This document shows, piece by piece, positions 1 to 64,000 of a stretch of DNA of 64,000 bases. The position numbers and the translations under genes were made by a program. Position 1 is the first letter of the stretch, and each line of letters opens with the position of its first letter. The stretch is taken from positions 248,001 to 312,000 of the forward strand of contig WKFK01000015.1 in assembly GCA_014872815.1 (NCBI GenBank), read 5' to 3'. This DNA is from Paracoccaceae bacterium (GTDB lineage Bacteria > Pseudomonadota > Alphaproteobacteria > Rhodobacterales > Rhodobacteraceae). The notes under the pieces were generated by a model. The model searched no databases and had not been told where the DNA came from. It saw only the letters and a list, made by a program, of their open reading frames with translations.

Positions 1-126
1 AACCTGGCCTTGTCGGCATTGGGCAAACTGATCACCATCCCCATTACCACGGCTGACGTACCACATGGCTGCCAATGCAAAGACTGCCACAAATGCGGCA
101 ACAGCCGCCACAATCCGAACCATCAT
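1..126 (-). CDS. senC: SCO1/SenC (PrrC)-like protein, N-terminal fragment
   Basis: Only the N-terminus lies in the window; the gene runs off the left edge. The visible protein starts with two Met codons (126 and 123), followed by a hydrophobic segment (VAAVAAFVAVFALAAMW-like) and then a soluble stretch ending near DQFAQCRQGQV. The single N-terminal anchor fits a periplasm-facing SCO1/SenC copper chaperone. The call depends mainly on context: in Rhodobacter-type genomes senC/prrC is divergent from the redox sensor kinase regB/prrB, as here, and regA normally follows senC. A TGAGG sits just before the double ATG; an in-frame ATG at 135 is also possible. The catalytic CxxxC region is outside the window, so the family is inferred. 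Confidence 0.7.
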   Translation of the reverse strand, partial: MMVRIVAAVAAFVAVFALAAMWYVSRGNGDGDQFAQCRQGQV

Positions 127-206
127 AAACCTCATCAAGTTTAGTTGCGGGATATTTCGCAGAGACCTATCAAGGTTGCACCAAGACACAAGCGGAAAGG
201 CCGGAA

Positions 207-1592
207 ATGACGGATTTGTCACGGGAGTTACTCAACGCAAATCGTCGCAGCAATTGGATCCGCTTGCGCACCTTCATCATGCTGCGCTGGATTGCAATCT
301 GCGGACAGATTGTTGCGCTCCTTGTCGCCCGCTACAGCTTTGACCTCGAACTACACTACGGCCTGTGCCTTATGGCGGTTGGTGTCTCTGTCATAGGTAA
401 TCTGATCGCGACAATCGTTTACCCCGAGAACAAGCTGCTTACCGAAAAAGAAAACATGGCCATGCTGCTCTTTGATGTGCTGCAACTGAGCTTTCTGTTG
501 TTTCTAACCGGCGGTCTGCACAACCCTTTTTCATTCCTTGTCGTCGCCCCAGTCTCCATTGCCGCATCTGTTCTGTCAGTGCGATCCGCTGTTTTACTGG
601 CTTGTTTGGCCGTCACTCTCGTCACAGTATTGCTGGAGGTTCACTACCCCCTGCGCACCCAAGATATGGTCGTACTGAGCGTCCCGGATGTGTTTTTGTT
701 TGGGAACTGGGCCGCCATCGTCATCGCCTTGTTTTTCTCTTCTCTCTATTCCCGTCGCGTGGTTTCAGAAATGTCATCAATGGCAGAAGCTTTGGCTGCG
801 ACCCAGATGGCGCTCGCGAGAGAACAAAAACTCACCGATCTTGGCGGCGTCGTTGCGGCCGCTGCACATGAGCTAGGCACGCCTCTGGCCACAATCAAAC
901 TCACCAGTGCAGAGCTCATGGAAGAACTGGAAGGCCAACCGGATCTGCACGAAGATGCGGCCCTTATTCGCCAGCAAGCTGACCGCTGTAGCGACATCCT
1001 TAGGTCGATGGGCAGGGCGGGAAAAGATGACCTCCATTTGAGAAAGGCACCTCTCTCCACGGTCATAGAGGAGGCCGCAGACCCTCACATGGGACGTGGA
1101 AAAGATATCATCTTTGATCATTTTGATCTTCTGGACGGTCCCGAAATTCTACGGCGCCCGGAAATCATCCATGGCCTGCGCAACCTCATTCAGAACGCAG
1201 TCGATTTTGCGGCAACTTCTGTTTGGGTTGAAACTGAATGTTCAAATGAGTCGGTATCCGTCCGCATTTTGGACGACGGACCTGGATATCCAGCTCATCT
1301 TATTGGCCGCATTGGAGATCCCTTTGTGAGACACCGTAAATCGGGAAAAGACAAAAAGCGGCGCCCTGGGTATGAAGGCATGGGTCTTGGGTTGTTTATT
1401 GCAAAAACACTGCTCGAAAGATCCGGTGCAGAGGTCAGTTTCGCGAATGGATACAGCGGTTTAATGGTGAGCGAAGTACCCCCAAAACAGCGCGGCGCAG
1501 TTGTCGAAGTTATCTGGCCGCGAGACAAAGTTGACGCATCAAGGAATCCGTCTGCTCTGGGTTCGGGAGAAAATCCGTTGCATGCATCCTAA
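207..1592 (+). CDS. regB: Redox-responsive sensor histidine kinase RegB/PrrB
   Basis: A 461-aa membrane histidine kinase of the RegB/PrrB (ActS, RoxS) family. It senses respiratory redox state and phosphorylates RegA. Several hydrophobic segments span roughly residues 22-180. The quinone-binding heptad GGLHNPF is at 102-108, the H-box AAAHELGTPLATI carries phospho-His221, and the redox Cys is Cys261 in QADRCSDILRSMG. C-terminal ATPase boxes follow, with LRNLIQNAVDFA as N box and DDGPGYP and GMGLGLFIAK as G boxes. All family hallmark residues are present, so the protein should be functional. The start is supported by GGAAAGG about 6 bases upstream. It is divergent from the senC-like gene; regA is not in the window. 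Confidence 0.95.
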   Translation: MTDLSRELLNANRRSNWIRLRTFIMLRWIAICGQIVALLVARYSFDLELHYGLCLMAVGVSVIGNLIATIVYPENKLLTEKENMAMLLFDVLQLSFLLFLTGGLHNPFSFLVVAPVSIAASVLSVRSAVLLACLAVTLVTVLLEVHYPLRTQDMVVLSVPDVFLFGNWAAIVIALFFSSLYSRRVVSEMSSMAEALAATQMALAREQKLTDLGGVVAAAAHELGTPLATIKLTSAELMEELEGQPDLHEDAALIRQQADRCSDILRSMGRAGKDDLHLRKAPLSTVIEEAADPHMGRGKDIIFDHFDLLDGPEILRRPEIIHGLRNLIQNAVDFAATSVWVETECSNESVSVRILDDGPGYPAHLIGRIGDPFVRHRKSGKDKKRRPGYEGMGLGLFIAKTLLERSGAEVSFANGYSGLMVSEVPPKQRGAVVEVIWPRDKVDASRNPSALGSGENPLHAS

Positions 1593-1693
1593 TCTCAAAA
1601 ACACACGTCCTTGAAAAAAGATGCAATCTTAGATAAGCTTTAAGTAATATAATTACGCACTCCTTTATGTTCACGAGTAACTCTGGAGTTATT

Positions 1694-3196
1694 ATGTTAC
1701 TATCCAGCTTACTACCTATAAGCGTGTTTCTACTTACCTGTCTTACGACCCTATTTGTTGTACGCAAGTCAGCCCAAGCCAATTCCAACACGCCAACTTC
1801 TATTGAAAAACCTCAGGCCTCAAGTCCCGCTGTCGCGCGCTTCTTGTTTCGCGCAGGGGTTCTCGTTGATGCAAATACGGAAGCGCTGCGCTTATGCTCA
1901 GAAATTCCAACAAGCCGGTTTGACTGGGAAGCCTTGCACAAAGTGCTCTCAACCAAGTTTCCTGACTTTCCCAGCACGCAAGGTGCGGCACAAGACAGGG
2001 ACTTAACGGTTCTAAAATCATGCAACCCCAACGACGCATCTACAATTACGCTAGACCAATGGAACGACGTCGCACGGGTCACAATTGCCCCCGACGGCGC
2101 TCCGGACTCCGCGCGACGGACCGCGATCTTACAGGCTATGTTTCAAGCCCCAAATCCAATTTGGAAAGTGACATCAAAAGGTACTGTCACCTGGCGCAAC
2201 AGCGCCTACAAATCGCTGGGTGCGACACTGGGATTTTGCGCCGACACACAACACCTTTTTGATACGTCTAGCATAAAACCTGGAGAGCCTCCTCAGAAGT
2301 TCAAGCTCTCAAGTTTGGATGGCACACGCACACATTGGTTCAATGTAACAGCTGTGCGTGCGGGCAAGGATACCATGTATTATGCGACAGAGGCCGATGC
2401 AGAAGTGTCTGCACAAGATGCCCGTCGCAGCTTTGTGCAAACTTTCTCAAAGACCTTCGCCCAACTTTCCACCGGCCTCGCGATCTTTGACCAAAATCGA
2501 AAACTCATTTTATTCAACCCGGCTTTAACCGAGCTGACAGGCCTATCTGCTGACTTCTTGTCAAACCAATGTGATCTTTTTTCGTTTTTTGATCAGCTCA
2601 GAGAGCACCATGTTGCCCCTTTAAGAAATACGCACGCGGCATGGCATGTACAAAACGAAGAAATGCTCCAACAAGCGAAGAACGGAACCTACAACGAAAC
2701 CTGGTCGCTTCCCACCGGTGTTACTTACAAGGTGTCCGGGCGGCCCCACCCTGATGGCGCGCTGGTTATTCTGATTGAAGACATTACAGCAGCCATTTCC
2801 GTCACACGTCGCTTCCGCAGCGAACTGGAACAGATGCATGGCGTTTTGGATGTTGTGGACCAGTCCCTCATTGTCGTTTCTCCAACGGGTCAGATCAGAC
2901 TACACAACAAGGCCTATCGGGATTTGTGGAAAAGTGATCCAGACAACTGTTTTGCAGATTACACGTTCAACGACGCTCTAAAACACTGGGAAGCGGACTG
3001 CCTGCCGTCACCGGTGTGGGACAAACTCAAAGGACGCGTTCTTTCTACGTCAGATCGCAGCAGTTGGTCTGAAACAGTGGCAAAAAAGTCCGGGGAAGAG
3101 ATCACCCTCGAAGTCTCCCCAGTTGCTGGCGGCGTCACACTGTTGCGTTTTTGCGAGAGTCACACAGCCGAAATAGCGCTGACTGCGACCCAATGA
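1694..3196 (+). CDS. Membrane-anchored PAS-domain protein without kinase domain
   Basis: A 500-aa protein with one N-terminal membrane segment (about residues 1-22) and a long cytoplasmic part. At least two PAS-like domains are visible: one with STGLAIFDQNRKLILFNPAL and one with SLIVVSPTGQIRLHNKAY. A third PAS-like section precedes them around GTVTWRNSAYKSLG. There is no H-box, ATPase, GGDEF or EAL motif, so it is a sensor or scaffold without its own output. I prefer ATG 1694 because CTGGAG sits 5 bases upstream; an in-frame ATG at 1667 has no ribosome site. It lies between regB and tsaE and has its own terminator. Function unknown; a role with RegB is only suggested by proximity. Confidence 0.75.
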   Translation: MLLSSLLPISVFLLTCLTTLFVVRKSAQANSNTPTSIEKPQASSPAVARFLFRAGVLVDANTEALRLCSEIPTSRFDWEALHKVLSTKFPDFPSTQGAAQDRDLTVLKSCNPNDASTITLDQWNDVARVTIAPDGAPDSARRTAILQAMFQAPNPIWKVTSKGTVTWRNSAYKSLGATLGFCADTQHLFDTSSIKPGEPPQKFKLSSLDGTRTHWFNVTAVRAGKDTMYYATEADAEVSAQDARRSFVQTFSKTFAQLSTGLAIFDQNRKLILFNPALTELTGLSADFLSNQCDLFSFFDQLREHHVAPLRNTHAAWHVQNEEMLQQAKNGTYNETWSLPTGVTYKVSGRPHPDGALVILIEDITAAISVTRRFRSELEQMHGVLDVVDQSLIVVSPTGQIRLHNKAYRDLWKSDPDNCFADYTFNDALKHWEADCLPSPVWDKLKGRVLSTSDRSSWSETVAKKSGEEITLEVSPVAGGVTLLRFCESHTAEIALTATQ

Positions 3197-3201
3197 GCGG
3201 T

Positions 3202-3233
3202 AAACGCGCTTGCAGGTCTGCGCGCGCGTTTTT
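3202..3233 (+). terminator. Rho-independent terminator after the PAS gene
   Basis: AAACGCGC (3202-3209) pairs with GCGCGTTT (3224-3231). The intervening bases also contain GCAG/CTGC, which can extend the stem, and a run of T follows (3229-3233). It separates the PAS gene from tsaE, which starts at 3245. Confidence 0.75.
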
Positions 3234-3244
3234 ACTGTGCCGGC

Positions 3245-3718
3245 ATGACTCTGATTTCGCGTTCTATTGCGCTCAACTCCCCTTCACGGACTGAAGCGCT
3301 CGCGCGTCACCTGGCGCCTGTTTTGGCCGCAGGAGATGTCCTGTTGCTCGAAGGGCCAATTGGTGCCGGAAAAACCCATTTTGCCCGCAGCCTCATTCAA
3401 TCTCTTTTGCCTGTTCCAGAAGATGTGCCCTCTCCGACATTCACCTTAGTGCAAGTCTATGATGGCCCGGTTTCTGAGATATGGCACGCTGATCTATACC
3501 GTCTTTCCGCGCCAGACGAAGTGGTTGAGTTGGGGCTTACCGACGCGTTTGAAGGCGCAATTTGTCTTGTCGAATGGCCAGACCGATTGGCTGATCTCGC
3601 CCCAGAAAACGCTCTTAAGATGTCTTTCAAACTCATGGAGGGAGAGGGAGAGCGGCAGCTGACTCTGTCATCCACATCACGGCGGTGGGAACCCATTATT
3701 CAGGCGATCCCAGAATGA
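3245..3718 (+). CDS. tsaE: tRNA threonylcarbamoyladenosine biosynthesis ATPase TsaE
   Basis: A 157-aa P-loop ATPase that partners TsaB and TsaD in making t6A37 on ANN-decoding tRNAs. Walker A GPIGAGKT is at residues 37-44. The family motifs PSPTFTLVQ, HADLYRL and LVEWPDRL follow in the usual order. Length is normal for the family. It is the first gene of an overlapping operon: its stop codon overlaps the amgK start (ATGA at 3715-3718). The start is just downstream of the preceding terminator, so a promoter close to 3230 or read-through must supply transcription. Confidence 0.95.
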   Translation: MTLISRSIALNSPSRTEALARHLAPVLAAGDVLLLEGPIGAGKTHFARSLIQSLLPVPEDVPSPTFTLVQVYDGPVSEIWHADLYRLSAPDEVVELGLTDAFEGAICLVEWPDRLADLAPENALKMSFKLMEGEGERQLTLSSTSRRWEPIIQAIPE

Positions 3719-4737
3719 CCTCCCGTACGGATGAAATCGCCGATTTTCTGGCACAAAACGGGTGGTCAAACGCCCAAAAAGCGCCGCTTGCGGGCGATGC
3801 CTCTGCTCGAAGGTATGAACGGCTCACGATGTTTGACGGCAAAAAAGCCGTGCTTATGGACGCCCCTCCCGAAGCCGGACAGACAACGGCCCCTTTTGTC
3901 GATATGGCAAGGCACCTGACCGCATTGGGAGTGTCAGCACCGGATATCTATGCAGCCGATACTCAACGAGGACTTCTTCTCCTCGAAGATTTGGGAGACG
4001 CTCTTTTTGCCAGAATGGTGACCAACAATAGCCAACTCGAGCGCCCTCTGTATGAAGCGGCCGCCGATGTCCTAACCACTCTGCACAAGCACCCTGCGCC
4101 CACCGGGCTTGCAACAATGGACGCACAAACCTTAAGGGATATGATCGAACCAGTTTTTTCCTGGTACGTCGCTAGTGCGGACAGAGAATGGCAAAAGCCT
4201 TGGAAAATATTTCAAGAAGAGATACGCCCTATCCTCGCAGAACACATTGGGGCACCAGACACGCTTGTTCTACGAGACTACCACGCCGAGAACCTGTTAT
4301 GGTTGCCCGATCGCCAAGGAATTGCCCGTGTTGGCGTGTTGGATTTCCAAGACGCTCTTTTAGGGCATAGGGCATACGATCTTGTCTCTCTCCTTCAAGA
4401 CGCGCGCCGCGATGTTCCACAGGAAATAGAGCATCACATTAAAGCCCATTTTGTTCAGGCATCGGACATAGACCCAGAGGCATTTGACATCGCCTACAGC
4501 CTTCTCGGCGCACAACGCAATTTACGGATCATCGGCGTCTTCGCACGTCTGTGTATGCACTTCGGAAAACCGCATTATGTGGATATGATCCCACGGGTTT
4601 ACGACCTTGCCATGCGCAACTTGCAGCACCCACTCCTGAAAGGCCCCGCCGAGATTCTATCGAGCGCCCTACCAGCCCCAACCCCAGACTTGTTAGAGAA
4701 CCTAAAAGCCAAATGCGCCACCGTCCCAACGCCGTAA
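3715..4737 (+). CDS. amgK: Anomeric MurNAc/GlcNAc kinase AmgK (APH fold)
   Basis: A 340-aa aminoglycoside-phosphotransferase-fold kinase. The catalytic motif LRDYHAENLLWL is at about 186-197 and the metal-binding LDFQDA at 209-214. The next gene encodes a MurU-type nucleotidyltransferase, and this pairing defines the AmgK-MurU cell-wall recycling route: phosphorylation of MurNAc at C1, then UDP-MurNAc formation, bypassing de novo synthesis and fosfomycin block. The start at 3715 (MTSRTDEIADF) overlaps the tsaE stop by 4 bases; a longer frame from 3685 would run deep into tsaE. The kinase family is certain; substrate specificity is inferred from the neighbour. Confidence 0.88.
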   Translation: MTSRTDEIADFLAQNGWSNAQKAPLAGDASARRYERLTMFDGKKAVLMDAPPEAGQTTAPFVDMARHLTALGVSAPDIYAADTQRGLLLLEDLGDALFARMVTNNSQLERPLYEAAADVLTTLHKHPAPTGLATMDAQTLRDMIEPVFSWYVASADREWQKPWKIFQEEIRPILAEHIGAPDTLVLRDYHAENLLWLPDRQGIARVGVLDFQDALLGHRAYDLVSLLQDARRDVPQEIEHHIKAHFVQASDIDPEAFDIAYSLLGAQRNLRIIGVFARLCMHFGKPHYVDMIPRVYDLAMRNLQHPLLKGPAEILSSALPAPTPDLLENLKAKCATVPTP

Positions 4738-5405
4738 TGCTCTTCGCCGCCGGCTTTGGCACGCGAATGGGTGAATTGACCCAGAACACGCCCAAGCCAC
4801 TTTTGAAGGTGGGTGACAAAACCCTCTTGGACCGCACACTGGAGCTGACAAAAGCGATTTCTCCAGCCCACACAGTCGTGAATGCGCATTACCATCATCA
4901 ACAAGTGGTCGACCATTTGAAGGATACGCCGGTTCAAGTTGTTGTAGAAGAGCCCGACATTTTGGAAACCGGCGGCGGTCTGCGCAACGCCTTGCCTTTG
5001 CTTGGGGATGGGCCTGTTTTCACAAGCAACACAGACGCAGTCTGGCGCGGCCCCAACCCGTTCCAACTGCTGCTTGAGGCCTGGCGACCCAAAGAGATGG
5101 ATGCCCTGTTGCTCTGTCTGCCCAAAGAAAGCGCGATTGGCCACAAAGGCCAAGGCGATTTTGTGCTGCGCGAGACCGGACAAATCTCACGCGGCCCGGG
5201 GGTCGTCTATTCCGGTATCCAAATCCTCAAAACGGGCGGCCTGAACCGCATTTCAGAAACCTCCTTTTCGCTCAACTTGCTTTGGGACCAGATGCACAAA
5301 ACAGGACGCCTCTACGGGCTGACGTACCCCGGATTATGGTGCGATGTTGGCTCGCCCGAAGGCATCGCCCTTGCCGAAGAGATGCTGGAGGCAACCGATG
5401 TTTGA
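4713..5405 (+). CDS. murU: MurNAc-1-phosphate uridylyltransferase MurU-like
   Basis: A 230-aa sugar-nucleotidyltransferase. The signature AAGFGTRMGELTQNTPKPL at residues 12-30 is the nucleotide-binding loop with the PKP lysine. VVVEEPDILETGGGLRNAL is also typical of MurU/HddC-type enzymes. The expected product is UDP-MurNAc in peptidoglycan recycling together with AmgK. Two starts are possible: ATG 4713, overlapping amgK by 25 bases, and ATG 4737, overlapping its stop by one base. I prefer 4713 because homologues usually carry 8-10 residues before FAAGFGTRM. The 3' end overlaps addB by 8 bases. Confidence 0.88.
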   Translation: MRHRPNAVMLFAAGFGTRMGELTQNTPKPLLKVGDKTLLDRTLELTKAISPAHTVVNAHYHHQQVVDHLKDTPVQVVVEEPDILETGGGLRNALPLLGDGPVFTSNTDAVWRGPNPFQLLLEAWRPKEMDALLLCLPKESAIGHKGQGDFVLRETGQISRGPGVVYSGIQILKTGGLNRISETSFSLNLLWDQMHKTGRLYGLTYPGLWCDVGSPEGIALAEEMLEATDV

Positions 5406-8322
5406 ACCCAGTGACATTCCTCGTGTTTTCGCCTTGCCACCAGGCACCGACTTCCCACGCTATCTTGTCGAAGGCATCCGAGCGCGCTTTGCAGGTCAGC
5501 GCCCAGATGCCATTGCCAAGGCAACCGTGATCGTGAACACCGCCCGCATGGCCCGCCGTGTGCACGCACTCTTTGATGAGGGACCGGCCACCCTCCTGCC
5601 CCGCATTCTGCTGCTCGGCGAATTTGCCAATACCGCTTCCGCGCATCTTCCAGACGCCGCGCCCGCCATCCGCCAGCGGTTTGAGTTGATCCAGCTGGTC
5701 ACGCGTCTTCTGGAACAACAGCCCGACCTGGCCGCGCGCGCGTCTGTCTACGATCTCGCAGACAGTCTTGCTGGATTGTTTGACGAAATGGCCGGTGAAG
5801 GCGTGCCTGTGGATGTCATCGAGGCCTTAGACGTCAGCGATCAATCCGGCCACTGGGCCCGCGCGCAATCCTTCTTTGGCATCGCCCGCGACTTTCTTGA
5901 AAATCTCGACAGCGCCCCCGGGCAAGAGGCCCGCCAACGCCGCGCAATCGAGACGATTGTACAGTCTTGGGAAAACAGCCCGCCACAACACCCCATCATT
6001 CTGGCCGGCTCGACCGGCTCCCGCGGCACCATGCAGGTGTTGATGCAAGCTGTGGCCTCTCTCCCCCAAGGGGCCGTGGTTTTGCCCGGATATGACTTCG
6101 ACATGCCGCCCGAAACCTGGGATCACCTGTCTGACGGATTGCAAAGCGAAGACCATCCGCAATACCGCTTCCGCGCTTTGGTGAACGACCTTGGGATGGC
6201 CCCTCAGGATGTGCAGCTCTGGCACAATTGCACCGCGCCCTCTGAGGCTCGCAACAAGCTGGTGTCGCTTGCCTTGCGCCCTGCCCCCGTGACCGATCAA
6301 TGGCTCAGCGAAGGTCCACTTCTGGGTGATCTTGTCGCCGCAACCAAGGACATCACACTGGTGGAGGCCACCACCCAACGCGAGGAAGCCCTCACCATCG
6401 CCGCCCGCCTGCGCAAGGCTGCCGACGAAGGTCTGACCTGCGCATTGATCACGCCAGATCGGATGCTCACCCGCCAAGTAACAGCCGCCTTGGATCGCTG
6501 GGACATTGTGCCGGATGATAGCGCGGGGCAGCCTCTGCAGCTATCCCCTCCTGGCCGCTTCCTGCGCCACACTTCGGCACTATTACACCAAAAACTAACC
6601 TCCGAAGCCCTTCTAACGCTCCTCAAACACCCTTTGACGCACAGTGGCGAGGACCGCGGCGATCACCTCCGCTTCACGCGAGATCTGGAACTCTGGATGC
6701 GCCGCAATGGCGTGACCTATCCGGAAGCTGAAAAACTGCAAGCCTGGGCCGCTGTGCGCAACGAAGAAATATCCTCATGGATGGCTTGGGTCACCGCATG
6801 TTTCTGTGAAGCAGAACGCCCAGCCAAAGACATGGCTGATCTTTTGGCCGACCACCTCAAACTGTCCGAAAACGTTGCCCAAGGCCCCGGCGAAGGTAGC
6901 GGTGGGCTGTGGGACCAGCCCGCAGGCCGCTCTGCAAAAAGACTGGTGGCAGAGGTAACCGATCACGCTCAGGTCGTCGGTTCGATCATGCCGGCAGATT
7001 ACGCCGACCTGTTTGGCGCATTGCTCTCACGCGCAGAAGTGCGGGACCGCGATGCGGGTCACCCCAACATCCTGATCTGGGGCACTTTGGAAGCGCGTGT
7101 GCAAGGCGCCGACCTTGTGATCCTGGGCGGCCTCAACGAAGGCAGCTGGCCAGAGGCGCCAAGCCCTGACCCGTGGCTCAACCGCAAACTTCGGCACGAC
7201 GCAGGCCTGTTGCTCCCAGAACGCCGCATTGGCCTCTCTGCCCATGATTTTCAACAAGCCATTGGCGCACCAGAGGTTTGGATCACCCGCTCCGTTCGCT
7301 CAGACGAAGCCGAAACCGTGCCTTCACGCTGGGTCAACCGTTTGATCAACTTGCTAAGCGGATTGCCAAATCAAAGCGGGCCGCAAGCGCTCGCAGAGAT
7401 GAAATCCCGGGGCAACACATGGCTGTCGTACGTGCGCGCGATGGAAACCGTGCCCATGGTTCCCGCCGCACCGCGCCCGTCACCCACACCGCCGCCAGAA
7501 GCCCGCCCGCGGCAGCTTTCGGTCACCGAAATCAAACGCCTGATCCGCGACCCTTATGCGATTTATGCCAAGCACGTTCTGCGTCTGCGCCCGCTTGATC
7601 CTTTGATGCGCACGCCGGACGCACTGTTGCGCGGCATCATTGTGCACGAGATTTTGGAAACCCTGATCAAGACATCCGTGGCCGACCAAACGCCAGTCAC
7701 TCGAGATCAAATACTCGCAATATCAGAGACTGTTTTAGCCCAAAACGTACCCTGGGCCACGGCGCGTGCCTTGTGGCAAGCGAGGCTGGATCGGGTTGCA
7801 GACCACGTTGTGCATGGCGAAGAGAAACGGCGCGCGCGTGGCGAACCTTTGGCGTTCGAAATTCAGGCTGAAGGCACCATTCCCGAACTGGGCTTCCGGC
7901 TCACTGCCAAAGCCGATCGGGTGGATCGCACCGAAACCGGCGCGCTCATTTTATATGACTATAAGACCGGCGCGCCGCCGTCGAAGGACGAACAAACCTA
8001 CTTTGACAAACAACTCCTGCTGGAGGCTGCCATGGCTGAACAGGGCGGCTTCGCAGGCATTGATCCGTCCGATGTTGCTGACGCGATCTACATTGGTCTT
8101 GGCTCCACTCCCAAGGACCAACCCGCACCTCTGTTGGAAACGCCCCCCACCAAGGTTTGGGAAGAATTCATCTCGCTAATCGAACACTACCTTGCTGACG
8201 GAAAGGGCTTCACCTCCCGCCGCGCCATGCGTTCGGAACGCGACGAAAGCGACTACGACCAATTGGCCCGCTTTGGCGAATGGGACGCAACCGATGAACC
8301 CACTCCGGAGGCGATGTCATGA
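5398..8322 (+). CDS. addB: Double-strand break repair protein AddB
   Basis: A 974-aa alphaproteobacterial AddB, the partner of AddA in the RecBCD-like helicase-nuclease that resects DNA ends and loads RecA. The N-terminus (PRVFALPPGTDFPRYLVEG) and LVILGGLNEGSWPEAPSPDPWL are characteristic. A PD-(D/E)XK nuclease module lies at the C-terminus, with LILYDYKTG near residues 850-858. Start at 5398 overlaps the murU stop by 8 bases, and the 3' end overlaps addA (ATGA). No disruption is visible. Confidence 0.95.
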   Translation: MFEPSDIPRVFALPPGTDFPRYLVEGIRARFAGQRPDAIAKATVIVNTARMARRVHALFDEGPATLLPRILLLGEFANTASAHLPDAAPAIRQRFELIQLVTRLLEQQPDLAARASVYDLADSLAGLFDEMAGEGVPVDVIEALDVSDQSGHWARAQSFFGIARDFLENLDSAPGQEARQRRAIETIVQSWENSPPQHPIILAGSTGSRGTMQVLMQAVASLPQGAVVLPGYDFDMPPETWDHLSDGLQSEDHPQYRFRALVNDLGMAPQDVQLWHNCTAPSEARNKLVSLALRPAPVTDQWLSEGPLLGDLVAATKDITLVEATTQREEALTIAARLRKAADEGLTCALITPDRMLTRQVTAALDRWDIVPDDSAGQPLQLSPPGRFLRHTSALLHQKLTSEALLTLLKHPLTHSGEDRGDHLRFTRDLELWMRRNGVTYPEAEKLQAWAAVRNEEISSWMAWVTACFCEAERPAKDMADLLADHLKLSENVAQGPGEGSGGLWDQPAGRSAKRLVAEVTDHAQVVGSIMPADYADLFGALLSRAEVRDRDAGHPNILIWGTLEARVQGADLVILGGLNEGSWPEAPSPDPWLNRKLRHDAGLLLPERRIGLSAHDFQQAIGAPEVWITRSVRSDEAETVPSRWVNRLINLLSGLPNQSGPQALAEMKSRGNTWLSYVRAMETVPMVPAAPRPSPTPPPEARPRQLSVTEIKRLIRDPYAIYAKHVLRLRPLDPLMRTPDALLRGIIVHEILETLIKTSVADQTPVTRDQILAISETVLAQNVPWATARALWQARLDRVADHVVHGEEKRRARGEPLAFEIQAEGTIPELGFRLTAKADRVDRTETGALILYDYKTGAPPSKDEQTYFDKQLLLEAAMAEQGGFAGIDPSDVADAIYIGLGSTPKDQPAPLLETPPTKVWEEFISLIEHYLADGKGFTSRRAMRSERDESDYDQLARFGEWDATDEPTPEAMS

Positions 8323-11300
8323 CCCAGCCGATGAACGACGCCACCCGTCGCCAGATCACCGCCGCGCGCCCTGATGCCAGCACCTGGCTTTCCGCCAACG
8401 CAGGCTCCGGCAAAACCCGTGTGCTTACGGACCGAGTGGCGCGGCTCCTGCTGGAAGGCGTCCTGCCACAACACATCCTGTGTCTAACCTACACCAAAGC
8501 CGCCGCAAGCGAGATGCAAAACAGGCTGTTCAAGCGTCTTGGCAGCTGGGCGATGAAATCCGATGCCGAGCTGTCCGAAGAACTCGCAGAGCTTGGTGTT
8601 GCAGGCAAATCCAACACAGAGGATTTGCGCAACGCCCGCACTCTGTTTGCCCGCGCCATTGAAACACCGGGCGGTTTGAAAATCCAAACCATCCACTCTT
8701 TTTGTGCCTCTATGCTGCGCCGTTTTCCGCTTGAGGCAGGCGTCTCGCCTCTGTTCAGCGAAATGGAAGACCGCGCAGCAGCCTTATTGCGCGAAGAGAT
8801 TGTGGAGCAGATGGCCGAAGGCCCGGACGCGGTTCTGGTGCGAGACCTCGCAACGCATTTCACCGGCGCAGCCTTGGAGGATTTGACTGCCGATATTTGT
8901 CGCCACGCGGACCGACTGCGCCATCCTGCCTCTCCGTCTGACCTGTGCGATTTGCTTGGCCTGCCAGAAGGCTATGATCAAGATGCTCTGCAATCAGATG
9001 TGTTTCTTGGCGGCGAGGCAGAGCTGATAAACGCGCTCATCGACGTGCTTCAAACAGGCGGCAAAACCGATGCAACAGCGGCTGGTAAACTCAGTGCAAT
9101 TGCTCAACTCGATGCATCCGCTTTGCCCATTCTGGAATCCGTGTTTCTCACCGGGAAGAGTGCAAAAGAGCCATTTTCTGCCAAGTTAGACTCTTTTCCA
9201 ACCAAGGCACTGCGCACCAACCACGCAGATTTGATGGAACGCATCAAGCCGCTCATGCTGCGTGTCGAAGACGCACGCCCTCGCCGTTTGGCGCTTCAAG
9301 CTAAGGACCGCAGTGCCGCGCTGCACGCCTTCGCGGCACGCTTCTTGGAACGCTACGACACCGCCAAACAGCATCGCGGCTGGCTCGACTTTGACGACCT
9401 GATATTGCGAGCCCGCAACCTTCTCAACGAACCAGAAGTGGCCGAATGGGTGCTCTATCGCCTTGATGGTGGCATCGACCACATACTTGTGGACGAAGCC
9501 CAAGACACCAGCCCGGTGCAATGGCAGGTGATCGAACGCCTGGCGCAAGAATTCACTTCCGGCTCCGGCGCGCGGGGCGATGACACCCGCACCATCTTTG
9601 TGGTGGGCGACAAAAAACAGTCGATCTACAGTTTTCAGGGCGCAGACCCGGCAGAATTTGACCGCATGCGCGATGAATTTGCCAACCGTCTTCATGCAAC
9701 AGAAAACCAACTTCAAGACCTGAGCCTAGAATACTCCTTCCGCTCGTCCCCCGCAGTTCTCAACCTCGTCGACAAGTGTTTTGAGAACCATGCAGACGCA
9801 GGCTTTCCAAATGGCAACCGCCACATTGCTTTTAACGACGACATGCCCGGCCGGGTTGACCTGTGGCCGGTCGTAGACCCCGTCGCCAAATCAGAGAAAG
9901 ACGATTGGTTTGATCCCGTTGACCGCCTTGGCGACACCCATCACACGGTGATTTTGGCAGATCGCATCGCGGCCCAAATCGCGCGGATGATCAAACAGGA
10001 GACCATTGCCGACAAGCGCGGCCCCGACGGACAGTTCACGCAGCGTAAAATCGAGCCCGGCGATTTCCTCATTCTGGTGCAGCGGCGCTCTGATCTGTTC
10101 CACGAAATCATCCGCGCCTGTAAGCTCCACGGGTTGCCCATCGCCGGTGCCGACCGCCTGAAAGTCGGCGGCGAAATGGCCGTGCGCGACCTTGGCGCTC
10201 TTTTGTCTTTCTTGTCCACACCCGAAGACGACCTGTCTCTGGCAACCATCTTGCGATCCCCCCTGTTTGGTTGGTCAGAACAGGCGCTGTTTGATCTTGC
10301 CCACCGCCGCGCGCCCAAAACCTACCTTTGGACAGCTCTGCGCGACCGAGGCGATGAGTTCCCCAAAACCATGGCCGTTCTTGACGATCTGCGTGCCAAC
10401 ACTGACTTCTTGCGGCCCTACGACCTGATCGAGCGTGTGCTGACCCGCCACGAAGGCCGCCACGCATTCCTCGCACGTCTGGGTGCCGAGGCTGAGGACG
10501 GTATCAACGCCTTGCTGTCCCAAGCTTTAGCCTATGAGAAATCCTCGGTCCCGAGCCTCACTGGCTTCTTGCAATGGATGCAGACCGACGATCTGGAAAT
10601 CAAACGCCAGATGGACAGCGCCACCAACCGCATCCGCGTGATGACCGTGCACGGCTCCAAAGGTCTGGAAGCACCGATTGTAATTATGCCCGATACTGGC
10701 AAGCGGCTGATCAAAACCGATGCGCCAATTGTGCCGGTTGGCGATACTGCTCTCTGGAACATGTCGTCCGACAGCGCCCCCGCGCCTTTGGCCTATGCGC
10801 GCGAGACATTGGCAGAGGCGCAAGCCGCGGAACGCCTGCGCTTGCTCTACGTTGCGATGACTCGTGCAGAAAAGTGGCTGATAGTGGCCGCGGCCGGAGA
10901 CTTGGGGAAAGACGGCAAAAGCTGGTATGACACCATCCGCGCCGCGATGATTGCCTCCGATGCCACGCCTTTTCAGTTTGACGGCGGTGAAGGCCTACGC
11001 CTGGATCACGGAAATTGGGCCGGAACAGTCTCTAACATGACGGAAGTGTCCGAGCCGCCAAAAGTCGAAGTGCCAACGTTCCTGACATCCACAGCACCAC
11101 AACCGTCCCCAGCCCCACACGCGCTCAGCCCGTCTGATCTGGGCGGTGCCAAGGCTTTGGGTGGCGAACAAGGCCTTGACCAAGAAGCTGCCATGCAACG
11201 TGGCACCTGGCTGCATCTCTTGCTCGAACACTTACCCAGCCACCCTCAATCGGAATGGCCTGAAGTGGCGACCTCTCTGCTGCAGGATGATCTGGTGGAA

Positions 11301-11714
11301 ATGCAGGAAAGGCAGTTTCAAGATCTGCTGACCGAAGCCACGCAGACCTTAACCAAACCGGAGCTCGCCTGGCTGTTTGATCCATCCGCTTTGGCAGAAG
11401 TGCCTGTCACCGCTTACCTTGGCCCCAATCGGTTGCATGGCATCATCGACCGTTTGGTGATTCAGGGTGCGTGTGTCTGGGCCATCGATTTCAAAACCAA
11501 CGCCACTGTTCCGACCTCTGTGCAGGCCACTCCAGATGGCATTTTGCGGCAAATGGGAGCCTATACCCATGCTTTAGAACAGATTTTTGACCTGCCAATC
11601 CGCACGGCAATCCTATGGACAGCCACAGCAGAGCTGATGGAACTGCCACACGATCTTGTGACAAAGTCTCTTGCGTCCACAGGATATCTTGACGCCCCCG
11701 CCCCGCAAACCTAG
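8319..11714 (+). CDS. addA: ATP-dependent helicase-nuclease subunit AddA
   Basis: A 1131-aa UvrD-family helicase with a C-terminal nuclease. Walker A NAGSGKT is near residues 27-33, [10 protein letters not shown] is motif Ia, [10 protein letters not shown] motif [19 protein letters not shown] motif [16 protein letters not shown] motif V and [13 protein letters not shown] motif VI. The C-terminal nuclease shows VWAIDFKTN near 1056. All helicase and nuclease motifs are present, so it should be active with AddB. Start overlaps the addB stop by 4 bases; an in-frame ATG at 8331 is an alternative. trxA follows after 49 bases. Confidence 0.96.
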
Positions 11715-11763
11715 GTTCCCTCGAACCAAGACTTACCTGCACCCTCTTTCAGGAGACCTCCAC

Positions 11764-12084
11764 ATGGCAACTGTTGCTGTCACCGATGCCACCTTCGACG
11801 AAGAAGTAAAAAACGCCGACGTGCCCGTCGTCGTAGATTTCTGGGCCGAATGGTGTGGCCCATGTAAACAAATCGGCCCAGCGCTTGAAGAGCTGTCAGC
11901 TGAGATGGACGGCAAAGTGAAAATTGCCAAAGTTGATGTGGACAGCAACCCTAATGCTGCTGCCGCTCTGGGCGTGCGTGGCATCCCTGCGCTGTTCATC
12001 TTCAAAGACGGTCAGGTCATCTCCAACCGCGCAGGCGCCGCGCCCAAAGCCGCGCTGCAAAGCTGGATCGAAGACTCCATCTAA
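11764..12084 (+). CDS. trxA: Thioredoxin TrxA
   Basis: A 106-aa cytoplasmic thioredoxin. The active site WCGPC is at residues 30-34 and the cis-Pro segment is GIPALFIFK. It reduces disulfides in cytoplasmic proteins using thioredoxin reductase, which is not in the window. A strong ribosome site (CAGGAGA) is 8 bases upstream of ATG 11764. It sits at the end of the tsaE-addA gene run and has a terminator directly downstream, so it may be transcribed both from the operon and from its own promoter. Confidence 0.97.
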
Positions 12085-12106
12085 TCCGCGTTTGACACCA
12101 ATTCCG

Positions 12107-12135
12107 AAGGCGCTCCACTCGGGGCGCCTTTTTTA
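12107..12135 (+). terminator. Rho-independent terminator after trxA
   Basis: AAGGCGC (12107-12113) pairs with GCGCCTT (12124-12130) around a 10-base loop, followed by T to 12135. The T run reaches into the stop codon region of the convergent gene, so the two converging transcripts overlap slightly here. Confidence 0.85.
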
Positions 12136-13104
12136 TTCGAACCCATTTTTAATGAGCATCTCCATATTCTGCCAACGATCCTGTTGCCGCCAACTGCGGT
12201 CCTCTGGATCAGCTGGAATAGCACACCAATCCAGAAGCAGACGCACCGGTTGAAGAAACTGAAAACCAGGATCATCGGGTTCAATCAGACGGTAACCTTC
12301 AAAAAACGATGACACCACGTCATAGCATAGAAACGTGCCTGGTTTGAGGGCGATGTTATTTTGATGGATCTCCGCATAATCCAACAACAGCCGGACAATA
12401 TCAAACCCAACAGGCATATGACCGGGTGGATGAAAATCAATGCCGTAAAGGCCGTCTTGGGCAAAGATCAAATTGCGAAGATTCATATCCCCGTGTCGTC
12501 GTGCCACGATTGTCGTTTGGTCTGCAAACTGGGCCGCCCGTTCAGGAATCTGAGAGGCGCATCTTAGAAATCTTTCTGGCGCTGTCACACGCCGGGACCC
12601 GCTCTCAATTTGACAACTCAAACGGTCAATATGCGCGACCATCTGTTCAGGCTGAAACGGACGTTTTCGCCGAGCCATGACGCGATGAAAAGTGGCCAAC
12701 CACCTTCCGCTGCGCTTCAAAAGGCTTTTGGGGTCACGCCCACGATAAAGCAACATGTCCAGCGTGTTACCGGCCACGTGATCCATCAACAAGACAGTGC
12801 CGTCATCGCTCACATAGTGCACTTTCGGTGCCCGCATCCGCCGTGCATTTCCCATGGCATTGCTGGCGTCAACCTGCGCCTGGGCTATTTGTATTAATTG
12901 GTCAGAGTCATCAGCGCCAAAAACCCGTTTCAGAACATACGATTTCCCACCGCAATCAAGCCGCAAGACGATGTGGCTCCGGTGGTCCTTCTTTTGCCAC
13001 AACAAATCATGCGTAACAGGCCCATCCGGTAGGCCTAATTCTCGCTGCAAGCGCAGGAAGTCCTGCAGCGCGGCATCAATACGAACATCCTGTTGGTCTT
13101 CCAT
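12133..13104 (-). CDS. APH-fold phosphotransferase/kinase of unknown substrate
   Basis: A 323-aa protein with the aminoglycoside-phosphotransferase fold. YVLKR near residue 56-60 supplies the ATP lysine, HGDMNLRN at 204-211 is the catalytic loop, and GIDFHP (Asp223) the metal ligand. This is the second APH-fold protein in the window and is not similar enough to AmgK to assign that role. It stands alone, convergent with trxA and divergent from hslV. The substrate is unknown; small-molecule kinases (choline, homoserine, fructosamine) share this fold. The 3' end overlaps the trxA terminator T run. Confidence 0.75.
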   Translation of the reverse strand: MEDQQDVRIDAALQDFLRLQRELGLPDGPVTHDLLWQKKDHRSHIVLRLDCGGKSYVLKRVFGADDSDQLIQIAQAQVDASNAMGNARRMRAPKVHYVSDDGTVLLMDHVAGNTLDMLLYRGRDPKSLLKRSGRWLATFHRVMARRKRPFQPEQMVAHIDRLSCQIESGSRRVTAPERFLRCASQIPERAAQFADQTTIVARRHGDMNLRNLIFAQDGLYGIDFHPPGHMPVGFDIVRLLLDYAEIHQNNIALKPGTFLCYDVVSSFFEGYRLIEPDDPGFQFLQPVRLLLDWCAIPADPEDRSWRQQDRWQNMEMLIKNGFE

Positions 13105-13160
13105 GAGGCGACGCTATGCGCTTGAAATCGCTGGAGCAACCCCAGCATGCGTGCCAAACT

Positions 13161-13190
13161 CTTGTGCCTAGCCGACCACAGGCTCATATA
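13161..13190 (+). promoter_or_regulatory. Candidate heat-shock-type promoter of hslV
   Basis: CTTGTG (13161-13166) and CATATA (13185-13190) are separated by 18 bases and lie 27 bases before the hslV start. Alphaproteobacterial RpoH promoters use a CTTG-type -35 and a C-rich AT -10, and hslVU is a heat-shock operon in other bacteria. The match is suggestive only. Confidence 0.35.
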
Positions 13191-13216
13191 GGGCAAAGGA
13201 CAAAAGGAGCTTTTGG

Positions 13217-13774
13217 ATGTCTGAGGATCAATTCCCCGGGTGGCACGGCACCACCATCATTGGTGTAAAAAAGGGCGGCGAAGTTGTGATTGCCGGTGAC
13301 GGACAGGTTTCGCTTGGCCAAACTGTGATCAAAGGCACCGCGCGCAAAGTGCGCCGCCTAAGTCCTGGCGGCTATGAGATTGTCGCGGGCTTTGCCGGCT
13401 CCACCGCCGATGCCTTCACGCTTCTGGAGCGGCTCGAAGCCAAGCTCGAAGCTACACCCGGCCAACTGGCCCGCGCCTCTGTGGAACTGGCCAAAGACTG
13501 GCGCACCGACAAGTACCTGCAAAAGCTCGAAGCCATGCTGATTGTGTCAGACGGCGCAGACATCTTCGTGATCACCGGGGCAGGGGACGTGCTAGAACCC
13601 GAACATGATGTCACAGCCATCGGTTCAGGCGGCAACTACGCACTGGCCGCAGGGCGCGCACTCATGGACACCGATCTGTCTGCCGAAGAAGTGGCGCGCA
13701 AAGCCATGGGCATCGCTGGCGACATTTGCGTCTATACCAACGGCAACCTGACCGTGGAGACCATCAAACAATGA
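13217..13774 (+). CDS. hslV: ATP-dependent protease peptidase subunit HslV (ClpQ)
   Basis: A 185-aa peptidase subunit of the HslUV (ClpYQ) protease, a two-ring dodecamer that degrades unfolded and regulatory proteins in the cytoplasm. The N-terminal propeptide ends before TTIIGV, so the nucleophile is Thr12. GDGQVSLG and [10 protein letters not shown] are family motifs, and length is typical. AAAAGGAGC precedes the start. The stop overlaps the next gene by 4 bases. Unusually, its ATPase partner hslU is not adjacent but lies two genes downstream. Confidence 0.97.
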
Positions 13775-14805
13775 GCGACATGACCTACACCCGCATGGGC
13801 AATTCCGGTCTTGTTGTGTCCCGTCTGGCGTTTGGCACCATGACCTTCACCCATGGTTCCGATTGGATTCCCGGCGTTGCCAAAGTTGGCCTGAACGATG
13901 CCCAGCGCATGGTTGATGTTGCACTGGATGGGGGCATCAACTTCTTTGACGCCGCAGACGGGTATTCCAACGGCGAAGCCGAAGACATCCTTGGCAAAAC
14001 CCTCAAGGGCAAACGAAATGACGCCGTGATCTGCACCAAAGTTGGCTTCCGCCAAAGCGATCGCATCACCGACGCGGGTCTTTCACGCGGACATATTCTG
14101 TCATCCGTGGAGGGCTGCCTGAAACGGCTGGACACCGATTGGATCGACCTTCTGGTGCTGCATAAAACCGATTTCACGACACCGCTGGAAGAAACCCTGT
14201 CGACCCTGCAAACGGTGATCGACGCAGGCAAGGTCCGTCACATTGGCGTCTCCAACTGGCCCGCGTGGAAAGTTGCGCAAGCGGTACAATTCCAGCGTGA
14301 CAACAACATGAGCCAGTTTGTGGCCGGTCAGTACCTCTACAACGCCGTGAGCCGCGACATTGAGATGGACATCCTGCGCATGGGCGCGGAGCTTGGCATC
14401 GGCCTGATGGCGTGGTCACCTCTGGCCGGTGGCCTGCTGACCGGCAAATATGATCTCAACAAGCTGGAAGACAGCGACGGGCGTCTGGCAGAAGGCGATT
14501 TCCTGCAAGTGTCCAAAGAGAAGGCGCAGGCAGCGATCACCGCGCTGAGTGCCGCCGCCGACGCGCACAACGCCACGCCCGCGCAAATCGCCCAAGCCTG
14601 GATTTTGAACAAGCGCCGCGACCATACCGTGATCATCGGCGCCTCAAAGCTCAGCCAGCTTGAAACCGGCATCACCGCCGCCAATATCGTGCTCAGCAAT
14701 GAGGAAATGGCCGCGCTGGACGCCGCCGCTGCTCCGGGGCGCCGCTACCCAGAGTGGTTTGACGACATGATGAAAGACGAACTGTTTGCCAAAGTGCTCG
14801 CGTAA
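13771..14805 (+). CDS. Aldo/keto reductase
   Basis: A 344-aa AKR-superfamily oxidoreductase (TIM barrel, NADPH-dependent), probably of the AKR11/YghZ-like group. The catalytic tetrad can be read: Asp and Tyr in [15 protein letters not shown], Lys in VICTKVG, and His in [16 protein letters not shown] and [11 protein letters not shown] form the cofactor region. ATG 13771 overlaps the hslV stop by 4 bases, so translation is probably coupled. The substrate is unknown. The association with HslUV is positional only. Confidence 0.88.
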
Positions 14806-14822
14806 CGAGAGACCCACACCTC

Positions 14823-15887
14823 ATGATTGACAAAGATGATCTTCGCGCCGCGGTTGGCTCTGGCCTGCTCAATGAACAACAGGCCGCCTCTCTCGCAGCA
14901 TTGGCGGACAGCCGTCGCGGTGCCCGCGAAGACCTTGCGGCAGGGGATGAACCGTTTGAGCTGTTCAAAGGTTTCAACGAGATTTTTATCGTGGTCGGAC
15001 TACTGATCCTCGCCAGCGGCTGGGCTGCCGTGAACGGCATCGCCATGGCCGCCGAAGTGGTGAACTACAAAACCAAGATTGTCACAACGACAGCCATTTC
15101 TGGCGCCGTGATTTGGGCACTGGCCGAGTACTTCATCCGCCGCCGTCGCATGGTGGCCCCGGCCATCGCGCTGTCGATCCTTTGGGCCATCAATGCTGGC
15201 TCAGGCATCACCACCTATTTTGCGCAGCCATTCATGCTCGCCCAAGAAGACTTCTCCAGCCTGCCACTGCCGCTGGCACTCACAACTTTGACGATGTTAA
15301 TCTTCTGGCTGCGCTTCCGCGTGCCTTTTGCCATGGCGCTCATCGCGCTTGGTGTCTTTGGCATCGCGCTCATGATCGGCGCCAACCAGTCCGGCACCCC
15401 AACCAGCCCGCAAGACCTCTTCTTGCTGTCCGCAGGCGGTCCCTTTGCCTTCATCACTTTAGGTGTGGGCATCGCTGTGTTTGGCGTCGCCATGTATTTT
15501 GACATGTCCGACCCGCACCGCGTCACCCGCCGCAGCGCGCAAGGCTTCTGGCTGCATGTTGTCGCCGCGCCCGCGTTGATCAACACCGTGGCTCTCACGT
15601 TGCTGGAAACCGGTGGCAATGGTGCGCATCTGGCGCTCATGCTCTTCCTTCTGGGATTTGCGGCCATCGCCATCATTATCGACCGCCGCTCCTTCCTGAT
15701 TGCTGCCATCGGCTATACCGTTGCCCTGGCCAGCATCGTCTTTGATGGTGAGGGCGCAGCTTTCACCATTCTCTTCCTTGGCATCTTTCTGGTGGTGCTG
15801 GGCGCCTTCTGGTCCCGCTTCCGCGCGGCTCTTCTCGCGCCGTTGTCCGGCATCTTGCCGCTCCACCGCCTGCCGCCTTCCCACTGA
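14823..15887 (+). CDS. Multi-pass membrane protein of unknown function
   Basis: A 354-aa protein. A hydrophilic N-terminal stretch of about 50 residues (helical, ending ELFKGFNEIF) precedes eight or more hydrophobic segments from residue 55 onward. This layout resembles DUF2157-type membrane proteins, but I cannot confirm the family. It lies 17 bases after the aldo/keto reductase gene and 12 bases before hslU, inside the hslV-hslU run. A heat-stress or membrane-quality role would be guesswork from location. Confidence 0.7.
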   Translation: MIDKDDLRAAVGSGLLNEQQAASLAALADSRRGAREDLAAGDEPFELFKGFNEIFIVVGLLILASGWAAVNGIAMAAEVVNYKTKIVTTTAISGAVIWALAEYFIRRRRMVAPAIALSILWAINAGSGITTYFAQPFMLAQEDFSSLPLPLALTTLTMLIFWLRFRVPFAMALIALGVFGIALMIGANQSGTPTSPQDLFLLSAGGPFAFITLGVGIAVFGVAMYFDMSDPHRVTRRSAQGFWLHVVAAPALINTVALTLLETGGNGAHLALMLFLLGFAAIAIIIDRRSFLIAAIGYTVALASIVFDGEGAAFTILFLGIFLVVLGAFWSRFRAALLAPLSGILPLHRLPPSH

Positions 15888-15899
15888 TTGGACACCGAT

Positions 15900-17210
15900 A
15901 TGACTGATCTCACGCCCCGCGAAATTGTCTCCGAACTGGACCGCTTCATCATTGGTCAGAAAGACGCCAAACGCGCCGTTGCCGTCGCGCTGCGCAACCG
16001 CTGGCGCCGCAAACAGCTGGCAGATGACATCCGCGATGAAGTCTATCCCAAGAACATCCTGATGATCGGTCCAACCGGTGTGGGTAAAACCGAAATCTCC
16101 CGCCGTTTGGCCAAACTGGCCCGCGCGCCGTTTATCAAGGTCGAAGCCACAAAATTCACCGAAGTGGGCTACGTTGGCCGCGACGTGGAACAGATCATCC
16201 GTGATCTGGTCGACTCTGCCATCATCCAAACCCGCGAGCACATGCGCGAAGACGTGAAGGTCAAGGCCCACGCCGCAGCCGAAGATCGTGTGATCGACGC
16301 CATCGCCGGTCCGGACGCGCGGGAAGGCACCCGCGAGATGTTCCGCAAAAAGCTCAAGGACGGCTTGCTCGACGACACCGAAATTGAACTTGAGGTCGCC
16401 GACAGCTCCAATCCGTTGGGCGGCATGTTTGATATCCCCGGCCAACCAGGCAGTCAGATGGGGATGATGAACCTAGGCGACATCTTTGGCAAAGCCATGG
16501 GCGGCCGCACCACCAAGAAACGCATGACCGTGGCCGAAAGCTATGAGGTGCTGATCTCGGATGAGGCCGACAAACTGCTAGACGACGAAACCGTGAATGC
16601 CGCCGCGCTGCAATCGGTGGAGCAAAACGGCATCGTCTTCCTCGATGAAATCGACAAAGTCTGCGCCCGTCAGGAAGCGCGTGGCGGCGATGTCTCCCGC
16701 GAGGGCGTGCAGCGTGACTTGCTGCCGCTGATCGAAGGCACCACCGTCTCCACCAAACACGGCCCGGTCAAAACCGACCACATCCTCTTCATTGCGTCCG
16801 GCGCGTTTCACATTGCAAAGCCATCTGACCTTCTTCCGGAACTGCAAGGTCGCCTGCCGATCCGCGTCGAGCTGCGCGCCCTAACCGAAGAAGACTTTGT
16901 TCGCATCCTCACCGAAACCGACAACGCGCTGACCCGCCAGTACACCGCACTGATGGGCACTGAAGAGGTTGTGGTATCCTTCACCGAGGATGGCATTGCC
17001 GCGCTGGCGAAAATCGCCGCCGAAGTGAACCAGTCGGTAGAAAACATCGGTGCACGGCGGCTCTACACGGTGATGGAACGGGTTTTTGAGGAACTCAGCT
17101 TCTCCGCGCCTGATCGCTCGGGCGAAGAAATTGTTGTGAATTCCGCCTTTGTAGAGACGAATCTCGGCGAGTTGGCCAAATCCATGGACGTCAGCCGTTA
17201 CGTGCTCTGA
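15900..17210 (+). CDS. hslU: HslU (ClpY) AAA+ ATPase of the HslUV protease
   Basis: A 436-aa AAA+ unfoldase that feeds substrates into HslV. Walker A GPTGVGKT is at residues 57-64, Walker [10 protein letters not shown] near 245-253, and GYVGRDVE is the substrate-translocating pore loop. The end SMDVSRYVL matches the conserved HslU tail that docks into HslV. Start is ATG 15900 ([10 protein letters not shown]); the in-frame TTG 12 bases earlier is not needed. A strong terminator follows at 17247. Confidence 0.97.
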
Positions 17211-17246
17211 TTTCCCCCTAGCAGCTCCGCGCATTCAATTGCATAG

Positions 17247-17275
17247 TCCCGGCAAACCAGTTTTGCCGGGATTTT
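17247..17275 (+). terminator. Terminator after hslU, also carrying the next gene's ribosome site
   Basis: TCCCGGCAAA (17247-17256) pairs perfectly with TTTGCCGGGA (17262-17271) around a 5-base loop, followed by TTTT. The next gene starts at GTG 17278, and the only Shine-Dalgarno-like bases (GGGA) are in the 3' arm of this hairpin. Confidence 0.85.
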
Positions 17276-17277
17276 AC

Positions 17278-18363
17278 GTGCGCCAACTCATCCTCATGAC
17301 CACTTTCTTGATGCTCGCCGCCTGCGCTGATCGCATCACCGCGCCGATCCAACCAGCGGCACTCAACGCGCCAAATACGCGCCAAATCTTTGTGGTCACC
17401 AACCGGCGACGCAATGCTGAGGGGTATCTGGCAACAAGCCGAGACACAGACCTGACCTACCTCGACACAATAGTCTCTATTCCGCCCACACATTCCGCCG
17501 GCGCTGCCCCCACGTTCAAAGCCAAGCCTGATCCAGAAAAGCATTTTGTGATCGCCAAAGAGACCCCTATTGCCTCCCTTCCGGACCTAGCCAAGCAAGT
17601 CTCCGCCAGCCTCGCGGGCAATCCTCGCCGCAACCGGGAAGTCACCGTCTTTGTGCATGGTTTCTACAACACCTATCAGGACAGCCTTTTCCGTATCGCC
17701 CAATTGCAAAACGACTTTGATATGCCAGGCACAGTGGTGAACTTTGCTTGGGCCAGCGCAGGCAGTCCCTTAGGCTACGCGCATGATCGTGAAAGCGCGC
17801 TATTTTCACGCGACGATCTGGAACGGAGTCTGCGCGCCCTAGCCAAATCAAAATCAGATCGACTTTTGCTCGTTGGCCATTCCCTTGGCACGTTCTTGAT
17901 CACAGAAACCCTGCGCCAAATCGAACACAAAGAGCCCGGCTGGACCGCGCGCAATATCGACGCTTTGGCCCTGATTTCCCCGGATATGCCTGTGGACCTG
18001 TTCCTGCGTAATTTGGAGCCATTTGATGATCTGCCGGACCCTACGGTTATTTTGACCTCAACCGAAGACAGCGCCCTGCGCCTCTCAAGCCGCATCAACC
18101 GCTCATCCCAAAGGCTCGGGCAGCTCACCAATCCGGACGTGCTGGCAGACCTCCCCGTCATCGTTTTTGACGTTTCCAGCTTTACCGACGGCAGCAGCAA
18201 CCACATGACCTTTGCCGAAAGCCCAGCGCTGATCGCGTTGTTGCGTGACGCGCGTAGCTTTGATGACTTACTGGCACCAGACGACCCCAATTTTCTCTTG
18301 AGGCAGGCAGAGAGGGTACGGGTGTCAAATGAAGCGATCGCCATTCAGGTCAACCCAGGTTGA
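17278..18363 (+). CDS. Lipoprotein alpha/beta hydrolase (DUF900-type esterase)
   Basis: A 361-aa predicted lipoprotein. The short signal MRQLILMTTFLMLAAC ends in a lipobox with Cys16. The body shows an alpha/beta-hydrolase core: VTVFVHGFYNTYQDSL is the oxyanion region and GHSLG holds nucleophile Ser202; an acid and a terminal His (around SNHMTF) fit the triad. This is the DUF900 type, often annotated as esterase or lipase. GTG 17278 is chosen because it gives a proper signal peptide; ATG 17296 would leave a very short one. Substrate unknown. Confidence 0.8.
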   Translation: MRQLILMTTFLMLAACADRITAPIQPAALNAPNTRQIFVVTNRRRNAEGYLATSRDTDLTYLDTIVSIPPTHSAGAAPTFKAKPDPEKHFVIAKETPIASLPDLAKQVSASLAGNPRRNREVTVFVHGFYNTYQDSLFRIAQLQNDFDMPGTVVNFAWASAGSPLGYAHDRESALFSRDDLERSLRALAKSKSDRLLLVGHSLGTFLITETLRQIEHKEPGWTARNIDALALISPDMPVDLFLRNLEPFDDLPDPTVILTSTEDSALRLSSRINRSSQRLGQLTNPDVLADLPVIVFDVSSFTDGSSNHMTFAESPALIALLRDARSFDDLLAPDDPNFLLRQAERVRVSNEAIAIQVNPG

Positions 18364-18373
18364 CGCCGAAAGC

Positions 18374-18964
18374 TCAACGGCGGCGTAGATACACATAATA
18401 CGCCCCGGTGCCGCCATGGCGGATGTGCGCTTCGGCCACCTGCAGAATACACTGTTTCATCGGTGGCAGAGCAAACCACTGCGGCACTTGATGTTTAAGC
18501 ACCCCACGCCGCGTAGGGATTGGCCCGTCATCACGCTTGGTTTTGCCCTTGCCGGTAATCACCAGAACCAACCGTTTTCCCTCACCATGGGAGCGCAAAA
18601 TAAAACCGGTCAACGCACCATGCGCTTGATCCGCTGTCATCCCATGCAGGTCAATTTTTCCTTCAGGCACCAGCTTCCCACGCTTCATCCGGCCAAAGGC
18701 TTTCTTGTCCATCTGCACAGGCTGCCGCGCCACACGTTCGGACACGGATCCCATCAGATCATGCATCGACGGGCTGGCGCTGGCTTTGGAGCCAACTTCA
18801 AAATCCGGAAGGGCAGGGGAGAGATGTGGACGCGGCTTCTTGATCGGCTTTGGCTTGGGTTTTGGCAACTCATGGGAGCTTGTACCGGGATGTAACCGCT
18901 CAGCAGTATCTGCCACCTTCCGCCAGAGGGTGACTTCTTCTTCACTCAACTTCCTACGTGTCAC
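18374..18964 (-). CDS. Smr (small MutS-related) domain protein
   Basis: A 196-aa protein. The N-terminal half is basic and proline/lysine rich (PKPKPKPIKKPRP). The C-terminal half is an Smr domain with DLHGMTADQA, LVITGKGK and HGGTGAYYVYLRR. Smr domains bind or cut nucleic acid, and recent work links them to ribosome rescue. The LDLH/IDLHGM and TGxG motifs are intact. Its start overlaps the mltA stop by 4 bases, so it is translationally coupled as the last gene of the tim44-mltA-smr operon. Confidence 0.88.
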   Translation of the reverse strand: MTRRKLSEEEVTLWRKVADTAERLHPGTSSHELPKPKPKPIKKPRPHLSPALPDFEVGSKASASPSMHDLMGSVSERVARQPVQMDKKAFGRMKRGKLVPEGKIDLHGMTADQAHGALTGFILRSHGEGKRLVLVITGKGKTKRDDGPIPTRRGVLKHQVPQWFALPPMKQCILQVAEAHIRHGGTGAYYVYLRRR

Positions 18965-19998
18965 AGGACTGACTCCGGCAACATCGCATAGGCCCGTTGA
19001 ATGGGCAGAAGAACCACCATGCGGCCAGGATCTTTCAACGTACCCGCTGCCTTACCGGCTTCATCGCCAGTGCCAAAAAAGATATCTGCACGCTGCGCGC
19101 CCTTGATGGCCGAACCAGTATCCTGCGCAATCATCAACCGACGGAGCGGCCCGGCGCCGTCTTTCTCCACCCAAACAGGTGCGCCAAGCGGCGTAAACTT
19201 CGGGTCCACCGCAATAGACCGCATCGCCGTAATCGACCGGTTCATCGCCCCCAACGGGCCTTTGTGGGCTGGCACCCGGTTCACTTCGCGAAAGAAAACA
19301 AAGCTGTCGTTGTGGCGCAGCAGTTCCGCCCCATCCACCGGATTGCGTTTCACCCAATTCTTGATCACCTGCGCGCTCACCTGATGGGCGTTGTACACGC
19401 CGCGTCGCACCAACTCCGCACCAATCGAGCGATACTTGTGGCCATTGGCGCCTCCGTAGCCAACACGAATATACGACCCATTTGGAAGCCGAATACGACC
19501 CGACCCTTGGATTTGCAGAAAAAACAGCTCCACGCTGTCATCAACCCAGGCAATCTCTAGGCCACGACCTTGAAGCGCACCACTGGTCTCAATCTCGCGT
19601 CGGGTTAGCCACTGGCCCCCTTTGGCCTCCCGCGGCATTTTGTAGACCGGAAAACGATACCGCCCGTTTGGCGCCAAAGACCCATCCAGCTCAGGTTCAA
19701 AGTAGCCGGTGAACAGCGCAGACTTGTCTTTCTCCTCAATTAGAACCGGCCGAAACAACAGTTCAAAAAACTTGCGCGCATCTTCAATACCCGTCGCCGC
19801 CGCACACAGCGTCTGCCAGTCTGGCGCGTCAAGGTCTGCACAAGTATTTAGAAACACTTTACGGGCGGCCTCGTGATCATCCGCGGCCCACCCGTCCAGG
19901 TCGTCAAACGACAGGATTTTCATATGTGTTTCGGACATGGCTGCCCCTCCGGTCATCACAAAGACCGCGGCCAAAGCCGCCCGAAACGCCCGGATCAT
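18961..19998 (-). CDS. mltA: Lytic murein transglycosylase MltA
   Basis: A 345-aa exported lytic transglycosylase that cleaves peptidoglycan with formation of 1,6-anhydro-MurNAc. A signal peptide spans about residues 1-22 (MIRAFRAALAAVFV then SE). TGYFEPELDGS, FLQIQGSGRIRLPNG and the 3D-domain motif AQDTGSAIKGAQRADIFFG carry the catalytic Asp. I see no lipobox, so the protein may be periplasmic rather than a lipoprotein. Start 19998 overlaps the upstream gene's stop by 4 bases. Its product could ultimately feed the AmgK-MurU recycling route in this window. Confidence 0.92.
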   Translation of the reverse strand: MIRAFRAALAAVFVMTGGAAMSETHMKILSFDDLDGWAADDHEAARKVFLNTCADLDAPDWQTLCAAATGIEDARKFFELLFRPVLIEEKDKSALFTGYFEPELDGSLAPNGRYRFPVYKMPREAKGGQWLTRREIETSGALQGRGLEIAWVDDSVELFFLQIQGSGRIRLPNGSYIRVGYGGANGHKYRSIGAELVRRGVYNAHQVSAQVIKNWVKRNPVDGAELLRHNDSFVFFREVNRVPAHKGPLGAMNRSITAMRSIAVDPKFTPLGAPVWVEKDGAGPLRRLMIAQDTGSAIKGAQRADIFFGTGDEAGKAAGTLKDPGRMVVLLPIQRAYAMLPESVL

Positions 19999-20654
19999 TC
20001 GCCCGTGGCAACAAGCTGCCAGTTTGGATCGTCCGATCCCATCACGCGGGCAAAAGTCCAAACGTCCTTTTGCCGCTTAATCTGGCTTTCGCTGCCCTCG
20101 ACAATCTCACCGGCATTATCCCGCACAACATGGGTCAGCTCACCCACATAGCGCACAGTGATTTCGCCCTCTTTGGTGGCCTCGTCGAAATGCGCCGCCT
20201 GCAGCACCATTTCACGCACACCAACAAACTCGCTTTCCACAGTCAGACCTTTGTCCGCCCGCATCTCCACAACATGGGCAAAGCTTTCGTAGACTTCTTC
20301 GCTCAAGAAAGGCTGGATGCTCGCGAGATCACCTTTTTCAAAGGCCATCAAGATCATCTCATAGGCACCGCGCGCACCGCCGAGAAAGTCATTTACGCCA
20401 AACTGCGGCTCCATCGACTTCATCTTCGCCAGCGCCAACGCATTCACGCTGCCCTCTTCCGCATGGTCCAAAATGTCCTGATCAGGACCACCCTCAATAA
20501 CCTCAAGGTCTGGACCACCCCGACGAGCCTGCGAAACACCTTCCTGACGTGGCTCTTCATACCCCTCTCGAGTCCCCAAAACATTCCGCAAACGCAAAAT
20601 CAGAAACACAGCAATACCGGCAAGAACCAGAAGTTGAAGTAGGGAGGAGTTCAT
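19995..20654 (-). CDS. Tim44/TimA-domain membrane-anchored protein
   Basis: A 219-aa protein with one N-terminal membrane helix (about residues 5-22), a charged linker, and a C-terminal Tim44-like domain. Family features are FGVNDFLGGARGAYEMILMAFEKGD and IQPFLSEEVYESFA. Bacterial Tim44-domain proteins are membrane-associated and of poorly defined function. They commonly sit beside mltA in alphaproteobacteria. Start at 20654 is supported by TGAGG upstream; an upstream ATG at 20726 lacks the anchor context. First gene of a leftward operon with mltA and smr, divergent from fxsA. Confidence 0.88.
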   Translation of the reverse strand: MNSSLLQLLVLAGIAVFLILRLRNVLGTREGYEEPRQEGVSQARRGGPDLEVIEGGPDQDILDHAEEGSVNALALAKMKSMEPQFGVNDFLGGARGAYEMILMAFEKGDLASIQPFLSEEVYESFAHVVEMRADKGLTVESEFVGVREMVLQAAHFDEATKEGEITVRYVGELTHVVRDNAGEIVEGSESQIKRQKDVWTFARVMGSDDPNWQLVATGE

Positions 20655-20758
20655 TTGAACCTCATGTTGGGCATGGAAACACTGTTCTATCGCACTTATG
20701 TAAGTCACGGGCGGGGTCAAGTCCACCTCGCCAAATGTAGCAATGGAGTAAAGCTAAG

Positions 20759-21301
20759 ATGTGGCTCTTGCTGGCCTTTATCGCGATCCCAATGATCGAA
20801 ATTGCCCTGTTCATCAGCGTGGGTGGCGCCATTGGCCTATGGCCAACTTTGGCGATTGTTCTACTGACGGCCATTCTTGGCACACATCTGGTGCGATCGC
20901 AGGGGCTTGCTGCCATCGGAAACGTGCAGCAATCCTTCAATGAACTCAACGATCCAACCGAACCTTTGGCCCACGGTGCCATGATCCTGATCGCCGGTGT
21001 GTTGCTGTTGACCCCAGGTTTCTTCACAGACGCCGTTGGTTTCGCCCTTCTGACCCCGCCATTTCGCAAAGTCATGTTCGAATTTGCCAGAAAGCGCGTG
21101 CGAGTTCAGAGTTTTACCATGGGCAGCACCCGCTCTGCCTCTTTTCATTCCGGTCCAGCTAACCAAGGCCACCGTCCAGCGCGATCTGATGTGATTGACG
21201 GTGAATTCTCCGAAGTGGATCCCGCTCCAGAAAGCCCGCACCCACAGGTGGACAGCGTCAAAAAACCCACGCATAAACCTTCCGGTTGGACTAAACATTG
21301 A
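20759..21301 (+). CDS. fxsA: FxsA family membrane protein
   Basis: A 180-aa inner-membrane protein of the FxsA family. Hydrophobic segments at about 1-20, 25-45 and 75-100 contain the family pattern FIAIPMIEIALFISVG and GVLLLTPGFFTDAVGFALL. E. coli FxsA affects exclusion of phage T7 by plasmid F; the general function is unknown. The C-terminal 70 residues are hydrophilic and not conserved in the family. GGAG lies 10 bases before the ATG. Confidence 0.88.
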   Translation: MWLLLAFIAIPMIEIALFISVGGAIGLWPTLAIVLLTAILGTHLVRSQGLAAIGNVQQSFNELNDPTEPLAHGAMILIAGVLLLTPGFFTDAVGFALLTPPFRKVMFEFARKRVRVQSFTMGSTRSASFHSGPANQGHRPARSDVIDGEFSEVDPAPESPHPQVDSVKKPTHKPSGWTKH

Positions 21302-21356
21302 GACCCGTAATTTGACCTGTTAAAGCAGGGCAAACGAATTCTTTTGGAGACTTCCC

Positions 21357-21854
21357 ATGGCGGAAAACGAAAACGGTGCTGCACAAGCGCCGCAGCTGAA
21401 AATGAACGTACTGACCCAATTCGTACGCGACATGTCGTTCGAAAACATCCTGGCTCAGAAAGGTTCTGCCGGTAACCCGCAGCCTGACGTTCAGGTTCAG
21501 GTGAACCTCGATGCAAAAAAGCGCACCGCGGATCATCAATTCGAAGTGGCCATGAAGCTGAACATCACCGCCAAGAACAAAGAAGACGGCGCCGAGATGT
21601 TCATTTTGGAACTGGATTATGCCGGTGTGTTCCACGTGGAAGGTGTGCCAGAAGACCAGTTGCACCCATTCCTGCTGATCGAATGCCCACGCATGCTGTT
21701 CCCATTTGTACGCCGCATCGTGTCTGACGTGACCCGCGACGGTGGCTTCCCGCCACTGAATCTGGAAACCATCGACTTTGTGGCACTGTACCGCTCCGAG
21801 CTTCAGCGCCGCGCGCAAGAACAGCAGGCCGCAGAACAGCCGGTTGCCAACTAA
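21357..21854 (+). CDS. secB: Protein-export chaperone SecB
   Basis: A 165-aa cytosolic tetrameric chaperone that holds preproteins unfolded and hands them to SecA. The conserved core starts at MNVLTQFVRDMSFENI and contains KLNITAKN and FLLIECPRMLFPFVRRIVSDVTRDGGFPPL in order. Length and ends are typical. Strong ribosome site TTGGAGA upstream. It is convergent with dnaQ, with a shared terminator between them. Confidence 0.97.
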   Translation: MAENENGAAQAPQLKMNVLTQFVRDMSFENILAQKGSAGNPQPDVQVQVNLDAKKRTADHQFEVAMKLNITAKNKEDGAEMFILELDYAGVFHVEGVPEDQLHPFLLIECPRMLFPFVRRIVSDVTRDGGFPPLNLETIDFVALYRSELQRRAQEQQAAEQPVAN

Positions 21855-21875
21855 GCGATCTACTATCGTGAATTC

Positions 21876-21906
21876 AGGCGCTGTCCTCGCGGGCGGCGCC
21901 TTTTTT
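21876..21906 (+). terminator. Terminator between secB and dnaQ
   Basis: AGGCGC (21876-21881) pairs with GCGCCT (21896-21901) around a 14-base loop, followed by a run of six T. It lies between the convergent secB and dnaQ genes and serves secB. Confidence 0.75.
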
Positions 21907-21911
21907 GTTGG

Positions 21912-22646
21912 TTATCCCAGTTTGGCCCAAAGCGCGTTCTCACCCATCTTTTCTACAAACTCTTGGTGCGCTGACGCTTCCTCTTCAGTCAGTCGCGAGG
22001 GCAGGGGTGTTGCCCGTTTGGTCGGCCGCCAATCATCCACCTGCACCGATTTGCTCTTTCCACCGCCGCCGGACGCCAAAACCAAATCCGGCTGTCGGCC
22101 GCCAATCAGCTCCAGATAGACTTCCGCGAGGATTTCAGAGTCTAGCAATGCGCCGTGCAACGTCCGCGAAGAGTTGTCGATACCAAAACGGCGGCACAAA
22201 GCATCCAATGTGGCGGGCGAACCAGGGAACTTGTTGCGCGCCATGGCCAGAGTATCCACCGCCCGGTCCATTGGGATCTCCGGCAGGTTCATCCAGCTCA
22301 GCTCCGCATTCAGGAACTTCATGTCGAATTTGGCGTTGTGAATGACCAGTTTGCTGTCGTTGCCGATGAAATCCAGAAACGCTTGCCCGTGCGCCTCAAA
22401 GACTTTCTTGTCTTTCAGCGTGACCTCACCCGGCTGCGCATCTCGTGGCACATCGAGCAAATCCGGCCCAATCCCGTGCACGCCAAAGGCCTCTTCCGGC
22501 ATGTTCCGCATCGGGTTGATATAGACGTGAAACGTCTCGCCAGTAGGCAGGTGGTTGTACAATTCCAACGCCCCGATCTCGACAATCCGGTCGCCGGAGA
22601 ACGGATCAAACCCAGTGGTTTCCGTATCGAGTACGATTTCACGCAT
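21912..22646 (-). CDS. dnaQ: DNA polymerase III epsilon subunit (3'-5' proofreading exonuclease)
   Basis: A 244-aa DEDDh exonuclease. Exo I is VLDTETTGFDP, Exo II is HNAKFDMKFLN, and Exo III is HGALLDSEILAEVY with the catalytic His. QPDLVL just after the exonuclease fold is a likely sliding-clamp-binding motif. The C-terminal tail (KSKSVQVDDWRP...) would contact the polymerase alpha subunit. Last gene of the leftward maf-aroE-coaE-dnaQ operon, overlapping coaE by 8 bases. This order beside the origin is conserved in alphaproteobacteria. Confidence 0.96.
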   Translation of the reverse strand: MREIVLDTETTGFDPFSGDRIVEIGALELYNHLPTGETFHVYINPMRNMPEEAFGVHGIGPDLLDVPRDAQPGEVTLKDKKVFEAHGQAFLDFIGNDSKLVIHNAKFDMKFLNAELSWMNLPEIPMDRAVDTLAMARNKFPGSPATLDALCRRFGIDNSSRTLHGALLDSEILAEVYLELIGGRQPDLVLASGGGGKSKSVQVDDWRPTKRATPLPSRLTEEEASAHQEFVEKMGENALWAKLG

Positions 22647-23232
22647 TGGCCAACTGTCCCCTGATGGTGGTCACAATCTTCTCCACCTGCTGGCGCGCAT
22701 GGTCAAGCGTGTCCGTGGTCACAATGTAGTCCGCGCGCGCAACTTTCTCATCATTTGGCATCTGTTTGGCGCGGATCTGTTCAAACTGAGCCTCGCTCAT
22801 CGTGCCTCGTGCCAAAACCCGGTCTCGCTGTACTTCAGCTGGAATAGAGACACATACCACCGCATCCATCGCTGTGTTCCCACCGGTTTCAAACAGTAAC
22901 GGAATGTCAAAAACCAGAATGTCCGCCGTGGCAGATCCGATGAAGGCGGCACGGTCCTGCGCCACCAACGGATGCACGATTTCTTCAATCATTTTGAGCG
23001 CCGAGGGATCGCGCCCGATCACCTCTTTGAGCTTGTCACGCGACACTGCACCGGCAACCACGGCCTTCGGAAACTTGGCCTGCATCGGCGCAACCGCCGC
23101 ACCGCCGACATCATAAAGCCGATGCACCGCTGCATCCGCATCCCAAAGCGCACAGCCCAGATCGACAAACATCTGTGCCGTGGTCGATTTGCCCATGCCA
23201 ATCGAGCCAGTCAGACCAAGCTTAAAGCTCAT
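22639..23232 (-). CDS. coaE: Dephospho-CoA kinase
   Basis: A 197-aa P-loop kinase for the last step of coenzyme A synthesis, phosphorylating the ribose 3' hydroxyl. Walker A is GLTGSIGMGKST near residues 6-17. DADAAVHRLYD and VFDIPLLFETGG are the substrate and Walker-B-like motifs. Its start overlaps the aroE stop by 4 bases and its end overlaps dnaQ by 8, so the operon is translationally coupled. Confidence 0.96.
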   Translation of the reverse strand: MSFKLGLTGSIGMGKSTTAQMFVDLGCALWDADAAVHRLYDVGGAAVAPMQAKFPKAVVAGAVSRDKLKEVIGRDPSALKMIEEIVHPLVAQDRAAFIGSATADILVFDIPLLFETGGNTAMDAVVCVSIPAEVQRDRVLARGTMSEAQFEQIRAKQMPNDEKVARADYIVTTDTLDHARQQVEKIVTTIRGQLANA

Positions 23233-24062
23233 CCCAAAACCACGCGCCGTGTTTCATCATCCACCACAGGACGACGACCAAACCAGCGTTCAAACCCTGG
23301 CACGGCTTGATGCAACAACATACCAAGCCCATCCACAGTCACACAGCCAATCTCATTGGCTGTGCGCAGGAAGTTTGTAGTCAACGGCGAATAAACGAGA
23401 TCCGTCACCACCGTTTCTTTACGCAGCCCATCCATCGGCACACGCAGCTCTGATTTGCCAGTCATGCCAAGCGACGTGGTGTTCACCAATGTGGCGCCTT
23501 CTTCCAAAATATTGCCCGCCTGGACCCACTCAACCACCTTAACCCGTGCTCCAAAGTCTTCGCGCAGCTTATCTGCCCGCACACGTGTGCGGTTGGTCAG
23601 CAAAATCTCCGGCGCACCCGCATCAAGCAAAGACGCTACAACCGCCCGCGCGGCACCACCCGCGCCCAACACAACAGCTGGACCTGCAGACGCATCCCAC
23701 TCCGGCGCCCCCTGGCGCAGGTTTTCGATGAACCCATAGCCATCGGTGTTGTCGCCCAGAATGCTGCCATCGTTGAGAAAGATCAGCGTGTTTACCGCCC
23801 CAATCAGCGTTGCCCGATCCGTGATCTGATCGACAAACTGCATCACCCGCTCTTTGTGCGGGATCGTCACGTTGCAACCGACAAACCCCATCTTTGGCAT
23901 CGCTCTCAAAACATCACCCAAAGCATCCGCCTCAACCTCAAGCGGCACATAATGCCCGGCAATGTCATAGGTCTTCAGCCAATGCCCATGCAGGACTGGT
24001 GATTTTGAGTGCGCAATCGGGTTCCCGATCACACCCGCCAAAGGAATGGACGGCAATGTCAT
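23229..24062 (-). CDS. aroE: Shikimate dehydrogenase
   Basis: A 277-aa NADPH-dependent enzyme that reduces 3-dehydroshikimate in aromatic amino-acid synthesis. Substrate binding HSKSP, catalytic Lys in GCNVTIPHKE, GAVNTL, NTDGYGF, and the cofactor loop LGAGGAARAV are all present. Length is standard. Overlaps maf and coaE by 4 bases each. Confidence 0.96.
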   Translation of the reverse strand: MTLPSIPLAGVIGNPIAHSKSPVLHGHWLKTYDIAGHYVPLEVEADALGDVLRAMPKMGFVGCNVTIPHKERVMQFVDQITDRATLIGAVNTLIFLNDGSILGDNTDGYGFIENLRQGAPEWDASAGPAVVLGAGGAARAVVASLLDAGAPEILLTNRTRVRADKLREDFGARVKVVEWVQAGNILEEGATLVNTTSLGMTGKSELRVPMDGLRKETVVTDLVYSPLTTNFLRTANEIGCVTVDGLGMLLHQAVPGFERWFGRRPVVDDETRRVVLG

Positions 24063-24658
24063 TGTGGCAGTTCTCCCCGTGTCGTCAAAAACGACAGAAT
24101 TTCTACAAGCGGCATGCCAAGGACGGTGAAATAGTCCCCGTCGATCTTATCAAACAACCGCACGCCTTCTTCTTCTAACTTATACCCGCCAACCGAATGA
24201 CGGATGCTGTCAAAGTTGCGATCCAGATAGCCCTCAAGAAAGTCGTTGCTGAATTGCCGCATGAAAAGCCGCACAACACCCACGTGACGCCACAGCGGTT
24301 CGCCATTCTGATAGATCACAGCTGCGGAAAGCAGCATGTGGCGCTGACCACGCAACAACAGCAGTTGATTGCGCGCATCCTCCACGCTGTCGGGCTTAGA
24401 AAAAATCGTGCCTTGAAAATCCAGCACCTGATCACAGCCCAAAACCAGCGCCTCTGGCCGTTTTAAACTCACCTTGCGCGCTTTTGACTCCGCCAAGGCG
24501 TCTGCGACATCCCGTGGTGTGGCGCCCTCCGCCTGCAAAGATCGCTTGATCATCTCTTCATCTACGCGCGGCTTAACGGTTTCGTAACCAACATTGGCTT
24601 TAGATAGGAGCTGAGCCCGTATGTCGGAGCCCGAAGCAAGGATCAGGGGTGCGGTCAT
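24059..24658 (-). CDS. maf: Maf-family nucleotide pyrophosphatase
   Basis: A 199-aa Maf/YceF-type nucleoside triphosphate pyrophosphatase, which removes modified or non-canonical nucleotides. Motifs: LASGSDIRAQLLSKA (N-terminal phosphate loop), VDEEMIKRSL, GCDQVLDFQG, and the C-terminal FDKIDGDYFTVLGMPL. The more basic loop of the canonical LAS.SPRR motif is replaced here by GSDIRAQ, as in YceF relatives. Start 24658 is chosen because the protein aligns from MTAPLILASGS. The start codon abuts a perfect DnaA box. Confidence 0.93.
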   Translation of the reverse strand: MTAPLILASGSDIRAQLLSKANVGYETVKPRVDEEMIKRSLQAEGATPRDVADALAESKARKVSLKRPEALVLGCDQVLDFQGTIFSKPDSVEDARNQLLLLRGQRHMLLSAAVIYQNGEPLWRHVGVVRLFMRQFSNDFLEGYLDRNFDSIRHSVGGYKLEEEGVRLFDKIDGDYFTVLGMPLVEILSFLTTRGELPQ

Positions 24659-24666
24659 GTGGATAA
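24658..24666 (-). other. DnaA box, perfect match
   Basis: TGTGGATAA on the plus strand, i.e. TTATCCACA on the minus strand. It begins on the maf start codon, so DnaA bound here would also cover the maf translation start region. Confidence 0.8.
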
Positions 24667-24840
24667 ATCCGTGGAGAAGGGAAGGAACTTCTTGAGAGTC
24701 CTTTCTGGAAATTTCTGAGGGGTTTTGCAAGCTGGGGAAACTCCCGGCCGTCTCACGGAAATCCCCCGATTTTCTGCACGGTGGACGGGGAAAACTTTCC
24801 CTGTGGGAGGAATCACCTGGATACCCGTTTCTCCACGCGC

Positions 24841-24849
24841 TTATCCACA
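24841..24849 (+). other. DnaA box, perfect match
   Basis: TTATCCACA on the plus strand in the middle of the intergenic region. A weaker relative, TTCTCCACG, lies just upstream at 24829-24837. Confidence 0.8.
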
Positions 24850-24947
24850 GTCATGCTTCTGTCATGAATTATTCAAACCACTGAAATCATTAAAATCTTT
24901 TAACTTTCTCACCAGCCTGTGAGACTCTTTGGTGCTCTCTATCCATA

Positions 24948-24956
24948 TGTGGGTAA
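24948..24956 (-). other. DnaA box, one mismatch
   Basis: TGTGGGTAA on the plus strand, i.e. TTACCCACA on the minus strand, one base from consensus. Confidence 0.65.
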
Positions 24957-24973
24957 GTGCAGGGGAAAAGTGA

Positions 24974-24982
24974 TAATCCACA
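24974..24982 (+). other. DnaA box, one mismatch
   Basis: TAATCCACA on the plus strand, one base from consensus and 17 bases before the AT-rich run. Confidence 0.65.
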
Positions 24983-24998
24983 GGATTGGACGTCCCTA

Positions 24999-25041
24999 CT
25001 TAATCATCATCCTTTTCTATATATATTTATTTATTTAAGGA
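24999..25041. other. Candidate DNA unwinding element of oriC
   Basis: About 43 bases of very AT-rich sequence with TATATATATTTATTTATTTAA, abutting the DnaA box cluster and ending in an AAGGAGG just before hemJ. The surrounding genome is GC rich, so the contrast is strong. Confidence 0.7.
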
Positions 25042-25072
25042 GGCTCGGACAGGGACAAGGATCTCACCGACC

Positions 25073-25522
25073 ATGGGTTACTTTCTGATCGATATTTATC
25101 CTTACGTGCTTTCACTGCACATCATGGCAGTGATCAGCTGGATGGCAGGTCTGTTCTATCTCCCACGTTTGTTCGTGTATCACGCTGAGCGGGCAGAGAA
25201 GGGGGATCAACTCGATGAAACCCTGAAGATCATGGAATACAAGCTTCAGCGCTACATCATGGCCCCTGCAAGTATTGTGGCTTGGGCCGCGGGCCTCACG
25301 CTTGTCTTCACACCAGGTATTGTCGATTGGTCTGCGATCTGGCCTTACACCAAAGCCTTTGGGGTAATTTCAATGACGGTGTTTGATCATTGGCTGATGA
25401 TCATGCGAAAGAAGTTTGGCCGTGATGAAAATACGCTCACCGGCCGCCAATATCGTATGATGAACGAAGTTCCGACGCTTTTGATGGTTCTGATTGTTCT
25501 ATCAGTGGTCGTAAAATTCTGA
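25073..25522 (+). CDS. hemJ: Protoporphyrinogen IX oxidase HemJ
   Basis: A 149-aa four-helix inner-membrane protein of the HemJ (UPF0093) family, which oxidises protoporphyrinogen IX in bacteria lacking HemG and HemY. The heme-binding His are likely His16 (YVLSLHIMAVISWMAG) and His37 (FVYHAE), followed by KLQRYIMAPA and FDHWLMIM. Start is ATG 25073. It is the first gene to the right of the candidate origin and is followed by rho. Confidence 0.93.
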   Translation: MGYFLIDIYPYVLSLHIMAVISWMAGLFYLPRLFVYHAERAEKGDQLDETLKIMEYKLQRYIMAPASIVAWAAGLTLVFTPGIVDWSAIWPYTKAFGVISMTVFDHWLMIMRKKFGRDENTLTGRQYRMMNEVPTLLMVLIVLSVVVKF

Positions 25523-25567
25523 ATCGTTTGACTCAGGCGAAGAAAGTGGCTTAGAACTGCCGCCAAC

Positions 25568-25630
25568 TGGCCCGTCCGGGCTAAGTGTCTTCCAAATACA
25601 CAGTACATGAACTGCCCTTCTCTTGGGCAG
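25568..25630 (+). promoter_or_regulatory. Two hairpins in the rho leader
   Basis: TGGCCC (25568-25573) can pair with GGGCTA (25578-25583). CTGCCC (25612-25617) pairs perfectly with GGGCAG (25625-25630) around a 7-base loop, ending 14 bases before the rho start. rho is autoregulated through its leader in E. coli; whether these structures do that here is inference. Confidence 0.4.
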
Positions 25631-25644
25631 CACAGGATATTTTC

Positions 25645-26916
25645 ATGACACAAGAAAAGCTTGCTCTTGGCGATCTGAAAGCCAAAAGCCCGAAAGATCT
25701 CTTGGCAATGGCCGAAGAGCTGGAGATCGAAAACGCCTCCACCATGCGCAAAGGCGAGATGATGTTCCAGATTCTGCGGGAACGCGCAGATGATGGATGG
25801 GAAATCTCCGGCGATGGTGTGCTTGAGGTGCTTCAGGATGGCTTCGGCTTCCTGCGCTCGCCAGAGGCCAACTACCTTCCGGGTCCCGATGACATCTACG
25901 TCTCCCCAGAGATGATCCGTAAGTACTCCCTGCGCACCGGTGACACCGTGAACGGCGTCATGACGGCTCCAGGGGACAATGAGCGCTACTTTGCCCTCAC
26001 AGGCGTGTCTCAAATCAACTTTGAAGCGCCGGAGAAGGCCAAGCACAAAATCGCCTTCGACAACCTCACGCCGCTCTATCCGGATGAGCGCCTGAAGATG
26101 GAGATCGAAGATCCCACCATCAAAGACCGTTCCGCCCGTGTGATCGACCTTGTCGCGCCGATTGGTAAGGGGCAGCGTTCCCTGATCGTGGCGCCACCAC
26201 GCACCGGTAAAACCGTTCTGCTGCAAAACATCGCGCATAGCATCGAGGCCAACCATCCTGAGTGTTACTTGATCGTCCTGCTGATCGACGAACGCCCGGA
26301 AGAGGTGACCGACATGCAGCGGTCCGTGAAGGGCGAGGTGATCTCCTCCACCTTTGACGAACCGGCCACACGCCACGTTGCCGTGTCCGAAATGGTCATC
26401 GAAAAAGCCAAACGTCTTGTGGAACATAAACGAGATGTTGTGATCCTTCTGGATTCGATCACAAGACTTGGCCGTGCCTTCAACACTGTGGTGCCATCCT
26501 CCGGTAAAGTTTTGACCGGTGGTGTGGACGCCAACGCGTTGCAACGTCCAAAGCGTTTCTTTGGTGCGGCCCGTAACATCGAAGAGGGTGGCTCGCTCAC
26601 CATCATCTCCACCGCGCTGATCGACACCGGTTCGCGCATGGACGAGGTGATCTTCGAAGAATTTAAAGGCACCGGTAACTCGGAGATCGTGCTGGATCGC
26701 AAAGTTGCGGACAAACGTGTCTTCCCAGCGATCGACATTCTCAAATCGGGCACCCGGAAAGAGGATCTCTTGGTCGACAAAGGCGATCTTGCGAAAACCT
26801 TTGTGCTACGCCGCATCCTCAACCCGATGGGCACCACCGACGCCGTGGAATTCCTGCTTGGCAAACTCAAGCAAACCAAAACCAATGGCGAGTTCTTTGA
26901 CTCGATGAACACCTAA
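25645..26916 (+). CDS. rho: Transcription termination factor Rho
   Basis: A 423-aa hexameric RNA helicase that terminates transcription. The N-terminal RNA-binding domain contains DGFGFLRS and [14 protein letters not shown] (primary site). Walker A APPRTGKT is near residue 183-190, [15 protein letters not shown] covers Walker B, and the Q/R loops follow in [22 protein letters not shown]. Start ATG 25645 ([12 protein letters not shown]) has AGGA upstream; an upstream in-frame start at 25585 adds non-homologous residues. Start choice puts two hairpins in the leader. Confidence 0.96.
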
Positions 26917-26926
26917 GGATGCTGTG

Positions 26927-28225
26927 ATGGCCTATGTGGCTGACACAATTTTCGCTCTTGCAACGGCCCCCGGTAAAGCGGGGGTCGCTGTCGTTCGTGT
27001 GTCCGGTTCGCGCGTTGCCGAGGTGGGTAGGGCGCTCTTTGGCGATCTGCCAAACCCGCGTTTTGCGGCGCTGAAACTGCTGAAAGATCGCCAAGGCCGC
27101 CGTCTGGATCAGGCCTTGGTGCTTTACTTTGAGAAAGGCAGCAGCTTTACCGGCGAAGACGTGTTGGAGCTGCATTTGCATGGCTCCACGGCTGTTGTGA
27201 ATGCTGTCCTGCGCGAACTCTCCGAAATGGACGGTCTGCGTTTGGCTGAAGCAGGTGAATTTACCCGTCGGGCTTTGGAAAACGGTTGTCTAGATTTGGC
27301 GCAGGTCGAAGGGCTTGCCGATTTGATCGATGCGGAAACCGAAGCCCAACGACGCCAAGCGCTGCGCGTTCTGTCTGGAGATCTTGGCAACTTGGCCGGA
27401 AAATGGCGCACGGATCTGATCCGCGCGGCTGCCTTGATCGAAGCCACGATCGACTTTGCTGACGAAGATGTGCCGGTAGATGTGACGCCAGAAGTCACGG
27501 AACTTCTGTCCGGCGTTCGTACGGAACTCGATAAAGAGATCGCGGGTGTCGATACTGCAGAACGCATCCGCACTGGCTTTGAAGTTGCCATTCTCGGGGC
27601 CCCTAATGTTGGTAAATCCACTTTGCTGAACGCGCTTGCAGGACGCGAAGCTGCGATAACCTCTGAATTTGCAGGCACTACCCGCGACGTTATCGAAGTG
27701 CGCATGGAGCTGAACGGGCTACCCGTCACGCTTTTGGACACCGCAGGCCTGCGCGAAACTGACGATCATGTTGAGGGCATCGGCATCCGACGGGCCCGCG
27801 AACGTGCCGAGGCTGCCGATCTGCGTGTTTTCTTGAAATCTGATGGCGAGGATCCTGATTTCACTCCTTTGCCAAATGATGTGATCCGCGCGGCGAAAGC
27901 CGACACTTTAGATGATCCGCAAAATGCCATCTCTGGAAAAACCGGGTTTGGTGTGTCGGAACTTGTGGCCGAAATAACTGACAAGTTGTCTGAGCAGGCT
28001 GGGCGTTCAGGCGTCGCCACCCGCGAACGGCATCGCATCGCGATGAAACGCGCATCTGAATCTCTGGATGCGGCGCGCGCCGTTCTCGCTCTGGGGTCAG
28101 ATCACTATGATATTGGGGCCGAAGAGTTGCGTACCGCGATTCGAGCCCTTGATTCCATCGTCGGCCATGTCGATGTAGAGAACCTGCTGGATGAGATCTT
28201 TTCGAGCTTTTGCATCGGAAAGTGA
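26927..28225 (+). CDS. mnmE: tRNA modification GTPase MnmE (TrmE)
   Basis: A 432-aa GTPase that works with MnmG to place the (carboxymethyl)aminomethyl group on U34 of certain tRNAs. The N-terminal folate-binding domain starts at [22 protein letters not shown]. The G domain has G1 GAPNVGKST near 224-232, G2 FAGTTRD and G3 DTAGLRET. The protein ends with the invariant FCIGK. ATG 26927 with AAGGA upstream is preferred to the GTG one codon earlier. 23 bases before the mnmG start. Confidence 0.96.
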
Positions 28226-28240
28226 TTCAAATTTGAGGAG

Positions 28241-28256
28241 TGTTTCACGTGAAACA
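28241..28256. other. parS site 1, perfect palindrome
   Basis: TGTTTCACGTGAAACA, a perfect 16-bp palindrome that matches the bacterial ParB-binding consensus. It overlaps the mnmG start codon (GTG 28249) and immediately follows the GAGGAG ribosome site. parAB lie 2.5-4.2 kb downstream. ParB loading here would also cover the mnmG translation start in DNA. Confidence 0.92.
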
Positions 28257-30111
28257 TTTTGACGTCATTGTTGTTGGAGGCGGCCACGCTGGCGCAGATG
28301 CCGCGGCAGCGTCCGCGCGTATGGGTGCCCTGACCGCGCTTGTGACCCTTAAAAAATCCGGCATTGGCGTTATGTCCTGCAATCCTGCGATTGGCGGGCT
28401 TGGTAAGGGCCACCTTGTGCGGGAAGTGGATGCCCTCGATGGGGTCATGGGGCGTATTGCGGACAAGGCAGGGATTCAATTCCGCTTGCTTAACCGCCGT
28501 AAAGGTCCAGCAGTCCAAGGACCGCGTGCGCAATCAGACCGAAAAATCTATCGCACCGAAATGCTGGCGGAGATTGAGGCAACCCCAAACCTGACCGTGA
28601 TCGAGGGGGAAGCCATCGATTTTCGCATGGAAGGGCAGGCCGTGCGGGGAGTCATCCTTGCAGATGGTTCAGAGATTGCATCGCATACGGTTGTTCTCAC
28701 AACAGGCACGTTCCTACGCGGTGTCATCCACATCGGCGACGTTTCTCACTCTGGCGGGCGCATGGGCGACAACGCCTCGGTCAAACTTGCCGAACGCATT
28801 GACAGTTTTGCGCTGCCTTTAGGGCGCCTAAAGACTGGCACTCCGCCACGGCTTAATGGCAAGACTATCAAATGGGATCAGCTCGACAGCCAGCCTGCTG
28901 ATGAAGAACCGGTGATGTTCTCTTTCATGAACAAGAAGCCATCTGCGCGTCAGATTGCCTGTGGCATCACCCACACCAACGCAAAAACCCACGACATCAT
29001 TCGCGACAACTTGGATCGCTCCGCGATGTATGGTGGTCACATCGAAGGGGTAGGGCCGCGCTATTGTCCGTCTATTGAAGACAAGATTGTGCGTTTCGCT
29101 GATAAAGACTCCCATCAGGTCTTTCTGGAGCCGGAAGGATTGGACGATGACACCGTCTATCCAAATGGTATTTCCACCTCTTTGCCCGTCGATGTCCAAG
29201 AATCCTATGTGCGCTCGATCTATGGCCTTGAGGATGTGGAGATTCTGCAACCTGGCTATGCCATTGAATATGATTACGTCGATCCGCGGGCGCTAGACGC
29301 CGCTTTGGGCGTGAAGGGCGTGCCAGGTTTGTATCTAGCGGGCCAAATTAATGGTACCACAGGATATGAAGAGGCTGCTGCTCAAGGCCTGGTTGCTGGT
29401 CTAAACGCGGCTCTTTCCGCGCAAGGAAAGGCGCCTCATCATTTCAGCCGGTCTGACAGTTACATCGGTGTGATGGTAGACGATCTCATCACCCGCGGTG
29501 TGACGGAACCCTACCGCATGTTCACGTCGCGAGCAGAGTTCCGGCTGTCCTTGCGTGCGGATAACGCCGATCAGCGCCTGACACCTATTGGTCAAGAGTT
29601 GGGTTTGGTCGGTGACGCGCGTAAGGCTGCTTTTGGCAAGAAGGCAGAGAAGTTGGCGGCAGGCAAAGCACTTCTGGAAGAGAGAGGCTATACGCCAAAA
29701 GAAATCAACGCTGCGGGGATCGCTGTAAACCAGGACGGAAATCGCCGCACAGCGTTTCAGGTCTTGGCTTTTCCGGAAGTTGGTTTCGGCGAATTGACTG
29801 CGTTAGATGAGCGCTTTGGGGAAATTGAGCCCGAGATCCAGGATCAGCTGGACCGTGATGCGCTTTATGCCAATTACATTGAGCGTCAAAAGAGGGATGT
29901 GGAGGCAATGCGTCGCGACGAAACACAGATTATCCCGTCTGACTTTGATTTCGACGTTATCGAAGGTCTCAGCAATGAGTTGAAAGCGAAGTTAAATGCT
30001 GTGCGCCCTTCTAATTTGGGGCAGGCCGGACGTATCGATGGAATGACTCCGGCTGCCCTGACGCTGCTTCTCGCAAAACTGCGTCAGGCCAAGAAGGCGA
30101 AATCTGCCTAA
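28249..30111 (+). CDS. mnmG: tRNA uridine-5-carboxymethylaminomethyl enzyme MnmG (GidA)
   Basis: A 620-aa FAD protein, partner of MnmE in U34 modification. FAD loop [14 protein letters not shown] is at the N-terminus; [33 protein letters not shown] and the C-terminal [16 protein letters not shown] are conserved. Start is GTG 28249 (MKHFDVIVV), 8 bases after GAGGAG; the GTG at 28240 touches that ribosome site and is unlikely. The start lies within parS site 1. Its stop overlaps the rsmG start by one base (TAATG). Confidence 0.96.
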
Positions 30112-30749
30112 TGTCTTGTCCTGACCACATCCAAGCCAAGTTGAATGTTTCACGTGAAACATTGACGCACCTCGAAACGCTCGCGGACCTACTGGTAAAG
30201 TGGAATCCAAGGATTAACCTGGTTTCTAAGTCCACAATCGACGATCTTTGGACGCGCCACATTCTGGATTCCGTGCAAGTCCTACGCAGTGCGCCTGCAA
30301 ATGCCGCTCATTGGGTGGACATTGGCAGCGGGGGAGGTTTCCCCGGTCTCGTCATTGCGTTGATGTCCGCCGAACCTGAAGCGCCACAAAAGGTAACGTT
30401 GATTGAAAGTGATCAACGCAAATGCGCCTTTTTGCGTACGGTTCTGCGCGAAACCAACGTTCCAGGCACAGTGATCACAGACCGCATTGAAAAAGCGGAA
30501 CCCCAAAATGCAGATGTTCTGTCTGCGCGTGCGCTTGCGGATATGTCTTTGCTTTGTGAGTTTGCAGAGCGCCATTTGTTGGCAACAGGCACCGCAGTGT
30601 TCCCAAAAGGCGCACGTTGGCAAAAAGAGCTGAAATCCGCACAGGAATCGTGGTCATTTGATTGCGAAGTGGTAAAAAGTATCACAGACCCAGAAGCGGT
30701 CATTCTGAAGATTGGAGAGCTCAAACGTGTCGGATCCCACACGCCCTAA
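30111..30749 (+). CDS. rsmG: 16S rRNA (guanine527-N7)-methyltransferase RsmG (GidB)
   Basis: A 212-aa SAM-dependent methyltransferase that makes m7G527 in 16S rRNA; loss gives low-level streptomycin resistance. Motifs: [25 protein letters not shown], the SAM loop [15 protein letters not shown], and [20 protein letters not shown]. The second parS site lies in its codons 13-17 (NVSRET), so this palindrome is embedded in coding sequence. Overlaps mnmG by one base and runs into parA (start 30727). Confidence 0.96.
30146..30161. other. parS site 2, perfect palindrome
   Basis: TGTTTCACGTGAAACA, identical to site 1 and extended to an 18-bp palindrome (ATGTTTCACGTGAAACAT, 30145-30162). It lies within the rsmG coding sequence, 1,905 bases from site 1 and about 0.6 kb before parA. 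Confidence 0.92.
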
Positions 30750-31536
30750 AGGGCCCAAAATCATCGCAGTGGCCAACCAAAAGGGTGGCGTGGGCAAAAC
30801 AACAACCGCAATCAATCTCGCCGCAGCACTGGTCGAAGAAGGCTGTAAGGTTCTTTTGGTCGATCTGGACCCGCAAGGGAACGCGTCCACTGGTTTGGGA
30901 GTGGAAGTCGAAGCCCGCACACACACCACCTATGACCTTTTGACGGGGGATGTGGAGCTGGAAGACGTGATCCAAACCACGGAGTCCGGCGATTTGTCGA
31001 TTGTACCGGCTACTGTAGACCTCAGCTCAGCTGATATTGAGTTGATGTCGAATGAAAAGCGCAGTTTCCTCTTGCATGACGCACTGCGCCAGACAGCGAT
31101 GGACAAATACGATTTGGATTACATCCTGATCGATTGCCCGCCCTCCTTGAACCTTCTGACGGTCAACGCCATGATCGCGGCCAATTCCGTTTTGATCCCG
31201 CTGCAAAGCGAGTTTTTTGCGTTGGAAGGCCTGTCACAGCTTATGCTGACAGTGCGGGAGGTCCGTCAAACTGCCAACGCAGGGCTGCGGATTGAAGGTA
31301 TTGTGTTAACCATGTTTGACGCGCGCAACAATTTGTCCCAACAGGTTGAACAAGACGCGCGGGACAATCTTGGTGATCTGGTGTTTGAGACCAAAATTCC
31401 GCGCAACGTGCGCGTATCTGAGGCGCCCTCTTTTGCGCAACCCGTCCTGGATTATGATCCTACGTCCAAGGGTGCCGAGGCTTACCGGGCTTTGGCCAAA
31501 GAATTGCTTGTCAAAAACTATCAAGTGGCTGCGTAA
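30727..31536 (+). CDS. parA: Chromosome partitioning ATPase ParA
   Basis: A 269-aa deviant Walker-A ATPase that moves ParB-parS complexes along the nucleoid. The motif KGGVGKTT is at 19-26, [11 protein letters not shown] follows, and [19 protein letters not shown] is Walker B. Start is GTG 30727 (MSDPTRPKG) with GGAGAG 7 bases upstream; a TTG at 30712 adds five residues. It overlaps the rsmG 3' end by 23 bases. parB follows after 12 bases. Confidence 0.96.
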
Positions 31537-31548
31537 GGGAGAGCCAAA

Positions 31549-32442
31549 ATGGCAGATAAGAAAAAACAACGTGGCCTTGGTCGCGGCCTGAGCGCCTTGA
31601 TGGCGGATGTAACTGAAGAAACAACACGTCAAGAATCCGGGTCTGCGCCCCGTCGCGCGGATCTTGTGGTGCCAATCGAACGGATTGAACCCAACCCAGA
31701 TCAGCCGCGTCGGGACTTTACACCGGAGCAATTGGAGGATCTGTCAAATTCCATTCGCGAAAAAGGCGTGATCCAACCCCTCATCGTGCGCAAAAAATCT
31801 GGCGATCGCTATGAGATCGTCGCGGGGGAACGCCGGTGGCGTGCATCCCAAATGGCGCAGCTGCATGAGCTGCCCATCATTGTGCGTGATTACGATGACA
31901 CCGAAGTGCTCGAAATCGCGATCATCGAAAACATCCAGCGGGCTGATCTGAACCCAGTTGAAGAGGCCATGGGCTATCGTCAGCTGATGCAGAAATTTGG
32001 CCACACGCAGGAGAAGGTTTCCGAAGCCCTTGGCAAAAGCCGGAGCCACATCGCTAACTTGATGCGTTTGCTCAATCTGCCTGATGACGTGCAGGTTATG
32101 TTGCGCGAAGGCCACCTATCGGCAGGTCATGCGCGTGCGTTGGTGACATCGGACAACGCGTCCGAGTTGGCCCGAAAGGTCGTAAAGGACGGTCTGTCCG
32201 TGCGTCAGACCGAAAAACTGGCGAAAAAAACAGGCTCTCTCGTCGAGCAAAATAAAAAATCTCGACCAAAGACCCATAAGGACGCCGACACAGTCGCTCT
32301 AGAGGGCGATCTTTCGGCAAATTTGGGCATGAAAGTTGCGGTGGATCACGTTTCCGGCGGAGAAAATGGAAAAATTACCATTACTTATCAAACACTTGAT
32401 CAACTTGATGAATTGTGCCGAATTCTGAGCGCTACGAATTAG
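31549..32442 (+). CDS. parB: Chromosome partitioning CTPase ParB
   Basis: A 297-aa parS-binding protein that spreads as a CTP-dependent clamp. It starts with the ParA-stimulating tail KKKQRGLGRGLSALMAD. The CTP motifs PDQPRR and GERRWRAS (93-100) follow, then a helix-turn-helix region HTQEKVSEALGKSRSHIANLMRLL, and a C-terminal dimerisation part. Start has AAGGGAGAG upstream. The 3' end overlaps the convergent DUF454 gene by 11 bases. Confidence 0.96.
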   Translation: MADKKKQRGLGRGLSALMADVTEETTRQESGSAPRRADLVVPIERIEPNPDQPRRDFTPEQLEDLSNSIREKGVIQPLIVRKKSGDRYEIVAGERRWRASQMAQLHELPIIVRDYDDTEVLEIAIIENIQRADLNPVEEAMGYRQLMQKFGHTQEKVSEALGKSRSHIANLMRLLNLPDDVQVMLREGHLSAGHARALVTSDNASELARKVVKDGLSVRQTEKLAKKTGSLVEQNKKSRPKTHKDADTVALEGDLSANLGMKVAVDHVSGGENGKITITYQTLDQLDELCRILSATN

Positions 32443-32785
32443 GCCGTGTCCAGATGAAAAAAAGTACCGCGCTCAAAACCACCATTTGAATGACCAAAAC
32501 GGTGGTTTTGACGCCCACAACCAGAGAAATTCCAAAAACCACGCCAATGGACAGCGTTGCTGCCCTTTTTGCGGAAGGTCGGATCGCACCGCTGCTGTTC
32601 CAGTCGTCGATCATCGGGCCGAAGGTTTTGTGAGACAAAAGCCAACTGTGCAGGCGCTCAGAGGAGCGTGCAAAGCAGAAGGCGGCCAATAGCAAGAAGG
32701 GCACGGTTGGCAGGAGCGGGAGAACCACGCCAATTAGCGCAAGCGCGACACAGGTCAGTCCACAGATCAGCCAGATAACGCGCAT
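32432..32785 (-). CDS. DUF454 (YbaN-like) inner-membrane protein
   Basis: A 117-aa membrane protein with three to four hydrophobic segments. The N-terminal pattern LALIGVVLPLLPTVPFLLLAAFCFARSS is diagnostic of the DUF454/YbaN family, followed by LHSWLLSHKTFGPMIDDW. Function is unknown. It directly follows hemW on the minus strand (1-base junction) and converges on parB with an 11-base overlap. Confidence 0.88.
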   Translation of the reverse strand: MRVIWLICGLTCVALALIGVVLPLLPTVPFLLLAAFCFARSSERLHSWLLSHKTFGPMIDDWNSSGAIRPSAKRAATLSIGVVFGISLVVGVKTTVLVIQMVVLSAVLFFIWTRPNS

Positions 32786-33943
32786 TCAGTCCACCAACAA
32801 TTCCGACAAAACCGAGTTAAGCACCATGCGGCCCTGCGGCAAGACGCGGAGACGGGAATTCTCAATTTCGATCATGCCGATGTCTTGTAGGTTTGCCACA
32901 CGTGCGCCTTCGATGGGTTTGCCGGTCAAGGCTTCATAGCGTTTCAAATCGACGCCTTCGCTCAATCGCAAGCCCATCATCAAAAACTCGGCGGCTTGAT
33001 CTTCTTGTCCAATGGCTTCTTTCAGGTTTTCGCCGTTGCCAGACTCGGCTTCTTCCAGCCATTTGTTGGGATTGCGCCAGGTTTCAATCGCGTGGCGTTG
33101 CCCACTGAGCGTCAATCGCGCATGTGCGCCGGGCCCAATTCCCGCATAATCGCCATAGCGCCAATAGATCTGATTGTGGCGGGATTCAGAGCCTATTGCA
33201 GCGTAATTTGACACTTCATAGGGCAACATACCGGCGTCGCCACATATGTCTTGCGTGACTTCATACATGTCCGCCGCCAGATCATCTTCCGGCAATCCAC
33301 GCAGTTTTCCTCGGTTGTACCGGTCGCCAAAGGCCGTACCCTGTTCAATGGTGAGTTGATAAAGCGATAAGTGGTCAATCGCCATGGACAGCGCTTCTCG
33401 CAACTCGGCTTTCCAATTATCAAGCGTCTGATCCTGTCGCGCATAGATCAGATCAAAACTCACCCGATCAAATGTTTTTCTTGCAATATCAAAGGCCTGT
33501 TTGGCTTCATCAACTGAATGAATACGGCCCAAACGTTGCAAGTCGCGGTCGTTTAATGCCTGAATACCCATGGAAATCCGGTTCACACCACCGTCGCGGT
33601 AGGCTGCAAAACGCCCAGCCTCGACGGATCCCGGATTCGCCTCAAGGGTGATCTCCATATCGTTTGACGTTGGCCACAGTTGACGCACCCGCGCCAGAAT
33701 GGCGGCAACCACCTCTGGGTCCATCAAACTTGGCGTGCCACCGCCAAAGAAAACCGTGTTCAGTACCCGCCCTGACGTTTCCGCCGCAACCCGATCCAAC
33801 TCGATCAGATAGGCTCTAAGCCATCGGGATTGATCGATTTCACGGCTCACATGGCTGTTGAAATCACAATAGGGGCATTTGGCCTGACAAAACGGCCAGT
33901 GAATATACAGACCAAAGCCCCCGTTTTGCCAATCCTCAGCCAA
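32786..33943 (-). CDS. hemW: Radical SAM heme chaperone HemW
   Basis: A 385-aa radical SAM protein of the HemW/HemN-like family, now regarded as a heme chaperone rather than coproporphyrinogen oxidase. The cluster motif is CQAKCPYC (Cys19, Cys23, Cys26), preceded by GLYIHWPF; VFFGGGTPSLM follows. I chose TTG 33943 (MAEDWQNGG), overlapping the rdgB stop and 5 bases after GGAAGG; longer frames run into rdgB without a better start. Part of the rph-rdgB-hemW-DUF454 operon. Confidence 0.92.
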   Translation of the reverse strand: MAEDWQNGGFGLYIHWPFCQAKCPYCDFNSHVSREIDQSRWLRAYLIELDRVAAETSGRVLNTVFFGGGTPSLMDPEVVAAILARVRQLWPTSNDMEITLEANPGSVEAGRFAAYRDGGVNRISMGIQALNDRDLQRLGRIHSVDEAKQAFDIARKTFDRVSFDLIYARQDQTLDNWKAELREALSMAIDHLSLYQLTIEQGTAFGDRYNRGKLRGLPEDDLAADMYEVTQDICGDAGMLPYEVSNYAAIGSESRHNQIYWRYGDYAGIGPGAHARLTLSGQRHAIETWRNPNKWLEEAESGNGENLKEAIGQEDQAAEFLMMGLRLSEGVDLKRYEALTGKPIEGARVANLQDIGMIEIENSRLRVLPQGRMVLNSVLSELLVD

Positions 33944-34547
33944 AACAGCCTTCCACAAAGGCTTTGAGCGCCCGTCCACGGTGGCTGATTTGGTTCTTTT
34001 CCTCTTTGGGCATCTCTGCACAGGTCACGTCGTAGCCGTCCGGCTTAAACATCGGATCGTAGCCAAAACCACCTTCGCCGCGAATGGGCCAGACCAGATC
34101 GCCAGCCATAACGCCCTCAAAGACTTCGTCATGTCCGTCAGGCCAGGCCAGTACCAACGTGCAGCGAAATTGCGCGGACCTTGGCGCGTCCGGGCCTTTT
34201 GCGGTGATTTCGTCATTGGCGCGGGTCATGGCTTTCATGAAGTCGCGGCCATTGCCGGTTTCTGCCCAGTCTGCGGTGTACACACCCGGCGCACCATCCA
34301 GCGCATCGATGGTGATGCCGCTGTCGTCAGATAGGGCAGGGAGGCCGGTTGCCTTGGCCGCCGCATGCGCCTTGATGCGGGCGTTGCCCACAAAGGTGTC
34401 CTCGGTTTCTTCTGGCTCCGGCAAATCCATGTCACCGGCTCCAACCACCGACACGCCATGTGGCGCGAGGATCTCCGTAATCTCTGCCAATTTGCCGGCG
34501 TTGTGGGTGGCGACCAAAAGTTGGTCGCCCTTAAATTTGCGCGTCAT
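33936..34547 (-). CDS. rdgB: Non-canonical purine NTP pyrophosphatase RdgB
   Basis: A 203-aa ITPase-family enzyme that hydrolyses dITP, ITP and XTP to clean nucleotide pools. Motifs: [12 protein letters not shown] (substrate loop), [36 protein letters not shown] and ISHRGRAL. Length is typical. Overlaps rph by 4 bases and hemW by 8. Confidence 0.96.
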
Positions 34548-35257
34548 GCCGTGGCCGCCTCTTGTGCGGCAACCAGCTCGGCCACGCCTTTTTCCGCCAG
34601 ATCAAGCAGTTCATTCATTTGCGCGCGGGAGTAAGTGGCACCTTCGGCTGACATCTGGGTTTCGATCATCTGGCCGTTTGCCAGCATGATGAAGTTGCCG
34701 TCCACACCTGCTTCGCTGTCTTCTGGGTAATCCAGATCGAGCACCGGCTGACCGGCGTAGATGCCGCAAGACACGGCGGCCACTGGGGAAATCAGCGGGT
34801 CGGTTACCACATCCCCAGCTTTCATCAGCTTGTTCACCGCCAGTCGCAGCGCCACCCAGCCACCGGTGATGGAGGCACAGCGCGTGCCGCCATCGGCCTG
34901 GATCACATCACAGTCCACGGTGATCTGACGTTCGCCCAAGGCAACACGGTCGACACCGGCACGCAGGGAGCGGCCAATCAAACGCTGGATTTCAACGGTG
35001 CGGCCACCTTGCTTGCCCGCGGTGGCTTCGCGGCGCATGCGCGAGGAGGTTGAGCGCGGCAGCATGCCATATTCTGCTGTCACCCAGCCCAGGCCAGAGC
35101 CTTTGATAAATGGTGGCACACGTGCTTCCAAAGAAGCGGTACACAGCACATGGGTGTCGCCCATTTTGATCAAACAGGAGCCTTCGGCGTGTTTGGTCAC
35201 ATTGGTTTCAATCGAGACTTCACGCATTTCGTTGAGCTGACGGCCGGAAGGGCGCAT
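34544..35257 (-). CDS. rph: Ribonuclease PH
   Basis: A 237-aa phosphorolytic 3'-5' exoribonuclease that trims tRNA 3' ends. Motifs: [17 protein letters not shown] start, [46 protein letters not shown], and [16 protein letters not shown]. First gene of the leftward operon with rdgB and hemW, divergent from hrcA. Confidence 0.96.
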
Positions 35258-35322
35258 GGCAAATATCCTTTTCTGGGTTTGGGCTGGGGATAACCGCGGG
35301 ATAAGGTTGGACGCAACCCCGA

Positions 35323-35351
35323 TTGACCTTTGCCTTTGAGGCTATTTTATT
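35323..35351 (+). promoter_or_regulatory. Possible promoter of hrcA
   Basis: TTGACC (35323-35328), a 17-base spacer, then TTTATT (35346-35351), 22 bases before the hrcA start. The -35 is good and the -10 weak. No CIRCE operator was found in the 116-base intergenic region. Confidence 0.3.
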
Positions 35352-35373
35352 GAGAGCGCAAAGGCACGGGCGA

Positions 35374-36438
35374 ATGACAGACAGCAGCAAGATTCTCGCA
35401 GAAATGAATGACCGCAGCCGCGAAGTCTTCCGGCGCGTGGTTGAGGGGTACTTAGAAACCGGTGATCCGGTGGGCAGCCGCACGCTCACGCGCACACTGT
35501 CAGAGAAAGTCAGCGCTGCCACCATCCGCAACGTGATGCAGGATCTGGAGTTTCTTGGCCTTCTGGACAGCCCGCATGTTTCTGCCGGACGGGTTCCAAC
35601 CCAACAAGGGCTCCGTATGTTTGTCGATGGCCTGCTTGAGGTCGGCGACTTAGATCAAGGTGATCGCAAGAAAATTGACGCCACCATGGGCGACGCAGAT
35701 GGCGATGTCTCCAACATGCTCGACCGCGTTTCCACCGCCTTGTCTGGTGTGACGCAAGGCGCCTCTCTGGTTCTGGCGCCCAAACATGAAGCGCCTATCA
35801 AGCACATCGAGTTTGTCTCTCTCGGTGCGGACCGCGCCCTTGTGGTGTTGGTCTTTGCAGATGGCCATGTGGAAAACCGCCTGTTCACCCCACCGCCCGG
35901 ACAAACCCCAAGCTCGATGCGTGAGGCGGCGAACTTCCTCAACGCCGTTGCCGAAGGCCGCACGCTGAGCGAATTGGGTAAGGCGGTGCAGGAAGAAATC
36001 ACCAGACGCCGTCAGGAAATCGACAGCCTGGCTGCGGATCTTGTGGAAAACGGCCTGGCGCTCTGGGCCAACGAAGGCGGCCAACAGGAACGTTTGATTG
36101 TGCGTGGCCGTTCGAATCTGTTGGGCACCGATGAAGAAGAACAGGACCTCGAGCGCATCCGCACGTTGTTTGACGACCTGGAACGTAAACGAGACATTGC
36201 TGATTTTCTCGAATTGGCGGAGCAGGGCGATGGCGTGCGCATTTTTATTGGCTCTGAGAACAAACTTTTTTCACTTTCGGGTTCCTCTTTGGTGGTGTCT
36301 CCCTATATGAACGCTGATCGAAAGATCGTGGGTGCTGTCGGGGTCATTGGACCAAAGCGCCTGAACTATGGACGCATCGTGCCGATCGTGGACTACACGG
36401 CACAACTGGTCGGTAAACTCATCACCGACCGCGGTTAG
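35374..36438 (+). CDS. hrcA: Heat-inducible transcription repressor HrcA
   Basis: A 354-aa repressor that binds CIRCE and senses free GroEL. The N-terminal winged helix contains REVFRRVVEGYLETGDPVGSRTL and VSAATIRNVMQDLEFLGLL. The C-terminal part has VVSPY and GAVGVIGPKRLNYGRIVPIVDYTA. Start ATG 35374 (MTDSSKILAEMNDRS). grpE follows after 9 bases. No CIRCE element is visible near its own promoter, so its targets (probably groESL) are elsewhere. Confidence 0.95.
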   Translation: MTDSSKILAEMNDRSREVFRRVVEGYLETGDPVGSRTLTRTLSEKVSAATIRNVMQDLEFLGLLDSPHVSAGRVPTQQGLRMFVDGLLEVGDLDQGDRKKIDATMGDADGDVSNMLDRVSTALSGVTQGASLVLAPKHEAPIKHIEFVSLGADRALVVLVFADGHVENRLFTPPPGQTPSSMREAANFLNAVAEGRTLSELGKAVQEEITRRRQEIDSLAADLVENGLALWANEGGQQERLIVRGRSNLLGTDEEEQDLERIRTLFDDLERKRDIADFLELAEQGDGVRIFIGSENKLFSLSGSSLVVSPYMNADRKIVGAVGVIGPKRLNYGRIVPIVDYTAQLVGKLITDRG

Positions 36439-36447
36439 AGGTGAATT

Positions 36448-37008
36448 ATGGCTGAGCCGAAAGACAACGAGTTTCTGGACGACATCGCAGACGCTGAAGC
36501 AGAAGAATTTGCTGCCAGCTTGGACGAGCTCGAAGACGAAGCTGTTGAGCTGGATGAGCTGCGGGCAGAACGCGACGAGTTGAAAGACCGCTGGATGCGC
36601 GCGCTGGCAGATGCGGAAAACGCGCGCAAGCGTGGCGACAAGGCCCGCCGCGAGGCGGAACAATATGGTGGTTCCAAACTGGCGCGGGACATGCTGCCGG
36701 TTTTTGACAACATGAAACGCGCTGTCGAAGCGATCACAGAAGAGCAGAAAGAAGCCTCTGCCGCCCTGATCGAAGGCATCGAACTGACTATGCGCGAGCT
36801 GCTCAAGACATTCGCCAAACATGGCATTGAGGTGATTTCACCCGAGGTTGGCGACAAATTTGACCCCAACGTGCACGAAGCCATGTTTGAGGCCCCTGTG
36901 CCAAACACCAAAGCGGGAGATATCATTCAGGTCTCCGCGCAGGGTTTCATGTTGCATGACCGCCTGCTGCGAGCGGCGCAAGTGGGTGTCAGTTCCAACC
37001 CGGGCTAA
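36448..37008 (+). CDS. grpE: Nucleotide exchange factor GrpE
   Basis: A 186-aa co-chaperone that releases ADP from DnaK. An acidic coiled-coil N-terminus (EDEAVELDELRAERDELKD...) is followed by the family segment RWMRALADAENARKRGDKAR, LPVFDNMKRAVEA and FDPNVHEAMFE. Shares an operon with hrcA; dnaK is not in the window. Terminator at 37032. Confidence 0.95.
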   Translation: MAEPKDNEFLDDIADAEAEEFAASLDELEDEAVELDELRAERDELKDRWMRALADAENARKRGDKARREAEQYGGSKLARDMLPVFDNMKRAVEAITEEQKEASAALIEGIELTMRELLKTFAKHGIEVISPEVGDKFDPNVHEAMFEAPVPNTKAGDIIQVSAQGFMLHDRLLRAAQVGVSSNPG

Positions 37009-37031
37009 ACAGATCGCAAATTGCTTGCTAC

Positions 37032-37058
37032 AAAGCTCCCGTATTTTCGGGAGCTTTT
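37032..37058 (+). terminator. Terminator after grpE, also carrying the next gene's ribosome site
   Basis: AAAGCTCCCG (37032-37041) pairs perfectly with CGGGAGCTTT (37048-37057) around a 6-base loop, followed by TTTTCTTT. The next gene starts at TTG 37062, and its best Shine-Dalgarno match, GGGAG, is inside the 3' arm of the hairpin. Confidence 0.85.
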
Positions 37059-37061
37059 CTT

Positions 37062-38108
37062 TTGCGTCACCTTACCTTTGCTTGTCTTTTTCTCACACTG
37101 TTGTCTGGTCCGCTTTTTGCGGTGACGTATCCGGACCGGATGGATCGATATCTCAATGATTATGCCGATGTGCTCACTCCGGCACAGGAACAGACCATCC
37201 GTGAAAAACTGGTCGAGCTTATGGCGGAACGGGATGTCGAATTTACCGTTCTGACCATCAACAGCATGTTCACTTATGGTCATGGCGGACAGATCGAACC
37301 CTACGCCACTGATCTGTTTAACGCGTGGGGGATTGGTGATGCAGCGCGCAATGACGGCCTGTTGATGCTCATCTCGGTTGAGGATCGTCTCATGCGGATC
37401 GAGGTCGGGTCCGGCTATGGGCTGAGCCTCAATGATCCGATGAAGACCATCATTGACCGCGACATCACCCCCAAATTCAAAACAGGCCTTTTCTTTGAGG
37501 GCATTGATGCCGGTGTGTCTGAGGTGATCCAAGAGGTGACAGGAACTTGGCCGGGCGAGTTTCAGGCAAGCGGTAGCGAAAAGATTTATAATGCCTCTCG
37601 CCGGTGGTTTGATCGGTTGGGTGCGTGGATTTATGCCTTATTAGTGCCTGTTATTGGTGTTTTCACGATGCTCATTCGACGCTGGCAGCGCAACCGCCCA
37701 CGCCGCTGCCCGCATGACGGATCAAAAATGGAACGCATGGAAGAAGAGTGGGATGACAAGTTTTTGCAACCTGGTCAAATCACTGAAGAAAAACTCAAAA
37801 GCGTGGACTACGACGTTTGGCAATGCATGCGCTGTGATCATCAAACGATCGAGGCCTACAAAGGTTGGTTCTCTCGCTACAGTGCCTGTCGGTCGTGCGG
37901 GAACAAAACGGTGGAGTCCGATACGACAGTTCTGGAATACGCTACCACCAGCTCCACTGGCCTAAAGCGGATCGACTACAGCTGTCTTCATTGCAAGGAT
38001 CACTGGTCCCTGCGCAAAACCATTCCTCGCAAATCCTCGTCCAGTTCGTCGTCTGGCGGCTCTTCCGGCGGCAGTTCGTCGGGCGGCGGTGCATCCGGAA
38101 GTTGGTAA
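37062..38108 (+). CDS. TPM-domain (YgcG-like) exported membrane protein
   Basis: A 348-aa protein. Residues 1-20 form a signal peptide (MRHLTFACLFLTLLSGPLFA). A TPM domain follows (DYADVLTPAQEQTIREKL, GIGDAARNDGLLMLISVEDRLMRIEVG), then a membrane helix around residues 188-206. The C-terminal part has zinc-ribbon-like CxxC pairs (CMRC, CRSC, CLHC) and a Ser/Gly-rich tail. TPM proteins are linked to photosystem II repair and membrane processes; bacterial roles are unclear. TTG 37062 is the only start that keeps the signal peptide. Convergent with mutS, 6 bases apart. Confidence 0.8.
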   Translation: MRHLTFACLFLTLLSGPLFAVTYPDRMDRYLNDYADVLTPAQEQTIREKLVELMAERDVEFTVLTINSMFTYGHGGQIEPYATDLFNAWGIGDAARNDGLLMLISVEDRLMRIEVGSGYGLSLNDPMKTIIDRDITPKFKTGLFFEGIDAGVSEVIQEVTGTWPGEFQASGSEKIYNASRRWFDRLGAWIYALLVPVIGVFTMLIRRWQRNRPRRCPHDGSKMERMEEEWDDKFLQPGQITEEKLKSVDYDVWQCMRCDHQTIEAYKGWFSRYSACRSCGNKTVESDTTVLEYATTSSTGLKRIDYSCLHCKDHWSLRKTIPRKSSSSSSSGGSSGGSSSGGGASGSW

Positions 38109-38114
38109 GCGGGG

Positions 38115-40760
38115 TTATTCCCCCGCCAGGTCCTTCAATTCATAAATCAGGTTCAACGCTTCGCGCGGGCTGAGCGTATCTGGTGACACGTCGGCCAGTT
38201 TTTCCTGTAACGGCGAAGGTCCACTAGGTGCGGCTGCCACAGGTGGTGGCGCAACAGCAAACAAAGGCAGGTCATCGATTAGCGCCTTTTGGGCTTTGCC
38301 TTCCCGCTCGCCTTTTTCCAACGCATCCAAAACCACCCGAGCTCGATCCACCACAGCCGCAGGCAAGCCAGCCAACTGCGCGACTTGCACACCATAAGAG
38401 CGATCCGCCGCGCCTTGGGTGACCTCATGCAGGAAGATCACCTCGCCTTCCCACTCCCGTACCGCCACGGTAGCATTGTCCACACCGGCCATTTTCCCGG
38501 CCAGTTGCGTCATCTCGTGATAATGCGTTGCAAACAACGCGCGGGACTTGTTCACATCATGCAGGTGTTCCAGCGTAGCCCAGGCAATGGACAGGCCGTC
38601 ATAGGTCGCAGTCCCGCGCCCAATCTCATCCAAGATCACCAGCGCCCGGTCGTCCGCTTGGTTCAGAATGGCGGCGGTCTCTACCATTTCCACCATAAAG
38701 GTCGATCGTCCACGTGCGAGATCGTCACTTGCGCCAACACGGCTGAACAGCTGGCTCACCAGCCCAATTCGCGCGCTGTCGGCGGGCACAAAACTGCCCA
38801 TCTGCGCCAGCAGAGCAATCAATGCATTCTGCCGCAGGAAAGTCGATTTACCGGCCATGTTCGGACCGGTCAGCAGCCAAATGCTCGCCGCATCGCCACC
38901 GGACAGGTCACAATCATTGGCCACAAACGGGTCACCGGTCTTGCGCAACGCCGCCTCAACCACCGGATGCCGGCCGCCTTCGATGGCAAAATCACGGCTT
39001 TCGTTCACCTCTGGCCGCGTCCAGTTCTCATTGGCTGCCAATTCCGCCAAGGCCGCCGCCAAATCAAACTCCGCCAGCGCTTTGGACGCTGCTGCCACTT
39101 GCCCAGCCCGATCCAAAATTGCGCTTTTTAAGCTGTCATAGAGCCGCTTTTCGATCTCTAACGCGCGGTTGCCGGCGTTGAGGATCTTGGTCTCCATCTC
39201 GCTCAGTTCGACCGTGGTAAACCGCACCTGATTGGCTGTGGTCTGACGGTGAATGAAGGTTTCGCTGAGCGGCGGTGACATCATCGCATCCGCGTGCTTT
39301 GCAGTGGTTTCGATGAAATAGCCAAGCACATTGTTGTGCTTGATCTTCAGCGCGGCAATACCGGTTTGTTCGGAATATTGGGCCTGCATTCCGGCAATTA
39401 CGCCACGCCCTTCGTCACGCAACTCCCGGCTTTCATCCAGTTCCGGATCAAACCCCGGCGCAATGAACCCGCCATCGCGCGCCAGCAAAGGCGGCTCTGC
39501 GATCAACGCATCGTCTAACAAGTTGAGCAACTCGTCATGACCCCGCAATGCGTCCTGCGCGGCTTTCAAGTCTTCTGGTAGATCGCCTGCATAAGCCCGC
39601 TCTGACAATTCCCCTGCCTGACCAAGCCCATTGCGTACTGCCGCCAAATCCCGTGGGCCGCCACGATCCAGCGATAGGCGTGACAAGGCCCGGTCCAAAT
39701 CCGGAACCTTTCGCAGCGCCTCACGCAAATCAGTGGCTTCGCCGCGATGCTCCGTCATATATGAGACAGAGTCCAAGCGCCCGCGGATGCTGGGCAACCG
39801 CAAAGACGGCGAAGACAACCGCTGCTCCAACAGCCGCGCGCCGCCTGCCGTCACCGTGCGGTCAATGGTTGCCAAGAGCGATCCGGCTCGGCCACCAGAC
39901 AGGCTGGCGGTCAGCTCCAAATTGCGCCTGGTGGCTGCATCAATTTGCATCACGCCCTGCGTTGCCTCGCGCACCGGTGGCTGCAACAGCGGCAGTTTGC
40001 CTTTCTGTGTCAGCTCCAGATAATCCACGATGGCCCCAAGCGCCCCGGCTTCCGGCCGCGTAAACGTGCCAAAAGCTTCCAGTGAAGACGCCTTGAACAG
40101 CGCAGAAACGCGTTTTTCCGCTGAAACAGAGTCGAAACTGCCCCGTGAGACCGACGTCAGCGGCACGCCCATGTCCTCAACCACAGGCCCCAAGTCCGCT
40201 TCGGTGCCCTCTGCAACCAAAAGCTCACTTGGCGCCAGTCGCGCCAGTTCCGGCCCCAAACGCACCGGGCTTAGCGGCATCACATGCAGCGCGCCGGTGG
40301 AAATATCTGCCCAGGCCAGCGCCGCCTCATCGCGCACCACGGCGTAAGCGCCCAGGAAATTGTGTCGACGGGCATCCAGCAGGCTGTCTTCGGTCAATGT
40401 GCCGGGCGTCACCAGCCGCACAACATCCCGTTTCACCACCGCCTTATAGCCACGCTTTTTCGCCTCTGCCGGGCTCTCAAGCTGTTCGCAGACCGCGACG
40501 CGAAAGCCCTTGCGAATGAGCGTCAGGAAATAGCCCTCGGCGGCATGATGCGGCACGCCACACATGGGAATGTCATTTCCGTCATGTTTGCCGCGTTTGG
40601 TCAGCGCAATATCGAGCGCCTCTGCCGCCGCCACCGCGTCGTCAAAAAACATCTCGTAGAAATCGCCCATTCGGTAGAACAACAACGCATCCGGATACTG
40701 CGCCTTGATCTCCAGATATTGCGCCATCATCGGCGTGACGCCCGGCTTCCCGCCTTTCAC
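38115..40760 (-). CDS. mutS: DNA mismatch repair protein MutS
   Basis: An 881-aa mismatch sensor. The N-terminal mismatch-binding motif is GDFYEMFFDDA with the Phe-x-Glu pair. Walker A GPNMAGKST is near residues 632-640, followed by GRSTFMVEM, DEIGRGTATYDG (Walker B) and FATHYHEM. A C-terminal tail resembling the tetramerisation/clamp-binding part is present (LSPREALNLIYELKDL). It is monocistronic, divergent from the PfkB kinase gene. Confidence 0.97.
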   Translation of the reverse strand: MKGGKPGVTPMMAQYLEIKAQYPDALLFYRMGDFYEMFFDDAVAAAEALDIALTKRGKHDGNDIPMCGVPHHAAEGYFLTLIRKGFRVAVCEQLESPAEAKKRGYKAVVKRDVVRLVTPGTLTEDSLLDARRHNFLGAYAVVRDEAALAWADISTGALHVMPLSPVRLGPELARLAPSELLVAEGTEADLGPVVEDMGVPLTSVSRGSFDSVSAEKRVSALFKASSLEAFGTFTRPEAGALGAIVDYLELTQKGKLPLLQPPVREATQGVMQIDAATRRNLELTASLSGGRAGSLLATIDRTVTAGGARLLEQRLSSPSLRLPSIRGRLDSVSYMTEHRGEATDLREALRKVPDLDRALSRLSLDRGGPRDLAAVRNGLGQAGELSERAYAGDLPEDLKAAQDALRGHDELLNLLDDALIAEPPLLARDGGFIAPGFDPELDESRELRDEGRGVIAGMQAQYSEQTGIAALKIKHNNVLGYFIETTAKHADAMMSPPLSETFIHRQTTANQVRFTTVELSEMETKILNAGNRALEIEKRLYDSLKSAILDRAGQVAAASKALAEFDLAAALAELAANENWTRPEVNESRDFAIEGGRHPVVEAALRKTGDPFVANDCDLSGGDAASIWLLTGPNMAGKSTFLRQNALIALLAQMGSFVPADSARIGLVSQLFSRVGASDDLARGRSTFMVEMVETAAILNQADDRALVILDEIGRGTATYDGLSIAWATLEHLHDVNKSRALFATHYHEMTQLAGKMAGVDNATVAVREWEGEVIFLHEVTQGAADRSYGVQVAQLAGLPAAVVDRARVVLDALEKGEREGKAQKALIDDLPLFAVAPPPVAAAPSGPSPLQEKLADVSPDTLSPREALNLIYELKDLAGE

Positions 40761-40871
40761 TGCTCAGAACCCCCCAAGGTTTGGTTCCCTCCAGATAGCA
40801 AACCCGATCCCCTATCGAAAAGCGCAAAACGCGCATAGGACTGGAATGGCAATAGACAAACTGTCAAAAAA

Positions 40872-40887
40872 TTGATCACCTGATCAA
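40872..40887. promoter_or_regulatory. Perfect palindromic operator candidate before the PfkB kinase gene
   Basis: TTGATCA-CC-TGATCAA, a perfect 7+2+7 inverted repeat, 22 bases before the kinase start. Its architecture equals that of RutR-type TetR-family sites (TTGACCA-NN-TGGTCAA), with one changed base per arm. It is in the mutS-pfkB divergent region and probably overlaps the kinase promoter. Confidence 0.55.
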
Positions 40888-40909
40888 AAATCAAAGCAAA
40901 GCGGACCCA

Positions 40910-41779
40910 ATGGCGATCTACAACCTCGGCAGCATCAACGCGGATTACTTCTATCATGTGCCCCATCTCCCCGGTCCGGGCGAAACGCTTGCGGCCACCA
41001 AGATGACGCGCGGGTTGGGGGGCAAAGGTGCCAATATGAGCGTGGCCGCCGCACGGGCCGGGGCCCATACCGCGCATATTGGCGCGGTTGGGGGCGACGG
41101 CAATTGGGCGATCGATCGTATGACCGAATTCGGCGTGGACACCCGCCATATCGCCTATTTAGCGGACACGCCCATGGGCCAAGCCCTGATCTATGTGGAT
41201 GACGCCGGCGAAAACAGCATTGTGCTGCTCAATGGCGCGAACTTCCAAATCCCGACTCAAACCATCGCCAGCGCTTTGTCCGAAGCCTCCCCCGGCGATA
41301 CGCTTCTGATGCAGAATGAGACCCTAAGTCAGCTGGAAACAGCCAAAATGGCCCGCAGTCTCGATCTCTACATCGCCTACGCCGCCGCGCCATTTGATGC
41401 CAGCGCGGTCACCGCTGTGCTGCCCTATCTCGACTTCTTGATCCTCAACGAGGTCGAAGCGGCGCAGCTGCAAGAGGCGACCGGTAAAACACCAGAGACG
41501 CTCGGCATTGCCGATGTGATAATCACCTTGGGGGCCAGCGGCGCGCGTTGGATCCACAACGGCACTGCGCGGGACTTTCCTGCCGTGCCTGTCACTCCGG
41601 TGGATACCACCGGAGCAGGGGACACATTTACTGGCTATGTCTTGGCCGCGCGGGATCGCGGCCTGCCGATGGAGCAATGCATCGCGCTCGCCATGCGGGC
41701 CGGTGCCTTGATGGTCACGCGCCACGGCACCGCAGATGTGATCCCTGATCTCAAAGAAGTCGACGAGGCCCGCTTCTAA
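40910..41779 (+). CDS. PfkB-family sugar or nucleoside kinase
   Basis: A 289-aa ribokinase-like enzyme. The N-terminal GSINADYFYHVPHLPGPGET and GLGGKGANMSVAAAR are PfkB signature 1 and the sugar-binding glycines. VTPVDTTGAGDTF is signature 2, with the catalytic Asp in GAGD. Best related to ribokinase, though nucleoside kinases share these motifs. It stands alone, which prevents a substrate call. A palindromic operator candidate lies just upstream. Confidence 0.85.
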   Translation: MAIYNLGSINADYFYHVPHLPGPGETLAATKMTRGLGGKGANMSVAAARAGAHTAHIGAVGGDGNWAIDRMTEFGVDTRHIAYLADTPMGQALIYVDDAGENSIVLLNGANFQIPTQTIASALSEASPGDTLLMQNETLSQLETAKMARSLDLYIAYAAAPFDASAVTAVLPYLDFLILNEVEAAQLQEATGKTPETLGIADVIITLGASGARWIHNGTARDFPAVPVTPVDTTGAGDTFTGYVLAARDRGLPMEQCIALAMRAGALMVTRHGTADVIPDLKEVDEARF

Positions 41780-41855
41780 GCGACACTTTGTCTTCATTTG
41801 TCCAAAAATATCTTGGGGGAGTCGGCTTTGGCGACGGGGGCAACGCCCCCATCCT

Positions 41856-42518
41856 TCAGTGCCCTACAAACGGTGCGTCAGATCCCCAAAGCGCCTTCAC
41901 CCGTGCATCGCGCCCGCAAGCCTTGCGATAGCGTTTGTATGCCTCGCTCTGCTTTTTCGGGCCAAAACGGGTCAGCACAATCTTGGACCCTTTGTAATAG
42001 TCCTGATGATAGGCCTCAGCCTTGTAGAACTTTCCTTCTTTCAGGATCGGTGTGACAATGGTTTGTCCCAGTTGAGCCTGCGCTTTGGCTTTGGCGCGTT
42101 CTGCCATGCCCTGTTCCGTCTTATTGGCCACGAAAATCGCTGTACGATAGCTGTCACCACGGTCACAGAACTGTCCGCCAGCGTCGGTGGGATCAACGGA
42201 GCGGAAAAACAATTCCAGCAACGTCTCGCGTGTCACCGTGTCCGGATCAAAGGTGATCTTCACCGCCTCATAATGACCGGTCCCGCCTTTGGTCACATCC
42301 TTGTAGCTCGGGTTCTTGGTGGATCCGCCAGTGTAGCCAGAGACCACGCCGTGCACTCCCGGCACGCTCTCAAAGTCACTTTCCACACACCAGAAGCAGC
42401 CGCCCGCCACCACCAGCGTATCGGTGCCCATCGCATGGGCGCTGTGGCCATGCGCCAAGCCCCCCAACAGGATCAAAACGGACAGGGCCACGGTTTTCAG
42501 GTTCTGAAATCTGGTCAT
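41856..42518 (-). CDS. msrA: Exported peptide methionine sulfoxide reductase MsrA
   Basis: A 220-aa MsrA that reduces methionine-S-sulfoxide. The active site is GGCFWCVE; GYTGGSTKNPSYKDVTKGGTGHYEAV and a resolving-Cys region near the C-terminus (KACGRD) follow. An N-terminal signal peptide (MTRFQNLKTVALSVLILLGGLAHGHSAHA) sends it to the periplasm, unlike the common cytosolic MsrA. Start 42518 has GGAG 7 bases upstream; an ATG at 42542 adds eight residues. No msrB adjoins it. Confidence 0.93.
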   Translation of the reverse strand: MTRFQNLKTVALSVLILLGGLAHGHSAHAMGTDTLVVAGGCFWCVESDFESVPGVHGVVSGYTGGSTKNPSYKDVTKGGTGHYEAVKITFDPDTVTRETLLELFFRSVDPTDAGGQFCDRGDSYRTAIFVANKTEQGMAERAKAKAQAQLGQTIVTPILKEGKFYKAEAYHQDYYKGSKIVLTRFGPKKQSEAYKRYRKACGRDARVKALWGSDAPFVGH

Positions 42519-42618
42519 AGCGACACTCCTTGTTGCTGCCACCCTGCAGGCAAGTTTGGGCGCTTCTCAATCCCCTGAAACCGGATGTCACAGCTTGGTG
42601 AAGCAAGGTGAAGTCAGG

Positions 42619-43275
42619 TTACAGAAGCCATTTGGTACGACCGGGACGATAAACTGGCGCCACCCGTCGAAACACCGTCGCGACCGTTAGCCGCTGGTCA
42701 AACCCCAAAGTGCGCCGCTTGGAATAGAGCAAATCCAGCCGCGCCTTACGCGGCACACAACGCCGCTCATACACCGCCTCGGTTTCTTCCGGAGTCTTGC
42801 AGTCTGCCAAGAGGCGCTCTTCAGTCCGGTGGTAAACCAACGTTGCCAAGCCAGTCACGCCAGGTCGATCCTTGAGCACCTCGGCATAAAGCGCCGGAAA
42901 CCGCTCCACATAGCGGCGCAGCGGCGGGCGTGGGCCGACAAAACTGATGTCGCCTTTCAGGATGTTGAACAGCTGTGGCAATTCATCCAACCGATGGCGG
43001 CGCAGAAATGCTCCAGTTCTTGTGATCCGATGGGTTTTGTCGCCTCCCGACACTCCGCTGTCTTGATCCACATTTTCCATGGTGCGAAATTTGTAGAGTG
43101 TAAAACCCTGGGTGGGTGTTTTCATGCGTTCAGACATGTACAAGACTGGCCGTCCGTCGCGGATTAAGATCATGACCGCCACAAGCAACATCCAAGGCCA
43201 AAGGATCAGAAGCAAAAATAGCACCCATCCAAGGTCCATCATCCGCCGGCCAAAGGTGGTGCCATGCCCGATCAT
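42619..43275 (-). CDS. Bacterial sugar transferase (polyisoprenyl-phosphate type)
   Basis: A 218-aa initiating glycosyltransferase of the bacterial sugar transferase family, adding the first sugar phosphate to undecaprenyl phosphate for a surface polysaccharide. One membrane segment (DLGWVLFLLLILWPWMLLVAVMIL) precedes KFRTM, the basic-acidic RRHRLDELPQLFN motif, and FVGPRPPLRRYV. It is a short form with a single N-terminal helix. ATG 43275 overlaps the upstream epimerase stop (ATGA). No flippase or polymerase genes are nearby. Confidence 0.88.
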   Translation of the reverse strand: MIGHGTTFGRRMMDLGWVLFLLLILWPWMLLVAVMILIRDGRPVLYMSERMKTPTQGFTLYKFRTMENVDQDSGVSGGDKTHRITRTGAFLRRHRLDELPQLFNILKGDISFVGPRPPLRRYVERFPALYAEVLKDRPGVTGLATLVYHRTEERLLADCKTPEETEAVYERRCVPRKARLDLLYSKRRTLGFDQRLTVATVFRRVAPVYRPGRTKWLL

Positions 43276-44156
43276 GCCTGTGCCTCTGTTAACCTGCGCC
43301 ATTCCGAAATCATGTCTTGTGGCCGTACCACAAGCGTTTGTCCCGTCAATCGTCGAAGCCGCGCTATTGACATCGACACTTCCGCCACGGCCGTTTCCGG
43401 CGCTGGGCGCCACACAAACGGGCATTGTGCGGCCTCAAGCAACTCATGCATGGCAACTGGATTGGAGGCGGCCACGTTCACAATGTCTGGCATAGCATTT
43501 ACGGAAAGCAGGCTCGCCACCGCGTGCCAGATCACAGTGGGCGTGGCGTAGCTGCGGATTGGACTTCGGCCAATGTCAAAGGCATCCAACGTCACTGGTT
43601 GACCACTTTGAATAGCTCGAAACAAGCTGTCCGCCCCAACAACATTTGCCAATCGCAAAACCGCTGATTTTGGCTCCAATGATTGACCTGAAACGTCCGA
43701 AAACAGGCTCTGTTCCATCTCAATCTTTGCCACGCCATAGGCATTCACCGGCACAAGCGCGCTGGCTTCGGTTGCCTCTCTTGTCGGCCCGTAAACGGCG
43801 CTGCTCGAGCAATGCAGCACGCGCGCCGCACCGCTTTCTTTGGCGATCCCAACGGCCCGATGGGCCAACATAATGTTGTCAGCTAAATCCCCTGTGCCGG
43901 GCACAACGCCCCATAAGGCTAATACCGCATCCGCTTTGGGCGGCGGTTTTTTGGAATAAACCCAATCCACTCCCGTGTCCGCTCTCCGCCCACCCCACAC
44001 AACGTGCCAGCCAGCGAGCAACTCTGGAGAGGTCGCAAGGCACGCCCGGAGCAACCGCCCAAGCTTTCCGGTGCTGCCCAGCACCAACAGGGTTTTTGAG
44101 GGGGAGAACGGCACAGCGCCCGGGTTTGTCACAGAAGTCAAAAGCAAATAGTCCAA
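43272..44156 (-). CDS. NAD-dependent epimerase/dehydratase family protein
   Basis: About 294 aa, extended-SDR-like. The Rossmann loop LLVLGSTGKLGRLL is at the N-terminus. SSSAVYG and the YGVAK pair (Tyr-x-x-x-Lys) give the catalytic residues. The best supported start is TTG 44156, 9 bases after a strong GGAGGT; ATG codons at 44213 or 44219 have no ribosome site. It overlaps the sugar transferase gene by 4 bases, so both probably work on one glycan. The substrate is unknown. Confidence 0.82.
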   Translation of the reverse strand: MDYLLLTSVTNPGAVPFSPSKTLLVLGSTGKLGRLLRACLATSPELLAGWHVVWGGRRADTGVDWVYSKKPPPKADAVLALWGVVPGTGDLADNIMLAHRAVGIAKESGAARVLHCSSSAVYGPTREATEASALVPVNAYGVAKIEMEQSLFSDVSGQSLEPKSAVLRLANVVGADSLFRAIQSGQPVTLDAFDIGRSPIRSYATPTVIWHAVASLLSVNAMPDIVNVAASNPVAMHELLEAAQCPFVWRPAPETAVAEVSMSIARLRRLTGQTLVVRPQDMISEWRRLTEAQA

Positions 44157-44291
44157 ATAAATGTCACCTCCTAAAGTGCCGCCACGGCATGTGCTGTCAA
44201 CCGTGTGAAACATATCCAATATCTAAAATACGTCTTGGAAACTTCCGAACACAGCGATAGCGTCCCCTGACTTTGCGAAAGGGAGCGCACT

Positions 44292-45203
44292 ATGACTGAC
44301 CATGTCACCACCCATCAGGCCGCCGAAGACGCCCGTAATGAGGAGATCAAGATCTGGCTCAACGGCCGTGTTGTGCCCAAGGCGGAAGCGGTGGTGTCGG
44401 TCTATGACAGCGGCTTTATGCTCGGGGACGGCGTGTGGGAAGGCTTGCGCCTGTATGACGGCCACTGGGCATTTCTGGATGAACATATGGACCGCCTGTT
44501 TGAGGCGGCCAAAGCCATCGATCTGGACATCGGAATGGACAAAGCTGGCGTGATCGCCGCCTTGGAGGCCACCCGCACTGCAAATGAGATGACCACCGAT
44601 GCCCATGCCCGCTTGATGGTCACACGCGGCGTGAAAACCCGCCCGTTTCAGCACCCCTCGTTAAGCCAGCAGGGGCCAACGTTCACCATCATCATGGAAC
44701 ATTCCAAACCGTCGATCCCGCGCCCAATTCGGCTGGCAACCGTGCCACACATTCGCGGATTGCCGATGACGCAGGATCCCAAACTGAACTCGCATTCCAA
44801 GCTCAATTGCATCCTGGCATGCATCGCGGCGGAAAAGGCGGGCGCGGATGAAGCGCTGATGCTCGACATCAATGGTTTCGTGAACACCACCAACGCCTGC
44901 AACTTCTTCATCGTGCGCAAAGGCGCAGTTTGGACCTCCACCGGTGACTACTGCATGAACGGTATCACCCGCCAAAAGGTGATCGACGTGTGCCGCGCTG
45001 ACGGCATTCCGGTGTATGAGCGCAACTATTCTCTAGTCGACACCTACGGTGCGGACGAGGCGTTCCTGACGGGCACCTTTGGCGCACAGACCCCGGTCAG
45101 CGAGATCGACGGGCGCCAGATTGGCAGCGGCGAAATGGGCGAGATTACCAAGCACATACGCGCGCTCTACAAAGACCTCGTTGTAAAAGACGCCAAGCCC
45201 TGA
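44292..45203 (+). CDS. Class IV aminotransferase (branched-chain/D-amino-acid type)
   Basis: A 303-aa PLP enzyme of fold type IV. SVYDSGFMLGDGVWEGLRLYDG and the helix around NSHSKLNCILACIAAEKAGADEALMLD, containing the PLP lysine, identify the family; GITRQKVIDVC and FLTGTFGAQTPVSEIDG also match. Sequence does not decide between branched-chain aminotransferase and D-amino-acid aminotransferase. A sulfotransferase-like gene follows 65 bases downstream and may be co-transcribed. Start has GGGAG upstream. Confidence 0.88.
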   Translation: MTDHVTTHQAAEDARNEEIKIWLNGRVVPKAEAVVSVYDSGFMLGDGVWEGLRLYDGHWAFLDEHMDRLFEAAKAIDLDIGMDKAGVIAALEATRTANEMTTDAHARLMVTRGVKTRPFQHPSLSQQGPTFTIIMEHSKPSIPRPIRLATVPHIRGLPMTQDPKLNSHSKLNCILACIAAEKAGADEALMLDINGFVNTTNACNFFIVRKGAVWTSTGDYCMNGITRQKVIDVCRADGIPVYERNYSLVDTYGADEAFLTGTFGAQTPVSEIDGRQIGSGEMGEITKHIRALYKDLVVKDAKP

Positions 45204-45223
45204 TCTCGAAATTTGCACTGTCG

Positions 45224-45256
45224 CGATACAGACGCGATACCGACGTAATACCGATA
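45224..45256 (+). repeat. 11-bp tandem repeat, three units, copy A
   Basis: CGATACAGACG, CGATACCGACG and TAATACCGATA in direct tandem (45224-45234, 45235-45245, 45246-45256). The third unit runs directly into the AGGAG ribosome site of the sulfotransferase-like gene. The same 11-bp array occurs at 60512-60544. Confidence 0.8.
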
Positions 45257-45268
45257 GGAGTTTGCCCC

Positions 45269-45982
45269 TTGAAACTTGCCATGTGGAGCGGCCCCCGCAA
45301 CCTCTCAACCGCTATGATGTACGCCTTTGGCAACCGCGCCGATTGTGCCGTGGTGGATGAGCCGTTTTATGCCGCCTACCTCGCTATGACTGGCCTCGAT
45401 CATCCCATGAGGGCGGAGATTCTTGCCTCTCAGGATCAGGACTCCACCAAGGTAGCCGCCAGCCTTGTGGGACCTACTCCGGACGACAAACCCATATTCT
45501 ATCAAAAGCACATGACACAGCACATGGTCCCAGGCGTCCCGCGTGATTGGATGCGAGAGGTTACCAACGTTTTCCTGCTGCGTCATCCCGCCCGCGTCAT
45601 CGCGTCTTATGCGGACAAACGCGAAAACCCAACGCTGGCAGATATCGGCTTCCCGCAACAGCTTGAATTGATGCAGCTTGTCTCAAGTTGGGGGCAGAAA
45701 CCAGTTGTGATCGACAGCCACGACATCCGAGAAAATCCTTGCGAGATGCTGGAAAAGCTCTGCGATGATGTGGGTTTAGGGTTTGACGATTCAATGCTGT
45801 CTTGGCCCAAGGGGGGGCATAAGGACGATGGGGTGTGGGCGCCTCATTGGTACTGTGCTGTGTGGGACTCCACTGGGTTTGCCGGGCCCGAAGGTCCGCT
45901 TCCAGAAGTGCCCGACAGTTTGCAACCTGTGTTGCAGGCGGCGCTTCCCCTCTACGAGGAAATGAAGGCGCACAAGCTGTAA
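45269..45982 (+). CDS. Sulfotransferase-like protein
   Basis: A 237-aa protein with a P-loop-like sulfate-donor motif at the N-terminus (WSGPRNLSTAMM, residues 6-17) and VFLLRHPARVIASYADKRE, which resembles the PAPS 3'-phosphate motif of sulfotransferases. It is a short relative of the sulfotransferase superfamily often found beside branched-chain aminotransferase genes; the reaction is unknown. Start is TTG 45269, 8 bases after AGGAG; ATG 45281 would break the motif. A tandem repeat array lies just before the ribosome site. Confidence 0.75.
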   Translation: MKLAMWSGPRNLSTAMMYAFGNRADCAVVDEPFYAAYLAMTGLDHPMRAEILASQDQDSTKVAASLVGPTPDDKPIFYQKHMTQHMVPGVPRDWMREVTNVFLLRHPARVIASYADKRENPTLADIGFPQQLELMQLVSSWGQKPVVIDSHDIRENPCEMLEKLCDDVGLGFDDSMLSWPKGGHKDDGVWAPHWYCAVWDSTGFAGPEGPLPEVPDSLQPVLQAALPLYEEMKAHKL

Positions 45983-45985
45983 AAT

Positions 45986-46006
45986 AGGTGGGGAAGATCC
46001 CCACCT
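45986..46006. terminator. Bidirectional terminator between two convergent genes
   Basis: AGGTGGGGA (45986-45994) pairs perfectly with TCCCCACCT (45998-46006) around 3 bases. It lies just after the sulfotransferase-like gene; the minus strand has a TATTTTA tail, fitting the convergent SCP2 gene better. Confidence 0.75.
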
Positions 46007-46013
46007 TGTCTTC

Positions 46014-46295
46014 CTAAGCCAGCAATTGACCCAATTTCATGGCCGTGCCCATGTCGCCAGACACTTTTAACTTGCCCAGCATCAAGGCTGTTGTTGGTTT
46101 CAAATCACCGGCCAGAAGCTTCACAAGATTGTCTTCAGAGATGGTCACTGTGCAGTCTGTGTCCCGATCGTCCTGGGTGGCAGTCCCATCCGCCAAGACG
46201 ACAACACCGGCATCGCCGCAGTCAAATTTCAATGAACCGTCAAACGTCCGGTCTTTCAGCCCTTCAGCCATTTGTGCCGTGATCTGTTCCAACAT
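46014..46295 (-). CDS. SCP2 sterol-binding domain protein
   Basis: A 93-aa stand-alone SCP2 domain. FDCGDAGVVVLADGTATQ, CTVTISEDNLVKLLAGDLKPTTALMLGKLKVSGDMGTAMKLGQLL matches the lipid-binding beta-sheet and helices of the family. Such proteins bind hydrophobic ligands such as acyl-CoA or lipids; the ligand here is unknown. No signal peptide, so cytoplasmic. Confidence 0.9.
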   Translation of the reverse strand: MLEQITAQMAEGLKDRTFDGSLKFDCGDAGVVVLADGTATQDDRDTDCTVTISEDNLVKLLAGDLKPTTALMLGKLKVSGDMGTAMKLGQLLA

Positions 46296-46358
46296 GTGAT
46301 TTTTCCTAAGTAACCTTGTTGTTCAAGTGGTTGCAGCCAACCAGCTTCGGCGCAAGGG

Positions 46359-47759
46359 TTACGTTGGGCCACTTAACGAACCGTTAAAACTCCCGCCCAG
46401 CGCGACATTCAAATCAACGAAATCAACTGCTCTGTTGCGAATGTCCAAAGCGGCCTGGTTCTGCGTCTCCAGAAAACCTCGCTCCGCGTCTAACACCTGC
46501 AAGAATGAGGCCTGTCCTTCGCCATAGGCTTTCCGTGCCAGACGCAGCACCTCGGCGGAAGCTTCAACCGCCTTCTTGGACAATTCCACTGCACGTGTGT
46601 TTGCTTGCAGCGCAAATAAAGAACTGCGCACTTCCTCCACAGCCAGTACAATCTCTTTTTCCCAAGCCGCCTGGCGTTCTGCCACCAAACCCTTGGCGGT
46701 TTCCACTTTGCCACGCCGCACTGGTAAGTCGTACCATGGGATGTCCAGATCAATCCTCAAAAATGCCGCGAGGGGATCAAAGCCCGAACTGTTGCCAGCC
46801 ACATTCACGTTCCCGGTCAACCCGAGACTTGGATATAGGTCTGCCTCTGCAACGCCCACCAAAGCGACGGCTTCTGCGAGCTTCTTTTCCGCATAAATGA
46901 CATCTGGTCGATTGCGCAGTAGGTCTGCCGGCACGCCGGTTGAAACAACACTGGTCTTTGGGCTGGGTTGCGGCGCGCGTACGTCCAAGTCATCACGCTC
47001 TGCGAGTTCCGTACTTCCCACCAATGCGGTGAGCCGATTGACCATGCGCACGAACAAAATGCGCGCATCCGGCACTGTGGAGCTGGTACGCAATACCAGC
47101 GCATTCGCCTGTGCGACATCCAACTCCGTGGCGCCGCCCTCTTCGGCCAGCGACTTGGTGGCCTTCAGCGTCTCCTCTCGACTGGACAGAACCCGCTGCA
47201 AAATCCGGGCTAGTTCTTGCGCATAGCGCATGTCCATATAGGCGGTGACCACCTCGTCGACATAGAGCAACGTCCAGACATCCAGATCGGCATAGCTGGC
47301 TTCCAGCCGTGCAAAAGCCGCCTCTTTTTCCCTTTTCAACTTGCCAAACAGGTCGAGCTTCCACTTGGCTTCAGCCCTTACAAATCCCGAGGTTTCAGCA
47401 GCGTCTCCGCCGCCGCCACTGCGCCGGACCTCGCCGACCCGCGTGGTGCCGCCAACCGGAAATCCCGCCGAGGTCAAAATCCCTTGCGATTGCTGGATTC
47501 GGGCCGCAATGCGTTGAATGTCTTTGTTGTTTTCAAGTCCGTAGCCAACAATCTTGTTCAAGAGTGCATCGTTGAATGACATCCACCACTTGGCATCATG
47601 TTGGCGCACCACGCCGGCGGGCTGCTTCTTCAAAAAGCTTTTAGCGATTTCGGTTTCTGGCCGAGCGTAGTCTTCTCCAGCCGGGGGAATTGCACAACCA
47701 GACAGCAACCCCAGAATCATGCTGCGCCGTGTCAGACTACCTGCAAATTCTCTGCTCAT
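46359..47759 (-). CDS. NodT-type RND outer-membrane factor lipoprotein
   Basis: A 466-aa outer-membrane channel lipoprotein of the NodT/OprM (TolC-like) family. The signal ends with LLSGC (Cys22); two long helical repeats follow (for example VVTAYMDMRYAQELARILQRVLSSR and LRNRPDVIYAEKKLAEAVALVGVAEADLYPSLGL). It is an orphan: no RND pump or membrane-fusion gene is adjacent, which is unusual because these factors normally sit in tripartite operons. The MscS channel gene lies 30 bases upstream. Confidence 0.88.
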   Translation of the reverse strand: MSREFAGSLTRRSMILGLLSGCAIPPAGEDYARPETEIAKSFLKKQPAGVVRQHDAKWWMSFNDALLNKIVGYGLENNKDIQRIAARIQQSQGILTSAGFPVGGTTRVGEVRRSGGGGDAAETSGFVRAEAKWKLDLFGKLKREKEAAFARLEASYADLDVWTLLYVDEVVTAYMDMRYAQELARILQRVLSSREETLKATKSLAEEGGATELDVAQANALVLRTSSTVPDARILFVRMVNRLTALVGSTELAERDDLDVRAPQPSPKTSVVSTGVPADLLRNRPDVIYAEKKLAEAVALVGVAEADLYPSLGLTGNVNVAGNSSGFDPLAAFLRIDLDIPWYDLPVRRGKVETAKGLVAERQAAWEKEIVLAVEEVRSSLFALQANTRAVELSKKAVEASAEVLRLARKAYGEGQASFLQVLDAERGFLETQNQAALDIRNRAVDFVDLNVALGGSFNGSLSGPT

Positions 47760-47789
47760 GCTTTTCCTGCGGCGCTTTTTGTAAACGCC

Positions 47790-49439
47790 TTATGCTTTTT
47801 GCGCTGCGGCTTTAGCCGCCTCATGGGCCAGAGGTTCATTCCAATCCACTTCGGAGATTTTGAGCTCTGGCGTGTCGGCCTCATAATTCGGCGTCATGAT
47901 TTGCACGCCATTCTCATTAAACACATCGGTGATGTTCTTGTGCAGCTCGCTAAGCAATAACGGCAACGAACTGCCCCGCGTGGTGAAGGCGTTGATCTGG
48001 TAATTGGTGGCAAAGTCCAAAAGCCCAGTGACCAACACGAAAGGTTCGGGAGATTTCTTGAGCCCCTTGGTGCGTCGCGCCGCTTCGATCAGCATCGCTT
48101 CCACCTTTTTGCGAGGCTCTTCATAACCAATCCCCACCGTGGTGTGCAGCAACAGGCCCTTACCGTCGATTTTGCTGGAGTAGTTGATCACCTCTGAGGA
48201 CAAAAGCGTCGCGTTGGGAATTGAGATCAGCTCGTTCTTCACCGACCTTAGATAGGTCTCCATCAGTCGGATCTGCATCACATCGCCATAATGATCACCC
48301 ACCCGAATGCGGTCTCCCACATTCATCGAACGCTTATACAGCACAAACAAACCGGCTAGCACATTGGAGATCACTGAGTTGGACCCCAGCGACACCATCA
48401 CACCGACCAGAATGGTCAACCCCTGAAAGGCCGCCGAATCCGAACCCGGAATATAGGGGAAACAGATCACTGCCGCGGTTAGGATAATGCCGCCGCGAAT
48501 GAGGTTGTATGTTGGCCACACCCAATGATCCTCAAAGGATCTCAGCTCAATCACACCCTGCTCAACACTTTCAAAAAACAGATACACACCTTTGATCATC
48601 CACCGTGCAATTGCAGCGATGATCAGGATCGTGATCAGATTGGGCAGATACCCGACAAAGCCAAGAAGCAATCCGATGATTGGATCGGTCACGTATCTGA
48701 TCAACAGTGCCGCTACAGGGCGGGTGTTGGGGAAGGAATGCAGAACGAATGACAGGTAGTAGTAGAAACCTGTAAACAGGATGATGTCGATCAACAATCG
48801 GATCACGAATTTTGCAAGGTTTGACACCGCCTGACTTTGCACAATGTCGCCAGTTGCTTCCTGAATCCCACGCGTGCGATGCTCCACAATACCTGCGATC
48901 AATCGCGGAATACGTTTGCGCAGCCATAGCAACAGGCCACAATAGAACGCAAAAACAGCAGACCAGGCCAGCGCTGTCAGTGTGCTTTGAGAGAAGGCTT
49001 CGTCTGTTCGGTTGGCGCGATAGCGCAAGATCGCCTCTTCGATGGCTTCTGCGTGCAGCGACGCCAGAACAGGGAGCTCCATCTGCTCAAATTCCGCATC
49101 TGCTAACGTGGTCACGCTCACCATGACGCCGTCGGCAAAAATTGTTTGCCCCAACTCACCGCGCTCCACGCCCATCACCACAGATGTGGCCTCGCTGCGT
49201 TCGGCAACTTCTACAATGCGCTTGGCGACAAGCTCTGCTCGTTCTTTTGCGGGAAGTGCAGTGGAACCGCGCACCGCAAAGAGTTGCTCGCCATCCACTT
49301 CGACCCCTTGCACAAAAACTTCGTCAGAAATTGCTGGAGGTGCGTTGGTTTCGGTGTCTTCTTCTTCCTGCGCCCAGCCGGTCCCGACGCCTAGAACAAG
49401 GATCGCCAGAACGCATAGAAGGTGCCTAGGTATTCCCAT
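47790..49439 (-). CDS. MscS-family mechanosensitive channel
   Basis: A 549-aa channel. It has a signal-like N-terminus, a periplasmic domain of about 130 residues, then about five membrane helices. The MscS core is VGVMVSLGSNSVISNVLAGLFVLYKRSMNVGDRIRVGDHYGDVMQIRLMETYLR. LISIPNATLLSSEVINYS follows in the vestibule domain. The large periplasmic extension suggests a YbdG/MscK-like rather than minimal MscS form. Same strand and 30 bases before the NodT lipoprotein gene. Confidence 0.9.
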   Translation of the reverse strand: MGIPRHLLCVLAILVLGVGTGWAQEEEDTETNAPPAISDEVFVQGVEVDGEQLFAVRGSTALPAKERAELVAKRIVEVAERSEATSVVMGVERGELGQTIFADGVMVSVTTLADAEFEQMELPVLASLHAEAIEEAILRYRANRTDEAFSQSTLTALAWSAVFAFYCGLLLWLRKRIPRLIAGIVEHRTRGIQEATGDIVQSQAVSNLAKFVIRLLIDIILFTGFYYYLSFVLHSFPNTRPVAALLIRYVTDPIIGLLLGFVGYLPNLITILIIAAIARWMIKGVYLFFESVEQGVIELRSFEDHWVWPTYNLIRGGIILTAAVICFPYIPGSDSAAFQGLTILVGVMVSLGSNSVISNVLAGLFVLYKRSMNVGDRIRVGDHYGDVMQIRLMETYLRSVKNELISIPNATLLSSEVINYSSKIDGKGLLLHTTVGIGYEEPRKKVEAMLIEAARRTKGLKKSPEPFVLVTGLLDFATNYQINAFTTRGSSLPLLLSELHKNITDVFNENGVQIMTPNYEADTPELKISEVDWNEPLAHEAAKAAAQKA

Positions 49440-49605
49440 TCAACTGCTCTCCCCGGCACCCAGCTGCCGTTTTTCACAAAGCCTTTTTGAAAACGCTAGC
49501 GGTCATACCGTGCTTCTCAAAGGTTTTTTTGATTGGGAGACACTTAGGTGCTTGGGTTGAAAGCCCGTTGCAGCTGTCGTTTGATACTCAAATTTCTGCT
49601 TATTT

Positions 49606-50634
49606 TTATTGTGTAAGTGCCTCAATTCGGCTTTCAAACGTGGGGTGTGTCGATAGCCAGGGAACGTCCAGTTGCTCTTGTTTGAGCGTCTGAAAAAAAC
49701 GGGCCAAACCCATGTCGTCAAATCCTGCATCTGTTGCCAACTGAACGCCAATTGCGTCTGCCTCGGCCTCATGCGCGCGCGAGAACGACAGTCGCAACAA
49801 GAGCTGCCCCTCCAAAGCGATTTCTTCCAGCACGGGGCCCAGATCTCCCGCAATCATGGCCAAAAGCACGTAGACAGAAAGACTACGATAAAGCTGTTTC
49901 AATCCATGATTTTGTAAAGTGTGCGCCAGTTCATGTCCGATGATGCCAGCGATCACATCTGCATCATGCCCAAACTCGGAAGCAAGTTGATCGGTGACGA
50001 CAATGGTGCCCCCAGGCAAGGCAAAGGCATTTGGCCCCATCCCAGGCACATCGCGAAACAGAAGTGTAAACGCGCGGGTGTTTTGGTCTTCCTCTGGTAG
50101 CTGAGCTACGATGGCCTCAAAGATTTCGCCTACGCGTTCCTGATCGGAAGCCGAGAGTGCGCTGGGCTCTGCCATCAACAGATCAATGCTCTGAAGTGTG
50201 CCGCGATCCATGACATCCCGGATGTTTTCGGGCGTCAAATTCACAGCAACGGCAACCAGTAACGTCAGCCCGTATTTCCAAACGATCCAAGTTGTGAGGG
50301 TTACTCCTGCAACCACCGCTAAAAGGCGTGGATGCACCTCTTCAAGGTAACGCAGGATACGATTGCGCTCTGACTCATTAAAAAGCGCGACGTCTGCAGG
50401 ATCTTCAATCTGCAAAAGCCAGTTGTGTGGCAAATACACCTGGCGTGGGCCGCGGCCTGCCGCCTTGTCTACGGTCGCAGCTGACAGAGCACACACCAAC
50501 ACGACTTTTTGGGTCTCAATGTCGAGTAGCTCGAAAGTATCCGCCGATTGGTTGAGGGTGACTTGGGCGGCAAACCGACGCGAAGAGCCGGGATAGAACC
50601 CGACTCCTTTGATAGTTTGCACGCCGATCGCCAT
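49606..50634 (-). CDS. M48-family zinc metalloprotease, membrane associated
   Basis: A 342-aa M48 peptidase. The zinc motif IIGHELAHTLQNHG places His234 and His238 as ligands and Glu235 as catalytic; Glu289 in HEAEADAIG is the third ligand. A hydrophobic segment near 104-131 should anchor it. The N-terminal part (about 100 residues) differs from HtpX. It directly follows a DUF898 membrane-protein gene (1-base overlap); this pair recurs in bacteria and may act on membrane proteins. No signal peptide. Confidence 0.88.
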   Translation of the reverse strand: MAIGVQTIKGVGFYPGSSRRFAAQVTLNQSADTFELLDIETQKVVLVCALSAATVDKAAGRGPRQVYLPHNWLLQIEDPADVALFNESERNRILRYLEEVHPRLLAVVAGVTLTTWIVWKYGLTLLVAVAVNLTPENIRDVMDRGTLQSIDLLMAEPSALSASDQERVGEIFEAIVAQLPEEDQNTRAFTLLFRDVPGMGPNAFALPGGTIVVTDQLASEFGHDADVIAGIIGHELAHTLQNHGLKQLYRSLSVYVLLAMIAGDLGPVLEEIALEGQLLLRLSFSRAHEAEADAIGVQLATDAGFDDMGLARFFQTLKQEQLDVPWLSTHPTFESRIEALTQ

Positions 50635-51656
50635 TAGATGGCAATCCCCAAATCAAGACCTTCGATATCGGAATAAGCGTCGCCAATCGCACCTTGATCC
50701 TCAATCAGCTGACCGTGGAAATCGTCAATGGATCCATTTGGAAGTGCTTGTGTGTTGTCTGCCATATACCGGTGAAGGCGTACTTGCGCCCAAGGAAGGA
50801 GAAAGCCCAATGAGCAGACCGTGATCAGCACATTGGTCAGGATCAAGGCCAGCAGGCCACCAACGGTGATTGTGGACTTGAACCCGTGTTTGCCGAGCTT
50901 GGTATGGGCGTAAACGTGGTTTCTGATCATCGCCTGATAGATCACACCACCAATCACAAAGGCTGGCAAAAGAATCAGATATCCGATGGCAATATCTGCG
51001 GGATCAACGGCAGTCTGAGCGCTGCCAAATGCAAACGTAAAGAAGCCCGCGAAACCACCAACAAAGAACAGCCCCGCGACAATAAATGCCTTGTAGAACG
51101 GGCCTATAGGGCTGTCGAACTCAAAGCGTGTGTTGCCGAGTGTGTGTCCGCCGATGCCAAAACGCTGTGTGGCGCGTGAGAGGAACGGAAAGGTTGTATA
51201 GAGAGTAGCTGCAACAAGAAGCGGCAGGCCCATATAGACTTTGTAGGCTTGTCCGACCTCTCCGACAAAATTGAAACGTACGTTGGACCAACTGCTGTTG
51301 CGCGCATTAAAGCAGGCACTGCGGTAGATCAGATAAGGGAAAGAGAGAAAAAGGCCGAGCGCCAACAACAAGCCCAATGGCGGCAAAAGAGCGGATACGA
51401 TAGAATAAATCACCAGTCCGGCCACCACGATCAGGCGACCAATCAGAATGGACTTACCGGTCGCGTGGTAGTCAAAATTACGTCCGGCAACATATGTGTT
51501 TTGATAAAAGTACTTTTTGGTCCGCACTTTGGCCCATGCGGAGTAGATGCCCAGTGTCGAAATTGACAGCAGGACGTTGACAATCCAGATGCCAAAAAAT
51601 TCTTTCGCGTTGCCACGAAACTCAAAATGCTCTTTTTGGTCCATAAATTCTCTCAT
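50634..51656 (-). CDS. DUF898 (YjgN-like) membrane protein
   Basis: A 340-aa inner-membrane protein of the DUF898/YjgN family. The repeated pattern ISTLGIYSAWAKVRTKKYFYQNTYVAGRNFDYHATG is diagnostic, and there are about six to eight hydrophobic segments; a second copy of the start pattern occurs near LLPWAQVRLHRYMADNT. Function unknown. Start could be ATG 51656 or ATG 51644; the latter has GAGAG 5 bases upstream. It is paired with the M48 protease gene, with one shared base. Confidence 0.87.
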   Translation of the reverse strand: MREFMDQKEHFEFRGNAKEFFGIWIVNVLLSISTLGIYSAWAKVRTKKYFYQNTYVAGRNFDYHATGKSILIGRLIVVAGLVIYSIVSALLPPLGLLLALGLFLSFPYLIYRSACFNARNSSWSNVRFNFVGEVGQAYKVYMGLPLLVAATLYTTFPFLSRATQRFGIGGHTLGNTRFEFDSPIGPFYKAFIVAGLFFVGGFAGFFTFAFGSAQTAVDPADIAIGYLILLPAFVIGGVIYQAMIRNHVYAHTKLGKHGFKSTITVGGLLALILTNVLITVCSLGFLLPWAQVRLHRYMADNTQALPNGSIDDFHGQLIEDQGAIGDAYSDIEGLDLGIAI

Positions 51657-51770
51657 TGGTTGATTGTTATGGTTGGTATACTAAAATGGTAAATCTTTAT
51701 AAGTGCTTTTATTGTTTGGAAAAATTCTAACTTCGTGTGGTGTAATTTCGCAACCCAGGGGGCAAACAAA

Positions 51771-51797
51771 AAAAGCCCGCCACATGGGCGGGCTTTT
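51771..51797 (-). terminator. Terminator of argG
   Basis: AAAAGCCCGCC pairs perfectly with GGCGGGCTTTT around a 5-base loop; on the minus strand a long T run follows the hairpin. It ends argG transcription; the AT-rich DNA beyond it (51657-51770) is the upstream region of the DUF898 gene. Confidence 0.85.
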
Positions 51798-51814
51798 ACT
51801 TACTCATGAGTGAT

Positions 51815-53041
51815 TTACTTGTCGGTGCGCTTGTTGCGCATTGCAATCAGCTTCAGGCGCAGCGCTTGCAGCTGAATAAAGCCAGCCGCGTCTTTCTGAT
51901 CATAGGCGCCTGCGTCATCTTCAAAGGTCACGTGCTCCTCAGAGTACAGCGAATAGTCAGACCAGCGGCCCACGGTGGTGGCGCTGCCTTTGTAAAGCTT
52001 CACACGTACGGTTCCGGTGACATGCTCTTGGCTCTTGTCGATCGCCGCCTGCAGCATTTCACGCTCTGGTGAGTACCAGAAGCCGTTGTAGATCAGCTCT
52101 GCGTATTTCGGCATCAGCTCATCTTTCAGGTGCATCGCGCCACGGTCCATGGTGATGGACTCAATACCACGGTGCGCCTCAAGCAGCACGGTGCCGCCCG
52201 GGGTTTCGTAGATGCCGCGGGACTTCATACCAACAAAGCGCCCTTCCACGAGGTCCAGACGGCCAATGCCGTGCTTGCCGCCATATTCGTTCAGCTTGGT
52301 CAGGATGGTCGCCGGGCTCATCGCCTCGCCGTTGATGCTGACCGCGTCGCCTTTTTCAAAGCCGATCTCGATGAACTCTGGCTCGTTTGGTGCGTCTTCA
52401 GGATGCACAGTGCGCTGATAGACGTAATCCGGTGCCGCGACGGCCGGATCTTCCAGAACCTTACCCTCAGAGGAGGTGTGCAACAGGTTCGCGTCCACAG
52501 AGAACGGCGCCTCGCCACGTTTGTCTTTGGCAATCGGAATCTGGTGCTGCTCTGCAAAGTCGATCAGCTTGGTGCGGCTGGACAGGTCCCACTCGCGCCA
52601 AGGCGCGATCACCTTGATGTCCGGGTTCAGCGCATAAGCCGCCAGCTCAAAGCGCACTTGGTCGTTGCCTTTGCCGGTTGCACCATGCGCCACCGCATCT
52701 GCACCGGTCTCTTCGGCAATCTCAATCAGACGTTTGGAGATCAGCGGACGCGCAATCGAGGTGCCCAGCAGGTACAGACCTTCATAAACCGCATTGGCGC
52801 GGAACATCGGGAACACAAAGTCGCGCACAAACTCTTCTCGGACATCTTCGATGTAGATGTTCTCTGGTTTGATGCCCAGCAGTTCCGCCTTCTGACGCGC
52901 TGGTTCAAGCTCTTCGCCCTGACCCAGGTCCGCGGTGAAGGTCACCACCTCACAGCCATATTCGGTTTGCAGCCATTTCAGGATGATCGAGGTATCCAGG
53001 CCACCGGAATAGGCCAGCACAACTTTCTTCGGAGCCGACAT
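51815..53041 (-). CDS. argG: Argininosuccinate synthase
   Basis: A 408-aa ATP-dependent ligase that joins citrulline and aspartate in arginine synthesis. The ATP loop is [17 protein letters not shown] at the N-terminus; [17 protein letters not shown] and [34 protein letters not shown] follow. Start ATG 53041 ([14 protein letters not shown]) has GGAAG upstream; longer frames are not conserved. Monocistronic with its own terminator. Confidence 0.97.
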
Positions 53042-53192
53042 TTTTCTTCCCTTCGTCCATATAACGTTCGCGCGATAGCGGTTTTTGACCGCTTGGGCAA
53101 GGCGAGCGGATCGCCGCACTTGCTTTTATTGTGGGAAGTCTGCCAGATGCAGGCGAAATCAAAAAAGAAATACCAACCTAAGAGAGTTTTTT

Positions 53193-53930
53193 ATGCAGGG
53201 TTTTTCGATACTTAAGCAATCGTTCCGGCTCGTGTTCGGTAACTTGTCCCAATCAGTTCGACTATCCTCACCGATCTTAATCGTTCTGATTGCAGCATTT
53301 GCCATCTATGGTCCCGATTACTTGTTGGGAGAATTTAACCCAAACAGCCCGAACTCATTGCCTGCGTCCGCGCTCTTCTTTCACTTTTTGACCGCCGTTG
53401 CGGGGTTATGGGTGGCAGTTGCATGGCACCGCTTTGTTTTGCTTGAGGAGTTTCCTGAGGGTGTTCTCCCAGCGTTTCATGGACGGCTTATGCTAGGATA
53501 TTTCGGCTATGGCCTCCTAATGGGACTCCTCGTTGGACTTACAACGTTTGCTGTCGGGTTTCTTATCGGATTTGCTCTGTTTTGGGCGCCTGTTTTAATG
53601 ACAATCGGAGTCATCGCTGTAGTGGTTTGGGGCTTTTGGATCTTCTATCGATTGTCCCCAATTTTGCCGGGTCACGCGATCGGAAAATCCATACGATTTA
53701 AGGAAGCATGGACCGCAACGAAACCTCTCTCCTGGGCCATTTTGAGTGCGATGGTATTTTTTGTGGGTTCGTTCATAGCCTTGGGTGTTGCGGGTGCTTT
53801 TGTCGCTACATTGATCCCATTGCTTGGCGGCGCAATAATTCTGGCCATCAATTGGCTGTACGCTGTAGTTGGCGTGAGTTTCCTAACCACACTTTATGGC
53901 GTTGCTGTCGAAGGCCGTAGCATCGACTGA
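53193..53930 (+). CDS. Membrane protein of unknown function
   Basis: A 245-aa protein with about five to six hydrophobic segments (SPILIVLIAAFAIYG, LFFHFLTAVAGLWVAVAW, YGLLMGLLVGLTTFAVGFLIGFALFW and a C-terminal pair). No conserved catalytic motif is visible. The DNA looks less GC-rich than the neighbours and the protein has no named family I can recognise. Start at 53193 (MQGFSILKQ) follows AAGAGAG. Divergent from argG, with ilvA 50 bases downstream on the same strand. Confidence 0.65.
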   Translation: MQGFSILKQSFRLVFGNLSQSVRLSSPILIVLIAAFAIYGPDYLLGEFNPNSPNSLPASALFFHFLTAVAGLWVAVAWHRFVLLEEFPEGVLPAFHGRLMLGYFGYGLLMGLLVGLTTFAVGFLIGFALFWAPVLMTIGVIAVVVWGFWIFYRLSPILPGHAIGKSIRFKEAWTATKPLSWAILSAMVFFVGSFIALGVAGAFVATLIPLLGGAIILAINWLYAVVGVSFLTTLYGVAVEGRSID

Positions 53931-53980
53931 TCGACGACCTTCCCCTTGCCAAAACCTCCGGCTTCGGCCACTGAGGGCAC

Positions 53981-55219
53981 ATGAGCGAATTTCGTAAATG
54001 TGCCCGCACTGCCGAAGCCGCCATGCGCAGCGTTTTCCCCGCCACGCCTCTGCAGCTGAATGCCCACCTCTCTGCCCGCTTTGGTGCCGATATCTGGCTC
54101 AAGCGCGAAGACCTCACGCCTGTGCGCTCCTACAAGCTGCGCGGGGCATTTAACGCCATGCGTAAGGTGCGCGCGAACAATCCCGATCAACGCATTTTTG
54201 TCTGTGCCAGCGCGGGCAACCACGCTCAAGGCGTTGCCTATATGTGCAAGCATTTTGACGTACAGGGCGTGATCTTCATGCCAGTCACCACGCCGCAACA
54301 GAAGATTTTCAAGACGCAAGTCTTTGGTGGGGACAACGTCGAAATCCGCCTTGTTGGGGACTATTTTGACGACACACTCGCCGCCGCGCAGGCCTATTGC
54401 GCGGAAGCGGGTGCAGCCTTTCTGTCTCCGTTTGACGACGAGGATGTGATCGAAGGCCAAGCTTCGGTGGCCGTCGAAATCGAAGACCAACTGGGCAAAA
54501 CGCCAGACCATATCATCTTGCCAGTGGGCGGTGGTGGCCTGTCTTCTGGCGTCTTCAGCTACTTCGGCGCTGGGCCGCATTACACTTTGGTGGAACCCGA
54601 GGGCGGCATGAGCCTCGCCGCTGCTCTGGAAGCAGGCACGCCAACCACTTTGGCGCATGTCGACAGTTTTGTTGATGGTGCTGCCGTCGCGCGGATTGGC
54701 GACAAAACCTTTGTCCGTCTGGCGGACATAAGTTCGGAAGACGTGGTGGCCGCGCCGGAAGACCGCATCTGCGCCACTATGCTGGAGATGCTCAATGTCG
54801 AAGGCATTGTGCTGGAACCTGCCGGAGCGTTGGCAGTGGATGCGCTCACCGATGTGGCCGATCAAATCAAAGGCAAAACCGTGGTCTGCGTGACCTCAGG
54901 CGGCAACTTTGATTTTGAACGCTTGCCCGAGGTGAAAGAACGGGCACAGCGCTACTCTGGTGTGAAAAAGTACTTCATCTTGCGCATGCCGCAGCGCCCG
55001 GGTGCCCTGCGTGATTTTCTGGAGACCCTGGGACCTGAAGATGACATCGCGCGTTTTGAGTATCTCAAGAAATCCGCGCGCAATTTTGGCTCGGTTTTGA
55101 TTGGCATTGAGACCCGCGCACCGGAAAATTTCGACGCCTTGTTTGCGCGGATCGAAGCCGCTGGCATGACCTATACCGACATCACCAACGACGAGACCCT
55201 TGGGCAGTTCGTGCTCTAG
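53981..55219 (+). CDS. ilvA: Threonine ammonia-lyase (threonine dehydratase) IlvA
   Basis: A 412-aa PLP enzyme that deaminates threonine to 2-oxobutyrate for isoleucine synthesis. PLP lysine is Lys52 in VRSYKLRGAFNAM; CASAGNHAQGVAY and LPVGGGGLSSG bind the phosphate. The last 80-90 residues (KKYFILRMPQRPGALRDFLETLGPEDDI...) form one ACT-like regulatory domain, as in short biosynthetic forms. Upstream DNA has no ribosome site stronger than GAGGG. Confidence 0.95.
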   Translation: MSEFRKCARTAEAAMRSVFPATPLQLNAHLSARFGADIWLKREDLTPVRSYKLRGAFNAMRKVRANNPDQRIFVCASAGNHAQGVAYMCKHFDVQGVIFMPVTTPQQKIFKTQVFGGDNVEIRLVGDYFDDTLAAAQAYCAEAGAAFLSPFDDEDVIEGQASVAVEIEDQLGKTPDHIILPVGGGGLSSGVFSYFGAGPHYTLVEPEGGMSLAAALEAGTPTTLAHVDSFVDGAAVARIGDKTFVRLADISSEDVVAAPEDRICATMLEMLNVEGIVLEPAGALAVDALTDVADQIKGKTVVCVTSGGNFDFERLPEVKERAQRYSGVKKYFILRMPQRPGALRDFLETLGPEDDIARFEYLKKSARNFGSVLIGIETRAPENFDALFARIEAAGMTYTDITNDETLGQFVL

Positions 55220-55363
55220 GACAACCAACGCGCCCTATGATTTTAACTCAGTGGGAGCGCTACGCGGTTTACCGACCGCATGAGCACGCACCTAAGGTAC
55301 GTCCTGGGCGGCGCGCTAGGGGGCGCTGTTTTTGTGATCTTGGTCGGGTTTCGTGTCGGCGCT

Positions 55364-55687
55364 TCAGGCAGCGGCAAGTTTTTGCGCAAACACGTTTTTA
55401 CTTTCTTCAAACGACGCCAAGATCGCGGGCACGTCTACGGTATCGCCTTTACCGGCCGCGGCAGCCGCTTCGCCAGCTTGGCACAGTTGCGAAAATGTCT
55501 GGAAACCAAGATTGAGTGCGCCACCTTTCAGGAAGTGCAAATCGGCTTCGAGATTGGAAACATCTGGGTTGTCACGCAGTCGAGCGATCACGTCCTCAAC
55601 TTCATCAAGGAAGAGCTCAACCACTTCACCAAAATCTTCTGCGCCGATTTCATCACGCAGCTCATCTACTCGTTCCCAGTCGATCAT
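55364..55687 (-). CDS. Histidine phosphotransfer (Hpt) domain protein
   Basis: A 107-aa single-domain Hpt. The phosphorylatable His51 sits in LEADLHFLKGGALNLGF, the canonical HxxKGxxxxxG context. It lies divergently next to a REC-PP2C gene, so the two probably form one phosphorelay branch. Start ATG 55687 (MIDWERVDEL) has GAGGA 8 bases upstream; longer frames from 55708 or 55738 are less likely. The partner kinase is not visible. Confidence 0.88.
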   Translation of the reverse strand: MIDWERVDELRDEIGAEDFGEVVELFLDEVEDVIARLRDNPDVSNLEADLHFLKGGALNLGFQTFSQLCQAGEAAAAAGKGDTVDVPAILASFEESKNVFAQKLAAA

Positions 55688-55852
55688 GGGCATTTCCTCA
55701 TCAGTCACCCCTTGAAACTGCCACAAAAGTGTTAACAAATCCTACACGATAAAATTTGAACTATCTCATTTTTACTTTTGACGGCATGTTAAGTAGCAAG
55801 ACAATAATTGTGTTACACAAGAAGTCAAAATTTGCGCAAGGGCCCGGGAAGT

Positions 55853-57124
55853 TTGTCGACCACTCCTGTTCAATCTGCTGAAAACAATGATGCGCCAAGT
55901 GTTGGTGTCATCAAGCGTGTCCTGCTGGTGGATGACAGCCGGGTGCAACGGCGCATTTTGAGTCTGTCCCTCAAACGTGATGGCTATGACGTTATCGAGG
56001 CTGCCTCCGGCCAGGAAGCTCTCGACATTTGCCGGGAAGATCCGCCTGATCTGATCCTGTCTGACTGGATGATGCCGGGCATGTCCGGTCTGGAGTTTTG
56101 CAGAGCCTTCCGTGAACTCAGCACAGAGAACTACGGCTACTTCATTTTGCTCACATCTAAGAGTGAAAAAACCGAGGTGGCTCAGGGCTTTGACGCCGGT
56201 GCAGATGATTTTCTGACCAAGCCGGTGAACGGGTATGAACTGCGGGCGCGGATTTCTGCGGCGGAGCGTATCCTGCGTATGGAGCGTGAGCTTACCGACA
56301 AAAACAAGGTGATCTCCGAAACGCTGGACGAGCTGCAGCGCCTGTATGACTCGCTGGACAATGACCTGCTCGCCGCAAAGAAGCTGCAGCAATCGCTTGT
56401 GCCCGAACGGTTCAAGGATTTTGATCGCGGCGCGGTTTCGCTTCTGTTGCAATCCTCCGGCCACGTGGGTGGTGATTTGGTCGGCCATTATAAGATCAGC
56501 GACACACGAATCGGTTTGTATGCTATCGATGTGTCGGGCCATGGAATCAGCTCTGCGTTGATCACGGCGCGTCTCGCTGGCTACCTATCGGCGACTTCAC
56601 CGGAGCACAATGTGGCGATGCAAGTGTTGCCGGATGGCAGCACAACGCACCTGCCGCCCGCCGAAGTTGTTGCCCGTCTTAACGAAATCATCCTCGACGA
56701 GATGGAGACCGAGCATTACTTCACCATGCTGCTCGCGGATGTCGATCTTGCCACAGGGCACGTTATCCTGGCGCAGGCCGGTCATCCACATCCCGTGATC
56801 CAGCGCGCGGATGGCTCGATTGAGCAAGAAGGCCCCGGTGGTCTGCCGGTTGGCCTGATCCCTGGCGCGGAGTTTTCGCAGTTTAGCATTGACCTCAACA
56901 AAGGCGACCGCCTGTTCTTGTTGTCGGACGGCGTGACCGAATGTCCGGACACCGGCAATGGTCTCTTGGGGGAGGAAGGCCTGGAAGCGCTGATGGTTGA
57001 TCTGGCCGGTCACGATCTTGAGGACACGCTGCAAGCCATGGTCTGGAAGCTCGACGAGTTCTCCGGCGGCAAAGGTTTCCCCGATGATGTGTCAGGTATC
57101 CTGTTGGAATATCGCGGCGACTGA
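55853..57124 (+). CDS. Response regulator with PP2C-type phosphatase output
   Basis: About 423 aa. A receiver domain (RVLLVDDSRVQRRILSLSL, phospho-Asp near residue 71 in LILSDWMMPGMSG, and KPVNGYELRARI) is joined by a coiled coil (about 140-185) to a PP2C/SpoIIE phosphatase (GGDLVGHYKISDTRIGLYAIDVSGHG, LLSDGVTECPD, DDVSGILLEY). This is the RsbU-like architecture that controls anti-sigma factor antagonists. The start is uncertain: TTG 55853 fits best, a TTG at 55808 is alternative. It is divergent from an Hpt gene. Confidence 0.88.
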   Translation: MSTTPVQSAENNDAPSVGVIKRVLLVDDSRVQRRILSLSLKRDGYDVIEAASGQEALDICREDPPDLILSDWMMPGMSGLEFCRAFRELSTENYGYFILLTSKSEKTEVAQGFDAGADDFLTKPVNGYELRARISAAERILRMERELTDKNKVISETLDELQRLYDSLDNDLLAAKKLQQSLVPERFKDFDRGAVSLLLQSSGHVGGDLVGHYKISDTRIGLYAIDVSGHGISSALITARLAGYLSATSPEHNVAMQVLPDGSTTHLPPAEVVARLNEIILDEMETEHYFTMLLADVDLATGHVILAQAGHPHPVIQRADGSIEQEGPGGLPVGLIPGAEFSQFSIDLNKGDRLFLLSDGVTECPDTGNGLLGEEGLEALMVDLAGHDLEDTLQAMVWKLDEFSGGKGFPDDVSGILLEYRGD

Positions 57125-57131
57125 CCCAATT

Positions 57132-57569
57132 TTAGCGCAGAAACTTCGCCGCAAAATGCTGGTCCCCGGCATTGCCCAATTGCGGCACGGCGTCTGCAAT
57201 GGTCATCCACACAGCTTCATGTCCTGGCTCACTGGGCGGGCCAATCCGCAAGGTGGGTGTTGCGACATAGATGGTACAGAGCTTCTCGGCCCAGAGGTCG
57301 TATTCCGGCATAAAGGTAAATCGCCGAAACGCGCCCAACCGCCGTGGTTTGGAAATGCGATAGCCGGTCTCTTCAAACACTTCCCGCACCAAGGCCACCA
57401 CCGGACTTTCTCCCGGATCAATGCCCCCACCGGGTAACTGAAACTCTGGCATCGGCTCCGCCTGATGGGTCAGCAACATCTGCTCCCCTTTGAGCAGAAC
57501 TGCATAGGCCCCAGGGCGCAATTTATAGGTCACATCCCTGCGCGGCGGTGTCCCGAAACGTGGTATCAT
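57132..57569 (-). CDS. Nudix hydrolase
   Basis: A 145-aa Nudix protein. The Nudix box GGGIDPGESPVVALVREVFEETGY has the catalytic REVFEE core. It contains LRPGAYAVLL and a tail with LWAEKLCTIYVATP. Likely hydrolyses a nucleoside diphosphate derivative; the substrate is not decided. Convergent with the PP2C gene (7 bases apart) and divergent from hslO. Confidence 0.9.
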   Translation of the reverse strand: MIPRFGTPPRRDVTYKLRPGAYAVLLKGEQMLLTHQAEPMPEFQLPGGGIDPGESPVVALVREVFEETGYRISKPRRLGAFRRFTFMPEYDLWAEKLCTIYVATPTLRIGPPSEPGHEAVWMTIADAVPQLGNAGDQHFAAKFLR

Positions 57570-57647
57570 GCGTGAAACCCCTTTTTATCGCCCTTGCTGG
57601 CCCTATATGGTCGCGGTATGGCAAGGGAAGGCCGATAAGGAAACCCC

Positions 57648-58664
57648 ATGAAAGCTGCAAGCACAATTGCCTGGGACGACACAGTGCTGCCGTTCCAGTT
57701 GGACAACTCTGATATTCGCGGGCGCGTGGCCCGCCTCGATGGCGTGCTCTCTGGCGTCCTCAAACAGCATGCCTATCCGGAAAAGGTAGAGGCACTGGTG
57801 GCCGAGATGGCCCTGCTGACCGCATTGATCGGTCAAACCATCAGCCTGCGCTGGAAGCTGTCGCTGCAGGTGCAGACCAACGGTCCGGTGCGCATGATCG
57901 CCACCGATTACTACGCGCCGCAAAACGAAGGCGAAGTGGCCCGCATCCGCGCCTATGCCAGCTTTGACGAGGAGCGCCTGACCGATGGCACCCCGTTTGA
58001 TCAGCTGGGCAACGGCTACTTTGCGGTTCTGATCGACCAGGGTGACGGCATGAAACCCTATCAAGGCATCTCCGGTCTGGTGGGCGGCTCGCTTCAGGCG
58101 TCTGCCGAGGCGTACTTTGCCCAGTCAGAACAGCTGGCGACACGCTTCTCGCTGAAGTTTGGCAAATCTACCGAGCCTGAAGTGGGCGAACACTGGCGAG
58201 CCGGCGGCATCATGCTGCAGCATATGCCCAAGGCCAGCCCCGAAGTCTCCGGCGAAGGCGGCAGCGGCGAAAGCGGTTTTTTGCTGGCCAAAGATGTGGT
58301 CAATGAGGAAGACGCCGAAAACTGGAACCGCGCCAACATTCTGTTGGATTCGGTGGAAGATCTGGAAATGATCGGTCCCTCTGTGCCACCCACTGACCTC
58401 TTGGTGCGTTTGTTCCATGAGGAAGCGCCGCGGGTCTATGATGCGCAGTCGGTCAAGTTTGGCTGCACCTGTTCGGAAGAGCGCGTGCGCCAGTCGTTGT
58501 CGATCTATTCTGCGCGGGACATCGAAAAGATGACCACGCCAGAAGGTCGTGTGACAGCTGATTGTCAGTTTTGTGGCGCGCATTACGATCTGGATCCGAC
58601 CACCGTGGGCATGCCGCCCAAGGATCGCTCCAAGGATGGCAGCGCTGATGCCGCAGGCGCCTGA
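57648..58664 (+). CDS. hslO: Redox-regulated chaperone Hsp33
   Basis: A 338-aa holdase chaperone activated by disulfide formation under oxidative heat stress. The N-terminal fold starts with TVLPFQLDNSDIRGRVARL; the C-terminal zinc switch has CTC (FGCTCSEERV) and CQFC (DCQFCGAHYDLD), so all four cysteines are intact. The 3' end overlaps the next Nudix gene by 17 bases. Start has AAGG upstream. Confidence 0.95.
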   Translation: MKAASTIAWDDTVLPFQLDNSDIRGRVARLDGVLSGVLKQHAYPEKVEALVAEMALLTALIGQTISLRWKLSLQVQTNGPVRMIATDYYAPQNEGEVARIRAYASFDEERLTDGTPFDQLGNGYFAVLIDQGDGMKPYQGISGLVGGSLQASAEAYFAQSEQLATRFSLKFGKSTEPEVGEHWRAGGIMLQHMPKASPEVSGEGGSGESGFLLAKDVVNEEDAENWNRANILLDSVEDLEMIGPSVPPTDLLVRLFHEEAPRVYDAQSVKFGCTCSEERVRQSLSIYSARDIEKMTTPEGRVTADCQFCGAHYDLDPTTVGMPPKDRSKDGSADAAGA

Positions 58665-59256
58665 TCCGCTCAAAAACATCAAGGCCGCGCTGTCTCGGGA
58701 CAGCGCGGCCTCTTCTGATTTTGATCTCAACCCCGATGTGGTCTTGCCCAAAGGCCGCAAACTGCGCCCTGCGGGTGTGCTAGTGCCAATCGAGATCAAA
58801 CAAGACATCCCGCATGTCATTCTGACCAAACGCGCCAGCCATCTGAAACACCATCCAGGGCAGATTTCCTTCCCCGGGGGCAAGCAGGATGACGGCGACG
58901 CAGATGTGATCGCCGCCGCCTTGCGCGAAGCACGCGAAGAGATTGGGTTGCCTTCCAACAATGTCGATGTACTTGGCACCTTGCCCACACATGAGACCGT
59001 CACCAGCTTCATGATCACACCGGTTTTGGGCCATGTTAGAGACGCTTTTGACGTGATCCCGGAGCCCGGAGAGGTCGAAGAAGTCTTCTCTGTGCCGCTG
59101 GCCCATGTGACCGACCCGGCGCTCTTCTCGATCCAATCCCGCCGCTGGCAAGGCCAACGCCGCCACTATTTCACCGTGCCCTTTGGCCCGTATTACATCT
59201 GGGGCGCCACCGCTCGTATTCTTCGTGGTCTGGCAGAGCGGGTGTCGGGCACATGA
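58648..59256 (+). CDS. CoA pyrophosphatase (Nudix, NudL-like)
   Basis: A 202-aa Nudix hydrolase of the CoA pyrophosphatase group. ILTKRASHLKHHPGQISFPGGK matches the NudL motif (upstream of the box), and the box itself is GGKQDDGDADVIAAALREAREEIGL. Likely splits CoA or its derivatives. Start ATG 58648 is 9 bases after AAGGATGG and overlaps hslO; ATG 58636 is also possible. Overlaps cca by 4 bases, forming hslO-nudL-cca. Confidence 0.9.
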   Translation: MPQAPDPLKNIKAALSRDSAASSDFDLNPDVVLPKGRKLRPAGVLVPIEIKQDIPHVILTKRASHLKHHPGQISFPGGKQDDGDADVIAAALREAREEIGLPSNNVDVLGTLPTHETVTSFMITPVLGHVRDAFDVIPEPGEVEEVFSVPLAHVTDPALFSIQSRRWQGQRRHYFTVPFGPYYIWGATARILRGLAERVSGT

Positions 59257-60410
59257 AGATATCCGGAGAGTGGCTCACGGCTGCGCCAACACAGGCAGTT
59301 TGCGCCATGTTAGAGACACATGGACACCAAGCCTTGCTGGTGGGGGGCTGCGTGCGCAACGCGCTTTTGAGCGCGCCTGTGAATGACATCGACATCTCCA
59401 CTGATGCCCGCCCAGAGCGGGTGATGGAACTCGCCAAAGAGGCGGGGCTCAACGCGATCCCAACCGGCATCGACCACGGCACCATCACCGTGGTGGCTGA
59501 AGGTATCCCGCACGAGATCACCACTTTCAGGCATGATGTGGAAACTGATGGTCGCCGCGCCGTTGTTGTCTTTTCTGACAATGTCGAAGACGACGCGCGC
59601 CGCCGCGACTTCACTATGAACGCGCTTTATGCCCGATCTGATGGCACCGTGGTGGACCCTTTGGGTGGCATAGAAGATCTCAAAGCCCGTCGCCTGCGCT
59701 TCATCGACAACGCTGAAGACCGCATTCGCGAAGACTATCTGCGTATCCTGCGGTACTTCCGCTTTCACGCCTACTACGGCGACCCCGCCGAAGGCATGGA
59801 CCCCGAGGCGCTCGCGGCCATCGCGGCCAACATTGACGGCTTGTCCTCCCTGTCCCGTGAACGGGTCGGCAGCGAGACCGTAAAACTGATGGGCGCCCCT
59901 GATCCGGCCCCATCTGTGGCGGCCATGCGTCAGACCGGTGCATTGACTGCCATTCTCCCGGGCACGGACGACCGCGCTTTGGCGCCATTGGTACATTTGG
60001 AAGAGGTGCACGCGGTGGCCATCGATCCAATTCGCCGTCTGACGGTTTTGGGGGGCGGCAATATTGCCGAGGCACTTCGACTGTCCAAAAAGGCGGCCCG
60101 CCATCGTGACGTGCTGCGCAACGGGCTTGAGTCGTCCGAATCCCCCGGCGCGCTGGGCTATCACCACGGTCTTGAGGCGGCGACGTCGATTTTGCTCTTG
60201 CGGGCGGCTGTTTTTGAAATGCCGTTAATGCCAGATAATATGGCCGCCGCGCAAAAAGGTGCGGAGGCGCAGTTTCCGATCCGCCCAACGGACCTGATCG
60301 AGCGCTTTCAGGGCGCAGCGCTGGGCCGCGCGCTCAAAGAGCTCGAATCACGTTGGATCGCGTCTGGTTTCGCACTGACGAAACCTGAACTTCTCGACGA
60401 GCTGCCCTGA
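59253..60410 (+). CDS. cca: CCA tRNA nucleotidyltransferase
   Basis: A 385-aa class II nucleotidyltransferase that adds or repairs the tRNA 3' CCA end. The N-terminal LVGGCVRNALL, catalytic Asp pair in NDIDISTDARPERV, RRDFTMNALYA and the tRNA-binding EDYLRILRYFRFHAYYG are all present. The C-terminal part (from about 250) is the helical tail with less conservation. No HD domain is seen. Overlaps the CoA pyrophosphatase gene by 4 bases. Confidence 0.95.
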   Translation: MKISGEWLTAAPTQAVCAMLETHGHQALLVGGCVRNALLSAPVNDIDISTDARPERVMELAKEAGLNAIPTGIDHGTITVVAEGIPHEITTFRHDVETDGRRAVVVFSDNVEDDARRRDFTMNALYARSDGTVVDPLGGIEDLKARRLRFIDNAEDRIREDYLRILRYFRFHAYYGDPAEGMDPEALAAIAANIDGLSSLSRERVGSETVKLMGAPDPAPSVAAMRQTGALTAILPGTDDRALAPLVHLEEVHAVAIDPIRRLTVLGGGNIAEALRLSKKAARHRDVLRNGLESSESPGALGYHHGLEAATSILLLRAAVFEMPLMPDNMAAAQKGAEAQFPIRPTDLIERFQGAALGRALKELESRWIASGFALTKPELLDELP

Positions 60411-60434
60411 CACAATCCCAGAACTCCAGCCCGA

Positions 60435-60461
60435 GTGTTGCGTTGCCAAAATGCGCAACAC
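60435..60461. repeat. Perfect 8-bp inverted repeat downstream of cca
   Basis: GTGTTGCG (60435-60442) pairs with CGCAACAC (60454-60461) around 11 bases. No T run follows, so it is either a Rho-assisted end of cca mRNA or an operator for the exporter. Confidence 0.6.
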
Positions 60462-60511
60462 CTTGCGCACGCTGTGTTTACCTGCTCCGTGGACACAAAC
60501 CCGCACCTCCG

Positions 60512-60544
60512 CGATACAGACGTTATACCGACACGATACCGACG
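60512..60544 (+). repeat. 11-bp tandem repeat, three units, copy B
   Basis: CGATACAGACG, TTATACCGACA and CGATACCGACG in direct tandem (60512-60522, 60523-60533, 60534-60544). Unit 1 is identical to unit 1 of the array at 45224-45256. Both arrays lie in intergenic DNA upstream of a rightward gene; here the gene starts 192 bases further on. Confidence 0.8.
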
Positions 60545-60736
60545 TGCCAAAGGTCAGGTAAATCTTAGGTTGACGCAACCGCAACACTGCGCCAGCATGC
60601 CGACAGCTCAAACATGAGAGGGAGTGCATGATGTATCGCGGGATCTGGTTTTCATAAGCCAATCTGACCGCTGTGGCGGCCAGAGATGGCAAGTCACTTC
60701 ATTTTGCACAATCCACTGTTTTTTCAGGACATTCTC

Positions 60737-62578
60737 ATGTTCAAGTTCTTCGAGACCCTTGTTGACCCTTATTGCGACTACGACGAAGTAGATACGCCTC
60801 CCACCAAGCTGTGGCCCTTCATGCGCGACTACGCGCAGCCGTTCCGCAAAGTCTTTGTTTTTGCTACAATAATGTCGATCATCGTGGCTGCGGTAGAGAT
60901 CGGTCTGATCGCCTATATGGGCCGGATTGTAGACCTGCTGAGTGGTGATCCGACCCAGGTCTGGGCCAACCACGGCACCGAGTTCATCCTGGTTATCCTC
61001 TTCGTGCTTGTCTTGCGTCCCGCGCTTCAGGCCTTTGACGTGCTGTTGCTCAACAACACGGTGCTGCCAAACTTCGGCACCCTGATCCGCTGGCGCGCCC
61101 ATAAACATGTTTTGCGTCAATCGGTTGGCTGGTTTGAGAACGACTTCGCGGGCCGCATTGCCAACCGGATCATGCAGACGCCCCCGGCGGCTGGCGAAGC
61201 TGTGTTTCAGGTGTTTGACGCCATCACATTCTCCATCGCCTATGTGGTTGGTGCGGCGATCCTTTTAGCCGATGCCGACCCGCGTTTGGTGCTGCCGATG
61301 CTGGGCTGGTTGGTGCTCTATGGTTTCTTGGTAAAATGGACCGTGAAGCGGGTTGGTCCCGCCTCACAAAAAGCTTCTGACGCTCGGTCCAAAGTCACAG
61401 GCCGTGTGGTGGATTCCTATACAAACATCCACTCCGTGAAACTCTTTGCGCACAACAAGCGCGAGCTGGATTATGCCAAAGAAGCCATTGAATACTCACG
61501 CGAAACCTTCCAGGCGGAGATGCGCATCTTCACTCTGATGGATGTGATGTTGGTCATGTTGAATGGCTTGCTGATTGTGAGCGTGGTGGGCTGGGCCATC
61601 TGGCTCTGGATGCAGGGCTTGGCCAGCGTCGGCGTGGTCGCCGCCGCCACCGCTTTGAGCCTGCGTCTGAACGCGATGACCGGTTGGATCATGTGGGCGT
61701 TGACGTCTTTCTTCCGTCAGCTAGGTGTCGTGGCCGAAGGCATGGAAACCATCGCCCAAGCGATTGATTTGGTTGATGATCCAAGCGCCCAACCGCTTGA
61801 TTTTGCCGACGGTAAGATCGAGCTGCAGCAGCTCACACACCACTACGGGCGTGACAGCGGTGGGTTGGACAACATCTCGCTCACCATTGCGCCAGGTGAA
61901 AAGGTGGGTCTGATAGGTCGCTCCGGTGCAGGTAAGTCCACTTTGGTGAAGCTGCTTTTGCGGTTCTATGACGCTGAAAAGGGACAAATTCTGATTGATG
62001 GTCAGGATATTGCCTCGGTCACGCAGAATAGCCTGCGCGACAAAATCGGTATGGTGCAACAGGACAGTTCGCTGCTGCATCGGTCTGTTCGCGATAACTT
62101 GCTATACGGTCGTCCAGACGCCTCAGAAGTGGAGATGATCGCGGCGGCACAGAAAGCAGAAGCGCATGACTTCATTCTGGACCTTGAGGATCCGCAAGGG
62201 CGCACCGGCTATGATGCACATGTTGGCGAGCGCGGCGTAAAATTGTCGGGTGGTCAGCGGCAGCGCATCACTCTGGCGCGTGTGATCCTGAAAGATGCGC
62301 CGATTCTGTTGCTGGATGAGGCCACCAGTGCCTTGGACAGCGAGGTTGAGGCTGCGATTCAACGTACGCTTTACGGCATGATGGCAGGTAAAACCGTGAT
62401 CGCCATTGCGCACCGCCTGTCCACGATTGCGGAAATGGACCGCATTCTGGTGCTGGATCAGGGCCGTATCGTGGAGCAGGGTAGCCATGCCGAACTGCTT
62501 GCGCGGAATGGTCTTTACGCTGGCTTCTGGGCGCGTCAGTCCGGCGGCTTCCTGAACGCGGATGAAGCTGCGGAGTAA
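60737..62578 (+). CDS. ABC transporter, fused permease and ATPase (exporter)
   Basis: A 613-aa half-transporter of the multidrug/lipid exporter type. Six membrane segments span about residues 35-330. The ATPase has Walker A GLIGRSGAGKST, Q-loop MVQQDSSLL, signature LSGGQRQRITLARVILKDAP, Walker B ILLLDEATSAL and the H-loop AIAHRLSTIAEMD. It should act as a homodimer or pair with another half-transporter elsewhere. ATG 60737 with AGGA 7 bases upstream is chosen over 60686. Substrate unknown. Confidence 0.92.
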   Translation: MFKFFETLVDPYCDYDEVDTPPTKLWPFMRDYAQPFRKVFVFATIMSIIVAAVEIGLIAYMGRIVDLLSGDPTQVWANHGTEFILVILFVLVLRPALQAFDVLLLNNTVLPNFGTLIRWRAHKHVLRQSVGWFENDFAGRIANRIMQTPPAAGEAVFQVFDAITFSIAYVVGAAILLADADPRLVLPMLGWLVLYGFLVKWTVKRVGPASQKASDARSKVTGRVVDSYTNIHSVKLFAHNKRELDYAKEAIEYSRETFQAEMRIFTLMDVMLVMLNGLLIVSVVGWAIWLWMQGLASVGVVAAATALSLRLNAMTGWIMWALTSFFRQLGVVAEGMETIAQAIDLVDDPSAQPLDFADGKIELQQLTHHYGRDSGGLDNISLTIAPGEKVGLIGRSGAGKSTLVKLLLRFYDAEKGQILIDGQDIASVTQNSLRDKIGMVQQDSSLLHRSVRDNLLYGRPDASEVEMIAAAQKAEAHDFILDLEDPQGRTGYDAHVGERGVKLSGGQRQRITLARVILKDAPILLLDEATSALDSEVEAAIQRTLYGMMAGKTVIAIAHRLSTIAEMDRILVLDQGRIVEQGSHAELLARNGLYAGFWARQSGGFLNADEAAE

Positions 62579-62591
62579 CGTTTGACCTTGC

Positions 62592-62616
62592 GCCCGTCCC
62601 CCTCTAAGGGACGGGC
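62592..62616 (+). promoter_or_regulatory. Perfect hairpin sequestering the ribosome site of the next gene
   Basis: GCCCGTCCC (62592-62600) pairs with GGGACGGGC (62608-62616) around a 7-base loop, and the start codon follows at 62617. The only Shine-Dalgarno sequence (AAGGGA) spans the loop end and the 3' arm. There is no T run, so it is not a typical terminator. Confidence 0.75.
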
Positions 62617-63831
62617 ATGAGCCAGATTGAGATCCAGCGTTTGGGGTTGCACGGCGACGGGATCGCCGAAGGCCCAATCTATGCCCCATTGACCCTGCCC
62701 GGCGAGATTGTGGAAGGAGAAATTGACGGCGACCGCCTGACCAACATGCGGGTGGTGACTCCGTCCGAGCACCGTGTGAAAGCGCCCTGTCGCCACTTCA
62801 AATCCTGTGGCGGATGCCAGTTGCAACATGCCTCCGACGCGTTCCTCGCGGACTGGAAAGTGGAGGTGGTGCGTCAGGCGCTTGCGGCGCAAGGTCTGGA
62901 AACAGATTTGCGCCCGATTGCGACCTCCCCGGCCAAGTCGCGTCGCCGCGCCGTGTTCTCCGCGCGCCGAACGAAGAAGGCGGCCTTGGTAGGGTTTCAT
63001 GCCCGCGCGTCCGACGTCATTGTCGAGGTTCCGGATTGCCAACTTCTGCATCCGGACCTTTTGACTGCCCGAGATGTAATTGCCCATCTGGCCCAGATTG
63101 GCGGATCGCGTAAAGGGGAGCTGAGCGCAACGGTCACGTTGTCTGATGCGGGGCTGGACCTGTCCATTGTCGGCGGCAAGGAACTGGACGGCCCGCTGCT
63201 TGCGCGGATGGCGCAGGAGGTGGAGCGGTTCAAACTGGCGCGTCTGACATGGGATGGGGAAGTGATTGCCACCCGCGTAGCACCCGCCCAAAACTTCGGC
63301 GCTGCCTCCGTTGTGCCGCCCCCCGGTGCGTTTTTGCAAGCCACAAAGGACGGCGAATCGGCGCTATTGAGCGCGGTGAAAAGTGCAATCACCCAAGGCG
63401 ACTTCGGCATTGACCTCTTTGCAGGATCGGGCACATTTACACTGCCGTTGGCGTCCCAATACCGGATGCATGGTGTGGAAGGTGAGAAGGCCATGATCCA
63501 GGCTTTGGATTCCGGCTGGCGCAAATCTCAAGGCCTCAAACAGGTGACCTCTGAGGCACGGGATCTGTTTAGAAATCCGATTGTGGCAGAAGACCTTAAC
63601 TATGATTTTGCATTGATTGATCCGCCGCGTGCCGGAGCAGAAGCACAGGTTGCGGAACTGGCAAAATCGAACATAGCAGAGATCGCCTATGTGTCATGCA
63701 ACCCAGTGACTTTTGCGCGGGATGCAGCTGTTTTGATCATGGCGGGTTATCGCCTGGATTGGGTGCAAACCGTTGATCAATTTCGCTGGTCCAGTCATGT
63801 GGAATTGGCTTCAAGGTTTGTTCGGAAATAG
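62617..63831 (+). CDS. TrmA/RlmD-type 5-methyluridine RNA methyltransferase
   Basis: A 404-aa SAM-dependent RNA methyltransferase. The Fe-S cluster cysteines are Cys58, Cys64 and Cys67 in CRHFKSCGGCQLQH, with a fourth in VPDCQLL. The SAM loop is DLFAGSGTFTLPLA, LIDPPRAGA and the catalytic SCNPVTFARD follow. Likely methylates 23S rRNA U1939 or tRNA U54; the family does not separate these reliably. A 9-bp hairpin ends at the base before the start codon. Confidence 0.92.
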   Translation: MSQIEIQRLGLHGDGIAEGPIYAPLTLPGEIVEGEIDGDRLTNMRVVTPSEHRVKAPCRHFKSCGGCQLQHASDAFLADWKVEVVRQALAAQGLETDLRPIATSPAKSRRRAVFSARRTKKAALVGFHARASDVIVEVPDCQLLHPDLLTARDVIAHLAQIGGSRKGELSATVTLSDAGLDLSIVGGKELDGPLLARMAQEVERFKLARLTWDGEVIATRVAPAQNFGAASVVPPPGAFLQATKDGESALLSAVKSAITQGDFGIDLFAGSGTFTLPLASQYRMHGVEGEKAMIQALDSGWRKSQGLKQVTSEARDLFRNPIVAEDLNYDFALIDPPRAGAEAQVAELAKSNIAEIAYVSCNPVTFARDAAVLIMAGYRLDWVQTVDQFRWSSHVELASRFVRK

Positions 63832-63916
63832 CTGCTATCACGCAGCCGTGAGAGGCCAAAATGGCTGAAATCTGTTAGAAGACCTCAAAATGAGGCAGGG
63901 TACATAAAGGACCTAT

Positions 63917-64000
63917 ATGATGCGTTTGATGTCCGCGTTGTTGATTGCGGTTTTGACGTTTGGCTTGGCGAGCTGTTCTAGCAAGTTTATGAAATACAAT
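63917..64000 (+). CDS. Lipoprotein, N-terminal fragment, possibly L,D-transpeptidase
   Basis: The 28 visible residues form a signal peptide with lipobox LASC (MMRLMSALLIAVLTFGLASC), followed by SSKFMKYN. AAAGGA precedes the start codon; ATG 63920 is equally possible. The CSSKFxxYN start is typical of roseobacter L,D-transpeptidase (YkuD) lipoproteins, but the catalytic domain is beyond the window edge, so the family is a guess. Confidence 0.5.
   Translation, partial: MMRLMSALLIAVLTFGLASCSSKFMKYN

Follow-up and report, generated by a model that had tools for sequence, protein, structure and literature searches.

A probable chromosomal replication origin between maf and hemJ in a genome related to Shimia

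The intergenic gap between maf and hemJ described here is, we conclude with high confidence, the DnaA-dependent oriC of the main chromosome of its source, a marine bacterium of the Shimia group. The window, by which we mean the whole stretch of 64,000 nucleotides that was analysed, corresponds to bases 248001-312000 of contig 3 (882 kb) in an assembly of 3.96 Mb and 16 contigs. When HemJ was used as a query, the five closest relatives from named genomes were all from Shimia (85-97% identity), a label also carried by most of the top twenty HemJ relatives, and judged by these proteins the source genome, a member of the Rhodobacteraceae, appears to be nearest to Shimia. The conserved maf-gap-hemJ layout, the proximity of parAB and parS, the switch of GC skew at the locus in relatives and the published placement of origins next to maf all fit a chromosomal oriC, and they support the interpretation offered in the original prediction. 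The analysis places an origin in a Shimia-group genome, and its core signature may be of use for locating the origin in drafts of related Rhodobacteraceae genomes. It also illustrates, in the contig itself, that skew alone can mislocate an origin by tens of kilobases.

Results

The gap is bordered by maf (24059..24658, minus strand, Pfam PF02545) and by a UPF0093 gene (25073..25522, plus strand, Pfam PF03653) which we take to be hemJ, and the two diverge from it as had been predicted. Beyond maf, also on the minus strand, are aroE (23229..24062) and coaE (22639..23232), both identified by family search, and a dnaQ-like exonuclease gene (21912..22646), which was named from its translation alone and has an equivalent position in four relatives. 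On the plus strand hemJ is followed by rho (25636..26916), mnmE (trmE, 26927..28225), mnmG (gidA, 28240..30111), rsmG (gidB, 30111..30749) and parB (31549..32442), again by family search; the gene at 30712..31536 on the same strand belongs to the ParA/MipZ-type ATPase families and is called parA because it stands before parB. Neither tRNAs nor, at gathering scores, Rfam matches were found within the window. The dnaA gene lies on the same contig (G000:C3:42609-43094), approximately 230 kb from the origin and more than 200 kb from each of the four perfect DnaA boxes of contig 3.

Measured between the ATG codons of maf (24658) and hemJ (25073), the gap is 414 bp long, and taken in this way it is the longest gene-free region, as had been claimed. 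That claim hinges on the maf start, however, since with the longest possible maf ORF the gap shrinks to 342 bp and is then surpassed, when ORFs of 110 aa and more are counted, by the gap at 45983-46358 (376 bp).

All four of the predicted DnaA boxes, two perfect and two with one mismatch, were located in the gap by sequence match. Perfect copies of TTATCCACA are found at 24658-24666 (minus strand, with one base common to the maf start codon) and at 24841-24849 (plus strand), and one-mismatch boxes at 24948-24956 (TTACCCACA, minus strand) and 24974-24982 (TAATCCACA, plus strand), the latter being the core box, closest to the candidate unwinding region. Counting a perfect box as 2 and a one-mismatch box as 1, summed within 330 bp, the cluster scores 6, compared with a highest score of 3 when the window was simulated 300 times by a first-order Markov model. 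Allowing no more than one mismatch to the DnaA box, 19 sites are found in the window as a whole, a number attained by none of 100 shuffles (mean 8.09), so that the cluster exceeds chance by both shuffling and simulation. Over the whole assembly there are 29 perfect boxes versus 8 for the reversed control, and 573 boxes with at most one mismatch versus 444 for the control.

Directly adjoining the boxes is an AT-rich run (24998..25040), the candidate duplex unwinding element by virtue of its composition; at 24998 begins the 40-bp stretch with the highest AT content in the window (85%). A second AT-rich run (24864..24910) varies in sequence among relatives, and the 40-bp stretch from 24864 is next in rank at 80%, tied with two other places. 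The prediction of a strongly AT-rich run is therefore borne out over 40 bp, but over 100-200 bp the gap is equalled or exceeded at 51.6, 55.7 and 1.6 kb. Between the core box and the AT run lie a spacer and the CTACTTAATCATCATCCTTTT element (24983..25018, plus strand), a candidate entry of the DnaA filament to single-stranded DNA, so that the core at 24974-25040 reads in order: DnaA box, 13-nt spacer, CTAC..CATCATCC, AT run. This core pattern has a single match in the 3.96-Mb assembly and none in the control.

For comparison across relatives we took the best 80 of the 320 hemJ loci found, 79 of which show a divergent maf and a gap of 359-452 bp; the remaining one (L061), whose stretch held no maf, was left out, and the alignment therefore consists of 79 relatives and the window, 80 rows in all. 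At the place aligned with 24658, 29 of the 80 rows have a perfect box and 74 a box with no more than one mismatch, while the corresponding counts at 24841 are 15 and 51. At 24948, 30 rows have at most one mismatch and 68 at most two. The core place at 24974 reads T[ATG]ATCCAC in 67 rows and is within one mismatch of the box in 41, and a perfect TTATCCACA occurs there in none. Within the Shimia set (the window and L029-L049, 22 rows, three of them labelled Rhodobacteraceae only) boxes with at most one mismatch are found at the four places in 22, 20, 16 and 16 rows, respectively; outside Shimia, conservation of the last two, at 24948 and 24974, is weak.

The core as a whole can be followed across the relatives as T(A/T/G)ATCCAC, a spacer, CCTAC, about five bases, CATCATCCTTT and an AT run, CTAC being present in 64 of the 80 aligned rows and CATCATC in 61. 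Measured on the 58 relatives outside the Shimia set, the most conserved 20-bp bin of the gap is 24999-25018 (identity 0.71 to the window), followed by a bin adjoining maf (0.67), against a gap mean of 0.43, and by this comparison the core sequence appears to be unusually well conserved. The core box stands 4 nt ahead of CTAC in two loci (L074 and L088) and is doubled in tandem in two others (L056 and L101); a box that can be moved or repeated in this way would fit an entry site for a filament directed at the melting region. A strict core pattern tried across the class was found in three of five genomes of the family, two of them by pattern alone, and is absent from G006, of the same genus. Class-wide it occurs in 29 of 385 genomes versus 20 for the reversed control (manual count), which puts the pattern at about chance outside the Rhodobacteraceae.

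Two perfect 16-bp copies of TGTTTCACGTGAAACA, presumably parS sites, are located in the first codons of mnmG (28241..28256) and of rsmG (30146..30161). The 12-bp core of the ParB site, TTTCACGTGAAA, has just two copies in the assembly, at 28.2 and 30.1 kb, both of them 3-5 kb from the maf-hemJ gap and near parAB. The pair is spaced by 1905 bp in all 25 Shimia-group genomes. By manual count, one or two extra copies occur in six of these genomes. Going by coordinates, the pair adjoins a maf-hemJ or a maf-rho gap in 24 of the 25, the contig of the last one (G013) being cut off. Proximity of parAB and parS to the putative origin is usual, if not universal, at bacterial oriC, and an extract of a survey of 179 alphaproteobacterial genomes places parAB near ori in almost all of them (PMC8116508).

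The divergence of maf and hemJ, together with a box that touches the maf start, would also suit a gap that is merely a two-way promoter, through which DnaA would couple the two genes to the cell cycle, with replication initiated at another site; conserved DnaA boxes stand ahead of a gene on contig 14 as well. Genomes without a close hemJ allow this to be weighed. There are three among the 25 of the Shimia group (G003, G013 and G017), of which G013 is uninformative on the gap as its contig starts inside mnmE. In G003 and G017 rho directly follows maf, and the core and AT run are retained beside rho, which argues that the core is more than a hemJ promoter; a reading as hemJ promoter only was dropped on these grounds. 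Also standing against the promoter explanation are the position of the parS pair in the genomes just described and the skew minimum of Shimia biformata at the locus (below), and we consider it very unlikely. Elsewhere in these two genomes (L283, G003:C10; L284, G017:C23) only a distant hemJ match was seen in each, at 26% identity.

The GC skew was expected to turn at 24.8-25.0 kb. In the contig itself the slope of the skew does break at approximately 25 kb, but over the 204 kb from 168 to 372 kb the cumulative minimum falls at window position 61,106, 36 kb off, and this displaced minimum is the chief result against a simple origin reading. Farther left on the contig the skew is positive at 0-10, 120-130 and 160-170 kb and negative at 80-90 kb, and samples at 320-640 kb are positive throughout. 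Relatives were sampled in 20-kb stretches: in Ruegeria pomeroyi SZCCDBG043 and S. biformata the skew, negative before the locus, turns positive there and negative again about half a chromosome away. QY30 follows the same trend weakly, with 80-100 kb on the plus side still negative and stretches far from the locus (1.32 and 2.52 Mb) of the wrong sign. Across a gapless 280-410 kb of S. biformata, cumulative skew reaches its lowest value at 366,420. Given the hemJ start calculated from homologue-search coordinates, this position is 53 bp within the gene. In G021, another Shimia, the minimum over 120-360 kb lies at 267,173, or 28.5 kb toward the hemJ side.

Left-type skew persists for 25-36 kb rightward of the origin (32443-61000 of the window), as it does in G021 and not in S. 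biformata. At 32-50 kb the third-codon-position skew is left-type on both gene strands, and gene direction alone is thus insufficient to account for the offset. The gene order at 41-51 kb varies between species, the genes at 44-46 kb being inverted in S. biformata and, in G021, the genes at 46-49 kb lying near +79 kb. The offset may be the trace of a rearrangement on the hemJ side. Alternatively, the active origin could lie 25-36 kb rightward, at 50-61 kb of the window, and the maf-hemJ cluster could be a former origin, as the displaced minima here and in G021 would allow. The two minima fall at different genes, however, since the genes at 52-63 kb of the window have their G021 counterparts at +82 to +93 kb; moreover, 50-61 kb holds just two one-mismatch boxes, 421 bp apart, and the minimum in S. 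biformata is at hemJ. We therefore regard a rightward origin as highly improbable.

Discussion

The distance of about 230 kb to dnaA counts against an origin in the maf-hemJ gap, as do the displaced skew minimum and the weak conservation of two boxes outside Shimia. The gap is almost certainly an origin, of an ordinary kind and at a site already known for the Rhodobacteraceae. In DoriC an oriC beside maf is conserved in this family, and the oriC of Ketogulonicigenium vulgare Hbe602 next to maf is itself a prediction (PMC4793288; this and the other papers are cited from extracts). The gap in the window is likewise intergenic and directly beside maf, in 79 of 80 loci, which makes its origin a further example of the known type. 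Box positions and a core, not described in the extract of that paper, are mapped here in the window. Another study located the origins of 101 Rhodobacteraceae strains by means of Ori-Finder, skew, the local minimum of GC and proximity to parAB (PMC6699656). In the extract of PMC7901474 an origin position was not found, and a term search of PMC10721633 gave no hit. Our box map and the hemJ-less genomes are absent from the cited literature as extracted, a point on which limited searches bear. A literature search joining oriC, maf and hemJ found no paper.

In Caulobacter, hemE is an origin marker. It serves as one in the Sphingomonadaceae too (PMC4741004), whereas in the window the flanking gene is hemJ. 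The Caulobacter crescentus Cori (Brassinga 2001, cited in PMC4741004) is likewise located at a conserved housekeeping gene cluster, and is described with G- and W-boxes and CtrA sites (PMC4285127, PMC4468827). In both systems the weak boxes are altered at the second base, the Caulobacter G-box being TGATCCACA (PMC4285127) and the window box TAATCCACA; TGATCCACA itself occurs in three of 80 rows. In contrast to Cori, the window has two strong TTATCCACA boxes, and no CtrA site of the form TTAA-N7-TTAA, as in Cori, is present in 24659-25072. One TTAA-N6-TTAA occurs at 24890, in a poorly conserved stretch. In a search for exact matches, WATCAANNNNTTR, which we take to be the IHF consensus of the E. 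coli type, was absent from the gap. GANTC shows no clear enrichment in the gap, with a mean of 2.01 versus 1.53 in shuffles over the 80 rows.

The core also resembles the basal unwinding system (BUS) of Bacillus subtilis, where a spacer of 13 is commonest, the program limit being 16 (PMC8287927), and which is defined by a box, a spacer of at most 16 nt and at least three DnaA-trios. The window resembles it in the succession of box, 13-nt spacer, CTA (3'-GAT-5' on the opposite strand) and AT run. It differs in that the trio run at spacer 13 ends after two, while a run of six trios begins only at spacer 17, one beyond that limit. Across the 80 rows, at least three trios at spacers 0-16 occur in 11, and the longest run at spacers 8-18 averages 2.27 versus 1.94 in shuffles. 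As the trio run breaks in the window and runs hardly exceed those of shuffles, we do not claim membership of the BUS class. Box and trios are presumably oriented relative to each other as in Bacillus. It is possible, though we hold the idea only tentatively and with some doubt, that a rigid melting module, TAATCCAC(A/G)-13 nt-CCTAC-nnAAn-CATCATCC-AT run, is common to the origins of the Rhodobacteraceae. Its register for single-strand DnaA would depart from the DnaA-trio rule of Bacillus and its box could occupy either of two tandem places, making it a variant of the unwinding system specific to the family.

Boxes in both directions with weak ones beside an AT run are the usual layout for melting by DnaA. 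By analogy with other bacteria, from which the roles of DnaA binding, melting point and helicase loading are carried over, the strong boxes at 24658 and 24841 would be loaded first by DnaA, after which the weaker boxes at 24948 and 24974 would join and a DnaA filament would be built. This filament would depart from the 24974 box, extend over the spacer and CTAC..CATCATCC and melt the AT run at 24998-25040, where the helicase would be loaded. Replication would then proceed bidirectionally, to the left through maf-aroE-coaE and to the right through hemJ-rho, and ParA and ParB acting with the two parS sites would separate the new origins. That the cluster instead chiefly titrates DnaA without firing (a site we would presume to call datA-like), as its strong boxes away from the AT run might suggest, is the least probable explanation and extremely unlikely, given that a conserved AT-rich core, parS and, in relatives, a skew switch accompany it.

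No second region had been expected to hold a denser cluster of boxes. When perfect boxes are compared, one on contig 14 is tighter, with three in 96 bp, but it has fewer boxes, and the expectation thus stands in part; five stretches were read, covering ten of the 27 perfect boxes outside the window, and a cluster composed solely of weak boxes may exist elsewhere. On contig 12 (G000:C12:69905-70034) each strand carries one perfect box between uvrC and a short-chain dehydrogenase gene, with 121 bp separating the two, and contig 16 has a close pair of perfect boxes beside ORFs without a clear family. Ten ORFs searched near the boxes of contigs 12, 14 and 16 gave no replication family. The contig 14 cluster (G000:C14:208807-208902; L143:4807-4902) lies between ybjN and a phzF-family gene; its three boxes share one direction and are separated by 68 and 19 bp. 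Among the best 13 of the 30 PhzF loci given, the ten at 65-100% identity all keep the box spacing, with TTTTCCACA as the first box in two, and the three at 42-43% identity have no box within 350 bp. The three-box pattern is present in two of 394 family genomes, including the source genome; in the other (G714) it lies between ybjN and lgt, on a 3.1-kb locus without a phzF match. The contig 14 cluster may serve to titrate DnaA, or it may be a promoter under DnaA control.
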